From contig CANRJC010000013.1 of assembly GCA_947630795.1 (NCBI GenBank), forward strand, positions 1 to 53,557: 53,557 bases of DNA, written 5' to 3'. The DNA comes from an uncultured Phascolarctobacterium sp. GTDB lineage: Bacteria; Bacillota; Negativicutes; Acidaminococcales; Acidaminococcaceae. Both the position numbers and the translations under genes were made by a program. Below the pieces are notes generated by a model. That model ran no database searches and was not told where the DNA came from. It worked only from the letters and a program-made list of their open reading frames with translations. Positions 1 through 53,557 of the stretch are shown piece by piece. How positions within the stretch are numbered: position 1 is the stretch's first letter; each line of letters begins with the position of its first letter.

Positions 1-104
1 GAATGCTTTGCCCTTTGTAGGGTTCTGACTTTGATATTTTGCCGGAGAATTTTGCCAACGATTACTTGACACTGTCAGCCTCTTTTCCTCGGAGGCTTCC
101 GCTC

Positions 105-133
105 TTTTCATTTATTCGGCGGTATGATAAAAT
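105..133 (+). promoter_or_regulatory. Possible promoter upstream of the ABC exporter
   Basis: A -35-like TTTTCA (105-110) is followed 17 bp later by TAAAAT (128-133), which overlaps TATGAT (123-128). The -35 is weak. This is the best promoter candidate in the 207 bases before the first gene; bases 1-104 hold no gene I can support. Confidence 0.4.
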
Positions 134-207
134 AAATCGGAGAATATTTTTCGCGAAGGAGGGCCGCAAGGCTTTTTCGCAAAGAAAAAACAGTGAAGGA
201 GCTTCTC

Positions 208-1926
208 GTGCTGCGCGATCTGCTGCCTTATTACAAACCGTATAGAACTCGGCTGGCTTTGGTGCTGGCCGGCGCCGTGTTCACCAGTTTGGTGGAGCTT
301 TTCTTTCCCCTTTGCATCCGCTACATCATGGACCAAGTGCTGCCCAAAAAAGACCTGTTGCTGCTGGCCCAATTGTCCTTGGGCCTTTTAGCTGGCTACA
401 TCTTTAATTTGGCCATCAACTACCGGGTGTCGGTGGAGGGACGGCTGGTGGGGGCCCTCATGGAGCGGGATCTCAGGCAAAAACTTTTCGAGCATGTCTC
501 GCGCTTCAGCTTCAAATATTTCGACAACCATCAAGTGGGGCAGTTGCTGTCCCGCATCGTCGGCGACATCGCCGAGATCAGAGAGCTGGTCTCTTTAGGG
601 CCCAATTTTCTTTTGGTGTGCACCATTTTCATGGTGGGCACAGCCGTCATCCTCTTTTCTTTGAATTGGCAACTGGCCCTTTTGATCAATGCCTTTCTAA
701 TCGCCAAAGCATGGGACTCTTTCGTCACCAACCGCAAGCTGAAAGAGATGGGGCGGGCTACCAGGGGGGCAGTAGGCAATATCAGCGGTTGCGTGGCCGA
801 AAGCCTCAGTGCCGTGCGTTTGGCTCAGGCCTTCACCAACGAAGACTTGGAGGCCCAAAGGCTGGCCAAAGAGGCAGAGATCCTTTTGGCCTATCGCAAG
901 AAAAATTTCCAACTTTTGGCCCACAGCCATGTGAGCATGGTGTTCTTCACCAATGTCATAAATTTGGCCATCATCTGCGCCGGCGGCGTGCTCATCTATA
1001 CGAGCGGTATGAAGATGAGCGATCTGGTGGCCTTCTTGCTCTATGTGGCCATCTTCGTGCGGCCGGTGCTGCGCCTCAATGCCCTGGCCGAAGTCTACCA
1101 AAAGGGAGTGGCGGGCTTTGCCCGTTATCAAGAACTGCTGAAAGAGCAGGGTGGCATCCCCGAGGCCGAGGATGCTTTCGACCCGGGGCCTCTTTGCGGC
1201 AACATCGTCTTTGAAGACGTCACCTTCGGTTATCGAGAAGACAGGCAAGTTTTGAAACATTTTTCTCTTGCCGTTAAGGCCGGGGAAGCGGTGGCCTTCG
1301 TGGGCAGCACCGGCGTAGGCAAAAGCACTCTCTGTAATTTGCTGCCTCGTTTTTACGAACTGCAGGGGGGCCGCATCACCATCGACGGCATCGATATCAA
1401 GAAGATGACTTTAACGGGGCTGCGCCGCAACATCGGCAGCGTGGCTCAAGACATCTTTCTTTTTGCCGACACCGTTTATAACAACATCGCTTACGGCAGG
1501 CCCGGGGCTACGCGGGAAGAAGTGGAGCAGGCGGCGATATTGGCCGAGGCCGATCGTTTCATCAAACTTTTGCCCCACGGTTATGACAGTGAATTGGGCG
1601 AAAGAGGCGTTAAATTGAGCGGCGGGCAGAAGCAGAGGCTGGCCATAGCCCGGGCTTTCTTGAAAGATCCTCCCATCCTTATCTTAGATGAAGCCACTTC
1701 TTCTTTGGACAACGAAACAGAACAGGCTATCCAAAATTCGCTGGCTGCTTTGAGCAAAGACCGCACCACTCTCATCATCGCCCATCGTCTGGCCACTATC
1801 AAAAATGCCGATAGGATAGTGGTCTTAAAAGACGGGGGCATCGCCGAACAGGGCACGCATCATGAACTATTGGCCGCTAAGGGCGAGTATTACAGATTAT
1901 ACATGGCTCAGTTCAAGGAGGATTGA
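208..1926 (+). CDS. ABC exporter, fused permease and ATPase (MsbA/MdlB type)
   Basis: This is a half-size ABC exporter of 572 residues that should work as a homodimer in the cytoplasmic membrane and export a lipid, peptide or drug; the substrate cannot be read from the sequence. The first ~305 residues form the six-helix transmembrane domain. The nucleotide-binding domain has Walker A GSTGVGKST (~366-374), a Q-loop VAQD, signature LSGGQ (~470-474), Walker B ILILDE (~490-495) and the H-loop AHR (~525). I chose GTG 208 because AAGGAG (196-201) lies 6 nt upstream of it; a GTG at 193 in the same frame would add five residues but has no close ribosome site. The gene ends 3 nt before trmK, whose ribosome site lies within its last codons. 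Confidence 0.93.
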   Translation: MLRDLLPYYKPYRTRLALVLAGAVFTSLVELFFPLCIRYIMDQVLPKKDLLLLAQLSLGLLAGYIFNLAINYRVSVEGRLVGALMERDLRQKLFEHVSRFSFKYFDNHQVGQLLSRIVGDIAEIRELVSLGPNFLLVCTIFMVGTAVILFSLNWQLALLINAFLIAKAWDSFVTNRKLKEMGRATRGAVGNISGCVAESLSAVRLAQAFTNEDLEAQRLAKEAEILLAYRKKNFQLLAHSHVSMVFFTNVINLAIICAGGVLIYTSGMKMSDLVAFLLYVAIFVRPVLRLNALAEVYQKGVAGFARYQELLKEQGGIPEAEDAFDPGPLCGNIVFEDVTFGYREDRQVLKHFSLAVKAGEAVAFVGSTGVGKSTLCNLLPRFYELQGGRITIDGIDIKKMTLTGLRRNIGSVAQDIFLFADTVYNNIAYGRPGATREEVEQAAILAEADRFIKLLPHGYDSELGERGVKLSGGQKQRLAIARAFLKDPPILILDEATSSLDNETEQAIQNSLAALSKDRTTLIIAHRLATIKNADRIVVLKDGGIAEQGTHHELLAAKGEYYRLYMAQFKED

Positions 1927-1929
1927 GAG

Positions 1930-2643
1930 ATGAAGTTGGATGCTCGCTTGGCCGCCGTTGCTTCCTTGATAGAAGAGGGTTGTCCCCTGGCAGATATAGG
2001 CACGGATCATGCTTATTTGCCCTGCTATCTCATAATAAGCGGCCGCTCTCCCTTCGCCGTGGCAGCTGATGTGGCGGCGGGGCCCTGTGAAGCGGCAAGA
2101 CGGACGGTGAAAGCACTGAAGCTGGAAGCTAAGGTGGCAGTGCGGCAGGGAGACGGCCTCGCAATTTTGAGGGACGAGCCTCACTTGGAAGATTTTTACA
2201 TCGTGATAGCCGGCATGGGCGGGAGCACCATCGCCGCTATTTTGGAAAAAGATATCGAAGTGGCCCAAAAAGCCCGGGGCCTCGTCCTGCAGCCCATGGC
2301 CGGCGCCGCCGGCCTGCGAAGCTTCCTCTGCGGCCGAGGTTTTGCTCTTATCAAAGAAGAACTGGTGCTGCAAGGCGAGCACCTTTATGAGATCATCGCG
2401 GCCGCCAGAGGAGAGAACTGCCGCTACAGCCCGGGGCAGTTGCTGCTGGGGCCCCTGCTCCTGCGAGACAAGCACCCCCTTTTGAAACTGCAGCTGGCCA
2501 AGCAGCGGAGCAAATTGGCCCGCACTTTGGCCGCCATGGCCCAAGGCAGCGAAGCGGTGAACAGCCCCAAGTACAAATATTTATTGCAGTTGGCCGAAGA
2601 AGCGGAGGAGATAGAAGATGCATGGTACGATGACCGTAGCTGA
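1930..2643 (+). CDS. trmK: tRNA (adenine(22)-N1)-methyltransferase TrmK
   Basis: TrmK transfers a methyl group from S-adenosylmethionine to N1 of adenine 22 in the tRNA D-loop. The 237-residue protein starts with the family pattern in which motif I is GTDHAYLP (about residues 23-30), followed by a Rossmann-type methyltransferase core with AGMGGSTIAAIL and a LVLQPM segment, then a helical C-terminal tail. Length matches the family. AAGGAGG (1915-1921) precedes ATG 1930. It is followed by a Nif3-family gene that overlaps it by 26 nt, the same pair (yqfN-yqfO) that is adjacent in Bacillus, which supports both calls. Confidence 0.93.
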   Translation: MKLDARLAAVASLIEEGCPLADIGTDHAYLPCYLIISGRSPFAVAADVAAGPCEAARRTVKALKLEAKVAVRQGDGLAILRDEPHLEDFYIVIAGMGGSTIAAILEKDIEVAQKARGLVLQPMAGAAGLRSFLCGRGFALIKEELVLQGEHLYEIIAAARGENCRYSPGQLLLGPLLLRDKHPLLKLQLAKQRSKLARTLAAMAQGSEAVNSPKYKYLLQLAEEAEEIEDAWYDDRS

Positions 2644-3409
2644 AGTAGCGGCCCTTTTAGAGAGCTTAGTGCCCCAACGTTTGGCCGCTCCTTGGGACAA
2701 CGTGGGCCTGCTCTTGGGGAGAGGGCAGCACAAAGTAGAAAAGATCTTGTTGGCCCTCGATCTGACAGAAGAGACCTGTCGGCAAGCCTGTGAAGGAAAA
2801 ACAGATCTCATCATCACTCATCATCCGGTCATCTTTCAGCCGTTGAAGCAAATGACCGGGGAAACTTGGCGGCAAGAGCTGTTATTAAGATTAGCGGAGA
2901 AACAGATCGCCGTTTATTCACTGCACACCAATTTGGACTGCGCCGCCCACGGAGTCAATATGGCTTTGGCCAAAAAGCTGAAGATAAGAGATGTTTTCGA
3001 ACTGGACGAAGAGAGCGGGCTGGGGCGCATAGGTTATTTGGAAGAACCTCAGCCGGATGTGCGTTCTTTTGCCCTGATCGTGAAAAAAACACTGCGGGCT
3101 TCTTATGTGGCCTATGGGGATGCCGGCCGCCCGGTGCGGCGGGTGGCGGTGTGCGGCGGGGCAGGGGCCGACTTGGTGCCTCAAGCTTTGGCCAAAGGAG
3201 CCGACACTTTGGTGACGGGGGACGTCACTTATCACAAAGCTCAGGAAGCAGTTTATCGAGGCTTGAACATCATCGATGCCGGGCATCAAACGAGCGAATG
3301 GCCTGTTTTGGAAGAATTGGCGGATAGGCTTTCCTTGCGTTTTACGGAAAAGAATTGGCCCATCACCGTTACTGTGGCGAAAGAAGAACTTTTGCTGAAG
3401 GGGGTGTGA
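2618..3409 (+). CDS. Nif3-like dinuclear metal centre protein (YqfO/DUF34 family)
   Basis: A 263-residue member of the Nif3/YqfO family. The family forms toroidal hexamers with a two-metal site; its cellular role is unsettled and GTP cyclohydrolase I type 2 names in databases are doubtful. Metal-binding motifs are visible: ITHHPVIF near residue 70, SLHTNLD near 103, and GHQTSE near the C-terminus. The protein is shorter than the ~370-residue versions that carry an inserted PII-like domain. GGAGGAG (2604-2610) sits 7 nt before ATG 2618 inside the end of trmK, so the two genes are probably translationally coupled. Confidence 0.9.
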   Translation: MHGTMTVAEVAALLESLVPQRLAAPWDNVGLLLGRGQHKVEKILLALDLTEETCRQACEGKTDLIITHHPVIFQPLKQMTGETWRQELLLRLAEKQIAVYSLHTNLDCAAHGVNMALAKKLKIRDVFELDEESGLGRIGYLEEPQPDVRSFALIVKKTLRASYVAYGDAGRPVRRVAVCGGAGADLVPQALAKGADTLVTGDVTYHKAQEAVYRGLNIIDAGHQTSEWPVLEELADRLSLRFTEKNWPITVTVAKEELLLKGV

Positions 3410-3413
3410 AGGA

Positions 3414-4346
3414 ATGTTGATCAAAGATCTTAAAGTGGGCAGCCAAGTGCGGCAGGCTCTGCTGTTGCGGGTGCAAAAAGTGGGGACCAGTAGCAAGGGA
3501 GGCACCTATGCCCGGGGCTTGGCCGAAGACAAGAGCGGCCGCGTGCAGTTCATCTGTTTCGAAAAAAGTTCCGTGGAAAAATTGGCTTCCTTGGACGGGC
3601 CCACTGCCTTTAAAGTTACGGGGGCGGTGGATGCCTACAAGTACAGCGACGAGACGGTGAACCAATTGATGGTGCAGCACGTGGAGCCGCTGGGGCCCGA
3701 CGACGACATCAAAAACATCATCCCCCACGGCGATTTCGATAAAGAAGTTTACGTAACCAAGCTGGCCAACCTCATCAAGACAGTGCGCAATCCCGTCTAT
3801 CACAGTTTATTGGAAGAGATCTTCAAAGGGGAAACTTATGAGCGCTTCTTGAAAAACCCAGCCGGTTCCCGCCTGCATCATGCCTATTTAGGCGGTCTTC
3901 TGCAGCACTCGGTGGATGTGGCGGGCCTGGCCTTGGTTTTGGCAGATCAGATCGGCGGCGCCGATAAGGAATTGGTCATCACCGGCGCCCTGCTCCACGA
4001 CATCGGCAAATTGAAAGAGATCTCTTATCAGGTGGGCTTCCCCTATACCGACAGCGGCCGTTTTGTGGGACACATCTGCTTTTCCGCTTTAACGGTGCAG
4101 GAAGCCGCCCTGAGATTGAAAATTCCCCTGTACAAAGCGGAGAAACTTTTACACGTGCTTTTATCTCATCACGGCGAGAACGAAAAGGGTTCCCCGGTGG
4201 CCTGCGGCACCAAGGAAGCTTTCATCGTCCATTACGCCGATGAGATAGACGCCGTCATGAACCAATTCGCCGCAAGCGACGAGGCAGGCAAAGAAAGCTG
4301 GCAGTTCAACAAAATGCTGCAGCGTTATCTTTATACCAAGGCATGA
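3414..4346 (+). CDS. yhaM: 3'-5' exoribonuclease YhaM-like (OB fold plus HD domain)
   Basis: A 310-residue protein with an N-terminal OB-fold of the nucleic-acid-binding tRNA_anti type (about residues 1-95) and an HD phosphohydrolase domain (about 160-290). HD signatures are HHAYLGGLLQHS, the central LLHDIGK, and LLSHHGE followed by HYADEID. This order and length match Bacillus YhaM, a 3'-5' exonuclease acting on RNA and single-stranded DNA. The start ATG 3414 follows an AAGGGGG site. The stop overlaps the next gene by the ATGA arrangement. Confidence 0.88.
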   Translation: MLIKDLKVGSQVRQALLLRVQKVGTSSKGGTYARGLAEDKSGRVQFICFEKSSVEKLASLDGPTAFKVTGAVDAYKYSDETVNQLMVQHVEPLGPDDDIKNIIPHGDFDKEVYVTKLANLIKTVRNPVYHSLLEEIFKGETYERFLKNPAGSRLHHAYLGGLLQHSVDVAGLALVLADQIGGADKELVITGALLHDIGKLKEISYQVGFPYTDSGRFVGHICFSALTVQEAALRLKIPLYKAEKLLHVLLSHHGENEKGSPVACGTKEAFIVHYADEIDAVMNQFAASDEAGKESWQFNKMLQRYLYTKA

Positions 4347-5077
4347 AGGCAGATCATAACATCGAAGAAGCGGAGATTGAGGGCCTGCGCATAATTCTGC
4401 GGCGCAAAAAAGTCCTCTACCTGCGGCTGAGTGTGGACAGAAGAGGGCAGGTGAGCTGCTCCGTGCCTCTCTTCAGCAGGCGAGAGGATGTGGAAAAATT
4501 TTTGCGGGAGCGGGTGCCTTGGCTGCAAAAAAAAATGAAGGCTCTGCGCCTTGATGAGCAGACTCCCGACCCGGACGCCGGACCCGCAGGGGACAGGCAG
4601 TGGTTCTTCGGCCGCCTTTATGAAGTACGCACCGCCGAAGATATCACGCAACCGCTTTTTACCGGCGAGTTCTTCCTGCTGCCGCAAAGTTACAGCTCTT
4701 CGCAAAAAGAAGCGGTCCTCAAGAGCCTGTTGCAAAAACTCTTCGCCCGCGAGGTAGAACTGGCGCTGCAAAAGTGGCAGCCTCTTTTGGGCCTTTACGC
4801 CCGCGATTGGCAATTGTTGAACGGCAAGAGCCGCTGGGGCCTGTGCCTTCCCGTCAAGGGCCTCGTGAAATTCAATTTTCGTTTGGTCTACAGACCGAGA
4901 GCTTGTTTAGATTATGTCGTGGTGCACGAGTTGACCCATTTGCGTTATGCCGATCACGGCGAAAAATTTTGGCGAGCGGTGAGCTCCGTTTTGCCCGATC
5001 ACAAAGAGCGGCGGCAGTTGCTGAATAATTTTCTTTTTTTGGCCGAGGGGCAGGGCCAGCCGCTAAATAATTTATGA
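4343..5077 (+). CDS. YgjP-like zinc metallopeptidase (DUF45, SprT/WLM-like)
   Basis: A 244-residue DUF45/YgjP-type protein. The C-terminal half carries the zinc motif HELTHL followed by RYADHGEKFW, the family pattern in which HExxH and a downstream His bind zinc; the central segment LLNGKSRWGLC is also typical. The N-terminal third is a basic beta-rich segment. The cellular substrate is unknown. The start ATG 4343 overlaps the yhaM stop (ATGA), which indicates coupling. It ends the first gene cluster; the two-component operon has its own promoter downstream. Confidence 0.87.
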   Translation: MKADHNIEEAEIEGLRIILRRKKVLYLRLSVDRRGQVSCSVPLFSRREDVEKFLRERVPWLQKKMKALRLDEQTPDPDAGPAGDRQWFFGRLYEVRTAEDITQPLFTGEFFLLPQSYSSSQKEAVLKSLLQKLFAREVELALQKWQPLLGLYARDWQLLNGKSRWGLCLPVKGLVKFNFRLVYRPRACLDYVVVHELTHLRYADHGEKFWRAVSSVLPDHKERRQLLNNFLFLAEGQGQPLNNL

Positions 5078-5101
5078 CCACTCCCTTTTTGCCGTACTTT
5101 A

Positions 5102-5110
5102 TGATATAAT
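5102..5110 (+). promoter_or_regulatory. Extended -10 promoter of the two-component operon
   Basis: TGATATAAT is a perfect extended -10 element (TGn plus TATAAT at 5105-5110). No convincing -35 is at the usual distance, as is common for extended -10 promoters. Transcription would start near 5117, about 47 nt before the response regulator ATG. Confidence 0.7.
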
Positions 5111-5163
5111 GATTTTGCCCGAGCGTAAGCGGGACGGGTGAGCAGCTAAGAGGAGAAAAGGTT

Positions 5164-5859
5164 ATGGCTAAACAGAAGATACTTATCGCCGACGACGAAG
5201 CGCAGATCAGAGAAATTTTACGGATCTATTTTGAAAACAGCGGTTTTGAAGTCTGCGAGGCCGAAAACGGAGCGGAGGCCATCACCAAGTTGCGCACGGA
5301 GCGGCCCAACTTGCTGCTTTTAGACATTATGATGCCGGTAATGGACGGCATAGAAGTGTGCAAGCAGGTGCGGCAGATGAGCGATCTGCCCATCATCATG
5401 CTCACCGCCAAAGACGAAGACGACGACCGCATCGCCGGCTTGGAGATCGGCGCCGATGATTATATCACCAAACCTTTCAATTCACGTGAAGTAGTGGCCC
5501 GCGTGAAGGCGGTGTTGCGCCGCTCAGGCGGTATCAAGGGAGGCAAAGGCGGCAAGAAGCGGCTTACCTTCCCCGGCCTCACCATCGATCTGGAGCAATA
5601 TATCGTAGAGGCCTTCGGCAGACGGGTGACTTTCACCGCCAAAGAGATGGAGCTTTTATGGTGCTTGGCCTCCAATCCGGGCAAAGCTTTCAGCCGCAAT
5701 CAGCTGCTGGAGACCATTTGGGGCTATTCTTATTACGGTGATACTCGTACGGTGGACACTCACGTGAAGAGGATAAGGCAAAAATTGCTCATCCCTCAAG
5801 ATTCCGCTTGGGACATCATCACCGTGTGGGGCATAGGCTATAAGTTCGAATTGAAGTAG
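5164..5859 (+). CDS. OmpR/PhoB-family response regulator
   Basis: A 231-residue DNA-binding response regulator. The receiver domain (1-~120) has the acidic pair D10/D11, the phospho-acceptor D54 in LLLDIMMP, T81 and K103 in ITKPF. A glycine/lysine-rich linker (~123-135) leads to a winged-helix output domain with FTAKEMELLWCL and RTVDTHVKRIRQKL. It should be phosphorylated by the adjacent histidine kinase and bind DNA as a dimer. AGGAG (5151-5155) lies 8 nt before the ATG. The regulon is unknown; the downstream genes hint at cell-envelope functions (inference). Confidence 0.95.
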   Translation: MAKQKILIADDEAQIREILRIYFENSGFEVCEAENGAEAITKLRTERPNLLLLDIMMPVMDGIEVCKQVRQMSDLPIIMLTAKDEDDDRIAGLEIGADDYITKPFNSREVVARVKAVLRRSGGIKGGKGGKKRLTFPGLTIDLEQYIVEAFGRRVTFTAKEMELLWCLASNPGKAFSRNQLLETIWGYSYYGDTRTVDTHVKRIRQKLLIPQDSAWDIITVWGIGYKFELK

Positions 5860-5902
5860 GGCCGGCCGCCCCTTAAAGAGGCCAGCCCCGGAGAGAAACG
5901 GC

Positions 5903-7465
5903 ATGAGAAGATCGTTGAGCGCACGTTTGGCCTACAGTTTCATGGCTGTGATAGTCTGCGTCATCGTGGCGGCTTCCGTGGGCGTCTCTTATTTGGTCGG
6001 CAACTATTTCTTTTCTCTGCGGGAAAGAGAACTGGGCCTGCAGGGGGACGAGATGGCCGGCAACATCTCTTATTTTATCAGCATCAAAGATAAGGACACC
6101 CTGCAGCGCTATATCAACGCCGTCGATCAGCTCATCGGCGCTCGCATCTGGCTGTTCGACGACAGCTTCCATCTTTTGGCCGCTTCCTACATCGAAGGGC
6201 CGAAAAGCCGTCAGCCCGGCTACAACATCGGCATCTGGGACGCTTTCTTCGACAAAGACAGAGGAAATAACGAGTTGCAGTCTCAAGAAGGCATCGTCGC
6301 TTTAGATAAGGCCATCAAAGAAGGCGATCTCTCCCAAAGAGTGCGGATCATCCTGAAAGATATCTATGGCGGCAAGAGCCTGCGCTCCCAGGTTTTTCAT
6401 CCTTATTATAAAGAACAGGTGCTGATGGTGGGGCTGCCCTATCACAACACCATCGACGGCACCACCGGGGCCATTTTGATCACCACGCCTTTGGGCGATT
6501 TCGATAATTTTCTCCGCAACATCTATATCTATGTTGCACTGGTCGGCCTCTGCGCTCTGGGCTTCAGCCTCTTTTTGGTGAACAGGCTGGCCCGGCGCTT
6601 TATCAAACCGCTGGTGGATATGAAGGGCATAGCCACCGCCATCGCCGGAGGCGACTACAGCCGCAGGGTCACCATCAAAGGGGACGACGAGGTGGCTGAC
6701 CTCGGCCGCGCCTTGAACAGTTTGGGCGCCGACTTGGGAGATTACGTGGACAAGATGCAACGGACCGAAAAGATCCGCCGGGATTTTGTGGCCAACGTAT
6801 CTCACGAGCTGCGCACTCCCATCACCATCATCAGAGGCTACAACGAGGCCATCAGCGACGGCATCATCACCGATCAGGCGGTGCTGCAGCGCTACAGAGG
6901 CCTCATCAACGAAGAAACGGTGCGTTTGGAGCGCATGGTGCGGGAACTTTTGGACATCAGCCGTCTGCAGGCCGAAGATCCCCTCGCTCCCGAAAGTTTG
7001 GAGGCCCTGCCTTTAGCGACCATCATACGCACCGTGGCGGAAAAGCTGTTGGTGAGCAGCGCCCGCCGCCACATCAAGTTCAACATCCAGGCCGACGACG
7101 GCATCAAAATATTAGGCAACGGCGATCAATTGGTGCAGTTGGTGCTCATACTGTGTGACAACGCCAGCAAATATTCACCTGAAGACGGCACCATAACGTT
7201 GAGCCTCAGGCGGCAGGAAGACGGCAGCGTGCTGCTGAAGGTCCACGATGACGGACCCGGCATCCCCGAAGAAGATCTGCCCTTTATTTGGGAGCGGTTC
7301 TACAAAGTAGATAAATCTCACAGCCGCAACCGGCCCGGCTCGGGGCTGGGGCTGGCCATCGCCAAAGAGATCGTGCGTGTGCACGGGGCCAGCGCTAAAG
7401 TAACCAGCAAACGGGGTGAAGGCACCACGTTTGAAATAAATTTTCCGAAGGTCAAGGTAGTATGA
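5903..7465 (+). CDS. Membrane sensor histidine kinase (WalK/PhoR-like)
   Basis: A 520-residue transmembrane kinase: TM1 ~11-33, an extracytoplasmic sensor domain ~34-205, TM2 ~208-226, HAMP ~227-280, dimerisation/phospho-acceptor helix with His301 in VSHELRTP, and an HATPase domain with N-box Asn420 (DNASKYS), G1 DDGPGIP and G2 GSGLGLAIAKE. All catalytic motifs are intact. The sensor region has no Cys-rich or haem motif, so the signal is not evident. It lies 43 nt after its response regulator and its stop overlaps the next gene (ATGA). Confidence 0.95.
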   Translation: MRRSLSARLAYSFMAVIVCVIVAASVGVSYLVGNYFFSLRERELGLQGDEMAGNISYFISIKDKDTLQRYINAVDQLIGARIWLFDDSFHLLAASYIEGPKSRQPGYNIGIWDAFFDKDRGNNELQSQEGIVALDKAIKEGDLSQRVRIILKDIYGGKSLRSQVFHPYYKEQVLMVGLPYHNTIDGTTGAILITTPLGDFDNFLRNIYIYVALVGLCALGFSLFLVNRLARRFIKPLVDMKGIATAIAGGDYSRRVTIKGDDEVADLGRALNSLGADLGDYVDKMQRTEKIRRDFVANVSHELRTPITIIRGYNEAISDGIITDQAVLQRYRGLINEETVRLERMVRELLDISRLQAEDPLAPESLEALPLATIIRTVAEKLLVSSARRHIKFNIQADDGIKILGNGDQLVQLVLILCDNASKYSPEDGTITLSLRRQEDGSVLLKVHDDGPGIPEEDLPFIWERFYKVDKSHSRNRPGSGLGLAIAKEIVRVHGASAKVTSKRGEGTTFEINFPKVKVV

Positions 7466-7980
7466 TTCTAGAATATTTCAATCCCGATTATCGCGTGAAA
7501 CACCTGTGCGATATTTCGCCTAAATGGCTGAAGCGCAACGGGTACACAAAAGTAGTGGTGGATATCGACAACACCCTGTTGCCCCGTGATAAAAATTTGG
7601 TGGGCCCCAGGGTGATGAATTGGTTGCGTTCCTGTCGCCAGATGGGCATCACCGTGGCCCTCATCTCCAACAATCACGGCAGCCGTATCGACGCCATCAT
7701 GAGGCAGACCAATTGCGGCGGCGCCACCAGAGCAGCCAAACCCATGCCCACCGCCTTCAAGCGTTTGGTGAAAGCTATGGGTGGCGGCAAGGTGCTCTTC
7801 GTAGGCGACCAGATAATGACCGATGTGCTGGGAGCTAAATTGGCCAAACAAAAAGTCATCCTGTGCGACAGCTTGGGCGGCAAAGAGTTGTGGATCACCA
7901 GAGTGAACCGCAAGCTGGAAAAATTTTTCCTGCGCCGCCTTGCCAACAACAACATGTTGCCTAAGGAGCGGGTACTGTGA
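7462..7980 (+). CDS. YqeG-family HAD (IIIA) phosphatase
   Basis: A 172-residue haloacid-dehalogenase phosphatase. HAD motif I is VVVDIDNTLLP (nucleophile first Asp), motif II is ALISNN, a Lys-containing motif III follows in AAKPMPTAF, and motif IV is FVGDQIMTDVLGA. Bacterial YqeG proteins and the related mitochondrial Gep4, a phosphatidylglycerophosphate phosphatase, share this layout, so a phospholipid substrate is possible but not shown here. It overlaps the histidine kinase stop by 4 nt and the next gene by 4 nt, making a coupled operon. Confidence 0.88.
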   Translation: MILEYFNPDYRVKHLCDISPKWLKRNGYTKVVVDIDNTLLPRDKNLVGPRVMNWLRSCRQMGITVALISNNHGSRIDAIMRQTNCGGATRAAKPMPTAFKRLVKAMGGGKVLFVGDQIMTDVLGAKLAKQKVILCDSLGGKELWITRVNRKLEKFFLRRLANNNMLPKERVL

Positions 7981-8753
7981 AAGCAGCTTTGGTGCAACTT
8001 GAGGTGCGGGAAAGGGCCAAGGCCGAAAATGTGCGGCGCGGCTTAAAACTGGCGGCCGAGGCAGCCACGAGTTGCGACCTTTTGCTGTTGCCCGAAGTGT
8101 GGACCACTGGTTACAGCTTGGGCCATCTCGTGCAGGAAGCGGAAGAGCCGGACGGCCCCGTGCTGAAAGAGTTGCAGGCTGTGGCTGCGAGGGAAGAGTG
8201 CGCCATCGTGGCAGGCTCTGTGCCCCTTTTCAGAGACGGGCTGGTCTATAATTCTTCTGTGGCCATAAATAAAAAAGGAGAAGTTGTTCACACTTACGAT
8301 AAGGTACATCTCTTCGGCCTTTTTCATGAAGAAACTTTTTTCGCACCGGGGAACGACTTCTCGGTCTACGACTTGGACGGCGTGAAGTGCGGCTCCACCA
8401 TCTGTTACGATCTGCGTTTTCCCGAATTGTATAGGCATCTGGCCTTGCAGGGAGCAGAACTATTCTTCTGTCCGGCAGAGTGGCCCACGGCCAGAGGCGA
8501 TATCTGGCGGCTTTTGGCTCAGGCCCGGGCAGCGGAGAACCATGCTTGGCTCTTGGCTGTGAATTGCGCCGGCACATTTAAAGGGGCACCTTTCTTCGGT
8601 CACTCCATGGCGATAGATCCCATGGGGAAGATCGTGGCCGAAGCAGGTGAAGAGGAAGAAATTTTATACGTCGATATCGATCTTGCTTTGGTCAAAAAAG
8701 TGCGGCAGCGTCTCAATGCGCTGGCGGATGTGCGCAGGGAGCTGATCTCCTGA
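7977..8753 (+). CDS. Carbon-nitrogen hydrolase (nitrilase superfamily, omega-amidase-like)
   Basis: A 258-residue single-domain nitrilase-superfamily enzyme that hydrolyses a C-N bond of an amide. The Glu-Lys-Cys triad is visible as LLLPEVW (Glu), YDKVHLFG (Lys) and GSTICYDLRFPE (Cys), and the RFPELYR continuation is typical of omega-amidase/NIT2-like and YafV members. It probably deamidates a small metabolite such as a 2-oxoacid omega-amide (inference). GTG 7977 follows AAGGAG (7963-7968) at 8 nt and overlaps the yqeG stop. Confidence 0.9.
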   Translation: MKAALVQLEVRERAKAENVRRGLKLAAEAATSCDLLLLPEVWTTGYSLGHLVQEAEEPDGPVLKELQAVAAREECAIVAGSVPLFRDGLVYNSSVAINKKGEVVHTYDKVHLFGLFHEETFFAPGNDFSVYDLDGVKCGSTICYDLRFPELYRHLALQGAELFFCPAEWPTARGDIWRLLAQARAAENHAWLLAVNCAGTFKGAPFFGHSMAIDPMGKIVAEAGEEEEILYVDIDLALVKKVRQRLNALADVRRELIS

Positions 8754-9907
8754 TGGCCGAGGAACAGAAGCGTTATAACAGTGTGACCGTGAAAGGGGCC
8801 GTTCTTTTGATCGGCCTGTTTTTCTATACCCTTTTCGTCCCCGGCTTCGCACAAGCCGCACCCAAGCCGAGCAAAGAAGAACTGCTCAAACAGGAAGAGA
8901 CTGAAGCGGCCAATCGCTACGGCCTGCCCCCTGCGCCGCCCAAAGATATCCAATACATAGTGGGGCTCTATTACGGAAACGGCGAAAATTTTCTCATCCG
9001 CGAGAACGACGGCCGTTTGGAACTTATTTATCGCTACAGCCCCGCCGACGGCAATTTCAGCCGAGGCAACATCTTCCCCCTCACTAAGGAACGTTTCGAT
9101 TCCTATATCCTCTATGAAGCCGGGCCCGGCCGAGGAGCGGAGGTGCCTCTGACTTTCGAAAGAGACGAAGACGGCTACGGCATCACCTGCAAGGTAGGGG
9201 GCGTGCGCTACACCCGTTTCTTTTTAGGCTACGGCACGGGAGAAAGACAGAGGCTCTTCAGGCTGCCCGCTATAAGCGAAGAAAGTTGGGAAAATCTGCA
9301 AAAGACGGCAGAGAACGCTGTCGAGCCGTTGCTTTTGACTGCGGGCAAAGAAGCTGTTTTAGAAGATGCTTCGACAGTGGCGGGTCTGAAGATACGCTCT
9401 GTATATGCCACAGAGGCCAATCTTTTCGGCAGGCCTTTATATGAAAGCCCCAAACTTTTCGTGAGCAAAGAGGCAGCAGCTGCTTTAAAGAGAGCTCAGG
9501 CTCTTTTAGAAAAAGAGGGCTACGGTTTGGTGCTTTTAGATGCTTATCGCCCCTGGCGAGCGAGCAAGCTGGCTCACTTGGCTCTGCCCGCAGGAAATAA
9601 GGGCATGTTGGAAGACCCGGACTTAAAAGGCAGCAGCCACAACACCGGCAACGCCGTAGATGTGAGCCTCTGCGAATTGGCAACAGGAGCGGAGGCAGAG
9701 ATGATCTGTGCCTTCGATGAACCTTCGCCCCGTCAATACAGCCACTACCCCGGCGGCAGCAGCAGGGCCCGCTATCTGCGGGATCTTTTGCGTTCTTCGA
9801 TGTTGGCCGCAGGTTTCAGAGGGATCGAGATGGAGTGGTGGCACTTCGTCATCGAAGACGGCGAAGAGTATGCTCATTTGAATATTCCCCTGAGGGACTT
9901 ACAATGA
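8753..9907 (+). CDS. Exported VanX/DdpX-like D-Ala-D-Ala dipeptidase with N-terminal beta domain
   Basis: A 384-residue exported protein. Residues ~14-35 form a signal sequence ending at AQAA. An N-terminal ~45-180 domain of beta character is followed by a peptidase M15D domain. Zinc and catalytic motifs of VanX are seen: LLDAYRPWRAS (Arg), SSHNTGNAVDVSL (His and Asp ligands), and EMEWWHF (Glu and His ligand). VanX-type enzymes cleave D-alanyl-D-alanine; outside the vancomycin clusters they salvage cell-wall D-Ala. No vanA/vanH neighbours are present, so resistance should not be assumed. The stop-start TGATG overlap links it to the nitrilase gene. After it, 163 bases carry only a small imperfect hairpin (10016-10037). 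Confidence 0.85.
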   Translation: MAEEQKRYNSVTVKGAVLLIGLFFYTLFVPGFAQAAPKPSKEELLKQEETEAANRYGLPPAPPKDIQYIVGLYYGNGENFLIRENDGRLELIYRYSPADGNFSRGNIFPLTKERFDSYILYEAGPGRGAEVPLTFERDEDGYGITCKVGGVRYTRFFLGYGTGERQRLFRLPAISEESWENLQKTAENAVEPLLLTAGKEAVLEDASTVAGLKIRSVYATEANLFGRPLYESPKLFVSKEAAAALKRAQALLEKEGYGLVLLDAYRPWRASKLAHLALPAGNKGMLEDPDLKGSSHNTGNAVDVSLCELATGAEAEMICAFDEPSPRQYSHYPGGSSRARYLRDLLRSSMLAAGFRGIEMEWWHFVIEDGEEYAHLNIPLRDLQ

Positions 9908-10070
9908 GCCGAATTTTCTAAAAGAGCGACGCAAAGCCGCTTCGTGCCGCCGCGAAGACTTCAGCTGTAAAAGCGATCGGCTGTAAAAAAGGACGGCAAA
10001 ATTTTTCGCAACGGAGCAAAACGCAGCAACGCTTTGCATAGATCATTGATCTCGATAGGAGGTAACAGGT

Positions 10071-10412
10071 ATGAACGTTTACGACAGCGCCAATGAATTG
10101 GCCAGAGCTTTAAAAGAAAGCAGAGAATTTCAAAATTTGAAAGAGACCAAAGAAACGCTGGCGAAAGACCCCGATGCTTTGAAGATGGCTCAGGAATTCA
10201 TGGCTCTCAACGTGGAAGTGGGCATGGCCAAGTATCAGGGGCAAGAGCCGGAAAAAGAAAAGACGGAGAAGGCGGACAAACTGCTGAGCATTTTGCAGCT
10301 GAACTCTGACGCCGTGGCCTATCTGCAGGCTATGATGCGTTTCGAAATGTTGATGAACGATATCAACAAGGCTCTCTCCGATGTGGTGAAGCAAGTTTTA
10401 GGGGATAAGTGA
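10071..10412 (+). CDS. YlbF/YmcA-family protein
   Basis: A 113-residue all-helical protein of the YlbF/YmcA (Com_YlbF) family. In Bacillus these proteins form a complex with YaaT that influences RNase Y and phosphorelay output; whether that applies here is inference. The pattern ANELARALKES, EFQNLKE, then a long second helix with AYLQAMMRFEMLMNDIN is characteristic. AGGAGG (10057-10062) precedes the ATG by 8 nt. It overlaps murB by a TGATG junction. Confidence 0.85.
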   Translation: MNVYDSANELARALKESREFQNLKETKETLAKDPDALKMAQEFMALNVEVGMAKYQGQEPEKEKTEKADKLLSILQLNSDAVAYLQAMMRFEMLMNDINKALSDVVKQVLGDK

Positions 10413-11323
10413 TGAGCTTCGAGGCTGCCCTGGAAAAGCTTCATTTGGCTCGGCCCGTCTTAAAAAATGAAAGCATGGCCCGCCACACCAGTTTCAAAGT
10501 TGGAGGCCCGGCCGATCTTTTGGCTCGGCCGGTCTCTTCTCGGGAAGTGGCAGTTCTATTGCAAGCGGCAGCAGCCTATGCCGTGCCCGTCACCTTGATG
10601 GGCCGCGGCACCAACCTTTTGGTGCGGGACAAAGGCATAAGAGGGCTGGTGCTGAAAGTGGCAGACGGTTTGGAAGAGTGGGCGATCGACGAAGAGACGG
10701 GGCTGCTCCGTTGCGGGGCCGGACTTTCACTGGCGGCCGCAGCTCACAAAGCGGCGGAGCTGGGCTTCGGCGGTTTGGAATTTGCCTGCGGCATCCCCGG
10801 CAGTTTAGGCGGCGCTGTCTATATGAACGCAGGAGCCTACGGCGGCGAGATCGGGCCGCTGGTGGCGAAGGTGACGGCGCTGGATGAAGTCGGCAAAGAG
10901 CACAGTTTCAAAAGTGAAGAATTGCAATTTTCTTATCGCCATTCTGCTCTCATGGAAAAAGAACTGTGCGTCACTCACGTCGAGCTTCAACTTTCGCTAG
11001 GCGATAAAGAAAAAATACGGGCGACGATGGAAGAGATCAAGGCCAAACGGCGTTCGTCTCAACCGGTGGGAGAGGCCAGCGCCGGCAGCACTTTCAAGCG
11101 GCCGCCGGGAGCTTTCGCCGCCGCCCTCATCGATCAGGCGGGGCTGAAGGGCACTCGGGTAGGAGCGGCTCAAGTCTCTCTTAAACACGCGGGCTTCATC
11201 GTCAATACCGGAGGAGCAACAGCTCGGGACGTGCTCGACCTGATGATTTGCGTGCAGGAAAAAGTGTGGGAAAAATTCCGAGTTCGTTTGGAGCCGGAAG
11301 TAAAGATCATCGGTGAAGAATAG
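10412..11323 (+). CDS. murB: UDP-N-acetylenolpyruvoylglucosamine reductase MurB
   Basis: MurB reduces the enolpyruvyl group of UDP-GlcNAc-enolpyruvate with NADPH via FAD to give UDP-MurNAc, the second step of peptidoglycan precursor synthesis. FAD-binding motifs RHTSFKVGGPADLL, MGRGTNLLVRDKG and GIPGSLGGAVYMNAGAYG are present, with the SYRHSAL segment and the catalytic Ser in GSTFKRPPG. The 303-residue length fits type II MurB of Gram-positive-type bacteria. I start at ATG 10412, 7 nt after AGGGG; a GTG codon directly upstream (10409) would be too close. Confidence 0.95.
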   Translation: MSFEAALEKLHLARPVLKNESMARHTSFKVGGPADLLARPVSSREVAVLLQAAAAYAVPVTLMGRGTNLLVRDKGIRGLVLKVADGLEEWAIDEETGLLRCGAGLSLAAAAHKAAELGFGGLEFACGIPGSLGGAVYMNAGAYGGEIGPLVAKVTALDEVGKEHSFKSEELQFSYRHSALMEKELCVTHVELQLSLGDKEKIRATMEEIKAKRRSSQPVGEASAGSTFKRPPGAFAAALIDQAGLKGTRVGAAQVSLKHAGFIVNTGGATARDVLDLMICVQEKVWEKFRVRLEPEVKIIGEE

Positions 11324-11332
11324 GGAGAGAGC

Positions 11333-11713
11333 ATGGCCAGAGAATTGACGGCAGACGAACTGCACCGCACCGGGCTGAACCTGTTGCTGCAATGGCTGGA
11401 GGCCAACGGCAACAATATCGAAATGATCCAGCCCGAGCGGGGCGTGCTGCCTCACATCATCACCAAAAGCGGACAGATACTCACCTTTATCGCCGCAGAT
11501 TTTGCCTGCTACCCCGCTAAAGGCAGGGTGGACGATGGGACCAGAGCCGCCCTCTTGGCTCAGGCGGAAAAATTCGGGGCCTTTGCGGCCATCGCCGAAG
11601 TGGGCATGGCTAATGCGGCGGGCATCGCAAGCAGAGACAAAAAAATTTTGGGCCGAGCCGAAGAGGGAGCAGCCTATGTGCTGGACTTTGCCGGCTTGCG
11701 ATATTTGCGGTGA
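11333..11713 (+). CDS. Uncharacterised small cytoplasmic protein
   Basis: A 126-residue protein without signal sequence or membrane helix. I do not recognise the family. The middle (ILTFIAADFACYP) and the C-terminal LDFAGLRYLR look like beta strands around a conserved core, and the general layout resembles a small alpha/beta nuclease-like fold, but no catalytic motif is convincing. It begins 9 nt after murB behind AGGGAGAG and ends before a bidirectional terminator, so it is probably the last gene of the ylbF-murB transcript. Confidence 0.7.
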   Translation: MARELTADELHRTGLNLLLQWLEANGNNIEMIQPERGVLPHIITKSGQILTFIAADFACYPAKGRVDDGTRAALLAQAEKFGAFAAIAEVGMANAAGIASRDKKILGRAEEGAAYVLDFAGLRYLR

Positions 11714-11846
11714 AGGCGGCTCTTTTTCTTGAAGCGTTAAGAGCGATCTGCAGTGCTTGCGCTTTTGAAGGTATGCCGTCGGCGTCGATCGTCGAAGAGG
11801 GGAAGCAGACAGGATAAAGCATCGATCTTAAAAAATAAGGACACAA

Positions 11847-11872
11847 AAAAGGACGGCTGCTGCCGTCCTTTT
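11847..11872 (+). terminator. Bidirectional intrinsic terminator
   Basis: A perfect 11-bp inverted repeat, AAAAGGACGGC / GCCGTCCTTTT with a TGCT loop, has an A-tract before and a T-tract after. It lies between convergent genes and can end transcription on both strands. Confidence 0.9.
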
Positions 11873-11897
11873 ACGTTGCGGAAAAATTTAAGATCTT

Positions 11898-12503
11898 TTA
11901 AAAGCCCAAGCTCTCCACCCATTTTTGCGTGCCGCTCTCGTCGCTGGCATAGAGGCGAGTGCCTTCCTTAAATGCAGATTTCGCCAGAGCCTTGCTGAGG
12001 CCGGGAGTGCTTTCGCCGATGGAACTGCCGCCGCTGGTGCAGAAGCTGATGACGGTCTTGCCGCTGAGGTCGTTCTGCTCGATGAAAGTGTAAACGGCCA
12101 TGGGCGCGTCATACCACCAAATGGGGAAGCCCAAAAAGATCACGTCGTAATCTTTCACATTGGCGGGGCCGGGTTTGATGGCGGGATGTCTGTTCTCGTT
12201 CTTTTCGGCTTTGGCATAAGCGGTGCAATCTCTGTAAGAAGCAGGGTAGGGAGTGACGGTCTCGATCTTGAAGATATCGCCCTTGGTCTTTGCCTGGATG
12301 GCTTTGGCTACCTGCTCGGTCTGGCCGCTGTAAGAGAAGTAGGCCACCAGCACTTTTTTGGCAGGCTGAGCTGGAGCGGCAGGGGCGGCTGCGGCCGCAG
12401 AGGCGGATGCGGGGGCTGCCTTGCCGGAAGAGGAAGAGCTGCCGCAAGCGCTCAAAGCCACGAGACAGCAGAAGCTGAGAAGAAAGACGAAAAATTTTTT
12501 CAT
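11898..12503 (-). CDS. Flavodoxin-like lipoprotein
   Basis: A 201-residue exported lipoprotein. The signal peptide ends in the lipobox LSAC with Cys20 as the lipidated residue, followed by a Ser/Ala/Pro-rich linker (~21-48). The rest is a flavodoxin_4-type domain with the FMN phosphate loop SYSGQTEQVA and the ring-binding segments FPIWWYDAP and TSGGSSIGES. It likely carries electrons or reduces a quinone/substrate outside the membrane (inference). An AAAGGAT site precedes ATG 12503. Lipid-anchored flavodoxin domains are common in anaerobic Bacillota. Confidence 0.88.
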   Translation of the reverse strand: MKKFFVFLLSFCCLVALSACGSSSSSGKAAPASASAAAAAPAAPAQPAKKVLVAYFSYSGQTEQVAKAIQAKTKGDIFKIETVTPYPASYRDCTAYAKAEKNENRHPAIKPGPANVKDYDVIFLGFPIWWYDAPMAVYTFIEQNDLSGKTVISFCTSGGSSIGESTPGLSKALAKSAFKEGTRLYASDESGTQKWVESLGF

Positions 12504-12612
12504 GGAAGAACATCCTTTCGTTGAAGTTTTGAAGATAGAACGGCGGCGCTTTCACTGCGAGGGCAGCGCATCGAAAAACGCTGCGAAGGGCAGAGCCGCC
12601 CGCTCGCCTTAA

Positions 12613-12641
12613 ATTATAAAGCGCAAAAAAGACAAAAGCAA
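12613..12641 (-). promoter_or_regulatory. Promoter of the flavodoxin lipoprotein gene
   Basis: On the minus strand TATAAT (12618-12613) is preceded at 17 bp by TTGCTT (12641-12636). It gives a leader of about 100 nt. The -10 is perfect, the -35 moderate. Confidence 0.65.
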
Positions 12642-12734
12642 ATGCTTCTAAACTATAAAAACAATGCTTGCCGAGTATCTTTCACCGATAAAGTTTACTT
12701 TAAGGCTTGATAAGCGGCGCTCTTTAATATAAAT

Positions 12735-12760
12735 CGTGAGCGCCGTCGGCGGCGCTCACG
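12735..12760 (-). terminator. Hairpin terminator of the fic gene
   Basis: An 11-bp perfect inverted repeat, CGTGAGCGCCG / CGGCGCTCACG with a 4-nt loop, overlaps the fic stop codon. On the minus strand it is followed by ATTTATATT, a weak T-rich tail. Confidence 0.65.
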
Positions 12761-13793
12761 CAAATCGATCTTTACATTTTTTGTAACGTTGATCTTTGCT
12801 GTTGGGCTTGTCGGGGATCGTGCGCTCGATCAATTTTTGCGCCAAGGCCGGCTGCAAATAATTTTGCCGAAAGGTGGGACGATGGCTCAGCCCCAACCGT
12901 TGCATGATTTGAGCTGCGGAAAGAGTCTCATCGCCTAAGGCGGCGAGCAACCGTTCCGTCGGACTTTTATCGATCCCGGAGGCTCTATCTTGGTCGGTAT
13001 CTTGGTCGGTATCTTGGTCGGTGCCGTTTTCCGCAAGGGCAGCTTCCCGCAAACTGTCCCGAATGAGTTCGAGGATAAATTCAACGAAGCAGGAGCAGTC
13101 AGCAGTGGCATCGGCTTTGCCGAGGGCGGCGTAGTATTCTTTTTGCCGGGAGCGGATCAATTCTTCGATAGGGAGCCAGAAGAAAAGTTTTTTCCAATGG
13201 CCGAGCAGGAGCGTGTGCCACAGTCTGCCCATACGCCCGTTGCCATCGGCAAAGGGGTGGATGAATTCAAATTCGTAGTGAAAGACGGCGCTTTTCAAGA
13301 GAGGATGCAAATGAGATGAAGCATACCAGTCGAAGAGAGAGCGGATGTGCTGAGGGACGAAGGTGGCAGGAGGGGCCATGTGAACGAGGACTTCACCGTC
13401 GAAAATGCCCACACCTTTAGAGCGAAACCTGCCGCTTTCCGCTATCAGTCCCTTCATCATAAGTCCGTGAGTTTTCAGAAGATCTGCGACAGAAGAAGGA
13501 TCTAAGTGCAGCAGCGATTCATAGGCTTCATAAGCGTTTTCCACTTCTCTGATCTCGACGGGAGGGCCGAGGACCCGTTTGCCGTCTATGATGGCCGTCA
13601 CTTGCTCCAAAGAAAGAGAATTATGCTCGATAGCGAGAGAGGAGTGGATGGTCCTGATGCGATTTTTGCGGCGCAACTTGGGATCGATCTTGTCGCTTCT
13701 CTTGACGGTGAGCCTGCCGATCTCTTCGCCGATCTCCGCCACCAAGGCCGTCATTTTAGCTGTTATATGAAAGGGCGGTCGATAAAAGTCCAT
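12756..13793 (-). CDS. Fic-domain protein with C-terminal winged helix
   Basis: A 345-residue Fic protein; such enzymes usually transfer AMP from ATP to a protein hydroxyl. The N-terminal Fic_N part includes the SLAIEHN segment at the place of the inhibitory helix motif (S/T)xxxE(G/N), here with His after Glu. The catalytic motif HPFADGNGRMGR (~179-190) is intact. A linker of three TDQD repeats (~258-269) leads to a winged-helix domain (~276-337). GGAGGT lies 7 nt before ATG 13793; an upstream in-frame start would add 23 hydrophobic residues but overlaps the leader. It stands alone without an obvious antitoxin. Confidence 0.9.
   Translation of the reverse strand: MDFYRPPFHITAKMTALVAEIGEEIGRLTVKRSDKIDPKLRRKNRIRTIHSSLAIEHNSLSLEQVTAIIDGKRVLGPPVEIREVENAYEAYESLLHLDPSSVADLLKTHGLMMKGLIAESGRFRSKGVGIFDGEVLVHMAPPATFVPQHIRSLFDWYASSHLHPLLKSAVFHYEFEFIHPFADGNGRMGRLWHTLLLGHWKKLFFWLPIEELIRSRQKEYYAALGKADATADCSCFVEFILELIRDSLREAALAENGTDQDTDQDTDQDRASGIDKSPTERLLAALGDETLSAAQIMQRLGLSHRPTFRQNYLQPALAQKLIERTIPDKPNSKDQRYKKCKDRFA
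12987..13022 (-). repeat. Three perfect 12-bp tandem repeats inside fic
   Basis: The 12-bp unit ATCTTGGTCGGT (plus strand) is repeated exactly three times. It encodes TDQD three times in the linker between the Fic and winged-helix domains. Unit gain or loss would keep the frame. Confidence 0.95.
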
Positions 13794-13876
13794 CAAAAAT
13801 ACCTCCGCAAGATGCGACAAGAGCAAAAACATAAAGTTCATAAAAACGGCGTGAAGAGCCATCGTCTTTCATTTAC

Positions 13877-13905
13877 AGCATACCGCCTGAGGTCGCACCT
13901 GTCAA
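13877..13905 (-). promoter_or_regulatory. Promoter of the fic gene
   Basis: On the minus strand a perfect TTGACA (13905-13900) is followed after 17 bp by TATGCT (13882-13877), about 85 nt upstream of the fic start. It is divergent from the lysR promoter. Confidence 0.8.
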
Positions 13906-13964
13906 GGGCGAGGACAGGGGCTCTTTTCTTTGACTTTATTTGTCATTAAACCGAACTTCAGGGC

Positions 13965-13993
13965 TTGTCTTGCTTTTCATTCTTTTTTATAAT
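13965..13993 (+). promoter_or_regulatory. Promoter of the lysR-type gene
   Basis: TTGTCT (13965-13970), 17-bp spacer, TATAAT (13988-13993). Transcription would begin near 14000, leaving a short leader of about 30 nt. Confidence 0.8.
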
Positions 13994-14028
13994 GAATTTA
14001 AGCGAGGATATCCCAAAAAAAGGGGGCG

Positions 14029-14913
14029 GTGAAAACGGAACTGAGAGTGCTGCGTTATTTTTTGGCGGTGGCCCGGGAAGGGAACATCACCAAGGCCGCT
14101 CGGCAGCTGTATATAACTCAGCCCACTTTGAGCCGGCAGCTGGCTCATTTGGAGGGAGAGCTGGGCGTGGCCCTCTTTAAGAGAGGAAGCAAAAAATTAG
14201 AGCTCACCTCGGCCGGGCTGCAGTTGAAGCGGCGAGCGGAAGAGATCGACGAATTGGCCAACAAAACGGTGAAGGAAGTAGCGGCCAACGAAAACAGCGT
14301 GGCCGGCACCGTCTCCATCAGCATGGGAGAACTGGCGGGCGTGGGCTTGGTGGCCGAGGCCATAGCTTCTTTTAAAAAACTTTATCCCGCCGTGGTCTTC
14401 GACATCGTGACCGCCACTGCCGACGTGGTGAAAGAGCAACTGGAGAAGGGGCTCACCGATATCGGCTTGATGCTGGAACCTGCTGACATCGGCAGTTTCG
14501 ATTCTCTGCGTTTGCGGCAAAAGGAAACTTGGGTGGTCTTGATGCGGCCCGATGCTCCTTTGGCTTCTTTGGAGGCGGTGAGGCCCGCAGATCTTTGCGC
14601 TTTGCCCGTCATAATGCCTCGTCGGGCCGATGCTCAAAGTGCCCTGGCCGCTTGGTTCGGCCCCTTTTATAAAGATCTGAATGTGGGATTCACCAGCAAT
14701 TTTTCCAATAATGCGGCGGCCTTGGTAAGGCAGGGCTTGGGTTATGCCATCGCCATCGGCGGCTTGAAAGGTTGGGGCGAGGCAGGCTCGATCGTGAGCC
14801 GTCCTTTGGAACCGCCGCTGGAAGCGAGCAGTGTGCTGGTGTGGAAGAAGGGCCTGCCTTTCAGTCACGCTGCCGCCCGTTTCATCCAACATCTGCAGAC
14901 CACCTTGGGTTAA
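14029..14913 (+). CDS. LysR-family transcriptional regulator
   Basis: A 294-residue LysR-type regulator. The N-terminal winged helix (RVLRYFLAVAREGNITKAA, QPTLSRQLAHLEGELGVALF) is followed by a substrate-binding domain (~90-290) that senses a small ligand. GTG 14029 is the only plausible start; AGGGGG is close in front of it (2-nt spacing), and GAGGA lies farther up, so initiation may be modest. The neighbours are a divergent fic gene and, beyond a terminator, convergent aldo/keto reductases, so its target is not obvious from context. Confidence 0.92.
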   Translation: MKTELRVLRYFLAVAREGNITKAARQLYITQPTLSRQLAHLEGELGVALFKRGSKKLELTSAGLQLKRRAEEIDELANKTVKEVAANENSVAGTVSISMGELAGVGLVAEAIASFKKLYPAVVFDIVTATADVVKEQLEKGLTDIGLMLEPADIGSFDSLRLRQKETWVVLMRPDAPLASLEAVRPADLCALPVIMPRRADAQSALAAWFGPFYKDLNVGFTSNFSNNAAALVRQGLGYAIAIGGLKGWGEAGSIVSRPLEPPLEASSVLVWKKGLPFSHAAARFIQHLQTTLG

Positions 14914-14916
14914 AAG

Positions 14917-14946
14917 AAAAGCTGTCTCGAACGAGACAGCTTTTTT
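14917..14946 (+). terminator. Intrinsic terminator after lysR
   Basis: AAAAGCTGTCTC / GAGACAGCTTTTTT with a GAAC loop, immediately after the stop codon. The A-tract on the other side lets it also serve the convergent aldo/keto reductase operon. Confidence 0.92.
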
Positions 14947-14995
14947 CTATGAGGCGGTAAAATAGATCCAGTAGAGCGATCGAACGCTCGCTCTT

Positions 14996-15847
14996 TCAAT
15001 CCTCGATGATATAGGCTTTGCTCAGCATTTCGCCGATGCCGGGAGCTTCCGGGTCGTGCTTGCCTTTGCCGCTGTCCAAAGCGGCCAAAGCAGTCAACTC
15101 TTCTTTTGTAAGAGCGAAGTCGAAGATATCGATATTGGCCTTGATGTGTTCCGCATCTGTAGATTTAGGCAAGACGATGGCCCCTTCTTGCACTTCAAAA
15201 CGAAGGATGATCTGCGCAGCGCTCTTGCCGTATTTTTTCGCCAGTTCCGTGATGAGGGGATGCAGGAGGAGACTCGCATCTCCGTGACCGAGAGGATACC
15301 AGGCTTCCAGCTTCACTCCGTCTTCTTGCAACAAGGCACGCAGAGGACGCTGCTGGAATAAAGGATTGAATTCAACCTGATCGACGGCCGGCTTCACGGA
15401 AAAAGAGGCAGTAAGTTCTTTATAAAGTTTCGGGGTCATATTGGAAACGCCGATGGAGCGAATGAGGCCTGCGGCCTTAGCTTCTTCCAGAGCCCGCCAA
15501 GCCCCGGCCACATCGCCGTAGGGCTGATGGATGAGATAGAGATCGATGTAGTCGGTGCCCAATTTTTTCAAAGAGCGGGCCAATCCTCGTTTGGCACCTT
15601 CGTAGCCGTGATCGGAGAGCCACAGTTTGCTGGTGATAAAGACCTCGCTGCGGGGAAGGCCGCTGTCCCGCACGGCTCTGCCCACGTCTTCTTCGTTAAA
15701 GTAGGCGGCTGCGGTGTCGATATGGGGGTAGCCTGCCGCCAGCGCCTTCATCACCGCTTCGTAAGCAGGCCCGTTGTTTTCGATCATGAAAACGCCGAAA
15801 CCGATGGCGGGGATCTTATTGCCGTCGTTTAAAAGAATGCGATCCAT
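14996..15847 (-). CDS. Aldo/keto reductase (AKR)
   Basis: A 283-residue NADPH-dependent aldo/keto reductase of the 2,5-diketo-gluconate reductase type that reduces aldehydes or ketones. The catalytic tetrad is visible: Asp in HIDTAAAY, the Tyr in that segment, Lys in ITSKLW, and His in LIHQPY. Cofactor segments include IGVSNM and VLPKSTDAEHIKAN. It is the last gene of a tetR-akr-akr operon, 29 nt downstream of the frameshifted paralogue. The intact copy may cover the function of the broken one. Confidence 0.93.
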   Translation of the reverse strand: MDRILLNDGNKIPAIGFGVFMIENNGPAYEAVMKALAAGYPHIDTAAAYFNEEDVGRAVRDSGLPRSEVFITSKLWLSDHGYEGAKRGLARSLKKLGTDYIDLYLIHQPYGDVAGAWRALEEAKAAGLIRSIGVSNMTPKLYKELTASFSVKPAVDQVEFNPLFQQRPLRALLQEDGVKLEAWYPLGHGDASLLLHPLITELAKKYGKSAAQIILRFEVQEGAIVLPKSTDAEHIKANIDIFDFALTKEELTALAALDSGKGKHDPEAPGIGEMLSKAYIIED

Positions 15848-15876
15848 TTTTTTCGCCTGCCTTTTTAATTATCGCC

Positions 15877-16721
15877 TCAGAGTTTGTAACTGTTCAAAAA
15901 TTCCGCGATGTGCCAGTCGTGATGGTCGATGATTTCCGTGTGGCCGCTGTCTAAAATGGCGATGGCGGCCATCTCCGCTTCGGTCAGGGAAAAATCGAAG
16001 ACGGCGCTGTTTTCGGCGATGCGCTCGGGGCGGACCGACTTGGGGATCACTGCTACGCCTCTTTGCAGGTTCCAACGCAGGCAGACTTGCGCCACGCTTT
16101 TTTATGAGCGGCGGCTATCTTCGCGAGAATCTCGTTCGTCCAAATGCCTCTGCCGCCTTCCGCAAAGGGAGCCCACGCCTGCACTTGCACTTTGAAGTGC
16201 CGTGCGCAGTCCAGATCACTTTCCCTTTGGAAGAAGGGGTGACACTCGATCTGATTGACCATGGGCCGCAGGTCGAAGTTCAGACAAAGATCCGTCAGCC
16301 GTTCCGGATAAAAATTGGAAACGCCGATGGAGCGCACCTTCCCTTCTGCATAAAGTTCCGTCAGGGCTTGCCACGCACCGTAATAATCTGCAAGAGATTG
16401 ATGGAGAAGGACAAGATCGAGATAGTCCAGCCCCATCCTTTGCAGCGATGCTTCATAAGCCCGTTTCGTTTTTTCACGTCCGAAGTTGGACACCCACACT
16501 TTGGACGTGATGAACACTTCTTCCCGCCTCAGACCGCTGCGGCGAAAGGCGGAGCCTACCGCTTCTTCGTTCATGTAAGCTTCGGCGGTGTCGATCAGCC
16601 GATAGCCGGCCTTAAAGGCGGCGAGGATGGTATTTTCGCACACGGCATGATCGGGGATCTGATAAACACCGAGGCCGAGAGCAGGCATTTTTACGCCGTT
16701 TGCCAAAGTAAAACAGTTCAT
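15877..16721 (-). pseudogene. Aldo/keto reductase interrupted by a -1 frameshift
   Basis: A second AKR homologous to its neighbour. Residues up to IAAAHKK are in one frame (16721 down to ~16099) and the family sequence resumes at [14 protein letters not shown] in the -1 frame (to stop 15877). The join is a run of six A on the coding strand (plus strand T6, 16098-16103); a seventh A would restore one 282-residue AKR with all domains. The tetrad (DTAEAY, ITSKVW, LLHQSL) is intact in the first part. ATG 16721 is chosen because AGAGG lies 8 nt upstream. A real mutation, an assembly error or slippage at A6 are all possible. Confidence 0.85.
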
Positions 16722-16723
16722 CG

Positions 16724-17329
16724 TCAACACCTCTCTATATGCTCAAAATATTTCGGCAGCAGATCGTCCAGAGCACCGACGAATTGCTCCGTCCTTTTTT
16801 GCAGAGGGAAGGCACCGTCGGTCATGCTCCAAAGAGCCACGCAGCCGTAGTATTCGGCCAAAATGATGTCGGCCAACGCTTCTGCGGGAAAATTTTCTTC
16901 ACGCTCTTTCTCTTTTTCCGAAAGCAGGAGCTGTAAAATAAAAGTTCTGTCGAAATTTAATTTGTTTTGACCGGAACTGTCGCCGCAACAGGGGCAGACG
17001 GCACCCTTCATCCATTCTTTGCAGAGGGAGAGGCCCTGCTCTTCTATATAACGCACGCTCTCGGTGAGAAAGCGGCCCAATTTGGCGGTGGCAGTGCCCG
17101 GATAAGCGGCAGCTTCTTTTTTCAATTCGTCGAAGCGGCGAGAGGCGATCTCCGCCGCCACATCTTCTTTGCGTTTGAAGTAAACGTAAAAGCTGCCCTT
17201 GCTGACGCCTGCTTCCGCCGCGATCTCGTCTACGGAAACAGAGGACGGCTCGCGGCCTGCGAGGAGCCGTTTGGCTGCCTGAACGATCTTTTCTCTGGTA
17301 ACTTTTGCGGCTTCCTGTCGTTTGCCCAC
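16724..17329 (-). CDS. TetR-family transcriptional repressor
   Basis: A 201-residue TetR-type regulator. The N-terminal HTH is IAAEAGVSKGSFYVYFKRKED within residues ~12-58; the C-terminal ligand-binding part contains four closely spaced Cys (SLCKEW..VCPCCG). I start at GTG 17329, 8 nt after GGAGG; a longer frame upstream would run through the promoter. It is the first gene of an operon with two aldo/keto reductases, ending 2 nt before the first, so it likely senses an aldehyde, quinone or electrophile and represses its own operon (inference). Confidence 0.9.
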   Translation of the reverse strand: MGKRQEAAKVTREKIVQAAKRLLAGREPSSVSVDEIAAEAGVSKGSFYVYFKRKEDVAAEIASRRFDELKKEAAAYPGTATAKLGRFLTESVRYIEEQGLSLCKEWMKGAVCPCCGDSSGQNKLNFDRTFILQLLLSEKEKEREENFPAEALADIILAEYYGCVALWSMTDGAFPLQKRTEQFVGALDDLLPKYFEHIERC

Positions 17330-17351
17330 ATTTTTCACCTCCGTCGACTTT

Positions 17352-17380
17352 ATTGTACTATGGTCAATGACTAAAGTCAA
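17352..17380 (-). promoter_or_regulatory. Promoter and likely operator of the tetR-akr operon
   Basis: On the minus strand TTGACT (17380-17375), 17-bp spacer, TACAAT (17357-17352). The -35 is embedded in the palindrome TGACTTTAGTCA (17368-17379) followed by a related TTGACC, a fitting autoregulatory TetR site. Confidence 0.8.
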
Positions 17381-17395
17381 TAAAAACTTATTCAT

Positions 17396-17429
17396 ACAAA
17401 AAGTTCCCCGTCCCGAAGAGGACGGGGAA
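17396..17429 (-). terminator. Intrinsic terminator after the usp operon
   Basis: A 10-bp stem TTCCCCGTCC / GGACGGGGAA with a 6-nt loop; on the minus strand it is followed by CTTTTTG. It ends the DUF190-to-usp operon just before the tetR promoter. Confidence 0.88.
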
Positions 17430-17465
17430 AATTTTTGCAATGAGGGGAACAGAGCGCTGCAGCTT

Positions 17466-17903
17466 TTATTTGACGATCAGCACCGGCACCTCGGCGTATT
17501 GGGAAACTTTGGAAGAAACGCTGCCCAAAAAGAATTCGGCGATGCCGCTGAGGCCCCTGCTGCCCAGGATGATGGCGTCGGCCCCCAGCTTTTTGCTCAA
17601 AGCGATGATGCGCTCGCTGGGGTGGCCCGTCTCCAAACAAAATTCCAGAGGATAGGGGTAGCCTTGCAGCCGCTCTTTGGCCATCTCCAGCACCTTGTCG
17701 CCGATGCGTTCCAAGTCGCTGTTGCCTTGGGCGATGGTGGAGTGATCCAGAGGCACGGCCAAAAGGGCCGCATTGTTGTAGGGCTGCACCACGTTGACCA
17801 CGATGAGCTCGGAGGAGAACTTCTCGCCGATGGCCTTGGCGTTCTCCAGCGCCCGCCAGGCGCTTTCACTGCCGTCTACCGGCACGATGATCTTGCTGTA
17901 CAT
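17466..17903 (-). CDS. Universal stress protein (UspA family)
   Basis: A 145-residue single-domain universal stress protein. The N-terminal IIVPVDGS and the ATP-binding pattern GSRGLSGIAEFFLGSVS (Gly-x2-Gly-x9-Gly-Ser) are intact, so it is of the ATP-binding class. ATG 17903 has GGAGGTG 6 nt upstream; the in-frame GTG at 17912 overlaps that site. It is the last gene of a five-gene operon and may bind ATP or a nucleotide signal that informs the membrane or flavoprotein partners (inference). Confidence 0.93.
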   Translation of the reverse strand: MYSKIIVPVDGSESAWRALENAKAIGEKFSSELIVVNVVQPYNNAALLAVPLDHSTIAQGNSDLERIGDKVLEMAKERLQGYPYPLEFCLETGHPSERIIALSKKLGADAIILGSRGLSGIAEFFLGSVSSKVSQYAEVPVLIVK

Positions 17904-17924
17904 AGAAAACACCTCCAGATATTT

Positions 17925-18311
17925 TTATTCCCGGCCGCGTTTTTGCCGGGCGGCATGGATGCGTTGCGATTTTTTGCTCTCTTTTTTCTCGCCGACGATC
18001 GGTTTTGAGGGAGCCTTGGGGGCCTCGTCTTTGTCGAAGGGGCTTTCTCCTTTGATGAAATAAAAGTAGAAGATCAAAGCGGCCAAAGCCGCCAGCGGCA
18101 AGCTGCCCACATAGTAACGGTATCTGACGGGGGTGGCTATGGTGACGAAGTCGAAGAGGATGATCAAGATGGGCACCAGCACCACCTGACCGATCTTGGC
18201 CACCCAACCGGTCTTGCCCCAGAAGCGCACCACGAAACCGTAGGCCAAAAAGGCCATGGCAAAGGATGCTATGGACATGAAGAGCAAAAACATGAAGAAA
18301 TCGAAATTCAT
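17925..18311 (-). CDS. Small membrane protein with charged C-terminal tail
   Basis: A 128-residue integral membrane protein of unknown family. Three hydrophobic helices are visible (~5-28, ~40-60, ~68-88), followed by a ~40-residue Lys/Glu/Pro-rich tail expected in the cytoplasm. Its start overlaps the stop of the flavoprotein gene (TGATG), and it is 21 nt from usp. The position suggests a membrane anchor or transporter subunit for this operon, but no functional motif is seen. Confidence 0.72.
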   Translation of the reverse strand: MNFDFFMFLLFMSIASFAMAFLAYGFVVRFWGKTGWVAKIGQVVLVPILIILFDFVTIATPVRYRYYVGSLPLAALAALIFYFYFIKGESPFDKDEAPKAPSKPIVGEKKESKKSQRIHAARQKRGRE

Positions 18312-19723
18312 CAGCGACTTTGGACCTCCTCTTTGTCAGTAAAACGCCGGATCACGGACCGGGCAGCCCACACGCCGCTGGCGGAAGCCTGAGAGAGACC
18401 GCGGGTGATGCCCGCCCCGTCGCCGACGGCGAAGAGGCCGGGGATGGCGGTCTCCAACTCGGAGCTCAATTGGGGACGGGCACTGTAAAATTTCACTTCG
18501 GCTCCGTAGAGCAGAGTGTCGGCGTTGGCCATGCCCGGAGCGATCTTGTCTAAAGCATAGATCATTTCGATGATATCGTCCAGCTGCCGCTTGGGCAGAG
18601 CCAAGCTGAGATCGCCCGGCGTGGCGGTTAAGGTGGGCTTGGTGAAACTTTTGGCCATCCGCTTCTCGCTGGTGCGGCGTCCCTTCACCAAGTCACCGAA
18701 GCGCTGCACCAGCACGCCGCCTCCCAGCATGTTGGAGAAAGAAGCGATGCGTTTGCCGTATTGCAAGGGCTCGCGGAAGGGCTCGGTGAAACGATTGCTC
18801 ACCAGCAGGGCGAAGTTGGTGTTGCCGCTGCGCAATTTGGGGTCGCGGTAGCTGTGGCCGTTGACGGTGATGATGCCGTCGGTGTTTTCCGCCACCACAT
18901 AGCCGTAAGGATTCATGCAGAAAGTGCGCACCAAGTCGTTGTATTGCTGGGTGCGGTAAAGGATCTTCGCCTCATAGACCTAATCGGTGATCTCTTTCAG
19001 GATCTGAGCGGGCACTTCTACCCGCACCCCCACGTCTACCTGATTGTTGATGAGGGGAAGGTCCAACTGCCGACATTCTTCGGCGAACCATTCGGCCCCG
19101 GCTCGGCCGGGGGCGCAGATCAAATAGGGACAAGTGAGCACCTCGCCGTTTTGCAGAGTCACGTTAAAACCGTCGGCGGCGGGAGAAAAAGTTTTCACTG
19201 CCGTATCGCAGAGCAAAGCGATCTTGTCTTTCAGATAGGCGTAGATGCTTTCCATGATGAGCAGGTTGTTCTCTGTGCCCAAATGGCGCACCTTGGCGCT
19301 CAAAAGATGAAGGTCGTACTGCAGGCAGCGGGCGGCGAGAGGAGAGTTCTTCGTAGTGAAATATTCTCCCGGGGCGCCGTGGCGGCAGTTCAATCCGTCT
19401 ACGTAATCGATGAGCTCTTCGATGGTCTTCACCGGCAGATAATCGGTGAGCCAGCCGCCGAACTCGGTGGTGAAATTGTATTTGCCGTCGGAAAAAGCGC
19501 CGGCGCCGCCGAAGCCCCGCATGATGGAGCAAGGCTTGCAGCTGAGGCAGTGATCGGTCTTTTTCGCGGCCAAGGGGCAGAAGCGGGCCTTGATGGGATG
19601 CCCGGCCTCCAGCAGCGCTACCTGCAAGCGAGGAGCTCTCAGCGTGAATTCATAGGCGGCGAAGATGGCCGCAGGGCCGCCGCCCACTATGCACACGTCG
19701 AAATGTCTGCCTGTAGTCTTCAC
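18311..19723 (-). pseudogene. FAD-dependent oxidoreductase split by an in-frame amber codon
   Basis: A flavoprotein of about 470 residues of the type annotated as NAD(P)/FAD-dependent or FAD-dependent protein (BFD/GidA-like Rossmann fold). The N-terminal dinucleotide site is CIVGGGPAAIFAAYE, with a Cys pair in CLSCKPC and RGFGGAGAFSDGK, and the C-terminal FAD motif is GLFAVGDGAGITRG. A single TAG (18982-18980) interrupts it after EITD; the same frame continues with VYEAKILYRTQ and VRTFCMNPYGYV, which matches the family without a gap. GTG 19723 follows GAGG, 3 nt after the DUF697 gene. Other genes here end at TAG, so it is a true stop. Confidence 0.85.
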
Positions 19724-19726
19724 TGT

Positions 19727-20221
19727 TCAAACCTCAAAATGCTGCTTCTCGTCTCCCAAAGGTTCATCCTTTTTGGGATGCTCTTTGAAGATGGTCATAT
19801 TGTCTTTGGCGGTAGCTACCGCATCGTCGAAAACTTTTTTGAAAGGGGAGAGGTCGGCGGGCTTGCCGGCCAGATACCACTCGTACACCACGCGGCCCAA
19901 GCCGTAGGTGGTGCCTACGGCGATGGGTATCTGCAGGGGAGGGAAGGGGATGAGGGCAGAGAGGGTGCTGCCGATGAAGTGGGCGCCCAAACTGCCCATG
20001 AGGCCGGCTGCGGCCTTTTGGGTCAGGGTCTCGCCGAAAAGCTTGCCCATCTTCATGATGAGATAGATGTCGTTGGCCCACAGGCTCAAAGGCCCTAGCC
20101 CCGGCACCACCACGATGGCGCCGGCCCGGGCGGCTGCCCAGCGGCACAACGATTCCGCTTCTTCGGCCCGCATGTTATCGTCGATGATCTCTGCGTCTAC
20201 AACTTCCGGTCCGTCGCTCAT
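19727..20221 (-). CDS. DUF697-like protein
   Basis: A 164-residue protein resembling the C-terminal helical domain of DUF697/YcjF proteins, which often accompany GTPases. The pattern RAGAIVVVPGLGPLSLWANDIYLIMKMGKLFG followed by a Gly-rich hydrophobic hairpin (AHFIGSTLSALIPFPPLQIPIAVG) is typical; two or three segments could insert in the membrane. No GTPase domain is present. AAGGAGG lies 7 nt before ATG 20221. It is the second gene of the DUF190 operon. Confidence 0.75.
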   Translation of the reverse strand: MSDGPEVVDAEIIDDNMRAEEAESLCRWAAARAGAIVVVPGLGPLSLWANDIYLIMKMGKLFGETLTQKAAAGLMGSLGAHFIGSTLSALIPFPPLQIPIAVGTTYGLGRVVYEWYLAGKPADLSPFKKVFDDAVATAKDNMTIFKEHPKKDEPLGDEKQHFEV

Positions 20222-20261
20222 GGCTCGACCTCCTTATCAGCCGCTGCCGCCGTTTTTCTCG

Positions 20262-20639
20262 TCATTCGCCGAATTTTGCCCGGCGCTCTGCCTCCCGTTT
20301 GCGGATGTAGTCGGTGACCATGACGGTGCTGTCTTCAATCACCACCAGAGAATGCTCGGCGTGTTTTTCCAAAAAGGGCAGGATCTTTTCGATGTTCTCT
20401 CTAAGGTCCACGATCTCCACGAGGATGGGGAGATTGCCGTTGCCGCTGATGAAAGTGTTGATGGCTCTGCCCATGCCCCGGGCCGTGGAGGCGTAGCCCC
20501 CTATGCCCTTGCAGACGGTGCCGCCGGCCAAGCCCAGGCGGCGGGCCTCTTCGATGATGCACTTATAAAGGGGCTTGTCGTCGCACAGCACGTCTTCGCC
20601 GGTGTAAACTTTTAAGAAAGTGGCTTTTCTGAATTCCAT
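20262..20639 (-). CDS. DUF190 PII-like protein
   Basis: A 125-residue DUF190 protein. This family has the ferredoxin-like PII fold and forms trimers; ligands are mostly undefined. Family pattern is clear: LKVYTGEDVLCDDKPLYK, then GLAGGTVCKGIGGYAS, then LPILVEIVDLRENIEKILPFL. I start at ATG 20639 behind GGGAG rather than at the longer frame, which would run into the promoter. As first gene of the operon it may sense a nucleotide or other signal for the downstream membrane and redox proteins (inference). Confidence 0.88.
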   Translation of the reverse strand: MEFRKATFLKVYTGEDVLCDDKPLYKCIIEEARRLGLAGGTVCKGIGGYASTARGMGRAINTFISGNGNLPILVEIVDLRENIEKILPFLEKHAEHSLVVIEDSTVMVTDYIRKREAERRAKFGE

Positions 20640-20679
20640 GATGCTCCCGACCTCCCGCGGCAGAATTGCTTTCGCTCTC

Positions 20680-20708
20680 ATTATACCATTTTTGCCAAAA
20701 GAGGTTAA
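20680..20708 (-). promoter_or_regulatory. Promoter of the DUF190-to-usp operon
   Basis: On the minus strand TTAACC (20708-20703), 17-bp spacer ending TGG, and a perfect TATAAT (20685-20680): an extended -10 promoter. Leader of about 35 nt. Confidence 0.8.
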
Positions 20709-20798
20709 GGCGAATTTCTTCCTTCAAAAAAAATATGAGAAATTATTTTGAGCGAGGCCGCCGCAGCCTCAAGAAAAATTTTCCCGAGGCGCCGCTTC

Positions 20799-20828
20799 TT
20801 GCCTTGGCGGTGAAAACTTTGTTATAAT
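20799..20828 (+). promoter_or_regulatory. Promoter of the thioesterase gene
   Basis: TTGCCT (20799-20804), 18-bp spacer ending TGT, TATAAT (20823-20828), an extended -10. It is divergent from the DUF190 promoter with about 90 bp between them. Confidence 0.78.
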
Positions 20829-20914
20829 CAAAAAAAGTCCGAAAAAATTTCTACGAATGCGTTCAAAAAATGCAAGGCAAAAGGCTTCGAGCCGAGGCTG
20901 AAGGAGGAAGAAGC

Positions 20915-21292
20915 ATGGAGATCAAAGCCGGTCTGCAAGGCAGAGCACAGGAAACAGTGACGGCGGCAGTGACGGCCAAGGCCGTGGGCAGCGGGTCTTT
21001 AGCGGTTTATGCTACCCCCGCCATGTGCGCCCTAATGGAAAAGGCGGCTTGCGCCGCCATCGATGACCTTTTGCAAGAAGGCGAGAGCAGCGTAGGCACG
21101 CTGCTGGAGATCGTTCACGAAAGAGCCAGCGCCCCGGGCAGCCTCATCACCGCCGTCGCCCATTTGACGGAAGTGAAGGGCAGGGGCCTGAGCTTTACGG
21201 TGGAAGCCGCCGACGAAAAAGGCCCCATAGGCAGGGGCCGACATCAAAGAGTGATCGTCAATGTGGAAAAATTTTTGGCGCGGCTGGGCTAA
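20915..21292 (+). CDS. Hot-dog thioesterase of the FlK (fluoroacetyl-CoA thioesterase-like) family
   Basis: A 125-residue hot-dog fold protein that probably hydrolyses a short acyl-CoA thioester. The family features are VGSGSLAVYATPAMCALMEKAA, then GESSVGTLLEIVHERASAPG with a conserved Glu/His pair, and GPIGRGRHQRVIV near the end. Most genes of this family have nothing to do with fluoroacetate. AAGGAGG (20901-20907) is 7 nt before ATG 20915. Its last four bases overlap the end of the convergent ClC gene. Confidence 0.88.
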   Translation: MEIKAGLQGRAQETVTAAVTAKAVGSGSLAVYATPAMCALMEKAACAAIDDLLQEGESSVGTLLEIVHERASAPGSLITAVAHLTEVKGRGLSFTVEAADEKGPIGRGRHQRVIVNVEKFLARLG

Positions 21293-22857
21293 TCCGCAGC
21301 TTTTTCTTCCGCCAGAGAAGCAAGATAGGGGATGTTGGCGTTCTCCGTCATGATGTAAAGATAATCGCCGGCCCGCAGGAGAGTGTCGCCGTGAGGGATG
21401 AGCTGCTGCTCGCCCCGTTTGATGTCCACCAGCAGGGTGTCGGGAGGCCAGGCCACGTGTTTGATGAGTTTATTTTCCAGCACGCTGCCGCTGGCCACCG
21501 CCAATTCCGTCACGTTGCGCTGCCGCAAGAGGTCCTTCTTCGGTTTTCCCTGCTCCAAAGAGCGGAGCAGCAATTCTTCGTAGATGGGGCGGCCGCCGCA
21601 CAGTTCAGCTGCGCTGAAGGCCACCAAAGAAGCCAAGGCCAGCACCAAAAGATGCTGATAAGAAGCGGTCATCTCCATGATCAGCACCATGCCGGTGATG
21701 GGGGCCTTAGTGCAGGCAGCAAAGAGAGCGGCCATAGAGATGACGATGATATTGGGAGCAAAGCTCGGCTCCAAAAGACCGAGGGCGATGCAGGCTTGGC
21801 CGCAGAGCCCGCCGCAGAGAGCGCCGATGACCAACATGGGCAGAAAGAAGCCACCGGGGGCGCCGCTGCCGTAGCTGAAAAGAGTGAAGAGAAATTTTCC
21901 CAACAAAAAGAGAGCCAAGAGGCGCAGAGGCGCAGGAGAGCGCACCAACCCGTTGATCAATTCGTTGCCTCCACCCAGCACTTGGGGCAGGTACAGCCCC
22001 AGCACCCCGGCTGAAAAGAGAGGGAAGAGCAATTTGGCGAAAGTATTTTTAAAAAAGGGCAGTGCGTAAAAACGGCTGATGGAGAGCAGGCCTTTGTTGA
22101 AGGCCACGCCAGCCAGCCCGGCGATGAGGGCCGCCAAGATGATGATGCCGTAGTGATGATCGATGGGCACCAGGGGCAGTTCTTCGAAAATAAAAATGGC
22201 GTCGCGACCGAAAAGGGCCCTGCTCACTACGGTGGCGCACACTGCTGCCGTCATGGAGGGCAACAGCACCACGATGGAAAAGTTTTTGTGCAATTCTTCC
22301 AAAGCGAAGATCACTCCCGCCAAAGGCGCGTTGAAAGCGGCGGCGAGGCCGGCACTGGCGCCGCTGGTGAGCAGGTAGCGCTCTTCCATGCGGGTGCGGC
22401 CCAAGCCTCTGCTGATGCCCTGAGCGGTGACGGCTCCCAATTGGATGCTGGGGCCCTCTCGCCCTAGGGAGAGGCCGGCGCCGATGGCCAAGATGCCGCC
22501 CAACAGTTTAGTCCATAAAATAGAGGTCCAGCGGAGCTTCACCAAGCCCATCAGCGCACCCTTCACCTGGGGGATGCCGCTACCGGAAGCCAAAGGCTCC
22601 GTCTTTACTAATCTGGTCAAAAGAAAAGCGATGACAGCGAGAAAAAGGAAAAGAGGCAGCAGATAGGCCGCAGGAGCGGAGCGAAGAAAGAGATAGGCTT
22701 CCGATCGCAATTTTTCCGTCCAAAAAAGGGCGAAGCGAAAGAAGCTGATCACCAGACCGGACGAGAGACCGATGATGCAGCCTTCGGCAAAAAGTTTCAG
22801 CCGGAAACCCTGCCAGTGGTTGATGCTGTTCATGGTGTTGTGCAAAGCATCTTTCAT
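21289..22857 (-). CDS. ClC-family H+/Cl- antiporter with C-terminal TrkA_C domain
   Basis: A 522-residue ClC protein with the three anion-pathway motifs GSGIPQVKG, GREGPSIQLG (gating Glu) and GSGAPGGFFLP. The intracellular proton Glu is also present in FALEEL, so a proton-coupled antiporter is more likely than a channel. About ten to twelve membrane helices are followed from ~430 by a cytoplasmic RCK_C/TrkA_C domain that can bind a small ligand. ATG 22857 has GAAGG 9 nt upstream. It follows the GltD-like gene after a terminator, so it may have its own weak promoter. Confidence 0.93.
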   Translation of the reverse strand: MKDALHNTMNSINHWQGFRLKLFAEGCIIGLSSGLVISFFRFALFWTEKLRSEAYLFLRSAPAAYLLPLFLFLAVIAFLLTRLVKTEPLASGSGIPQVKGALMGLVKLRWTSILWTKLLGGILAIGAGLSLGREGPSIQLGAVTAQGISRGLGRTRMEERYLLTSGASAGLAAAFNAPLAGVIFALEELHKNFSIVVLLPSMTAAVCATVVSRALFGRDAIFIFEELPLVPIDHHYGIIILAALIAGLAGVAFNKGLLSISRFYALPFFKNTFAKLLFPLFSAGVLGLYLPQVLGGGNELINGLVRSPAPLRLLALFLLGKFLFTLFSYGSGAPGGFFLPMLVIGALCGGLCGQACIALGLLEPSFAPNIIVISMAALFAACTKAPITGMVLIMEMTASYQHLLVLALASLVAFSAAELCGGRPIYEELLLRSLEQGKPKKDLLRQRNVTELAVASGSVLENKLIKHVAWPPDTLLVDIKRGEQQLIPHGDTLLRAGDYLYIMTENANIPYLASLAEEKAAD

Positions 22858-22898
22858 GCAGCGACCTTCTTTGCGTTTAAAAATTTGCGGATAAAGGG

Positions 22899-22929
22899 AA
22901 AAAGCCCGCGGGCGGCGCACTGCGGGCTT
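22899..22929 (-). terminator. Intrinsic terminator after the GltD-like gene
   Basis: Stem AAGCCCGC / GCGGGCTT with a 12-nt GC-rich loop; on the minus strand the stem is followed by TTTTTCCC. It separates the oxidoreductase gene from the ClC gene. Confidence 0.82.
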
Positions 22930-22948
22930 AAAGCACGGCCGACGGAGC

Positions 22949-24316
22949 CTAGAGCTCGCAGTCGGCCAAAAGTTTTTTGGCGGCTATGTATTGGGCCATG
23001 CCCTCGGCCACCAGTTTGCTCTCTTTCATGGTGTTGACCACGGTGGCGGGGCCGCTGTCTACGCCGGTGAAAACTCCGGTGCGGGTGGTCATGCCGTAGG
23101 GACGCCGACGGGTGATCACGAAGCCTCGGTTGTCGGTCTGCAGGCCTGCAGTGGAGGCGATGATGCGAGGCATGGGCTTGTGGCCCACGGAGAGGATGAT
23201 GCTGTCGGCTTCCATGAGCTGCTGGCCGCCTTCCGGCACCAAAGAGCCGTCCTCGTCACGGGCAAGATTTTGCAAGAGCAGGCCGGCCACTCGGCTCTCA
23301 TCAGCCATGTCGCCGTTGCGGCGCACATTGAGGAGAGCCCGCATCTGCTTTTTGTTGAAATAAGCCATGGGCTTGGTCAAAAAATTGAATTGTACGCCGG
23401 CCGCCGCCGTTTGCATATAATCTTCGTAACCGCAGGCCAAAGTGCCTTCGTCCCTGCCGGTGACGATGTTCACGGAGGCCGGGCCGAAGTTCAAAGCGGT
23501 GCGGGCCGCTTCCATGGCCATGGCATCGTTGCCCACAACCACTACATTGTCACCGGGGTGTAGCAGCGTTTCTACTTCGTCCAAACGGCCGGCTTCTATG
23601 AGGGTGGCATTGCGCAAAAAGAAGCTGGCGGCTTGGATACCGCTCAATTCTTTGCCGGGCAAATCCAATGTATAGGGGAGAGAAGTGCCGCTGCCGATGA
23701 AGATGGCGTCGAAGCCTGCGGCGAAGAGGTCGTCTACGGTGAAGTCTTCGCCGGCCATCCGGCCTGTCTCGATGGCCACTCCCAAACTGCGGAGCTGAGC
23801 TATCTCTCGGCGCACCACGCTTTTTTGCAGGCGATATTCGGGGAAACCGTAGAGGAGCACGCCCCCCGGTTCGGCTTGAGCTTCGAAGATGGTGACGTCG
23901 TAATTTAAACGGGCCAGTTCTCCCGCTACCGTCAGCCCCGCGGGACCGGAGCCGATGACAGCTACTCGTCCCTCCTCTTTGGTGGAGGGACAGGGAGGCT
24001 TGATGTCGTTATTGAGGGCGAAGTCGGCCACGAAGGCTTCGAGATTGCCGATATTGACGGCGGTCTGCCGCCGAGCCAAAAAGCAGCGGGCTTCGCATTG
24101 ACGTTCGTGGGGGCACACCCGGCCGCAAACGGCGGGCAGGTTGTTGCTGCCGATGATGATCTCGTAGGCGCTGCCCAAGTTGCCTTCCGCCAGCGCCCGC
24201 ATAAAGTCGGGGATGGGCACGGCCAAGGGGCAGCCATCGATGCAAGTGGGGCGGGGGCAACCCCGGCAGCGGCGTGCTTCTTTGATGGCTTCGCCGGTGT
24301 CGATGCTTCTGTACAT
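22949..24316 (-). CDS. NAD(P)-dependent oxidoreductase, glutamate synthase small subunit (GltD) family
   Basis: A 455-residue protein of the GltD/NfnB/PreT family. An N-terminal Cys-rich ferredoxin-like segment (CRGCPRPTCIDGCPL, then CGRVCPHERQCEARC) should bind two [4Fe-4S] clusters. It is followed by an FAD site (VIGSGPAGLTVAGELA) and an NAD(P)H site (VVVVGNDAMAMEAARTA). Such subunits feed electrons to a partner, for example glutamate synthase large subunit. No gltB or NfnA-like partner is next to it, so its acceptor is unknown. GGAGG lies 7 nt before ATG 24316. Confidence 0.9.
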   Translation of the reverse strand: MYRSIDTGEAIKEARRCRGCPRPTCIDGCPLAVPIPDFMRALAEGNLGSAYEIIIGSNNLPAVCGRVCPHERQCEARCFLARRQTAVNIGNLEAFVADFALNNDIKPPCPSTKEEGRVAVIGSGPAGLTVAGELARLNYDVTIFEAQAEPGGVLLYGFPEYRLQKSVVRREIAQLRSLGVAIETGRMAGEDFTVDDLFAAGFDAIFIGSGTSLPYTLDLPGKELSGIQAASFFLRNATLIEAGRLDEVETLLHPGDNVVVVGNDAMAMEAARTALNFGPASVNIVTGRDEGTLACGYEDYMQTAAAGVQFNFLTKPMAYFNKKQMRALLNVRRNGDMADESRVAGLLLQNLARDEDGSLVPEGGQQLMEADSIILSVGHKPMPRIIASTAGLQTDNRGFVITRRRPYGMTTRTGVFTGVDSGPATVVNTMKESKLVAEGMAQYIAAKKLLADCEL

Positions 24317-24382
24317 AAAACTTCCTCCCTCGCCGATCCGCCGCTTCTTGCGCGGACAAAGGGCTCATTATCGTCTTTATAT

Positions 24383-24410
24383 ATTTTAGCATAGCGGGGA
24401 AAGAGTGTAA
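24383..24410 (-). promoter_or_regulatory. Promoter of the GltD-like gene
   Basis: On the minus strand TTACAC (24410-24405), 16-bp spacer ending TGC, TAAAAT (24388-24383), an extended -10 form. Confidence 0.65.
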
Positions 24411-24495
24411 ACGAAAATCAAGGTGACAGGAAGGAGGAAGGCTCTTTCCTTCCAGGTGGGAGGACTTTTTTCGGAAGGAAAAATTTTTCGGCCTC

Positions 24496-24524
24496 TTGTC
24501 AAAAGTCGAAAAGTCAAATATAAT
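24496..24524 (+). promoter_or_regulatory. ctsR promoter with overlapping CtsR-like heptad repeats
   Basis: TTGTCA (24496-24501), 17-bp spacer, TATAAT (24519-24524) is a near-consensus promoter. Three heptads lie in it: TGTCAAA (24497-24503), AGTCGAA (24504-24510) and AGTCAAA (24512-24518). The known CtsR operator is two (A/G)GTCAAA heptads separated by 3 nt; here the heptads are tandem with 0 and 1 nt between them. The site covers the core promoter, as expected for autorepression. Confidence 0.82.
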
Positions 24525-24593
24525 AAGGGCAGAAAGAAAAGCTCCGTCCTCAGGCTCACATGAAAGCCGCAAGACAGGCGAAGGAAGACCGTT

Positions 24594-25043
24594 ATGCAAA
24601 ATTTAGCCGACATTATCGAAAATTTCATCCTGCGAGAATTGTATCAGGAAGGAGAAGCAGGTTATTTGGTGCAGCGCAACGAGCTGGCCGAGCATTTGGA
24701 CTGCGCTCCCTCTCAGATCAGCTATGTGCTCAGCACCCGCTTCACCCCGGAGCGGGGCTATTTGGTCCAATCACGCCGGGGCAGCGGCGGCTTCGTCCGC
24801 ATTTTGCGTTTGAACGAAGAACTTCCCCGAGGGAGCAAAGAAAAAGAGCAGCAGCCGCCCAAGCAGCCTCCTACGGCGGAGGGACTGTTGAAAACTTTGC
24901 AGGAGGAAAGAGTCATCACCCAAAGAGAGCGGCGGCTCTTGGCCTACTTTTTGCGAGCGATCAAAGCCGACGAAGGGAAAAAACTGGAACTGCTGCGGGA
25001 GGCCCTGCGGCACATGCGGGAGCAAAGAGGAGCGAGCCGTTAA
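24594..25043 (+). CDS. ctsR: Transcriptional repressor CtsR
   Basis: CtsR represses class III heat-shock genes (clpC, clpP and others) and is inactivated on heat stress. The 149-residue protein has the family N-terminus ADIIENFILREL, the winged helix with RNELAEHLDCAPSQISYVL and the beta-wing GSGGFVRI that contacts DNA. The C-terminal domain follows a charged linker. GAAGG precedes ATG 24594. It is the first gene of ctsR-clpC-radA; the CtsR-like heptads in the promoter imply autoregulation. Confidence 0.93.
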   Translation: MQNLADIIENFILRELYQEGEAGYLVQRNELAEHLDCAPSQISYVLSTRFTPERGYLVQSRRGSGGFVRILRLNEELPRGSKEKEQQPPKQPPTAEGLLKTLQEERVITQRERRLLAYFLRAIKADEGKKLELLREALRHMREQRGASR

Positions 25044-25102
25044 AGATAAAGAAGCCCGCGCAAAAATTCCCGGTGCGAGCCGGATAAAGAGAGGACAAAA
25101 CC

Positions 25103-27799
25103 ATGTTATGCGAAGAGTGTCACAAAAGACAGGCGATCTTACATCTCACCAGCATGAGCGCCGGTAAAGAGATAAGCAAGTGGCTGTGCGGTGAGTGTGC
25201 GAAAAAATATATCTCCTTCGACAAATTCGATCTTTCTTCCATGCCCAAGGAGTCTCGTGATTTCTTTCTTAAAGTTTTGAACTACGGGCAGGAACAGCAA
25301 AAGGAAGAAAGATACAGTGCAGGCGTACAAAGAGTGCTGCGGGAGGCCAGCGGCAAAGCCTACGATCTGGGCTCGGAGCACATCGGCACCGAGCATATCC
25401 TCTACGGCCTCATCACAGCCGGCTGCTTCGCTCAAACTTTGTTGAAAAAGCTGGGGGCGACGGAGGCCATTGCGCAGGAGCTGGAGCAGTGGCTGGAAAA
25501 GGGCAGTCACAAAGGGGGAGTGCCGGCTTACAGTCCTCGTGCGAAAAAAACTCTGGAAGAGGCGGTGAGGAACGCCAGAAGGTTCCGCAGCGAGCGAGTG
25601 AGCAGCGTCAATATCTTGCTGGGCCTTTACATGGCCGGCGACGGCGCCGGCTACCAGATCTTGCAGAAACTGGGCCTTACCATAGACCGTCTGAGCGAGG
25701 GCCTCAAAGAAATGTACGAAGAAAGCGGCGCAGCGGAGTTTTTCGCCAAAGCGGTGCCGGGAGGCAAGGTAAAATTGGGCGGCCCCGACGGCGAGGACGG
25801 CGACGGTTCCGCCTTGGAATTGTTGGCCGAGTTCGGGCGCAATCTCAATCAATTGGCTCAGGAGGGAAGCATCGACCCGGTCATCGGCAGAGAACGGGAA
25901 GTGGAGAGGCTCATCCAGATCTTGGGCCGCCGCACTAAAAACAATCCGGTGCTGATAGGCGAAGCCGGCGTGGGCAAGACTGCTGTGGCCGAAGCCTTGG
26001 CCCAAAGATTGGTGAAGGGAGATGTGCCCGATTATCTGCAGGGGAAGATACTCCACACTTTGGAGATGGGCGTATTGGTAGCAGGCAGCAAGTATCGGGG
26101 AGAATTCGAAGAGCGGCTGGCCCACATCCTCGACCTTTTGCGGGAAGATAGACGGATCATCCTCTTCGTGGACGAACTTCACACTTTAGTAGGCGCAGGT
26201 GCGGCCGAAGGCAGCATCGACGCAGCCAATATGATCAAACCGGCGCTGGCCCGAGGCGAACTGCAGCTTATCGGCGCTACCACCGTGGAAGACTACCGCA
26301 AGCGGATAGAGCAGGATGCCGCTTTGGAAAGGCGTTTCCAAACGGTCACGGTGAAGGCGCCTACGGTGGAAGAATGTGTGCATATGCTGCAGGGCCTGCA
26401 GGATAAATATCAAAACTTTCACGGCCTCACCATCACGAGGGAAGCTATACAAGCGGCGGCAGAGCTCAGCGAACGTTACATCACCGACAGAAATCTGCCG
26501 GATAAGGCCATAGACGTTATGGACGAAGCCTGCGCCCGGCGTAAATTGATACTATATAAAGAAGACGAGCCGCTGCGTAAAGCTGAAGAGCAGTTGAGCA
26601 AAATGCAGAAGGAACGGGAAGCTGCAGTAAGAGAAAAAAATTACGAAGCGGCGGCCGAACTGCGGGATAAAGAGGCAGAGCTGCAAAAAGAAAGAGAGCT
26701 CCTTCTGGCTCGGCCCGGCAGAGAAAAGATCGTAGATGCCGAGGGGGTGGCTCAGGTGGTAGCCTCTTGGACCGGCATACCTGTGCAAAAATTGAGCAGA
26801 GATGAAAGACAACGGCTGCTGCATTTGGAAGAACACCTGCATCGGCGGGTCATCGGGCAGGAGCAGGCAGTGACGGCTCTGGCCAAAGCTGTGCGTCGGG
26901 CTCGAGCCGGGTTCAAAGACGACAAGCGGCCCCAGGGCAGCTTCCTCTTCTTGGGCCCCACCGGCGTGGGCAAAACAGAATTGGCCAAGGCGCTGGCAAC
27001 AGAGCTCTTTAATGATGAGCGGGCGCTGGTGCGTTTCGATATGTCCGAATATCGGGAGCGGCACACTACCGCACGGCTGATAGGTGCGCCTCCGGGCTAT
27101 GTGGGTTACGGCGAGGGCGGCAAACTGACCGAAGCGGTACGGCGCCGGCCTTACTGCGTCATTCTTTTGGACGAGATCGAAAAGGCCCACACCGATGTTT
27201 TCAATCTTTTCCTGCAGATCATGGACGACGGCCGCCTCACCGACAGTCAGGGACGCACCGTCGATTTCAAAAACACTATCATCATCATGACCAGCAATGC
27301 GGGAGCTCAGACCGTGGGCAGCGGTCAGGCACTGGGCTTTGCCGGCAGCCGCGAACAGGAAGCGGCAGGACGCAGAGAGCGGCTGCTGAAAGAAGTGCGG
27401 CAGTTCTTCAAACCGGAATTTTTGAACCGCATCGACGAGATCATCGTCTTCGACCCTTTGACCGAGGCGGAATTGCGCTCCATCTCTTCCCTCTTGCTGC
27501 GGGAACTCAACGACAGATTGGCGCCTCAGGGGCTTACTTTGGAGCTGGCCCCTTCCGCTTTGGAACTGTGGCTGAAAGAAGGCCGAGATCCTCGTTACGG
27601 AGCCAGACCCTTGCGCAGAGCGCTCCGCAAATTGATAGAAGATCCTCTCAGCGACCTTTGCCTGGCGGGCAATTTCGCCAAAGGCGACAAGATCAGAGCA
27701 GAAGCGGCGGGGACGGTCCTCAGTTTTCACAAAGCAGTAGAGGGAGAGCATTTTTTGCTGGAAGTGCCGGTGGACAAGCTGGCCCTCTGCCGGGAGTGA
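25103..27799 (+). CDS. clpC: ClpC-type AAA+ unfoldase with N-terminal McsA-like zinc finger
   Basis: An 898-residue Clp ATPase that unfolds proteins for ClpP. Unlike classic ClpC (~810 residues) it begins with a zinc finger, CxxC (Cys3, Cys6) and CxxC (Cys29, Cys32), like the first domain of McsA. Clp_N repeats follow (~72-205), then AAA-1 with Walker A GEAGVGKT (~286) and Walker B LFVDE (~354), a coiled UVR-like segment (~497-532), and AAA-2 with Walker A GPTGVGKT (~618) and a LGF ClpP-docking loop. ATG 25103 is preceded by AGAGGA. No mcsA or mcsB gene lies between ctsR and clpC. Control is expected through CtsR. Confidence 0.93.
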
Positions 27800-27802
27800 C
27801 TT

Positions 27803-29185
27803 ATGGTCAAGAGCAAGTATCACTACGTATGTCAAAGCTGCGGCTACAGTTCCCCTAAATGGCTGGGGCGCTGCCCGGAGTGCGGCGCTTGGGACAGTTT
27901 GACGGAAGAGGCGCAGCCTCTTGCTGCCGCCAGCCGTTCTTATCTGCCTGCTGCTCAGGGCGTTTTGGAACCGAAAAAATTGTCCGGCATCGCCCAACAG
28001 GAAGTGGGGCGTTTGACTTCGGGCATCAGAGAACTGGACAGAGTGCTGGGAGGCGGCCTTGTGCGGGGCAGCTTGGTGCTGTTGGGAGGAAGCCCCGGCA
28101 TCGGCAAGTCCACTATTTTATTGGATGCAGCCCTTTGTTACAGCAAAAAGGGGTTGAAGCCTCTCTACGTGAGCGGGGAAGAATCGGAAGAGCAGACGGC
28201 TCTCAGAGCCAAACGCTTGGGCGGAGGGCAGGCAGAGCTGGCCATCCTCACCGCTACCGATCTGAATGCCATTCTGCAAACGGCGCAAAAAATGAAGCCG
28301 GACATCCTCATCATCGATTCCATCCAGACCATGTATTGGCCCGCTCTTGCTGCTGGGGCCGGCAGTGTGGGGCAGGTGCGGGAGTGCACCGCTCAATTGC
28401 TGCAATTTGCCAAGACCACGAACATAGCCTGCCTATTGATCGGTCATGTCACCAAGGACGGCACCATCGCCGGTCCCCGGCTTTTGGAGCACATGGTGGA
28501 CGTGGTGCTGCAGTTCGACGGCGACCGTTCTTATAACTTCCGCATTTTGCGAGCTTTGAAGAATCGTTTCGGCAGCACCCAAGAGAGCGGCATCTTTTCC
28601 ATGGAAGCCGGGGGCTTAAAAGAGGTGGCCAATCCGGCCGGACTTTTTTTGGAAAACAGGCGGGAAGGAGTTTCGGGCAGCACCATCGGCGCTCTTTTGG
28701 AAGGGAACCGCCCCATTTTGGCCGAGTTTCAAGCACTCTTGGCCAAGACTCCTTACGGTCTGCCCCGGCGGACGGCGGTAGGCTTCGATTACAACAGAGT
28801 CAATCTGCTCATAGCTGTGTTGGAGCGGCACTTGAATTTGGATCTGGGCAGCTACGACGCTTATGTGAACGTAGTGGGCGGGCTGAAAGCGGCAGAACCG
28901 GCGGCGGACCTGCCAGTGGCAGCGGCCTTGGTCTCCAGTTATCGAAGCAAGAGCCTGCCGGCCCTCACGCTTCTCTTCGGAGAAGTGGGGCTGACGGGAG
29001 AAGTGAGGAAGGTGGCCGAGCCCGAGCGGCGCATCTTGGAAGCTTATGCTTTGGGCTTTCGCAATTTCATCGTGCCCAAAGGAAGGCTGCAGATGAGAAG
29101 AGAGCAGGTAACCGAAGCCCGCATCTATCAGGCCGGCACTTTGGCCGAAGCCATAGGAGCCGCTTTGGGGAGCAAAGACAAGTGA
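27803..29185 (+). CDS. radA: DNA repair protein RadA
   Basis: RadA is a RecA-like hexameric helicase that helps branch migration in recombination. In 460 residues there are a C4 zinc finger (Cys10, Cys13, Cys24, Cys27), Walker A GGSPGIGKST, Walker B-like ILIIDSIQT, the RadA-specific KNRFGST motif and a C-terminal Lon-like domain (VGGLKAAEPAADLPVAAAL). It starts 3 nt after clpC behind GGGAG, as in the ctsR operons of other Bacillota. Confidence 0.96.
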   Translation: MVKSKYHYVCQSCGYSSPKWLGRCPECGAWDSLTEEAQPLAAASRSYLPAAQGVLEPKKLSGIAQQEVGRLTSGIRELDRVLGGGLVRGSLVLLGGSPGIGKSTILLDAALCYSKKGLKPLYVSGEESEEQTALRAKRLGGGQAELAILTATDLNAILQTAQKMKPDILIIDSIQTMYWPALAAGAGSVGQVRECTAQLLQFAKTTNIACLLIGHVTKDGTIAGPRLLEHMVDVVLQFDGDRSYNFRILRALKNRFGSTQESGIFSMEAGGLKEVANPAGLFLENRREGVSGSTIGALLEGNRPILAEFQALLAKTPYGLPRRTAVGFDYNRVNLLIAVLERHLNLDLGSYDAYVNVVGGLKAAEPAADLPVAAALVSSYRSKSLPALTLLFGEVGLTGEVRKVAEPERRILEAYALGFRNFIVPKGRLQMRREQVTEARIYQAGTLAEAIGAALGSKDK

Positions 29186-29270
29186 GCCGATGATCATGAA
29201 GCTCAGGACAAAATTAAAAAAGTCAAACCTTACGATCTATATAAATCAAATGCAAAAGGAGTGAGGAACA

Positions 29271-30047
29271 GTGGAAACTGCCGTATTGTATCAAGTTGAA
29301 AAAGGCATAGCCACTATCACCTTGAATCGGCCGCAAAGCCTGAACAGCATGAACGACGAGCTGATCGACGGCCTCCATGAAGCCTTGGACAAGGTGGAAA
29401 AAGACGAGGCGGTCCGCTGCGCCGTGCTGACCGGCGCCGGTAAGGGCTTTTGCGCCGGCGGCGACTTGGGCTACCTGAACAGTTTGGAAGGAGCCGCAGA
29501 GAAAAAAGCCTTCATCGCCCGGGTGGGGGCAGTGGCTAAAAGGATCACTGCCATCGCCAAGCCCTTCATCTGTATGGTGAACGGCGTGGCTGCCGGGGCC
29601 GGCGTGAATTTGATGCTGGCCTGCGATCTCACCTATGCGACGGCAAAGGCCCGCTTCGGGCAAGCCTTCGTCAACGTGGGGCTCATCCCCGACTGCGGCG
29701 GTCTCTACTTTTTACCGAAGGCCGTGGGAGTGCATCGGGCCAAAGAATTGATGTTCACAGCCGATCTCATCGATGCGGCCGCAGCGGAAAGATACGGCAT
29801 GCTGAACCATGTCTGCGCCCCGGAAAATTTGCAGCAGGAAGTTTACGCCATGGCGGAAAAATTGGCGGCTAAGGCACCGCTGGCCTTGGGCCTCATCAAA
29901 CGCTATCTGAGCGACGAAGGGCTCACGTTGGACCAAGTGCTGGCGATCGAAGAGACCACGCAGCCTCTTTTGATGGGCACCGCCGACTGCAAAGAAGGCA
30001 TCGCTGCCTTCAAAGAAAAAAGGCCGCCTAAATTCAGCGGCAAATAA
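29271..30047 (+). CDS. Enoyl-CoA hydratase/isomerase (crotonase) family protein
   Basis: A 258-residue crotonase-fold enzyme. The CoA-binding GFCAGGDLGYL and the oxyanion-hole segment MVNGVAAGAGVNLMLACD are intact. At the active site it has VGLIPDCGGLYFLP, the Asp-containing pattern of PaaG-like isomerases, while the first crotonase Glu is not present (FGQAF). An isomerase on a short acyl-CoA is therefore more likely than a plain hydratase (inference). GTG 29271 has AAGGAG 9 nt upstream. It is a single-gene unit, bounded downstream by a strong terminator. Confidence 0.9.
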   Translation: METAVLYQVEKGIATITLNRPQSLNSMNDELIDGLHEALDKVEKDEAVRCAVLTGAGKGFCAGGDLGYLNSLEGAAEKKAFIARVGAVAKRITAIAKPFICMVNGVAAGAGVNLMLACDLTYATAKARFGQAFVNVGLIPDCGGLYFLPKAVGVHRAKELMFTADLIDAAAAERYGMLNHVCAPENLQQEVYAMAEKLAAKAPLALGLIKRYLSDEGLTLDQVLAIEETTQPLLMGTADCKEGIAAFKEKRPPKFSGK

Positions 30048-30101
30048 AAAGCTTTCTCTTGCGAGCATAAGCTCACACATAAGAAGCTCAAAGAGAGCAA
30101 C

Positions 30102-30134
30102 AAAAGACGCCTCGCAGAAAGCGGGGCGTCTTTT
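30102..30134 (+). terminator. Bidirectional intrinsic terminator
   Basis: A 14-bp stem with one G-U pair, AAAAGACGCCTCGC / GCGGGGCGTCTTTT, and an AGAAA loop. It lies between the crotonase gene and a convergent small gene and has A and T tracts on both sides. Confidence 0.9.
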
Positions 30135-30169
30135 CATGCAGAGATCGAAATTTTATCGCAAAAAAATTT

Positions 30170-30484
30170 TTAAAGTTCGCTTTGTTCTTGCCCGCGGCTC
30201 ACGGCGCTCAAGGCCGCAAGAAGGGAGGTGCTGCCCGGGGCGTGAGCGGCGAAAACTTTTTTAAAGGCGGCGAAATTTTTAAATTCGGCGAACCAGAGGA
30301 AGGCGCAGTCCTCATCATAGCAGGCAGCGATGAGGGGACTCTTTTCGTCGACGGGGGTACGGCCCTCGGCATCGGTGACTTCGATGTAGCAATTCGCAAA
30401 ATCCATAGTGTAAACGGCGATGTTTTCTTCGGGCGTGGCTTCTTGGGCCAGCCCCAGTTCGGCAAAAAGGTCTTCGTTGAGCAT
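30170..30484 (-). CDS. Uncharacterised acidic protein of 104 residues
   Basis: A short acidic cytoplasmic protein that I cannot assign. It has an alpha/beta look with strands AVYTMDFANCYIEVTD and AFLWFAEF and a helix FAAFKKVFA. AAAGGAG stands 5-6 nt before ATG 30484; the longer in-frame extension upstream would cross a strong promoter and is not used. It has its own promoter and is divergent from the next exported-protein gene, so it is a monocistronic unit. Confidence 0.75.
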   Translation of the reverse strand: MLNEDLFAELGLAQEATPEENIAVYTMDFANCYIEVTDAEGRTPVDEKSPLIAACYDEDCAFLWFAEFKNFAAFKKVFAAHAPGSTSLLAALSAVSRGQEQSEL

Positions 30485-30506
30485 GGCAGTCTCCTTTCTT
30501 GCTTTT

Positions 30507-30535
30507 ATCATAAGCCTTGAGGGAGCGTTTGTAAA
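30507..30535 (-). promoter_or_regulatory. Promoter of the 104-residue protein gene
   Basis: On the minus strand TTTACA (30535-30530), 17-bp spacer, TATGAT (30512-30507); only about 20 nt of leader. Confidence 0.75.
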
Positions 30536-30552
30536 GAGCGAGGCCGGCAGTC

Positions 30553-30580
30553 TTGACCGAAAGCGTGAAAGTAGTATATT
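30553..30580 (+). promoter_or_regulatory. Promoter of the exported protein/aldolase operon
   Basis: TTGACC (30553-30558), 16-bp spacer, TATATT (30575-30580). Divergent from the promoter at 30507-30535 with about 17 bp between the -35 elements. Confidence 0.7.
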
Positions 30581-30632
30581 ATTAAAAGCAAAGAAGAGAG
30601 ACTGCCTTTGGCAGTGAAGAAAGGGTGATAAC

Positions 30633-31256
30633 ATGGGCAAGAAATTGCTTTTTGCGCTGATGATGCTGATTGGCCTGCTGCCGGTGAGCGGTGCCTTCGC
30701 CGGGGTGAACAGCGGCGGCCTCACCGTTTCCACAGATTATGTGGCGAAAAAAGAAGCTGTGCACTGCACCAGGGGCGAGATCACTGCCGTCAACGGCAGT
30801 TTGATCACTGTCAGCGGCACGGGCTACTACGATGAAGTGACCGTTTTGCTCCGCTCCCGCACTTATGTGGTGAAGGCAGAAGACGGCAGCAAGTTGGAGA
30901 AAAGCGAATTGCAAGTGGGAGACAGCGTGGCCGCCTATTACGGCGAGAAGGCCAGCCGCAGCTTGCCGCCTCAGGTGCAGGGCGTGGCCCTCATCGTGGG
31001 CGAAGCCAAGCTGGGTCATTGCTTCTTCTTCCCCGTGGCCAAGGTGAAAACGGAAAAAGACAAAGCCAGCAAGGGCAGCTATGCTGTCATCACCAATCAA
31101 AGCGGCGACCTGATTGCCACGGTGACGGAGTTCGCCTGCGCCGCTTACGACGAGATCGAAGTGGGCGACAATGTGTTGCTGTGGTGCGACCTCATCAGCT
31201 TGAGCCTGCCGGCCAGGACCAATGCATCCAAAGTCGTGGTGCTGCCGGATAAATAA
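30633..31256 (+). CDS. Exported protein with two related beta domains
   Basis: A 207-residue exported protein, function unknown. A signal peptide ends near GAFA (~23). The mature part appears to consist of two similar ~80-residue beta units: ITAVNGSLITVSGTG...VGDSVAAYYG...SLPPQ and VITNQSGDLIATVTEF...VGDNVLLWCD...SLPART. Both end in the same GD-x-V and S-L-P signature, which indicates duplication. It may be a small periplasmic or surface binding protein. It starts the operon with the aldolase and a second exported protein. Confidence 0.75.
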   Translation: MGKKLLFALMMLIGLLPVSGAFAGVNSGGLTVSTDYVAKKEAVHCTRGEITAVNGSLITVSGTGYYDEVTVLLRSRTYVVKAEDGSKLEKSELQVGDSVAAYYGEKASRSLPPQVQGVALIVGEAKLGHCFFFPVAKVKTEKDKASKGSYAVITNQSGDLIATVTEFACAAYDEIEVGDNVLLWCDLISLSLPARTNASKVVVLPDK

Positions 31257-31268
31257 AGGAGGAAAAAG

Positions 31269-31916
31269 ATGAAGATCTTCATGGATACTGCCGATGTGGC
31301 AGAATTGGCCGCCTATGTGGATTGGGGAGTGGTGTGGGGAGTTACCACCAACCCCAGCCTCATCGCCAAAACAGGCAGACCCCAAGAAGAAGTGATCCCC
31401 AAGATCGCCGCCCTTGTTTCGGGGCCGGTGTCTGCCGAAGTGATCGCCACCGATGCAGCCGGCATGGTGGAAGAAGCAAAGAAACTCAGTGCCATCGCCC
31501 CCAATGTGGTGATAAAGATCCCTTGCACGGCAGAAGGGCTGCGGGCTACGAAAGTGCTGGCCTATTTGGGCATCCCCACCAATGTCACTCTCATCTTCAG
31601 CCTTTCCCAGGCCATGTTGGCAGCTCGGGCCGGGGCCACGTACGTGAGCCCCTTCATCGGCCGCTTGGACGACATCGGTGAAGACGGCGTGAAGTTGGTG
31701 GCCGACATCGTCGCCGCCTTCAAACTTTATCAGATAGAGACCCAGGTGATAGCCGCTTCCATTCGCAGCGTGAAGCACGTGGAGGAAGTGATGCTCACCG
31801 GCTGCCACATCGCCACCATCCCCACCAAGGTGCTGGCCCAGATGATCAAGCACGAACTCACCGATAAGGGCTTGGCTGCCTTCATCGCCGATTACGAAAA
31901 GAGCAAAAAGGCATGA
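31269..31916 (+). CDS. Transaldolase-like fructose-6-phosphate aldolase (FSA/TalC family)
   Basis: A 215-residue small transaldolase-family enzyme. The Schiff-base Lys is in NVVIKIPCTAEGLRA, the substrate segments VTTNPSLIAK, NVTLIFSLSQA, YVSPFIGRLDD and QVIAASIRS are intact. Members either cleave fructose-6-phosphate (FSA) or act as transaldolase in the pentose phosphate pathway; sequence alone does not decide. AAAGGAGG precedes the ATG. It is flanked by two exported proteins, an odd pairing for a cytosolic sugar enzyme. Confidence 0.92.
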   Translation: MKIFMDTADVAELAAYVDWGVVWGVTTNPSLIAKTGRPQEEVIPKIAALVSGPVSAEVIATDAAGMVEEAKKLSAIAPNVVIKIPCTAEGLRATKVLAYLGIPTNVTLIFSLSQAMLAARAGATYVSPFIGRLDDIGEDGVKLVADIVAAFKLYQIETQVIAASIRSVKHVEEVMLTGCHIATIPTKVLAQMIKHELTDKGLAAFIADYEKSKKA

Positions 31917-33055
31917 AAGCGAAGTCGGCGTTCATCATAGCTCTCGCTCTCGCCTCTTTTATTTTGCCCGCCGCCGCAGAACAGGTGCTGATCACTCCGA
32001 AGGACGAGGAATTCATCACCGTGGCAACGGAGAAGCGGGAAGGGGGACCGGTGTTGCTTTTTTCGGACAGCCCCGAAGAAGTTTTTAAAGACGGCCTTCT
32101 CTATCGCGACCGAGTGGTGGGGCACAACCGCCTTTTCTTTCATCACGTGAATGCCACGGGCAGCGACGGGAAAAAATTGGCAGTGCTTTTGGAAAATACG
32201 GACGACCTGCACCCGGTGGCCTTTCGGGTTGAACGCTCCGGAGTGGGAGACTCTTCCTATAATTATCTTTTCGAAGGCAAACAGGGGCAGTGGCGCTATT
32301 TTTCCGATGACTATCAAAAGAGCGCTCCTCTGCCTGCCGGGAAGCTGGGCTTCGGCCGCTGGACGGAACTGCTGACGGGGAGAGGCTTTCTTTTGGACGA
32401 TAAAAAACTCCTCAGCGGCATGATCGATCTTTACGTCGAAAGACCGTTGCGCCTGACAGTGTTATTGTGCGACGAGAAAAATTTTCTCGACCTTTTCAGC
32501 AAAAACTCCGCCATGCAGCCCATGGACTCTCACCCTCTGCGGGGCACCTTCCCGGCCGCAGACATCGAATATAAGGTGAAGAAGCCTATCGTTTTCGCCG
32601 ACGAGCAAACGGCCGACTTTGCGCTGAAGATGGCAAGCGGCGGAGAAGGTTTCGAGGAGGGCACCGATGCCACCACCGGCCTTGATGCCGTGAATTACGG
32701 CAATTACGGAGTGATCTATACGGTGCGCTTTGCCATCGAGAACGACGACCCGGTGAGCCTGCAGTTCAACCCCATGGGCGGCGAGTTCGCCGGCTGGGGC
32801 CTTTTGCGCAAAGAGGGAGGCAAAGAGCAGCTCATCGCTTTGCCGGCCGAACAACTCTCTTTGGGCATGACGGAAGAAGAGACCATCGAAGTGGCAAGGC
32901 TGAGCAAAGGCCGGTACACCTTCGTGTGGTCGCCCCCCGGAGCCAGCAACGTACCGGTGAGGTTGATCTGGCGGGCCCGCCGGCCCGACAGCTTTTCGGT
33001 GAGGTTGGAAAAGAAAATGAAGGGGCAAGAGCTCGTTGGCAAAAACGAAAAATGA
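31913..33055 (+). CDS. Exported beta-rich protein of unknown function
   Basis: A 380-residue exported protein. The signal peptide ends near PAAA (~22). The mature protein is rich in aromatic and Gly residues with beta-strand patterns (LFFHHVNATG, PVAFRVER, YTVRFAIEND, YTFVWSPPGASNVPVRLIWR). No catalytic motif or membrane anchor is apparent. The family name is unknown to me; it may be a surface protein. ATG 31913 overlaps the aldolase stop by ATGA. A terminator follows directly. Confidence 0.72.
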   Translation: MKAKSAFIIALALASFILPAAAEQVLITPKDEEFITVATEKREGGPVLLFSDSPEEVFKDGLLYRDRVVGHNRLFFHHVNATGSDGKKLAVLLENTDDLHPVAFRVERSGVGDSSYNYLFEGKQGQWRYFSDDYQKSAPLPAGKLGFGRWTELLTGRGFLLDDKKLLSGMIDLYVERPLRLTVLLCDEKNFLDLFSKNSAMQPMDSHPLRGTFPAADIEYKVKKPIVFADEQTADFALKMASGGEGFEEGTDATTGLDAVNYGNYGVIYTVRFAIENDDPVSLQFNPMGGEFAGWGLLRKEGGKEQLIALPAEQLSLGMTEEETIEVARLSKGRYTFVWSPPGASNVPVRLIWRARRPDSFSVRLEKKMKGQELVGKNEK

Positions 33056-33101
33056 AAAACGGCCCGGCCTTCTCTTTAAGGGAAAGCGCGGGCCGTTTTT
33101 T
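33055..33101 (+). terminator. Intrinsic terminator of the aldolase operon
   Basis: AAAAACGGCCCG / CGGGCCGTTTTTT with a 22-nt loop, beginning at the stop codon. Confidence 0.88.
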
Positions 33102-33130
33102 GCGGGGCCGGGGCGGCGGAGCTTTTTGCA

Positions 33131-33177
33131 AAAAAGTGCAGGTACGATCGCTTGTGGCAAAGCAGTGTACACTTTTT
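33131..33177. promoter_or_regulatory. Inverted repeats upstream of the glutamate dehydrogenase promoter
   Basis: AAAAAGTG (33131-33138) is inverted as CACTTTTT (33170-33177), and a perfect 10-bp palindrome AGTGTACACT lies at 33164-33173. The elements are 30-70 bp upstream of the gdh -35, a typical distance for an activator or repressor site. Confidence 0.5.
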
Positions 33178-33202
33178 CCATAAAATATATTTTGAAAATG
33201 AG

Positions 33203-33232
33203 TAGACAAAGCAATAGGCTATAATGTATAAT
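33203..33232 (+). promoter_or_regulatory. Promoter of the glutamate dehydrogenase gene
   Basis: TAGACA (33203-33208), 18-bp spacer, TATAAT (33227-33232); a second TATAAT sits 7 bp upstream (33220-33225). Leader of about 95 nt before the ATG. Confidence 0.8.
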
Positions 33233-33333
33233 GTATACAGGCGCAAGCTTTAAGAATTTTTTGCGGGAGCCGAGGCGGCGACGACGGCGTGACGGGCTTT
33301 CGCGGCAATGGAAATACACATAGGAGGAAGATC

Positions 33334-34572
33334 ATGAACATTTTCGAAATGGCGCAGATCCCTTTCAATCAAGCTGTTGAGGCTATGAAATTGGACCAGG
33401 GCGTGCGGGACATCATCGCCAACCCGGAGCGCACTCTGGAAGTATCCATCCCCGTGAACATGGACGACGGCAGCGTGAAAGTTTTCACCGGCTACCGCAG
33501 CCAGCACAGCACCATCCTCGGTCCCGCCAAGGGCGGCGTTCGCTATCATCAGAACGTTTCCATGGATGAAGTGAAAACTCTGGCCTTCTGGATGACCTGC
33601 AAGTGCGCCGTGGCCGGCCTGCCTTACGGCGGAGGCAAGGGCGGCATCATCGTCGATCCTTCCAAGCTGTCCTTAAGAGAGAAAGAAGCCCTCACCCGCG
33701 GCTTCATCGACAAGATCGCTCCCATCATCGGCGAGAAGAAAGACATCCCCGCTCCCGACATGAACACCAATGCTCAGGTGATGGGCTGGATGATGGACGA
33801 ATACAGCAAGCTCACCGGTCAATTCGAACCCGGCTTCATCACCGGCAAGGCTATCATCGTGGGCGGCTCCTTGGGCCGCACCGCCGCCACCGGCAGGGGC
33901 GTGGTCGTAGCCGCTCTGGAAGCTTTGAAGTTGAAAGGCATCGCTCCCGCCGAGGCTACCGCTGCCGTTCAGGGCTTCGGCAACGTAGGCAGCTGGACCG
34001 CCAAACTTTTCTGCGACGAGGGCGTGAAAGTGGTGGCCCTCAGCGACATCAACGGCGCCATATACAACGCCGACGGCTTCGATTGCTACAAAGTAGACGA
34101 ATACGTGCAGAAGACCGGCTCTGTTGTGGGCTACCCCGGCAGCAAAGAGATCAGCAACGCCGAGTTGTTGTCCCTGCCGGTAACGGTGCTGGCACCCTGC
34201 GCTATGGAACTGCAGATCACCGCCGAGAATGCGGATAAAGTGCAGGCTCAGATCATCTCCGAAGGCGCCAACGGACCTACTACCCCCGAGGCCGACGAGA
34301 TCTTGGCCAAAAAGGGCGTGCTCGTCGTGCCCGACATTTTGGCCAACGGCGGCGGCGTGACAGTATCCTATTTCGAGTGGGTGCAGAACCTCTACCGTTA
34401 CTTCTGGACGGAAGAAGATGTTATAGAACGCCAGAACGCTTTGATGCGCTCTGCTTTCAAAGAAGTGGTGGCCGCAGCCGAGAAATACGGCGTGCACATG
34501 CGGGTGGCCGCTTACATCGTAGCTCTCAGCAGGCTGATCGAGGCCATGAAGATCAGAGGTATCATCCATTAA
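33334..34572 (+). CDS. gdhA: Glutamate dehydrogenase, NAD-type family
   Basis: A 412-residue hexameric-type glutamate dehydrogenase interconverting glutamate and 2-oxoglutarate plus ammonia. The substrate-binding Lys segment KGGVRYH, catalytic Lys in LPYGGGKGGI, the Asp in PAPDMNTN and the dinucleotide site VQGFGNVGSWTA are intact. GGAGG (33323-33327) lies 6 nt before ATG 33334. The gene has its own consensus promoter and likely operators, in line with high, regulated expression in a glutamate-using anaerobe (inference). Confidence 0.96.
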   Translation: MNIFEMAQIPFNQAVEAMKLDQGVRDIIANPERTLEVSIPVNMDDGSVKVFTGYRSQHSTILGPAKGGVRYHQNVSMDEVKTLAFWMTCKCAVAGLPYGGGKGGIIVDPSKLSLREKEALTRGFIDKIAPIIGEKKDIPAPDMNTNAQVMGWMMDEYSKLTGQFEPGFITGKAIIVGGSLGRTAATGRGVVVAALEALKLKGIAPAEATAAVQGFGNVGSWTAKLFCDEGVKVVALSDINGAIYNADGFDCYKVDEYVQKTGSVVGYPGSKEISNAELLSLPVTVLAPCAMELQITAENADKVQAQIISEGANGPTTPEADEILAKKGVLVVPDILANGGGVTVSYFEWVQNLYRYFWTEEDVIERQNALMRSAFKEVVAAAEKYGVHMRVAAYIVALSRLIEAMKIRGIIH

Positions 34573-34602
34573 AGAAAAAATTTTTTAAGCAGATATTTCA
34601 CG

Positions 34603-34628
34603 AGAGGGGCGCCGCAAGGCGCCCTTCT
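34603..34628 (+). terminator. Likely terminator after glutamate dehydrogenase
   Basis: An 11-bp stem built on GGGCGCC / GGCGCCC with a GCAA loop and flanking AGAG / TTCT pairs. The T-tail is poor (GTTTAATG), so termination may be incomplete. Confidence 0.6.
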
Positions 34629-34950
34629 GTTTAATGTGGAGTGTGGAGTGTGGTGAGCACGCCTAACGCTTCGGCGACCGCTCGGCGGCCGAGGAGCCTA
34701 TGATGTTGCTCATCATAAATGTTCCGCACACTGAGTTCATCGCCGAGTTCTCTCAGAACGATCATTTAGATCATTTGAGTGTGCGAGAGAGAGGAGCGGA
34801 TTTAGCGACGACTTTTTGTTTTTGCAGGCGATAACTTCGGGGCATGCCTTTTCCTGCGGAAAAAATATTTTACAAAAAAGGGCGGCAAAGGTAAAATCAG
34901 AACAACGAAAAGGCAAAAATATCGATTTTTTGCCCGAAGGAGGAAAGATC
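34629..34950. other. Structured intergenic stretch before the esterase gene
   Basis: No gene is supported here. A short direct repeat of GTGGAGT (34636-34652) is followed by two small hairpins, CTCGG/CCGAG (34681-34693) and TATGATG/CATCATA with a 5-nt loop (34699-34717), and by the distant pair CGCACACT (near 34726) and AGTGTGCG (near 34781). I see no consensus promoter; the esterase gene must be read from within this stretch or by read-through. Confidence 0.5.
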
Positions 34951-35949
34951 GTGTTCAAGGTAAAACGTATGCTCTCTCTGATGCTCTCAGCTCTCATGGC
35001 CGGGCTGATATTCAACGCAGCCGCTCTGGCGGCCCCCAATTTTTACGGATCCGTGGTCTATAAAAATTTAAAAGGCCCGGCCAAGGCCGCCTACATAGAA
35101 GAAAAAACGGCAGCCATATTTCAAGCCGGAGCCTACGGCCCCCAGCCTCCCTACACGGTGTGCGACGGGTGGACCCGAGAGCTGGCAACTTTTGACGGCG
35201 TGCCCGTAGAAAAATATAAGCCTCTCAAGAAGGGCAAGGACCGAGTGGTGTTCTTCTGCCACGGCGGCGGCTATGTGCTGGGCCTGACCAATTCTTACCG
35301 AGACTGGGGCATCAACCACGCTGCTTTGGCAGGCAACGCCGTGCTTTACACCTTCGATTACCGCCTTGCCCCTCGCTATAAATATCCCGCTGCTTTGGAA
35401 GATGCGGTGAAAGTCTACAAGGGGATGCTGCAAGAAGGCGTCGACCCCGAAAAAGTGATCATGATCGGCGATTCTGCCGGCGGCAACTTGGCTTTGGCTC
35501 TGGCCATGTACCTTAGGGACAACAAACTTCCTCTGCCGAAAGTGCTGATCCTCATCTCCCCCTGGCTGGACCTGGGCACGACCCTGCCCAGCCGAAAACT
35601 GGCTCTCGCTTCGGACAAGATCTTGGGGAGCATCAATAAAAGGATGGTGGGACAGGTGACGCAAGAAGCCGCTTATGCCAAAGGCTGCGACCTCTTCGAC
35701 CCCTACGTGTCGCCTTTATACGGAAGCTTTGAAGGCCTGCCCGAGATGCTCTTGACTGCAGGCAGCGACGAATTGCTGCTGGATGACACCCTTTTAGCCG
35801 GCGAGCGGGCCGAATTGGCAGGGGTCCGCGTAGAGCGCACCGTTTATGCGGGGATGTCTCACGATTGGACCCTCACCCTTCCCGAATTGCCGGACACCAA
35901 AGCCATGTTCAAAGAGATCAAAAAGTTCATAAATAAAAAGATGGACTGA
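34951..35949 (+). CDS. Exported alpha/beta hydrolase (HSL-type esterase)
   Basis: A 332-residue esterase of the hormone-sensitive-lipase group with an N-terminal signal sequence (cleavage near LAA, ~27). The oxyanion-hole motif FCHGGGYV, nucleophile elbow GDSAGG (Ser), Asp in AGSDELLLD and His in GMSHDW form the complete triad. Substrate is probably a short-chain ester. GTG 34951 is chosen because AAGGAGG (34937-34943) is 7 nt upstream; a longer frame to 34816 lacks a site. It is monocistronic. Confidence 0.9.
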   Translation: MFKVKRMLSLMLSALMAGLIFNAAALAAPNFYGSVVYKNLKGPAKAAYIEEKTAAIFQAGAYGPQPPYTVCDGWTRELATFDGVPVEKYKPLKKGKDRVVFFCHGGGYVLGLTNSYRDWGINHAALAGNAVLYTFDYRLAPRYKYPAALEDAVKVYKGMLQEGVDPEKVIMIGDSAGGNLALALAMYLRDNKLPLPKVLILISPWLDLGTTLPSRKLALASDKILGSINKRMVGQVTQEAAYAKGCDLFDPYVSPLYGSFEGLPEMLLTAGSDELLLDDTLLAGERAELAGVRVERTVYAGMSHDWTLTLPELPDTKAMFKEIKKFINKKMD

Positions 35950-35981
35950 AAAAAGAAAACAAAAAATTTTTTCAAGCCGGC

Positions 35982-36018
35982 AAAAGGCGGAGCGGGCGGA
36001 CAAGCTCGCTCCGCTTTT
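35982..36018 (+). terminator. Intrinsic terminator after the esterase gene
   Basis: GCGGAGCG (35987-35994) pairs with CGCTCCGC (36007-36014), with AAAA before and TTTT after, then further T-rich sequence. Confidence 0.82.
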
Positions 36019-36027
36019 AAATTTTTC

Positions 36028-36056
36028 TTGCGCCCCGCGGCCCCGCGTGGTAAAAT
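36028..36056 (+). promoter_or_regulatory. Promoter of the rpsB-tsf operon
   Basis: TTGCGC (36028-36033), 17-bp GC-rich spacer ending TGG, TAAAAT (36051-36056), an extended -10. Confidence 0.78.
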
Positions 36057-36061
36057 AAATG

Positions 36062-36205
36062 AGCACGTTTTTGAGAACGTGTGCATTTCGCACGCAGGCA
36101 AATACTGTTTACCCAAAGCTTTTGCCGGCTTTTTCGGCGCCGGCGGCCAAGGACCGAAAGAAGAGAGCAAAAGGTGAGGGCAGGTGGCCTGCGGAAGTAA
36201 AAACA
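36062..36205 (+). other. Leader of the rpsB mRNA with hairpins
   Basis: About 150 nt separate the promoter from the rpsB start. The leader can form CACGTT/AACGTG with a TTTGAG loop (36064-36079 region), an adjacent GTGTGC/GCACGC hairpin and GCCGGC/GCCGGC further on. Ribosomal-protein leaders of this kind often bind the encoded protein for feedback; here that is inference. Confidence 0.5.
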
Positions 36206-36216
36206 GGAGGCTGAAT

Positions 36217-36969
36217 ATGGCAATCATCTCAATGAAACAATTGTTGGAGGCCGGTGTCCACTTCGGTCACCAGACTCGCCGCTGGAACCCCAAGATGGCC
36301 AAGTACATCTTCACCGAACGCAACGGCATCTACATCATCGACCTGCAGAAGACCGTGCGCAAGGTGGAAGAAGCCTACAATTTCGTAAAAGACGTCGTAG
36401 CCGCCGGCGATACCGTTCTTTTCGTAGGCACCAAGAAACAGGCTCAGGAAGCCATGCGGGAAGAGGCCACCCGCTGCAACATGCTCTATGTTAACGAGCG
36501 CTGGCTGGGAGGCATGCTCACCAACTTCAAGACCATCCAGACTCGTATCGCTCGGCTGCGCAAGCTGGAAGCTATGGAAGCCGACGGCACCTTCGACTTG
36601 CTGCCCAAGAAGGAAGTTATCCTGCTGCGGCACGAGATGGGCCGCCTCACCAAATATCTGGGCGGCATCAAAGAAATGAAGAAACTGCCCGGCGCTCTTT
36701 TCATCGTAGATCCCCGCAAGGAACACATCGCCGTGCTGGAAGCTCGCAAGCTGAACATCCCCATCATCGCCACCGTGGATACCAACTGCGATCCCGATGA
36801 GATCGATTATGTGATCCCCGCCAACGACGACGCCATCAGGGCCGTGAAACTGCTGACCGCCAAGATGGCCGATGCCGTGCTGGAAGGCCGTCAGGGCGTC
36901 CAGACCGAAGAAGAGGCCGCCGAGGTCGAGGAAGCTGCAGACGCAGAAGCCGCTCCGGCAGCTGAATAG
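36217..36969 (+). CDS. rpsB: 30S ribosomal protein S2
   Basis: A 250-residue S2 protein, a late-assembling component of the small ribosomal subunit that supports S1 binding. The start [19 protein letters not shown], then [12 protein letters not shown] and the ending with an acidic Glu/Ala-rich tail match the family. AGGAGG (36205-36210) lies 6 nt before ATG 36217. It forms the usual rpsB-tsf pair with a 12-nt gap. Confidence 0.98.
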
Positions 36970-36981
36970 GAGGGAGAGCAC

Positions 36982-37860
36982 ATGGCTATTACCGCCGCTT
37001 TAGTAAAAGAATTGAGAGAACGCACCGGCGCCGGCATGATGGACTGCAAGAAGGCCCTTACCGCCACCGACGGAGATATGGATAAGGCCGTAGACTTTTT
37101 ACGGGAAAAAGGCTTGGCCGCAGCTGCCAAGAAAGCCAGCCGCATCGCCGCCGAAGGCGCCGTGGCCAGCTTCGTGAGCCCCGACGGCAAAGTAGGCGTC
37201 ATCGTAGAAGTCAACTGCGAGACCGACTTCGTAGCCAAGACCCCGGGCTTCCAAGACATGGCCAAAGCCATCGCCAAACAGATCGCCGTGACCGCGCCTG
37301 CCGATGTAGCCGCTTTACTGGCCTCCGAGATGGACGGTCAGACCGTCAGCGCTGTAGTGACCGCCGCCATCGCCAAGATCGGCGAGAATATGGCAGTGCG
37401 CCGCTTCGCTCGTTTGGAAGCTGCCGAAGACGGCTTGGTAGCCGCTTACATCCACATGGGCGGCAAGATCGGCACTTTGGTCAACTTGGTGGGGGGCTCT
37501 GCCGAGCTGGGCAAAGATCTTGCTATGCAGGTGGCCGCTGCCAATCCTCAGTATCTGACCAGAGAGCAGGTGCCCGCCGATGTGCTGGAGCACGAGAAGG
37601 CAGTGCAGAGAGAAAAGGCCCGCAACGAGGGTAAGCCGGACAAGATCATCGAGAAGATGGTGATGGGCCGCATCCAAAAATTCTACAAGGACGTCTGCCT
37701 GGTAGATCAGGAATTCGTCAAAGACCCGGATCTCACTGTGGCCGCTCTTTTGAAACAGAAGGCCGCCAAGGTCAGCGACTTTGCCCGCTTCCAGTTGGGC
37801 GAAGGCATCGAAAAGAAGAAAGAAGACTTTGCCGCCGAGGTCATGAGCCAGATCAAATAA
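36982..37860 (+). CDS. tsf: Translation elongation factor Ts
   Basis: EF-Ts exchanges GDP on EF-Tu. The 292-residue protein has the N-terminal UBA-like domain ([18 protein letters not shown]), the core motif CETDFVAK and two core subdomains, all intact. GGAGGGAG precedes the ATG. A textbook terminator follows, ending the rpsB operon without the pyrH-frr genes that often come next. Confidence 0.98.
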
Positions 37861-37874
37861 GCAGTGCGTAACGG

Positions 37875-37909
37875 CAGCCACAGAGCTTAGGCTCTGTGGC
37901 TGTTTTTTT
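37875..37909 (+). terminator. Strong intrinsic terminator after tsf
   Basis: A perfect 12-bp stem CAGCCACAGAGC / GCTCTGTGGCTG, TTAG loop, then seven T. Confidence 0.96.
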
Positions 37910-37971
37910 AGAGAGAGCCGGGAAGAAAGCTAAAGACGAGCAAGCGGCAGCCCGGGGAAAGAGGGCCTGAG

Positions 37972-38547
37972 ATGGGGAAATTGATCTTGGTGAGCGGAGG
38001 AGTTCGCAGCGGCAAGAGCGCTTTTGCCGAAAAATATTGTTTGAACGCCGCTAAAAACTGCGCCTACATCGCCACGGCCGAGATAACCGACGAAGAGATG
38101 GCAGAAAGGGTGCGGCTGCATAGAGCACGGCGGCGGAACGGTCGCTGGTCGAATTTTGAGGCTCCTTATGAAGCGGAAAAAATTTTTCAAGAGCTGCCGC
38201 ATGAGGTGGGGGCAGTGCTCTTTGACTGCATCACCGTCTATCTGGCTAATGCCATGTACGGGCGTACGACTAAAGAAGATACCATAACCAGAGGCTTGGC
38301 GGCCGTCAAAAAATTGGCTGCCGCAGCTCTTGAGTGGGACGGCCTCACCGTGTTCGTCAGCGATGAAGTGGGCTGCGGCGTGGTGCCTCCCACGCCTGTA
38401 GGGAGAGAATATCGAGATGCTTCCGGCTGGGCCAATCAGCATTTGGCGGCGTTGGCCGCAGAAGTTTATTATTGCACGGCGGGCCTGGCCGTAGAGATAA
38501 AAGGAGGAGCTCATCCCCTCAGTCCCGCAAAAACCGTCAAGGAGTAA
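37972..38547 (+). CDS. cobU: Adenosylcobinamide kinase/guanylyltransferase
   Basis: CobU phosphorylates adenosylcobinamide and transfers GMP to give adenosylcobinamide-GDP, the upper half of cobamide assembly. The 191-residue protein has the P-loop GGVRSGKS, the segment with the guanylylated His (RVRLHRARR) and the SDEVGCGVVPPTPVGREYRD signature. It is the first of five cob genes in a row, 3 nt before cobT. No cobalamin riboswitch fold is apparent in the 60 nt after the tsf terminator. Confidence 0.94.
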   Translation: MGKLILVSGGVRSGKSAFAEKYCLNAAKNCAYIATAEITDEEMAERVRLHRARRRNGRWSNFEAPYEAEKIFQELPHEVGAVLFDCITVYLANAMYGRTTKEDTITRGLAAVKKLAAAALEWDGLTVFVSDEVGCGVVPPTPVGREYRDASGWANQHLAALAAEVYYCTAGLAVEIKGGAHPLSPAKTVKE

Positions 38548-38550
38548 AGG

Positions 38551-39603
38551 ATGCAAGCTATCACGATACCGCCTCTTGATCTGGAGGCAGGGAAAAAAGC
38601 GGCCCGCAGTTTGGGCGCTTTGGAAGAATTTACCGGAGAACTGGGCCTCTTGCCGGTGCTGGCCGGCCAATATGCCGCCATGCGGGGCATCGATCCCTCA
38701 GCTTTGCAAAAAGCTGACGAAACATGGAGCAAATTGCGCCCGGCTTTGATCTTGATGTGCGGCGACCACGGCATCACTAAGTATGGAGTAAGCGCCTTCC
38801 CGCAAGAAGTCACATTGCAGATGATCAACGGTTATATGCGGCAAACAGCGGGGGCCAGCGTGCTGGCCCGCCACGCCGGGGCTGATGTTTACGTATGCGA
38901 CGTAGGCACTGCCTTCGATCTGTCGGAGCAAAAAGGCGTTTATCACAGAAAGGTGGCCTGGGGCACGGAAGACTTCACTTCGGGCCCGGCCATGAGCAAA
39001 GAACAGGCAGAGGCTGCTTTGCAGGCGGGCATGGAAATGGCCGACATCGCCATAGAGGCCGGACATAATTTGCTTTACACAGGCGAGATGGGCATAGGCA
39101 ACACCACTTCCACCGCCGCCATCGCCGCCGCTTATCTGGGGCTGGACCCGGTGCTCACCGTAGGACGGGGCAGCGGCATCAACGATGCCCGTCTCAAAGT
39201 GAAGCGGCAAGTGGTGGCCAAGGGACTGGCAGTGAATAAGCCCAAAGTTCGCGATGCCATGGATGTGCTGTGCAAGGTGGGCGGCTACGATCACGCCGGC
39301 TTGGCCGGCGCCATCATCGGCGGGGCCCGCCGCCGCATCCCCACGGTGGTGGACGGCTGCAACGCCACCGCCGCCGCTCTCATCGCGGTGGGGCTCTATC
39401 CCGGCTGTCGAAATTATCTTTTCTGCAGCCACAAGAGCAGCGATCTCTCTCAAAATAAAATGTTGGAAGAATTGCAACTGCAGCCCATCGTAGATGCGGG
39501 CCTGCGGCTGGGAGAGGGAACGGGCGCTTCTTTGGCCATCCCAGTGCTGCAGGCGGCGCTGGATCTTTACACCGAAGCAGGCAGGTGCGCCGATGCTGAA
39601 TGA
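38551..39603 (+). CDS. cobT: Nicotinate-nucleotide:base phosphoribosyltransferase CobT (catalytic copy)
   Basis: CobT moves the phosphoribosyl group from nicotinate mononucleotide to the lower-ligand base of cobamides (classically dimethylbenzimidazole). The 350-residue protein has MCGDHGITKYGVSAFPQEVT, GEMGIGNTTSTAAI, and the catalytic Glu322 in RLGEGTGASLA. Its N-terminus is slightly unusual in lacking the LTKPPGSLG element that many CobTs have. AAGGAG precedes the ATG. A second, shortened CobT homologue sits two genes later, so the two may form one enzyme. Confidence 0.93.
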   Translation: MQAITIPPLDLEAGKKAARSLGALEEFTGELGLLPVLAGQYAAMRGIDPSALQKADETWSKLRPALILMCGDHGITKYGVSAFPQEVTLQMINGYMRQTAGASVLARHAGADVYVCDVGTAFDLSEQKGVYHRKVAWGTEDFTSGPAMSKEQAEAALQAGMEMADIAIEAGHNLLYTGEMGIGNTTSTAAIAAAYLGLDPVLTVGRGSGINDARLKVKRQVVAKGLAVNKPKVRDAMDVLCKVGGYDHAGLAGAIIGGARRRIPTVVDGCNATAAALIAVGLYPGCRNYLFCSHKSSDLSQNKMLEELQLQPIVDAGLRLGEGTGASLAIPVLQAALDLYTEAGRCADAE

Positions 39604-40351
39604 TCTTCTTACCTGCATAGAATTTTTGACCAGATGGAAGCCGGCGGCTAGGCAGTCTTGGCGGGACGACGCCTTTGCCCGCAGCGTGCCTTGGTTCCCC
39701 GCAGTAGGCCTTTTGATGGGCTTGGCCATGGGGGCCGGCGCTTATCTTTTGTTTTGGCTCAACGTGCCCTATCTGCTGCGGGCCGCTTTGTTGATCTTGT
39801 GGGAGCTGCTTTTGATAGGCTCGCTGATGTATGACGGCTTCATGGACAGCTGCGACGGTCTGTTCAGCGCCCGCGACAGAGAGCGGATGCTGGAGATCAT
39901 GAAGGACAGCCACGTGGGGGCCAATGCGGTCATCGGGCTCTGCTCCCTCGTGTTGGTGAAATTTTCCGCTTTGGCAAGTTTGCGGCCCGATGTGCTGCCC
40001 CTTGCTCTGATAGTGCTTTATGTGGCAAGATGCACCCACATGGTCCTCTACATCGTAAAATTTCCCTGTGCCCGGCCCGACGGCATCGCTCGGCTCTTCG
40101 CCAACGGCGCCAAGTCATCCTACGTTACGGCAGCTCTGCTCTTTTATGCTGCGGTGTTGTTGGTAAGCTTCGGTGTGAACCCCGCCTATGCCCTGGCGGC
40201 ACTTACGAGCTTTGTCTGCAGTTTGCTCGCGGCCTGCTATGTGAAGCGACAACTGGGGGGCCTCACCGGCGACACCTACGGCTTTTTGACAGAGGTGGGC
40301 ACGGCGGTCTATTTGCTAGCTTTGCTGATCTTGGGAAGAATGTTGTTTTAA
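39593..40351 (+). CDS. cobS: Adenosylcobinamide-GDP ribazoletransferase CobS
   Basis: CobS is a membrane enzyme that joins adenosylcobinamide-GDP to the alpha-ribazole (phosphate) to complete the cobamide. The 252-residue protein has several membrane helices and the metal/substrate motif DGFMDSCDGLFSARDRERML followed by KDSHVGANAV, the CobS signature. ATG 39593 overlaps the end of cobT by 11 nt. The longer frame upstream lies inside cobT and is not used. Confidence 0.94.
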   Translation: MLNDLLTCIEFLTRWKPAARQSWRDDAFARSVPWFPAVGLLMGLAMGAGAYLLFWLNVPYLLRAALLILWELLLIGSLMYDGFMDSCDGLFSARDRERMLEIMKDSHVGANAVIGLCSLVLVKFSALASLRPDVLPLALIVLYVARCTHMVLYIVKFPCARPDGIARLFANGAKSSYVTAALLFYAAVLLVSFGVNPAYALAALTSFVCSLLAACYVKRQLGGLTGDTYGFLTEVGTAVYLLALLILGRMLF

Positions 40352-40360
40352 GGAGCCCAC

Positions 40361-41161
40361 ATGCATATAGAAGAAATAATCCAAAGTATCGTCCCTCCCT
40401 CGGCCGAATGCCGCAGGCTGGCGCAAAAACGTTTCGACGAATTGATCAAACCGGTAGGTTCGCTGGCTCTTTTGGAAGTGAACACCAGCCGCTATTGCGG
40501 CATTTTGGGAGAAACTGACAAAAATAAATTGGACTATCCTCGGGCCGCTCTTTTCGTTTTCGCCGATGCCGGCCACATGAAAAGAACAGAGCGCTTGCTC
40601 ACCGGCCGCGATCCCCTCAACGTGCTGGCCAAAACGGTGGGGCTCCAGGTGCAGCCACTGCTGGTGACCTGCACCGCTGCGGCCGATGCTTTGAACGAAG
40701 GAGTGGCTCTGGTGCAGGAAGTGGCGGCTGAGGAAGGGCTGGGCCTTTTGGCCTTTGGTTGTTTGGCTCCGCCTTCAAATGAAGCGGTCCACAGCGCCAT
40801 GGTAGGGGCAGTATTGGCGGCGGCCAGCCGCAAATTGCCGGTCATTTTGGACGGCGTGGCTGCTCTTGAGGCAGCTCGACAAGCGGCGGCGCTGGCGCCG
40901 GCGGCCTTGGACTATTGTTTTGCCGCCCAAGTGAGCGGCGAAGAAGGCTGCGAAGAACTTTTGCAAAAATTGGGGCTCGTTCCCCCTTTGAGGCTGGGGA
41001 TCAGCGGGGGCACGGGCTGCGGCGCGGCCTTGGCCGTCACCGTCTTCAACGCCGGCATCAAAGTTTATAAAGAAATGGAAACTTTCGAAGAGGCCGGGGT
41101 GCACACAGAAGTGAAAGAATATTCTCACGCAGAGCAACAAAAACGCCGGCGGGGAGTTTAG
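40361..41161 (+). CDS. Short CobT paralogue lacking the catalytic glutamate
   Basis: A 266-residue protein clearly in the CobT fold family: RFDELIKPVGSLALLE (~25-40) matches the KPxGSLGxLE element, and CFAAQVSGEEGCEELL plus ALAVTVFNAGIKVYKEM (with TFEEAGV) match the C-terminal part. Against ordinary CobT it is ~85 residues shorter, has FADAGHMKR instead of GDHG(V/I), lacks the GIGNTT loop, and reads RLGISGGTGCGAALA where CobT has RLGEGTGAALA, so the catalytic Glu is replaced by Thr218. It is probably not active alone. Its place between cobS and cobC suggests a partner or specificity subunit of the intact CobT. AAGGAG lies 5 nt before the ATG. Confidence 0.88.
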   Translation: MHIEEIIQSIVPPSAECRRLAQKRFDELIKPVGSLALLEVNTSRYCGILGETDKNKLDYPRAALFVFADAGHMKRTERLLTGRDPLNVLAKTVGLQVQPLLVTCTAAADALNEGVALVQEVAAEEGLGLLAFGCLAPPSNEAVHSAMVGAVLAAASRKLPVILDGVAALEAARQAAALAPAALDYCFAAQVSGEEGCEELLQKLGLVPPLRLGISGGTGCGAALAVTVFNAGIKVYKEMETFEEAGVHTEVKEYSHAEQQKRRRGV

Positions 41162-41170
41162 GAGGAGAAG

Positions 41171-41881
41171 ATGGGAAAGCTTTATCTTATCCGTCACGGC
41201 CAGACCGATTCCAACAGCGGCAAGCAGCTGCAGGGGCGTATCGACTATCCTCTCAATGCCGAAGGCTTGCGGCAGGCTAGGGCCATGACCGCTTATATGG
41301 ACTCGGTGAAGTTGGATGCCATCTATTCGAGCAGCATGCTGCGGGCCAGGATGACGGCGGCGCCTTTGGCTCTGGCCCATAATTTGCCTTATAGATGCAC
41401 CGAACTGCTGCAGGAGATGAGCTTCGGTGAGTGGGAGGGCCTGCCTTTGGATGAGATAGGCCGGCGCTGGCCCCGCGAGATGGAACTTTTTCTCACCAAA
41501 CCGGGCGAATGGCAGCCGCCGGGAGGGGAAACTTTCGCCGAGGCCGTAGAGCGGAGCAAAAAAGCGCTGGCCTATATCTTTTCTCAAGAAGGCCACGATA
41601 AAGATATCGCCGTAGTCAGCCACGGCGGGCTCATAAGATGTTTGCTCTGCGTTTTTTTGGGCCTGCCGTTGAATAATTTTTGGAAGTTGTGCGTCCACAA
41701 CGTCAGTGTCAGCGTCATCCGGGAATGGGACGGCAACTTCATGGCGGAGAACATCAACGTCCGCAATTTTTTGAGCGAAGACAAAGCTCTTGCAGGCGGC
41801 TCTCCTTTTAAAACTCCTGCGGCCGCCGGACCGTCTTTCGGCAGAGACGAAGCTGCCGAAGGAGGGGCCGGGATACTGTGA
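41171..41881 (+). CDS. cobC: Alpha-ribazole phosphatase-like histidine phosphatase (CobC)
   Basis: A 236-residue histidine phosphatase; CobC-type enzymes dephosphorylate alpha-ribazole-5-phosphate or cobamide-5-phosphate. The phosphohistidine motif LIRHGQTDSN is at the N-terminus, Arg/Glu residues follow (SSMLRARMTAAPL, EEMSF-type EMSFGEWEG) and the second His is in VVSHGGLIRC. The last ~35 residues are an Ala/Gly/Pro-rich tail beyond the usual domain. AGGAGG precedes the ATG. Its role is inferred from the operon; broad-specificity phosphatases look alike. Confidence 0.85.
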   Translation: MGKLYLIRHGQTDSNSGKQLQGRIDYPLNAEGLRQARAMTAYMDSVKLDAIYSSSMLRARMTAAPLALAHNLPYRCTELLQEMSFGEWEGLPLDEIGRRWPREMELFLTKPGEWQPPGGETFAEAVERSKKALAYIFSQEGHDKDIAVVSHGGLIRCLLCVFLGLPLNNFWKLCVHNVSVSVIREWDGNFMAENINVRNFLSEDKALAGGSPFKTPAAAGPSFGRDEAAEGGAGIL

Positions 41882-41933
41882 TCGGCGATCAAAAATTTGC
41901 CTGTAAGATAGGCGGGGGCAGGCTCTTTACCCG

Positions 41934-41962
41934 TTGACTTTTTAAAAACCTGCCATTATACT
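41934..41962 (+). promoter_or_regulatory. Promoter of the zinc-ribbon gene
   Basis: TTGACT (41934-41939), 17-bp spacer, TATACT (41957-41962). A leader of about 135 nt follows, containing the palindromes TACGTA (41965-41970) and TTAGGTTCCTAA (41990-42001), the repeat ACGTAG twice, and a tiny reading frame ATG-TCA-GCT-ATG-TAA at 42074-42088. Confidence 0.82.
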
Positions 41963-42105
41963 ATTACGTAGGTATCTCACGTAGCCAGCTTAGGTTCCTA
42001 ACTTCACTGTCTTTCTATTATTTTTACATAGACGACTGGAGAAGAAGTAACATCTAGAGGTGCTCCTTGGGGTATGTCAGCTATGTAAAAGGAGAGGAAG
42101 AAAAA

Positions 42106-42396
42106 GTGAAAGAAGACAAAGTTTTGACTTGCTGCGAATGCCACAACGAATTCGTGTTCACCGCATCCGAGCAGGAGTTCTACGAAGAGAAAGGCTTTAC
42201 CAACGAGCCTCGCCGCTGCCCCAGCTGCCGTCAGGCCCGCAAGCAGCGTTTGGGCATCAACACCGAGCGTCCTCAGCGGGAACTGTTCCCCGCCGTGTGC
42301 GCCGAGTGCGGCAAGGAGACCATGGTCCCCTTCCGTCCTTCCGACGACAGGCCGGTTTATTGCCGGGACTGCTTCAACGCCCGCCGTGGCCGTTGA
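42106..42396 (+). CDS. Small protein with two zinc ribbons
   Basis: A 96-residue cytoplasmic protein with two CxxC pairs for each of two zinc sites: CCECHNEFVF/RRCPSCRQARK in the first and CAECGKETMVPF/VYCRDCFNARRG in the second. The central EQEFYEEKGFTNEP is the signature of the probable zinc-ribbon family common in Bacillota and other bacteria; its role is unknown, with RNA or protein binding being likely. GTG 42106 is chosen because MKEDKVLTC is the usual N-terminus and GAGGAAG precedes it; a TTG at 42067 is an alternative. A long leader suggests post-transcriptional control. Confidence 0.88.
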   Translation: MKEDKVLTCCECHNEFVFTASEQEFYEEKGFTNEPRRCPSCRQARKQRLGINTERPQRELFPAVCAECGKETMVPFRPSDDRPVYCRDCFNARRGR

Positions 42397-42420
42397 GCTC
42401 GATAATATTTACGCACATTC

Positions 42421-42452
42421 AGGCACAGCGAAAGCTGTGCCTTTTGCTTTTC
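42421..42452 (+). terminator. Intrinsic terminator of the zinc-ribbon gene
   Basis: AGGCACAGC / GCTGTGCCT with a GAAA loop, then TTTGCTTTT. Confidence 0.92.
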
Positions 42453-42531
42453 ATGTCCGTCTTTTGCGGAGGAGCTCAACGAGCTGCCCCTCGCTCGAAA
42501 AAGCTTTGACCGTCAAATTTATAACGCAAAG

Positions 42532-42562
42532 AAAAAAGCCGCACTCTCTGCGGCTTTTGCTT
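42532..42562 (+). terminator. Second terminator-like hairpin
   Basis: AAAAGCCGCA / TGCGGCTTTT with a CTC loop followed by GCTTTTA. A-tract before and T-tract after make it functional on both strands. It repeats the tail sequence (CTTTTGCTTTT) of the terminator 110 bp upstream. Confidence 0.75.
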
Positions 42563-42603
42563 TTATGTTCATGCATAAAAGAGCACGAGTCGCCGCTCTT
42601 ATA

Positions 42604-42997
42604 AAAGTCGCGACGGTCTCGATGAGGAGGGGAAGAAAAAGTCGCGGTGATCTTATAAAAGGCGCAGAGAAACAGCCGCAATGTTTTTGCCGATAATAAA
42701 CAGAAAAAGCCCCACCTTTTGCGCCGAGGACGAAAAGAAAAAAGCAGCGCTCACACGATCGAGGCTGCGGGAGAAAAAGTAGCAACGAGCTCGTGAAAGA
42801 CGAAAAGAAAAAGTGCGGCCGCTGAACCGAAGATGCGAAGAAAAAAGTCGCGATAATTTCGCCGAGGATGCAAGTAAAAAAGTCACAGCAAGTTCGCCGA
42901 GGGTAAAAAGAAACAGTCGCAGCCGTCGAGCCGAAAACGAAAAGAGAAGAGACGAAAAAATGCGGCGATGACGCAAATAAAAAAGTCACAGCCTCAG
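42604..42997. repeat. Degenerate tandem array of ~35-bp purine-rich units
   Basis: About eleven degenerate units of 33-36 bp follow one another. The clearest begin at 42826, 42861, 42896, 42930 and 42962. The consensus resembles GCCGAGGATGCGAAGAAAA followed by AAGTCGCAGCNNGTTC. Plus-strand purines dominate. The minus strand is open in two frames only because the repeat has few T/A-rich stop triplets there; no coding gene is supported. The whole gap 42397-43153 is otherwise free of genes. Confidence 0.8.
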
Positions 42998-43084
42998 CTC
43001 ACGGTGCGCAATTTCGTTCGCTCATCCGAAAAGGAAGGCCCTTTGAACAGCGGAGCGAAGAGCTTTTCGTCCCCGCTATTTTGT

Positions 43085-43113
43085 TTGCCAAAAGAGGCAA
43101 AAGGTTGTACAAT
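43085..43113 (+). promoter_or_regulatory. Promoter of the RNase E/G gene
   Basis: TTGCCA (43085-43090), 17-bp spacer, TACAAT (43108-43113); leader of about 35 nt. Confidence 0.82.
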
Positions 43114-43153
43114 AAAATAACATCAACGACACGGTCGGGAAAGGGGCTCTTCG

Positions 43154-44545
43154 ATGAGCGCTGCCATATTTATGACCGCCACCGCGGGCTGCACTCGTCT
43201 GGCTCTTACGGAAGAGGGCCGCTTGGCTGAGTACGCGCTGGAATGGGAAGGGGAAGAACCGGTAGGGAGCATCTTCAACGCCAAAGTGGAGAGGGTGCTG
43301 CCTTCTTTGCAGGCCGCTTTTTTGGACCTGGGCCTCGCTCAAAACGGTTTTCTCTATTTGGAAAAGGGCAGCGGCATCAGCGAGGGGCAGCAGCTTTTGG
43401 TGCAGGTCACCAAAGCGCCCCGGGGCAACAAGGGCCCTGCCTGTACGAGGCAATTGAGCTTGGCCGGCAGGTATTGCGTGCTTTTGGTGGGCAGCAAACG
43501 TTTGGGCATCTCCAAAAAGATCACTGCAAGCGACGCAAGACAACGTTTGAGCGCTCTTTATGCTCCCTATTTAGAGGCGGGCTTCGGCGTGGTGGTGAGG
43601 ACAGCTGCGCAAAATGCGCAAGACGAGATCTTACGGCGAGAAGCAGACGAATTGGCGAAAGAATATCGGACCATCGTCGCCCGCAGCAAGATCGAAGGAA
43701 AGAGCGGCCTGTTGCGGCGAGAATTGAGCCTCCCCTTGCGCATGGTGCGCGATTATAATCAAAGCGCTTTGGAGCGGGTGGTGTGCGATCGGCCAGCTCT
43801 TTACGAAAGACTGCAGGAACTGGTGAAGACTTTGCCGGAAAAAGAGCGGCCTTCTTTAGAACTGTATCGGGGCCGCGAGCCTCTCTTCGCTCACGCCGGC
43901 TTGGAAGAAGAAGCGGCCGGCCTCACGGCACGGCGGGTAGAGCTGCCCGAAGGAGGCTACTTGGTCATCGATCAGACCGAAGCCATGACCGTCATCGATG
44001 TGAACAGCGGCAAATTTTCCGCAGCAGCCAACATAGAGGAGACCGGCCGGCGCATCAATCTGTGGGCGGCGGCGGAAGTGGCCCGTCAGCTGCGGCTGCG
44101 GGACATCGGCGGCATCATCATCGTAGATTTCATCGATATGCGGCAGCCTGCTCATAAAGAAGAAGTGCTGGCTGCTTTGACTGCGGCCCTGAGCAAAGAC
44201 AGGATGAACCCCAAAGTGATCGACATCACGCCTTTGAATTTGGTAGAGCTCACAAGGCGGCAGGCCCGGCCCGCTTTGCTGAACAGCCTCACCGCTCCCT
44301 GCCCGGTGTGCGGCGGCAGCGGCAGGATAACCAGTTTGACCGAATTGACGGAGCAAGTGAAAGAAAGGCTGGGCGCTCAGCAAAAAAGCGGCGGCAAAAG
44401 AGAATTGGAGCTGGTGTGCCATCCCTATTTGGCCGAGCAGCTGCGCAAAGAACTGAAGGCCATGGAGCGTCAGTTCCACTGCTCGCTGCTTTTAAGACAG
44501 GATGCCGGCCTCCACCTTGCAGCCTTCATGCTTTTGGAAAGATAG
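43154..44545 (+). CDS. rng: Ribonuclease E/G family protein
   Basis: A 463-residue RNase E/G-type endoribonuclease that cleaves single-stranded RNA and matures rRNA or starts mRNA decay. The S1-like domain is near residues 35-120, the catalytic part has VIDVNSGKF and GGIIIVDFIDM (metal-binding Asp residues), and a CPVCGGSGRI zinc-link motif follows. The N-terminal EYALEWEGEEPVGSIFNAKVERVLPSLQAAFLDLG is typical. It lacks the long C-terminal degradosome arm, so it is RNase G-sized. It is read from its own promoter next to the repeat array. Confidence 0.94.
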   Translation: MSAAIFMTATAGCTRLALTEEGRLAEYALEWEGEEPVGSIFNAKVERVLPSLQAAFLDLGLAQNGFLYLEKGSGISEGQQLLVQVTKAPRGNKGPACTRQLSLAGRYCVLLVGSKRLGISKKITASDARQRLSALYAPYLEAGFGVVVRTAAQNAQDEILRREADELAKEYRTIVARSKIEGKSGLLRRELSLPLRMVRDYNQSALERVVCDRPALYERLQELVKTLPEKERPSLELYRGREPLFAHAGLEEEAAGLTARRVELPEGGYLVIDQTEAMTVIDVNSGKFSAAANIEETGRRINLWAAAEVARQLRLRDIGGIIIVDFIDMRQPAHKEEVLAALTAALSKDRMNPKVIDITPLNLVELTRRQARPALLNSLTAPCPVCGGSGRITSLTELTEQVKERLGAQQKSGGKRELELVCHPYLAEQLRKELKAMERQFHCSLLLRQDAGLHLAAFMLLER

Positions 44546-44572
44546 GCGAGGGCCGGCGGCCGGGCTGCGCTC

Positions 44573-44601
44573 TTGTGCAGCACCTGCTTTTACGCTATAA
44601 T
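44573..44601 (+). promoter_or_regulatory. Promoter of the site-2 protease gene
   Basis: TTGTGC (44573-44578), 17-bp spacer, TATAAT (44596-44601). Leader of about 70 nt. Confidence 0.72.
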
Positions 44602-44674
44602 GTAAAAATGAAGACTTCCCGCTTTTTGTCTTGAAGGTCTGCCTTTTTGCGCAAAGAGCGGGGGAAGGAAGAAT

Positions 44675-45304
44675 ATGTTTAACGGTCTCGATCTTGCCAG
44701 CATGGTCTTTCGCATCCCGGCCCTGCTTTTGGCTATATCCATCCACGAATACGCCCACGCCCAGTGCGCCGACAGTTTGGGAGACCCGACCCCTCGGCTC
44801 ATGGGCCGTCTTACTTTAAATCCGCTGGCTCATCTCGACCCTATCGGTGCGCTGCTCTTGGTGGTGTGCGGCTTCGGCTGGGCCAAACCGGTGTCCATCA
44901 ACTTCAACAACATCTATCCTCGCCGCAGCGGCATGATCAAGATCTCCGTGGCCGGGGTGGCCGCCAATCTTTTTCTTTGCTTTTTGGCTGCGTTCCTCAT
45001 GGCTTTGATGAGCAGGCTGGGGCTTTTGAGCGATACCCTTTACAGGTTTTTCCTCTGGCTGCAGCTTTACAACGTTTGGTTCGCCTTTTTCAATCTCGTT
45101 CCCATTCCGCCTCTGGACGGCTATCGCCTGCTGACGGAGCTGTTGCCCGGCCGCTTGGCCTGGTCTTACGATAACTTCGTCGGCCGCTTCGGGTTCTGGC
45201 TGCTTTTGGCTTTGGTGGTCTCCGGCCTCATCGGCTGGCTCATCAATCCTCCGGCCCGGCTCTATATGCTGTTGGTGAATCGCGTCTTGGGGCTTATCTT
45301 TTAA
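44675..45304 (+). CDS. Site-2-type zinc metalloprotease (M50 family, YwhC-like)
   Basis: A 209-residue integral membrane protease of the M50B type. The zinc motif HEYAHA lies in the first membrane helix and the third ligand Asp in NLVPIPPLDGYR in a later one; about five helices in all. No PDZ or CBS domain is present. The family cuts membrane proteins within the bilayer, but targets are unknown here. AAGGAAG precedes ATG 44675. It is followed at 29 nt by trpS. Confidence 0.92.
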   Translation: MFNGLDLASMVFRIPALLLAISIHEYAHAQCADSLGDPTPRLMGRLTLNPLAHLDPIGALLLVVCGFGWAKPVSINFNNIYPRRSGMIKISVAGVAANLFLCFLAAFLMALMSRLGLLSDTLYRFFLWLQLYNVWFAFFNLVPIPPLDGYRLLTELLPGRLAWSYDNFVGRFGFWLLLALVVSGLIGWLINPPARLYMLLVNRVLGLIF

Positions 45305-45333
45305 CATCATCTTACCGCAAAGGGGTTTTTGAC

Positions 45334-46326
45334 ATGAACAAAGGCAGGATCTTCAGCGGCATGCAACCTTCCGGCCGCTTTCATCTGGGCAACTACATGG
45401 GCGCTTTGGAGAATTGGGTGCGCTTGCAGCACGAATACGAGTGCTTCTTCGCCATCGTCGATCTTCATGCCCTCACTTCCAGTTATGCCGACACTTCCAA
45501 GCTGCAGGAAAATATTCATCAGATGGCCATCGATTGGCTCAGCGCCGGTCTCGACCCGGAGAAGAACGTGATCTTCCTCCAGAGCCATGTGCAGGAGCAT
45601 GCGGAGCTGGCCCTGCTCTTGGGCATGCTCACGCCCCTTTCTTGGCTGGAGCGGGTGCCCACTTACAAAGATAAACTGCGCGACTTGGAAGACAGCGGCA
45701 AAGATCTTCACACCTACGGCTTTTTGGGCTACCCGGTGCTGATGGCCGCCGACATCATCCTCTATAAGGCCACGCGGGTGCCGGTGGGCGAAGATCAAAG
45801 CGCACATTTGGAATTGACCAGAGAGATAGTGCGCCGTTTCAATTATCTTTACAAACAGGAAGTGTTCCCCGAGCCGCAGGCGGTCTTCTCCAAGGCCAAG
45901 GTGCTGCCGGGCATCGACGGCCGCAAGATGAGCAAATCTTACGACAACACCATCCCCTTCGGTGCTTCTCCCGAAGAATTGTGGGAGAGGGTGAGGATGA
46001 TGACCACCGACCCGGCCCGCATTCGCAAAACAGACCCGGGGCATCCTGAAGTGTGCATCGTTCATCGCTTCCAAAAAGTGTTCAACGAAGAAGAAGTCGA
46101 AAATATCACAGCTCAGTGCAGGGCCGGCGAGATCGGGTGCATGCAGTGCAAGCGTTGTTTGGCGAACAAAATGAACGAGCTGCTGGCTCACATCCACGCT
46201 CGGCGCAAAGAGTTGGAAGCCAAGCCGGGCTATATCAAAGAAGTGCTGGAATACGGCAACCAAAGGGCGAAGGCAGTGGCTCGTGCCAACATGGAGGAGA
46301 TCCGCCGCGCCATGAACGTGCTGTAA
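45334..46326 (+). CDS. trpS: Tryptophanyl-tRNA synthetase
   Basis: A 330-residue class I synthetase that charges tRNA-Trp. The HIGH-type motif is PSGRFHLGNYMGAL and the KMSKS motif is GRKMSKSYDN. Substrate residues in the family (DLHALT, GEDQSAHLELTREI) are intact. AAAGGGG is 8 nt before ATG 45334. The 29-nt gap to the protease gene leaves no room for a T-box leader. It is followed after one nucleotide by scpA. Confidence 0.97.
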   Translation: MNKGRIFSGMQPSGRFHLGNYMGALENWVRLQHEYECFFAIVDLHALTSSYADTSKLQENIHQMAIDWLSAGLDPEKNVIFLQSHVQEHAELALLLGMLTPLSWLERVPTYKDKLRDLEDSGKDLHTYGFLGYPVLMAADIILYKATRVPVGEDQSAHLELTREIVRRFNYLYKQEVFPEPQAVFSKAKVLPGIDGRKMSKSYDNTIPFGASPEELWERVRMMTTDPARIRKTDPGHPEVCIVHRFQKVFNEEEVENITAQCRAGEIGCMQCKRCLANKMNELLAHIHARRKELEAKPGYIKEVLEYGNQRAKAVARANMEEIRRAMNVL

Positions 46327-46327
46327 G

Positions 46328-47038
46328 ATGGCCCTTTCGGTAAAGGTAGAGGCCTTCGAAGGGCCGCTGGACCTTTTATTAGAACTGATAGAAAAAAACA
46401 AGCTGGACATTTACGACATACCCATGGCGCAGGTGTGTCGGCAATACATGGAAGCACTGGAGCGGCTGCCGGTCTTCGATATGGAATTGGGCAGCGAGTT
46501 TTTGCTGTTGGGCTCCGCTTTGCTCTACATCAAGTCGCGGCTGTTGCTGCCCAAACAGACGGGCGGCGACGAAGAAGACGAGGAAGACCCCAGAGAAAAA
46601 CTGGTGGCCATGCTGCTGGAGTATCGGCGTTTCAAAGAATTGGCTGCTCAATTGCTGGACAGACAAAGAGCAGCTTCCGTTTATTACAGCAGGCCGGCCC
46701 TTTACAGCGGCCTCGGCGAAAAGATCTTGCAGCCTCTGCCGCTTTCCTCTTTGCTGCAAGCTTTGGCCGATGTTTTGAACGAAGCAGGCGAAGTGCTGGG
46801 CTACATCGAGCCGCAAAGCTACAGCATGGAAGAAAAAATGGCAGAGATCTTGCAGCTTTTAGGGAAGAATCGCCGGGGCCTCGATTTCGCTCAACTTTTT
46901 CAGAGCGGTTCGCGCGCCGAAAAAGTGGTCTCTTTTTTGGGTGTCTTGGAGCTTTTGCGGCAGGGAGCAGTGAGGATCAGTCAAAGCCGGGCCTTCGGGC
47001 CTATCTATATTTTCCCGAAGGAGACAGTAAATGGATAA
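46328..47038 (+). CDS. scpA: Segregation and condensation protein A
   Basis: ScpA is the kleisin that bridges the SMC heads in chromosome condensation. The 236-residue protein has the N-terminal FEGPLDLLLELIEKNKLDIYDIP, the core ELGSEFLLLGSALLYIKSR, and a C-terminal winged-helix part that binds SMC. Its last codons overlap the scpB start by 8 nt, which couples the two subunits. Confidence 0.95.
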   Translation: MALSVKVEAFEGPLDLLLELIEKNKLDIYDIPMAQVCRQYMEALERLPVFDMELGSEFLLLGSALLYIKSRLLLPKQTGGDEEDEEDPREKLVAMLLEYRRFKELAAQLLDRQRAASVYYSRPALYSGLGEKILQPLPLSSLLQALADVLNEAGEVLGYIEPQSYSMEEKMAEILQLLGKNRRGLDFAQLFQSGSRAEKVVSFLGVLELLRQGAVRISQSRAFGPIYIFPKETVNG

Positions 47039-47603
47039 AGAGCGAAAGCTGAAGCTCGCCGCCTTAGAAGCTCTGCTTTTTGCCGCGGGAGAACCGCTGA
47101 GCGTCAGTCGTTTGGCCGAGTTAATGGAGCTCGAGCGGCCGGCCCTGTGGCAGCTTTTGGAAGAATTAAAAGAAATTTATGCTCTGCCCGAGCGAGGCTT
47201 GATGTTAAGAGAAGTGGCCGAAGGTATACAGCTGGTGACTAAGCCCGACTACTTTCCCCTTTTGAGCCGGCTCGGCAAAAATAAAGAAGTACGTCTCTCC
47301 AATGCTGCCTTGGAGACTTTGGCCATTGTAGCCTATAAACAACCGGTGACGCGTTCGGAGATGGAAGACATCAGAGGAGTGAGCGTAGACGGCGTGGTCA
47401 ATACCCTGCTGGACTTGGGGCTGATCTGCGAAGCGGGCCGCAAGCAGGCCTTGGGCAAACCTCTCCTTTATGCCACCACGGCAAAATTTTTGGAAATTTT
47501 CGGCCTGAAAGATCTTGCCTCTCTCCCGGGGCTCGAGAGCATCAGAGAAAATATCCGGCCGGAAGAAGAGGCCGTCAGCTTATTCGGCGCAGAAGAGGAC
47601 TGA
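47031..47603 (+). CDS. scpB: Segregation and condensation protein B
   Basis: ScpB binds the middle of ScpA as a dimer. The 190-residue protein carries two winged helices with ALEALLFAAGEPLSV, ETLAIVAYKQPVTR and IRGVSVDGVVNTLLD, all hallmark segments. It continues the scpA-scpB-rluB order that is widespread in Bacillota. Confidence 0.96.
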   Translation: MDKERKLKLAALEALLFAAGEPLSVSRLAELMELERPALWQLLEELKEIYALPERGLMLREVAEGIQLVTKPDYFPLLSRLGKNKEVRLSNAALETLAIVAYKQPVTRSEMEDIRGVSVDGVVNTLLDLGLICEAGRKQALGKPLLYATTAKFLEIFGLKDLASLPGLESIRENIRPEEEAVSLFGAEED

Positions 47604-47604
47604 G

Positions 47605-48327
47605 ATGGAAGAACGTTTGCAAAAACTGCTGGCCGCCGCAGGCGTGGCCTCGCGTCGCGAAGCTGAAAAGCTCATCGTGGCCGGTCGGGTGCAGGTGAAC
47701 GGCAAAGTTATAACCGAGCTGGGCTACAAGTGCGGCCCCCAAAGCAGCATCAAAGTAGACGGCAAGCTCATCGCGCGGGAAAAGAAGGTATACTATCTTT
47801 TTAACAAACCCAAAGGCGTGGTCACCACCATGGAAGACCCGGAGGGCCGTGCCTGCATCGCCGATTATGTGCAAGAACTGAAGCAGCGGGTGTACCCCGT
47901 GGGCCGACTGGACTACAACACAGAAGGGCTGCTGCTCCTCACCAACGACGGAGCTTTGGCTCAGGCTTTGACCCATCCCAGCCATCAAGTGGGCAAGACC
48001 TACACGGCGCGGGTGAAGGGCTTGATGCAAGACGACGATCTCGATAAATTGCGGATGGGAGTGCGCTTGGAAGACGGGCTCACCGCTCCCGCCCGCACGG
48101 AATTATTGGAGCGGGATAAAGAAAGAGGGCTCACCACTTTTAATTTGACTATTTACGAAGGCCGCAACCGTCAGGTGCGGCGCATGTGCGAAGCCATAGG
48201 TTTCCCGGTGAGAGATCTGAAACGGATCAAATTGGGCCCGCTTAACCTGAAAGGAACGGCCCGCGGCAAATTGCGGCCGCTCTCGGAGGGAGAAGTAGAC
48301 GCCCTCTATCAGGCAGCGGGGCTGTGA
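47605..48327 (+). CDS. rluB: Pseudouridine synthase RluB/RsuA family
   Basis: A 240-residue enzyme that isomerises a specific rRNA uridine (RluB: 23S U2605; RsuA: 16S U516; which applies is not certain). An N-terminal S4 RNA-binding domain (~1-60) is followed by the catalytic domain with GRLDYNTEGLLLLTND (catalytic Asp) and GRNRQVRRMCEA. ATG 47605 lies 1 nt after scpB behind AGAGGA; the longer upstream frame is within scpB. Confidence 0.93.
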   Translation: MEERLQKLLAAAGVASRREAEKLIVAGRVQVNGKVITELGYKCGPQSSIKVDGKLIAREKKVYYLFNKPKGVVTTMEDPEGRACIADYVQELKQRVYPVGRLDYNTEGLLLLTNDGALAQALTHPSHQVGKTYTARVKGLMQDDDLDKLRMGVRLEDGLTAPARTELLERDKERGLTTFNLTIYEGRNRQVRRMCEAIGFPVRDLKRIKLGPLNLKGTARGKLRPLSEGEVDALYQAAGL

Positions 48328-48331
48328 GATC

Positions 48332-49582
48332 ATGAAACGGGTCTTGATCATCGGGGCGGGGGCGGCCGGTCTTTTGGCCGGCATCGCAGCAGCTCGGGCG
48401 GGGGCAGAGTGCCTGCTCTTGGAGAAAAACGAGCGGCCGGGGAAAAAACTTTTGATCACAGGCAAGGGCCGCTGCAATCTCACCAATAACTGCGATATCG
48501 AAGGCTTCATCGCCAACTTGCCGGGCAACGGCCGTTTTTTGTACAGCGCCCTGAAGAGCTTCGACAATCAGGCTCTTTTGGCTCTTTTAAAAGAAGCGGG
48601 GTTGGAGACCAAGACAGAACGGGGAGGCAGGATCTTTCCCGTCAGCGATCGGGCTCAGGACGTGGTGGATGCTTTGACGAGCCTTTGCAAAAAAGCGGGA
48701 GGCCGCTTGCTGACGGCTCATCCCGTCGACAAGATCGTCACCGCCGAAGGAAGAGTGCTGGGAGTTCAAAGCAAGGGCGAGACCTTCAAAGCTGCGGCGG
48801 TCATCTTGGCTGCAGGCGGCTCGACCTATACCGGCACCGGTTCAGACGGCGACGGCGTGCGTTTGGCTGCGGCCTTAGGCCACACCTGCACGCCTCTTTT
48901 GCCCAGTCTCGTTCCTCTCGAGAGCCCCGATGAAGATCTTTGGGCACTGCAGGGCCTATCGCTGCGCAACGTGACTGCTTCTCTGTGTTGGGGAGGCAAA
49001 GTGCGAGCCAAAGAATTCGGCGAGATGCTCTTTACTCACTTCGGTCTTTCGGGCCCCATCATCCTTCGCCTCAGCCGTTTGGCGGCAGAAGTTTTGGCTA
49101 AAGGGGAAGAGCTCGAAGTCGTTATCGATCTGAAACCGGCGCTGAGCGCGGAAAAATTAGACCTGAGACTGCAGCGGGACTTTGCTCTTTACAGCCGCCG
49201 TCAATTAAAGGCGGGGCTGAAAGATCTGCTGCCGCTCAGCCTCATCCCCATCATCTGCGATCGAGCCTACGTGGACAGCGATAAGGTCGTCCACCAGATC
49301 AGCAGAAAAGAGAGGCAGCGCCTCGTATCTACGATCAAGGGTCTGGGCATAGAGATAAGCGGCACCCGACCTCTTGCAGAAGCCATCGTCACCCGAGGAG
49401 GCATCAGCTTAAAAGAAGTAGACCCCAAGACGATGGCGTCGAAAGTGATCAAAGGGCTCTATCTGGCGGGAGAAGTGTTGGACATCGACGGCTATACCGG
49501 CGGCTACAATCTGCAGGGAGCTTTTTCAGGCGGTTGGGCAGCGGGAAGAGCGGCGGCTCTCGGTTTAAATGAGAGCGAATGA
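48332..49582 (+). CDS. HI0933/YhiN-family FAD flavoprotein (BaiN-like)
   Basis: A 416-residue flavoprotein with FAD site IIGAGAAGLLAGIAAARAGA, the family motif GKKLLITGKGRCNLTN, a second region TYTGTGSDGDG and the C-terminal AGEVLDIDGYTGGYNLQ. Members include BaiN-like enoyl/oxidoreductases and YhiN of unclear function; substrate is unknown. It follows rluB by 4 nt with only a weak ribosome site. Its last codons merge into a tandem-repeat tract. Confidence 0.9.
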   Translation: MKRVLIIGAGAAGLLAGIAAARAGAECLLLEKNERPGKKLLITGKGRCNLTNNCDIEGFIANLPGNGRFLYSALKSFDNQALLALLKEAGLETKTERGGRIFPVSDRAQDVVDALTSLCKKAGGRLLTAHPVDKIVTAEGRVLGVQSKGETFKAAAVILAAGGSTYTGTGSDGDGVRLAAALGHTCTPLLPSLVPLESPDEDLWALQGLSLRNVTASLCWGGKVRAKEFGEMLFTHFGLSGPIILRLSRLAAEVLAKGEELEVVIDLKPALSAEKLDLRLQRDFALYSRRQLKAGLKDLLPLSLIPIICDRAYVDSDKVVHQISRKERQRLVSTIKGLGIEISGTRPLAEAIVTRGGISLKEVDPKTMASKVIKGLYLAGEVLDIDGYTGGYNLQGAFSGGWAAGRAAALGLNESE

Positions 49583-49767
49583 GCTAAAGCTTGATAATGA
49601 ATTCGAATAAAGCTTAATAATGAGCTCTGATAAGAATGAACTCGAATAAGCCAAAGCCGAGAATAAAAGCGAAAAAGCCAAAACTCGAATAAACCGAAGC
49701 TCAATAATGAAAACGGATGAGCCGAATAAGCCGAAGCTCAAGAATGAATTCGCATAAGTCAAAGAGA
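49577..49767. repeat. Degenerate tandem repeats between HI0933-like gene and cmk
   Basis: Degenerate units of about 28 bp with consensus near GAATAAGCCGAAGCTCAAT then AATGAATTC. Clear starts lie at 49577, 49605, 49643, 49687 and 49723. The first copy contains the stop codon of the flavoprotein gene. No gene is supported in the ~195 bases between the flanking genes. Confidence 0.8.
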
Positions 49768-49778
49768 AGGGATGCAGG

Positions 49779-50459
49779 ATGAAAGGCTTGGTCGTAGCTA
49801 TCGACGGGCCGGCGGGAGCCGGCAAAAGCACCATTGCCAAAAAGGCGGCAAAGCGTTTGGGCTATGCTTATATCGATACGGGGGCCATGTACAGGGCGGT
49901 GACCTTGGCCTTTTTACAGAGCGGCCGTAAATTCGACGAAAGTTATATAACCGGTTTGGCCGAGACGGCCGACATTTCTTTCAGGCCCGAAGACGGAAAA
50001 AACCGAGTTTATTTGAACGGGCTTGAAGTCACCGAAGCAATACGCAGCCGAGAAGTGACGGCTGCCGTTTCGGCGGTGGCTGCCATAGCCAAGGTGAGAG
50101 AAGCGCTGGTGGACCAGCAGCGAAAGTTGTTGGGGCAGGGCTCTGTCATCATGGACGGCCGAGATATCGGCACCGTGGTCTATCCTCAGGCCCAAGTAAA
50201 AATTTTTCTCACCGCCGGCGTGGAGGAAAGGGCCCGCCGCCGTTACCTTGAACGGCAGGCCAAGGGAGAAAAAGCAGACTTCGAACAGTTGAAGCAAGAG
50301 ATCGCCCAACGAGACGAGGCCGACGCCACGAGAGCCGTGGGCCCCTTGAAACAGGCGCCGGACGCTGTATATTTGGATACAACTCACATGGATATAGAAG
50401 AGGTGACCGCCTGCATCACAGGTCTGGTCCGCTCGGCCGAGAAAGAAGCAAACCGTTGA
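49779..50459 (+). CDS. cmk: Cytidylate kinase
   Basis: Cmk phosphorylates CMP and dCMP. The 226-residue protein has P-loop IDGPAGAGKSTIAKKAA, TGAMYRAVT, DGRDIGTVVYP with the Arg/Asp nucleotide residues, and an RRRYLERQ LID segment. AGAAGGG lies in front of ATG 49779. It is followed by plsC (TGATG overlap) and ispH-rpsA, the standard order in many Clostridia and Negativicutes. Confidence 0.96.
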   Translation: MKGLVVAIDGPAGAGKSTIAKKAAKRLGYAYIDTGAMYRAVTLAFLQSGRKFDESYITGLAETADISFRPEDGKNRVYLNGLEVTEAIRSREVTAAVSAVAAIAKVREALVDQQRKLLGQGSVIMDGRDIGTVVYPQAQVKIFLTAGVEERARRRYLERQAKGEKADFEQLKQEIAQRDEADATRAVGPLKQAPDAVYLDTTHMDIEEVTACITGLVRSAEKEANR

Positions 50460-51058
50460 TGTTTTACGATCTGTTAAAAAAAATTCTTTATGTCGTTTTC
50501 AAAGTGCTGCTGCGATTGGAGATTAAAGGGGAAGAGAACATCCCCTTAGAGGGAGCTCTGGTGATCGCCAGCAATCACATCAGCCTGTTGGACCCTCCCG
50601 TTTTGGGAGTGGCGGCCACCCGTAAGGTCCACTTCATGGCCAAAAAGGAACTCTTCGTGCCTGTCTTGGGCACTTTATACCGCTACTTGGGTGCCTTCCC
50701 CGTGCAAAGAGGGGGAGCGGACAGAGCGGCCATCAAGCAAGGCCTCGATATATTGCGCAACGGCCACACCTTGGCCATTTTCCCCGAAGGGACCCGCAGC
50801 AAGACCGGCCTTTTGGGAAAGGCAGAGCCCGGCGCATTGATGATGGCGGGAAAGACCGATGCCTGTATCGTGCCTGCCTGTGTGGCGGGAACCGATCTTC
50901 TTCGCAGCGGCAGGCTGTGGCCCAAGGTGAAGGTGCGTTTCGGCGCTCCCCTTTATTTTCCCGAGGGGAAGCTGACCAAGGAGATCTTGCGGGAACACAC
51001 CGACACATTGATGGAGAGGATAGCCGCTTTGCAAAAGGAGCTCAAAGATGAAGGTTAA
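50459..51058 (+). CDS. plsC: 1-acyl-sn-glycerol-3-phosphate acyltransferase
   Basis: PlsC acylates lysophosphatidate to phosphatidate at the membrane. The 199-residue protein has the NHISLLD (Hx4D) catalytic motif, FPVQR and FPEGTRS acyl-acceptor motifs and an N-terminal hydrophobic segment. ATG 50459 is the second codon of the open frame and overlaps the cmk stop. It overlaps ispH-rpsA by 11 nt. Confidence 0.94.
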   Translation: MFYDLLKKILYVVFKVLLRLEIKGEENIPLEGALVIASNHISLLDPPVLGVAATRKVHFMAKKELFVPVLGTLYRYLGAFPVQRGGADRAAIKQGLDILRNGHTLAIFPEGTRSKTGLLGKAEPGALMMAGKTDACIVPACVAGTDLLRSGRLWPKVKVRFGAPLYFPEGKLTKEILREHTDTLMERIAALQKELKDEG

Positions 51059-53108
51059 AACAGCCGAGACCTTGGGCTTTTGCTACGGGGTGAAGAGGGC
51101 CGTGCAGCTGGCTTTCGCCGCCGCTGCCGCCGGAGAAAAGGGCGCCACTTTGGGGCCCCTCATCCACAATCCTCAACTCATCGCCGAACTGGCGGAGCAA
51201 GGGATAGGCTGCAAAGAAAAAACGGCGGACTTTGAAGCAGGGGAGACCATCATCGTCCGTTCTCACGGCGTGGGCCCGGAAGTTTACAAAGAGATAGAAG
51301 CTCGGGGGCTGAAACTGATCGATGCTACCTGCCCCAGCGTGGCCTTGGCCCAAAAAAAAGCGGCTGCTGCCGTCGCCGAAGGCTATTTTCCCATCATCAT
51401 CGGCGAAAAAAATCATCAGGAAGTAAAAAGTTTATTGAGTCATGCAGGAAATGAAGCTGTCTGCGTAGAAGATAGCAAAGATATTTGTGACATACCGGCT
51501 CGACCTCGCTATGCCGTCGTCATTCAGACCACTTTCGAAGAGGCCAAGTTTCGGCAACTGCTGACGGCCATCAAAGCAGCCAGAGACGGCGAGTATAAAG
51601 TGGAGAGCACCATCTGTCCCGCCACCGCTCAGCGGCAGCAAGCAGCGAGAGAATTGGCGGCACAGGTAGACGCCATGGTGGTGATAGGCGGCAGAGACAG
51701 CGCCAACACCCGCCATCTTTATGAGATAGTGGAGCGCATCTGCCCCAAAAGCTATCACATCGAAACGGCGGCGGAACTGCGGCCGGAGTGGTTCATAAAT
51801 TGCGAAACAGTAGGAATTACGGCAGGGGCATCTACCCCGGACCGTTTAATTAAGGAGGCAAAGGCTGTAATGGAAAACGAAGATTTTGGCAAAATGCTGG
51901 AGGAACAAGGAGAAGTGGAGGTGTATCCGGGAAAGATCATCGAGGGCGAAGTCATCCATAAGGATAACGACGGCGTTTATGTAAGCTTCGGCTACAGACA
52001 CGACGGCAAGATCGCCTACTCCGAATGGGCTGTCGGCGTGCCTGCGGATCAAATAAAAGAAAGCATCGAGGTGGGCCAAAAGGTGAAGGCCGTGGTCATC
52101 CCCGGCAAGAACGACGACAACACTGTTCGTCTCTCCAAGATCAGAGCCGACAAAGAGGCTGCTTGGGAGCAGATCGAGCCTTTGGCAGAAGGAGAGAAAC
52201 GGCCGGCTAAGGTCACCGTGCTCCGCATCGTCAAGAACAAGGCCAAGAACATCGTGGGTCTCGCCGTGAAAGTGGAAGGCGTGGACGGCTTCATGCCCGC
52301 TTCTCACGTAGAGTTGCGCAGGGTGGAGGACTTCACTCCTTACATCGGTCAGGAACTGGATGCGGAGATCATCGAAGTGGATCCCGAGAAGAAAAGGATC
52401 GTGGTATCTCGCCGCAGCCTGTTGAAGGCCGAGCGGGAGGCCAAACATCAGGCCTATTTGAAACAAAAAGAAGAGAACCGCCTGCGCCGTCAGCAAGAGC
52501 GGGAAGAGCGGGAAGAAAGAGCTTACGCTTCCGTGGAAGAGGGACAGGTCCTCACCGGCAAAGTGGTGAAAGTAGCCGAGTTCGGTCTCTTCGTAGAAGT
52601 GGGCGACGGCTTGGTGGGCCTGGTGCACAACACCGAGCTTAGCTGGGACAGAAGCGTCAAAGCAGCTGACGTTGCCGATGTGGGCGCAGAAGTTACGGTC
52701 CAAGTGAAGAAGATCGACAGAGAAGCCAGAAGAGTTGCTCTGTCCATCAAAGCCACTCAGCCCGATCCTTGGGTGGAAGAAGCAGCTCAGCTGCGCATCG
52801 GTCAAGTGCTGGACGTGGAAGTGGTACGCTTCTTGGCTTTCGGCGCCATCGTTCGCATCAGCGAGCGGCTGGAAGGCTTGGTACACATCTCCGAGATCGC
52901 CGAAGAGCGGATCGCCAAACCCGACGACGTGCTGACTTTGGGCCAGAAGGTGAAGGCTACCTTGCTGAAAAAAGATCTGGAGGGCAAGAAGCTGGGCCTC
53001 TCCATCGTGCGGGCCAAGAGAGATCAGGAGAAGGCGGAGTATCGTTCTTACCTGAACAACAACAAAGGTTTGACCGTAGATCTTTCCGAACAGTTCAAGC
53101 ACGACTGA
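51048..53108 (+). CDS. ispH-rpsA: Fusion of IspH (LytB) reductase with ribosomal protein S1
   Basis: A 686-residue fusion. Residues ~1-280 are 4-hydroxy-3-methylbut-2-enyl diphosphate reductase, the last step of the MEP isoprenoid path: the three [4Fe-4S] Cys are C12, C95 and C190, with LIHN, RSHG and EKNHQE motifs. After a linker (~281-303) come four S1 RNA-binding domains (~304-380, ~390-465, ~505-580, ~590-665) that make up a bS1 protein. Such fusions are established in Clostridia and Negativicutes. AAGGAG lies before ATG 51048. A charged, Glu/Arg-rich coiled stretch (~475-500) separates S1 domains 2 and 3. Confidence 0.96.
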   Translation: MKVKTAETLGFCYGVKRAVQLAFAAAAAGEKGATLGPLIHNPQLIAELAEQGIGCKEKTADFEAGETIIVRSHGVGPEVYKEIEARGLKLIDATCPSVALAQKKAAAAVAEGYFPIIIGEKNHQEVKSLLSHAGNEAVCVEDSKDICDIPARPRYAVVIQTTFEEAKFRQLLTAIKAARDGEYKVESTICPATAQRQQAARELAAQVDAMVVIGGRDSANTRHLYEIVERICPKSYHIETAAELRPEWFINCETVGITAGASTPDRLIKEAKAVMENEDFGKMLEEQGEVEVYPGKIIEGEVIHKDNDGVYVSFGYRHDGKIAYSEWAVGVPADQIKESIEVGQKVKAVVIPGKNDDNTVRLSKIRADKEAAWEQIEPLAEGEKRPAKVTVLRIVKNKAKNIVGLAVKVEGVDGFMPASHVELRRVEDFTPYIGQELDAEIIEVDPEKKRIVVSRRSLLKAEREAKHQAYLKQKEENRLRRQQEREEREERAYASVEEGQVLTGKVVKVAEFGLFVEVGDGLVGLVHNTELSWDRSVKAADVADVGAEVTVQVKKIDREARRVALSIKATQPDPWVEEAAQLRIGQVLDVEVVRFLAFGAIVRISERLEGLVHISEIAEERIAKPDDVLTLGQKVKATLLKKDLEGKKLGLSIVRAKRDQEKAEYRSYLNNNKGLTVDLSEQFKHD

Positions 53109-53133
53109 AACGGGCAAAAGAAATGAACTACAG

Positions 53134-53161
53134 ACGGCAGGCTGCAGAGCCTGCCGTTTTT
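53134..53161 (+). terminator. Intrinsic terminator after ispH-rpsA
   Basis: ACGGCAGGCT / AGCCTGCCGT with a GCAG loop and a T5 tail. Confidence 0.94.
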
Positions 53162-53243
53162 GCGTGGAAACGAAAGCAGCAGGAGGCGCCGTCAAAACTG
53201 CGGCGTTATTTTTTTTTGCAAACCTGCCAAAATTTGTTTAAAG

Positions 53244-53275
53244 TGACAAATGGTGTCAACATCGTTTGCTACAAT
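53244..53275 (+). promoter_or_regulatory. Extended -10 promoter with overlapping palindrome
   Basis: TGACA (53244-53248) and TGTCA (53254-53258) form an inverted repeat with a 5-nt spacer at the -35 position, and TGC-TACAAT (53267-53275) is an extended -10. A regulator bound to the palindrome would block or help RNA polymerase. Transcription would start near 53282. Confidence 0.6.
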
Positions 53276-53281
53276 AAAAAC

Positions 53282-53515
53282 ATAGACGACGAAGAAAAGA
53301 GCGCCGCAAAGAAAAAAGAAGGCGGCCGCAAACTGCGGGGACGAAGCAAAAGAAAGCAGGGCAAAAAAGGAAGGAGCAAAGGGGCGGTCCTTGCGAAAAA
53401 AAGAGAACGCAGGACCGAGACAGACTGCGACAAGGGAAAGAACGAGAGAGAAGAGGGACGCTCAAAAGGCGTCTCTTTTCTTGTATAAAGAAAACCACGC
53501 CATAGTGGCGTGGTT
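53282..53515 (+). ncRNA. Structured, probably untranslated RNA or leader
   Basis: The transcript from the promoter at 53267 has no convincing gene. It contains hairpins CCGCA/TGCGG (53326-53338), CGGTCCT-GCG / CGC-AGGACCG with one bulged T and a 12-nt loop (53385-53417), an 11-pair stem with two G-U (53451-53461 with 53469-53479) and AACCACGCCA/TGGCGTGGTT (53493-53515). In addition AAGAAAAGAG-CGCC (53292-53305) can pair with GGCG-CTCTTTTCTT (53468-53482) around the whole element, excluding the third hairpin. A leader of an unseen gene or an independent RNA are both possible. Confidence 0.45.
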
Positions 53516-53557
53516 CCAAAGAGCTTAAGCGGTGAAAAATAATCCTAATGTGCTAAA

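Follow-up and report, generated by a model that had tools for sequence, protein, structure and literature searches.

Computational analysis of the window, the whole 53,557-nucleotide stretch of DNA from an uncultured Phascolarctobacterium sp., revealed a cobamide gene cluster with two CobT homologues, designated here A and B. The order cobU-cobT-cobS-cobT-like-cobC that had been read from the bare sequence was borne out together with its coordinates, and all five genes lie on the + strand. The genes and the motifs within A and B are as follows.

37972..38547, + strand: cobU, adenosylcobinamide kinase/guanylyltransferase (PF02283, 173.5 bits; NCBIfam NF004469 over cut-off)
38551..39603, + strand: A subunit, cobT (350 aa), full-length CobT with intact catalytic core (PF02277, 356 bits)
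38626..38643, + strand: A residues 26-31 (EFTGEL), the place of KPxxSL, which is lost in A (alignment columns 25-38, S. enterica numbering)
39082..39108, + strand: A residues 178-186, nucleotide-binding loop GEMGIGNTT, kept (alignment)
39514..39516, + strand: A Glu322, equivalent to catalytic Glu317 of S. enterica CobT (alignment; role of E317 from PMC9561151)
39587..40351, + strand: cobS, cobalamin-5-phosphate synthase, between A and B (PF02654, 158 bits; TIGR00317 over cut-off)
40361..41161, + strand: B subunit, short cobT-like gene (266 aa), shortened and putatively non-catalytic CobT homologue (PF02277, 122.9 bits)
40448..40465, + strand: B residues 30-35, KPVGSL, kept; K30, P31, and L35 are invariant in 46 aligned relatives
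41012..41014, + strand: B Thr218 at the place of catalytic Glu317 (alignment)
41075..41095, + strand: B residues 239-245 (METFEEA), C-terminal small-domain tail, kept; F242 is invariant and M239, T241, and A245 are nearly so
41171..41881, + strand: cobC, alpha-ribazole phosphatase-like histidine phosphatase (PF00300)

Neighboring genes from cobU to cobC overlap or are separated by at most 17 bases, so a single cobU-cobT-cobS-B-cobC transcript is likely. The cobC product had its best NCBIfam match in TIGR03162 (ribazole_cobC) with 155.8 bits, under the cut-off of 162.9. No cobalamin riboswitch was found in the window at the Rfam gathering threshold. The 1.91-Mb genome, which is of the Acidaminococcaceae type and has a stated completeness of 100%, holds no PF02277 gene besides A and B; the A/B pair provides its only CobT. 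Among named relatives, the short B protein is encoded in Phascolarctobacterium metagenome genomes. At another position (51048-53108), the window encodes a 686-aa fusion of IspH with ribosomal protein S1 domains, and the product matched a known bifunctional family.

The A protein scored over the cut-off of the TIGR03160 CobT equivalog (345 versus 319.3 bits). As the sequence-only reading had claimed, the first homologue keeps the catalytic Glu, and in S. enterica numbering A retains DHG, GEMGIGNTT, Lys213, and Glu317. A converse loss that this reading did not contain was also detected: A lacks KPxGSL (EF replaces KP) and the C-terminal tail. Its dN/dS against the nearest relative was 0.05.

The second homologue, described earlier as about 85 residues shorter, is 84 residues shorter (266 versus 350 aa). 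Alignment likewise supported the remainder of that description, with Thr at the place of Glu317, the GIGNTT loop gone, and KPVGSL and a METFEEAG tail present. Like the GEMGIGNTT loop, the DHG loop is missing from B. The match of B to PF02277 was split into an N-terminal and a C-terminal piece and exceeded the cut-off of 22.6 bits by a wide margin, which confirmed by profile comparison a homology to CobT far beyond chance. B passed the cut-off of this broad Pfam family alone and remained under that of the TIGR03160 equivalog (108.5 versus 319.3 bits). Because the alignment is uncertain in the shortened middle of B, the argument uses only the flanking motifs. The predicted structure of B (pLDDT, 93.1; pTM, 0.88) had ArsB as the nearest solved fold (Z 30.4, 245 residues), followed by CobT (Z about 28). 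As modelled, B retains the entire CobT fold in slimmed form and is more than a detached small domain. The gene was found in most genera of family f1, mostly with 44 to 57% identity to the window protein. Its dN/dS against the nearest relative was 0.16 (cobS, 0.20), a value that indicates purifying constraint on B.

To place these losses in a wider context, representatives of all 30 Negativicutes families in the search, mostly draft genomes, were analyzed and their CobT-like units were extracted. This revealed 67 A/B pairs from 28 of the 30 families sampled, with 13 of the 67 fused in one ORF. Conservation was scored on a panel of our own choice, made up of positions that intact CobTs conserve, 15 in the small domain and 77 in the core. 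Mean conservation of small domain and core was 0.48 and 0.76 in A and 0.91 and 0.42 in B; intact CobTs mostly reached more than 0.9 for both. KPxxSL is kept in all 67 B units, and KP is lost in 48 of the 67 A units. Conversely, Glu317 and the NTT loop are kept in every A unit, and Glu317 is kept in 23 of the 67 B units. All but one of the 48 A units without KP are paired with a B that is catalytically dead as judged from its residues (Glu317 or NTT missing). Loss of KP from A is not obligatory, because KP persists in 13 A units whose partner B lacks Glu317 or NTT. Parsimony on the A tree required at least 12 changes of KP, and no loss occurred in B. The rank correlation was 0.68 across all 67 pairs, which share kinship, so that it is not an independent test; a phylogenetically independent comparison of KP loss with dead B gave the same direction and was underpowered, with two to three informative pairs.

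Loss of Glu was considered as a mark of the helper subunit and rejected, since 23 of the 67 B units keep it, Sporomusa ovata ArsB among them; the commoner mark of B units is loss of the NaMN loops. In the family of the window, 47 of 59 genomes match, and four non-matching genomes that were checked lack any CobT. In genus g15 of this family, the N-terminal segment is present solely in B, because A begins only after the first ~60 residues. The most reduced pairs have A units of 300 to 302 aa and B units of 217 to 221 aa, the B length found in g15 (L060, 4402-5301 and 6192-6842; L059, 2420-3325; L058, 543-1205). Some very short B units could be frameshifts; in L110 (2499-3098), a 200-aa ArsB-like ORF ends within the C-terminal half, through either a frameshift or a real further truncation. 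Seven families (f9, f10, f11, and f15 to f18) contain natural A-B fusions in the form of ArsA-ArsB ORFs of about 600 to 715 aa (L075, L077, L078, L081-L087, L089, L105, and L118). The model of the L089 fusion (668 aa), which comes from another family than the window, had a pTM of 0.90 with a poorly predicted linker between the halves; this value suggests a defined mutual packing of the modelled halves. A third, distant CobT-like clade that keeps FGEMGIGNTT and KP was also observed (L117, L119, and L124; families f28 and f9); in f9 it adjoins cobS and occurs together with an ArsAB fusion.

The symmetric CobT homodimer of Salmonella enterica (PDB entries 1d0s, 1l4b, and 4kqj) has the reaction class, the fold, Glu317, and the two-chain base pocket in common with the proposed pair. 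It is encoded by one gene with both motif sets in each chain, whereas in the window the sets are split over two proteins. In the CobT structure of 1999, the donated part is reportedly the small domain composed of N- and C-terminal segments. In the enterobacterial enzyme, unlike the archaeal one, the two chains of the tight dimer jointly build the base pocket (PMC9561151). Given this shared pocket and the reciprocal losses, we consider it probable that A and B are the obligate partners of an asymmetric CobT heterodimer whose one active site is composed of parts from both chains. In a symmetric dimer, each chain would donate its KPxxSL helix and tail to the pocket of its neighbor. Two unlike chains would yield two sites, one formed by the A core and the B small domain and the other by the B core and the A small domain. 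With the latter site dead, the core loops of B and the KPxxSL of A would be free to decay. A would then provide the NaMN-binding and catalytic core (DHG, GEMGIGNTT, Lys213, and Glu317), and B, presumably no longer catalytic, would serve as a shrunken CobT fold for dimer scaffolding and lend its KPxxSL helix and C-terminal tail to the pocket of A. From the motif pattern we infer that these two elements are the donated parts, that A and B dimerize, and that A depends on B. The alpha-ribotide made by the A-B dimer would subsequently be joined to the corrin by CobS.

Three other explanations of the two proteins were weighed. A might be a self-sufficient CobT homodimer that B merely tunes, for example, in base choice or stability; the equivalog score of A and the KP kept in some family-f1 A subunits would fit this, but window A has neither KPxGSL nor the tail and a homodimer of the g15 A would lack the N-terminal segment altogether, which makes this explanation improbable. 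The lost catalytic loops and reduced length of B could also be those of a decaying remnant without function. Such a remnant is scarcely credible in view of the conservation of B in most genera of the family with K30, P31, and L35 invariant, its dN/dS near that of cobS, and its unchanged place in the operon in all family-f1 loci of sufficient length; a pseudogene was rejected on the basis of conservation and dN/dS. It is very improbable that B catalyzes another reaction as an enzyme in its own right, although its confidently predicted CobT fold would permit one: no new conserved catalytic motif was found, the invariant residues lie mainly in the KPxxSL helix and the tail, and B was found only alongside A in the loci read.

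The asymmetric heterodimer proposed here was compared with ArsAB, the NaMN:phenol/p-cresol phosphoribosyltransferase of S. ovata (PDB entries 4hdk, 4hdm, 4hdn, 4hdr, and 4hds). Like the window pair, ArsAB consists of two CobT homologues from Negativicutes, one with the catalytic core and the other with KPxxSL, the C-terminal tail, and a degraded core. S. ovata ArsA likewise lacks KP (QS instead), and S. ovata ArsB keeps KP and Glu (LGEGTGA) and has lost the NTT loop. ArsA and ArsB are both about 350 aa, adjacent, and located outside the cobU-cobS-cobC operon, whereas window B is shorter and has cobS between it and A. For ArsAB, the use of phenol has been reported. The fused ArsA-ArsB proteins of other Negativicutes families show the same division of motifs as the window and mostly a shortened B half, but they are single polypeptides, belong to the ArsAB clade, and occupy a different locus. 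In a published survey, arsAB was defined as tandem adjacent cobT homologues, both of 300 to 800 aa, and found in 27 species (PMC6461909). In the window and in its family-f1 and f6 relatives, cobS lies between A and B, and window B, at 266 aa, is below this size range; the catalytic asymmetry, with the core kept in A and KPxxSL kept beside a degraded core in B, is present. The principle of an asymmetric CobT heterodimer is thus already known from ArsAB, and the shortened, cobS-interrupted form is a new variation. A search of the open-licence literature for Phascolarctobacterium and cobamide revealed no paper on the CobT of this genus.

Phylogenetic analysis of A placed the window clade (SH-aLRT, 96), which takes in families f2 and f6 and the intact CobT of family f22, as sister to and outside the ArsA clade (99). 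The sequence-only reading had proposed an ArsAB-like heteromeric transferase. Its suggestion held for the way of working, given the reciprocal loss of core and pocket segments, the conserved operon, and the A-B fusions in sister lineages, and had to be given up for ArsAB membership of A, which belongs to the separate sister clade. B fell outside the ArsB clade in two trees, in which the branch order is weakly fixed: uniting B with ArsB as one clade gave a p-AU of 0.377, and uniting it with intact downstream CobTs gave 0.39. Forcing B inside the ArsB clade was 20.8 log-likelihood units worse (p-AU, 0.067). Uniting B with its own A was 22.0 units worse (p-AU, 0.10), and a duplication of A is a less favored, though statistically tolerated, source of B.

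Gene order was compared as well. The order cobU-A-cobS-B-cobC was present in every family-f1 locus with a long enough contig and in f6, and A-cobS-B was found in f2. Family f22 shows the same order with a full-length CobT in the slot of B (G210; L095, 5555-6781), which differs from window B in being intact, with KPxxSL, NTT, and Glu317 kept. Two f11 genomes contain cobS followed by an intact CobT. ArsAB pairs and fusions lie apart from cobU, cobS, and cobC. Genome G042, from the family of the window, carries a canonical ArsAB-type pair, with ArsB shortened to 290 aa, in addition to a window-type pair (L063, 4209-6155; L062, 5071-7772).

These data bear on whether the pair is a true ArsAB orthologue, shortened and with cobS inserted, that makes phenolyl or p-cresolyl cobamides. 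ArsA (4hdk_A) is the best PDB match and closest solved relative of A by sequence, ArsB is the closest solved fold of B, the tree uniting B with ArsB is tolerated, and the Negativicutes also include S. ovata and V. parvula, from which ArsAB is known (PMC8123684); nevertheless, orthology appears unlikely, since A groups with an intact CobT outside the ArsA clade, both kinds of pair occur in G042, the gene order differs with B in the slot of the f22 CobT, and placement of B inside the ArsB clade is costly. On the basis of synteny, we propose with moderate confidence that B would have descended from the CobT downstream of cobS and been reduced in parallel beside ArsAB. Since the slot of B is occupied by an intact, full-length CobT in another family, the pair appears to be an asymmetric CobT dimer that evolved in parallel to ArsAB and has advanced further. 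More tentatively, a CobT heterodimer may possibly have arisen a second time apart from ArsAB when the second, full-length CobT of a cobT-cobS-cobT operon shrank to a pocket-completing subunit, giving gut Acidaminococcaceae their own lower-ligand choice.

Concerning the lower ligand, the base-contact residues of A are F80, M88, and M175 (S. enterica numbering). A lacks the polar S80/Q88 of S. enterica CobT, by which adenine is held in that enzyme (PMC4657239). Prediction of the base from residues 80, 88, and 175 was rejected as non-diagnostic, because Thermus CobT and intact CobTs of Negativicutes share the related set Y80/M88/M175. The sequence thus speaks neither for nor against the altered base choice proposed in the sequence-only reading. 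BluB was not found in the genome, and its only ThiC homologue scores as ThiC, under the BzaB cut-off; synthesis of DMB by the organism was rejected on these grounds. The gene content suggests that the base is probably made otherwise or taken up, and that the organism probably synthesizes the corrin ring de novo, because CbiD is present.

The reciprocal decay of A and B points to the segments of CobT that have to be supplied by the partner chain. Surveys for two adjacent cobT genes of 300 to 800 aa miss shortened, cobS-interrupted, and fused pairs, and producers of unusual lower ligands may therefore be undercounted. Gut samples are rich in phenolyl cobamides, for which very few producers are known (PMC8123684). 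If the pair takes phenols, this gut lineage would be a candidate source of phenolyl cobamides.
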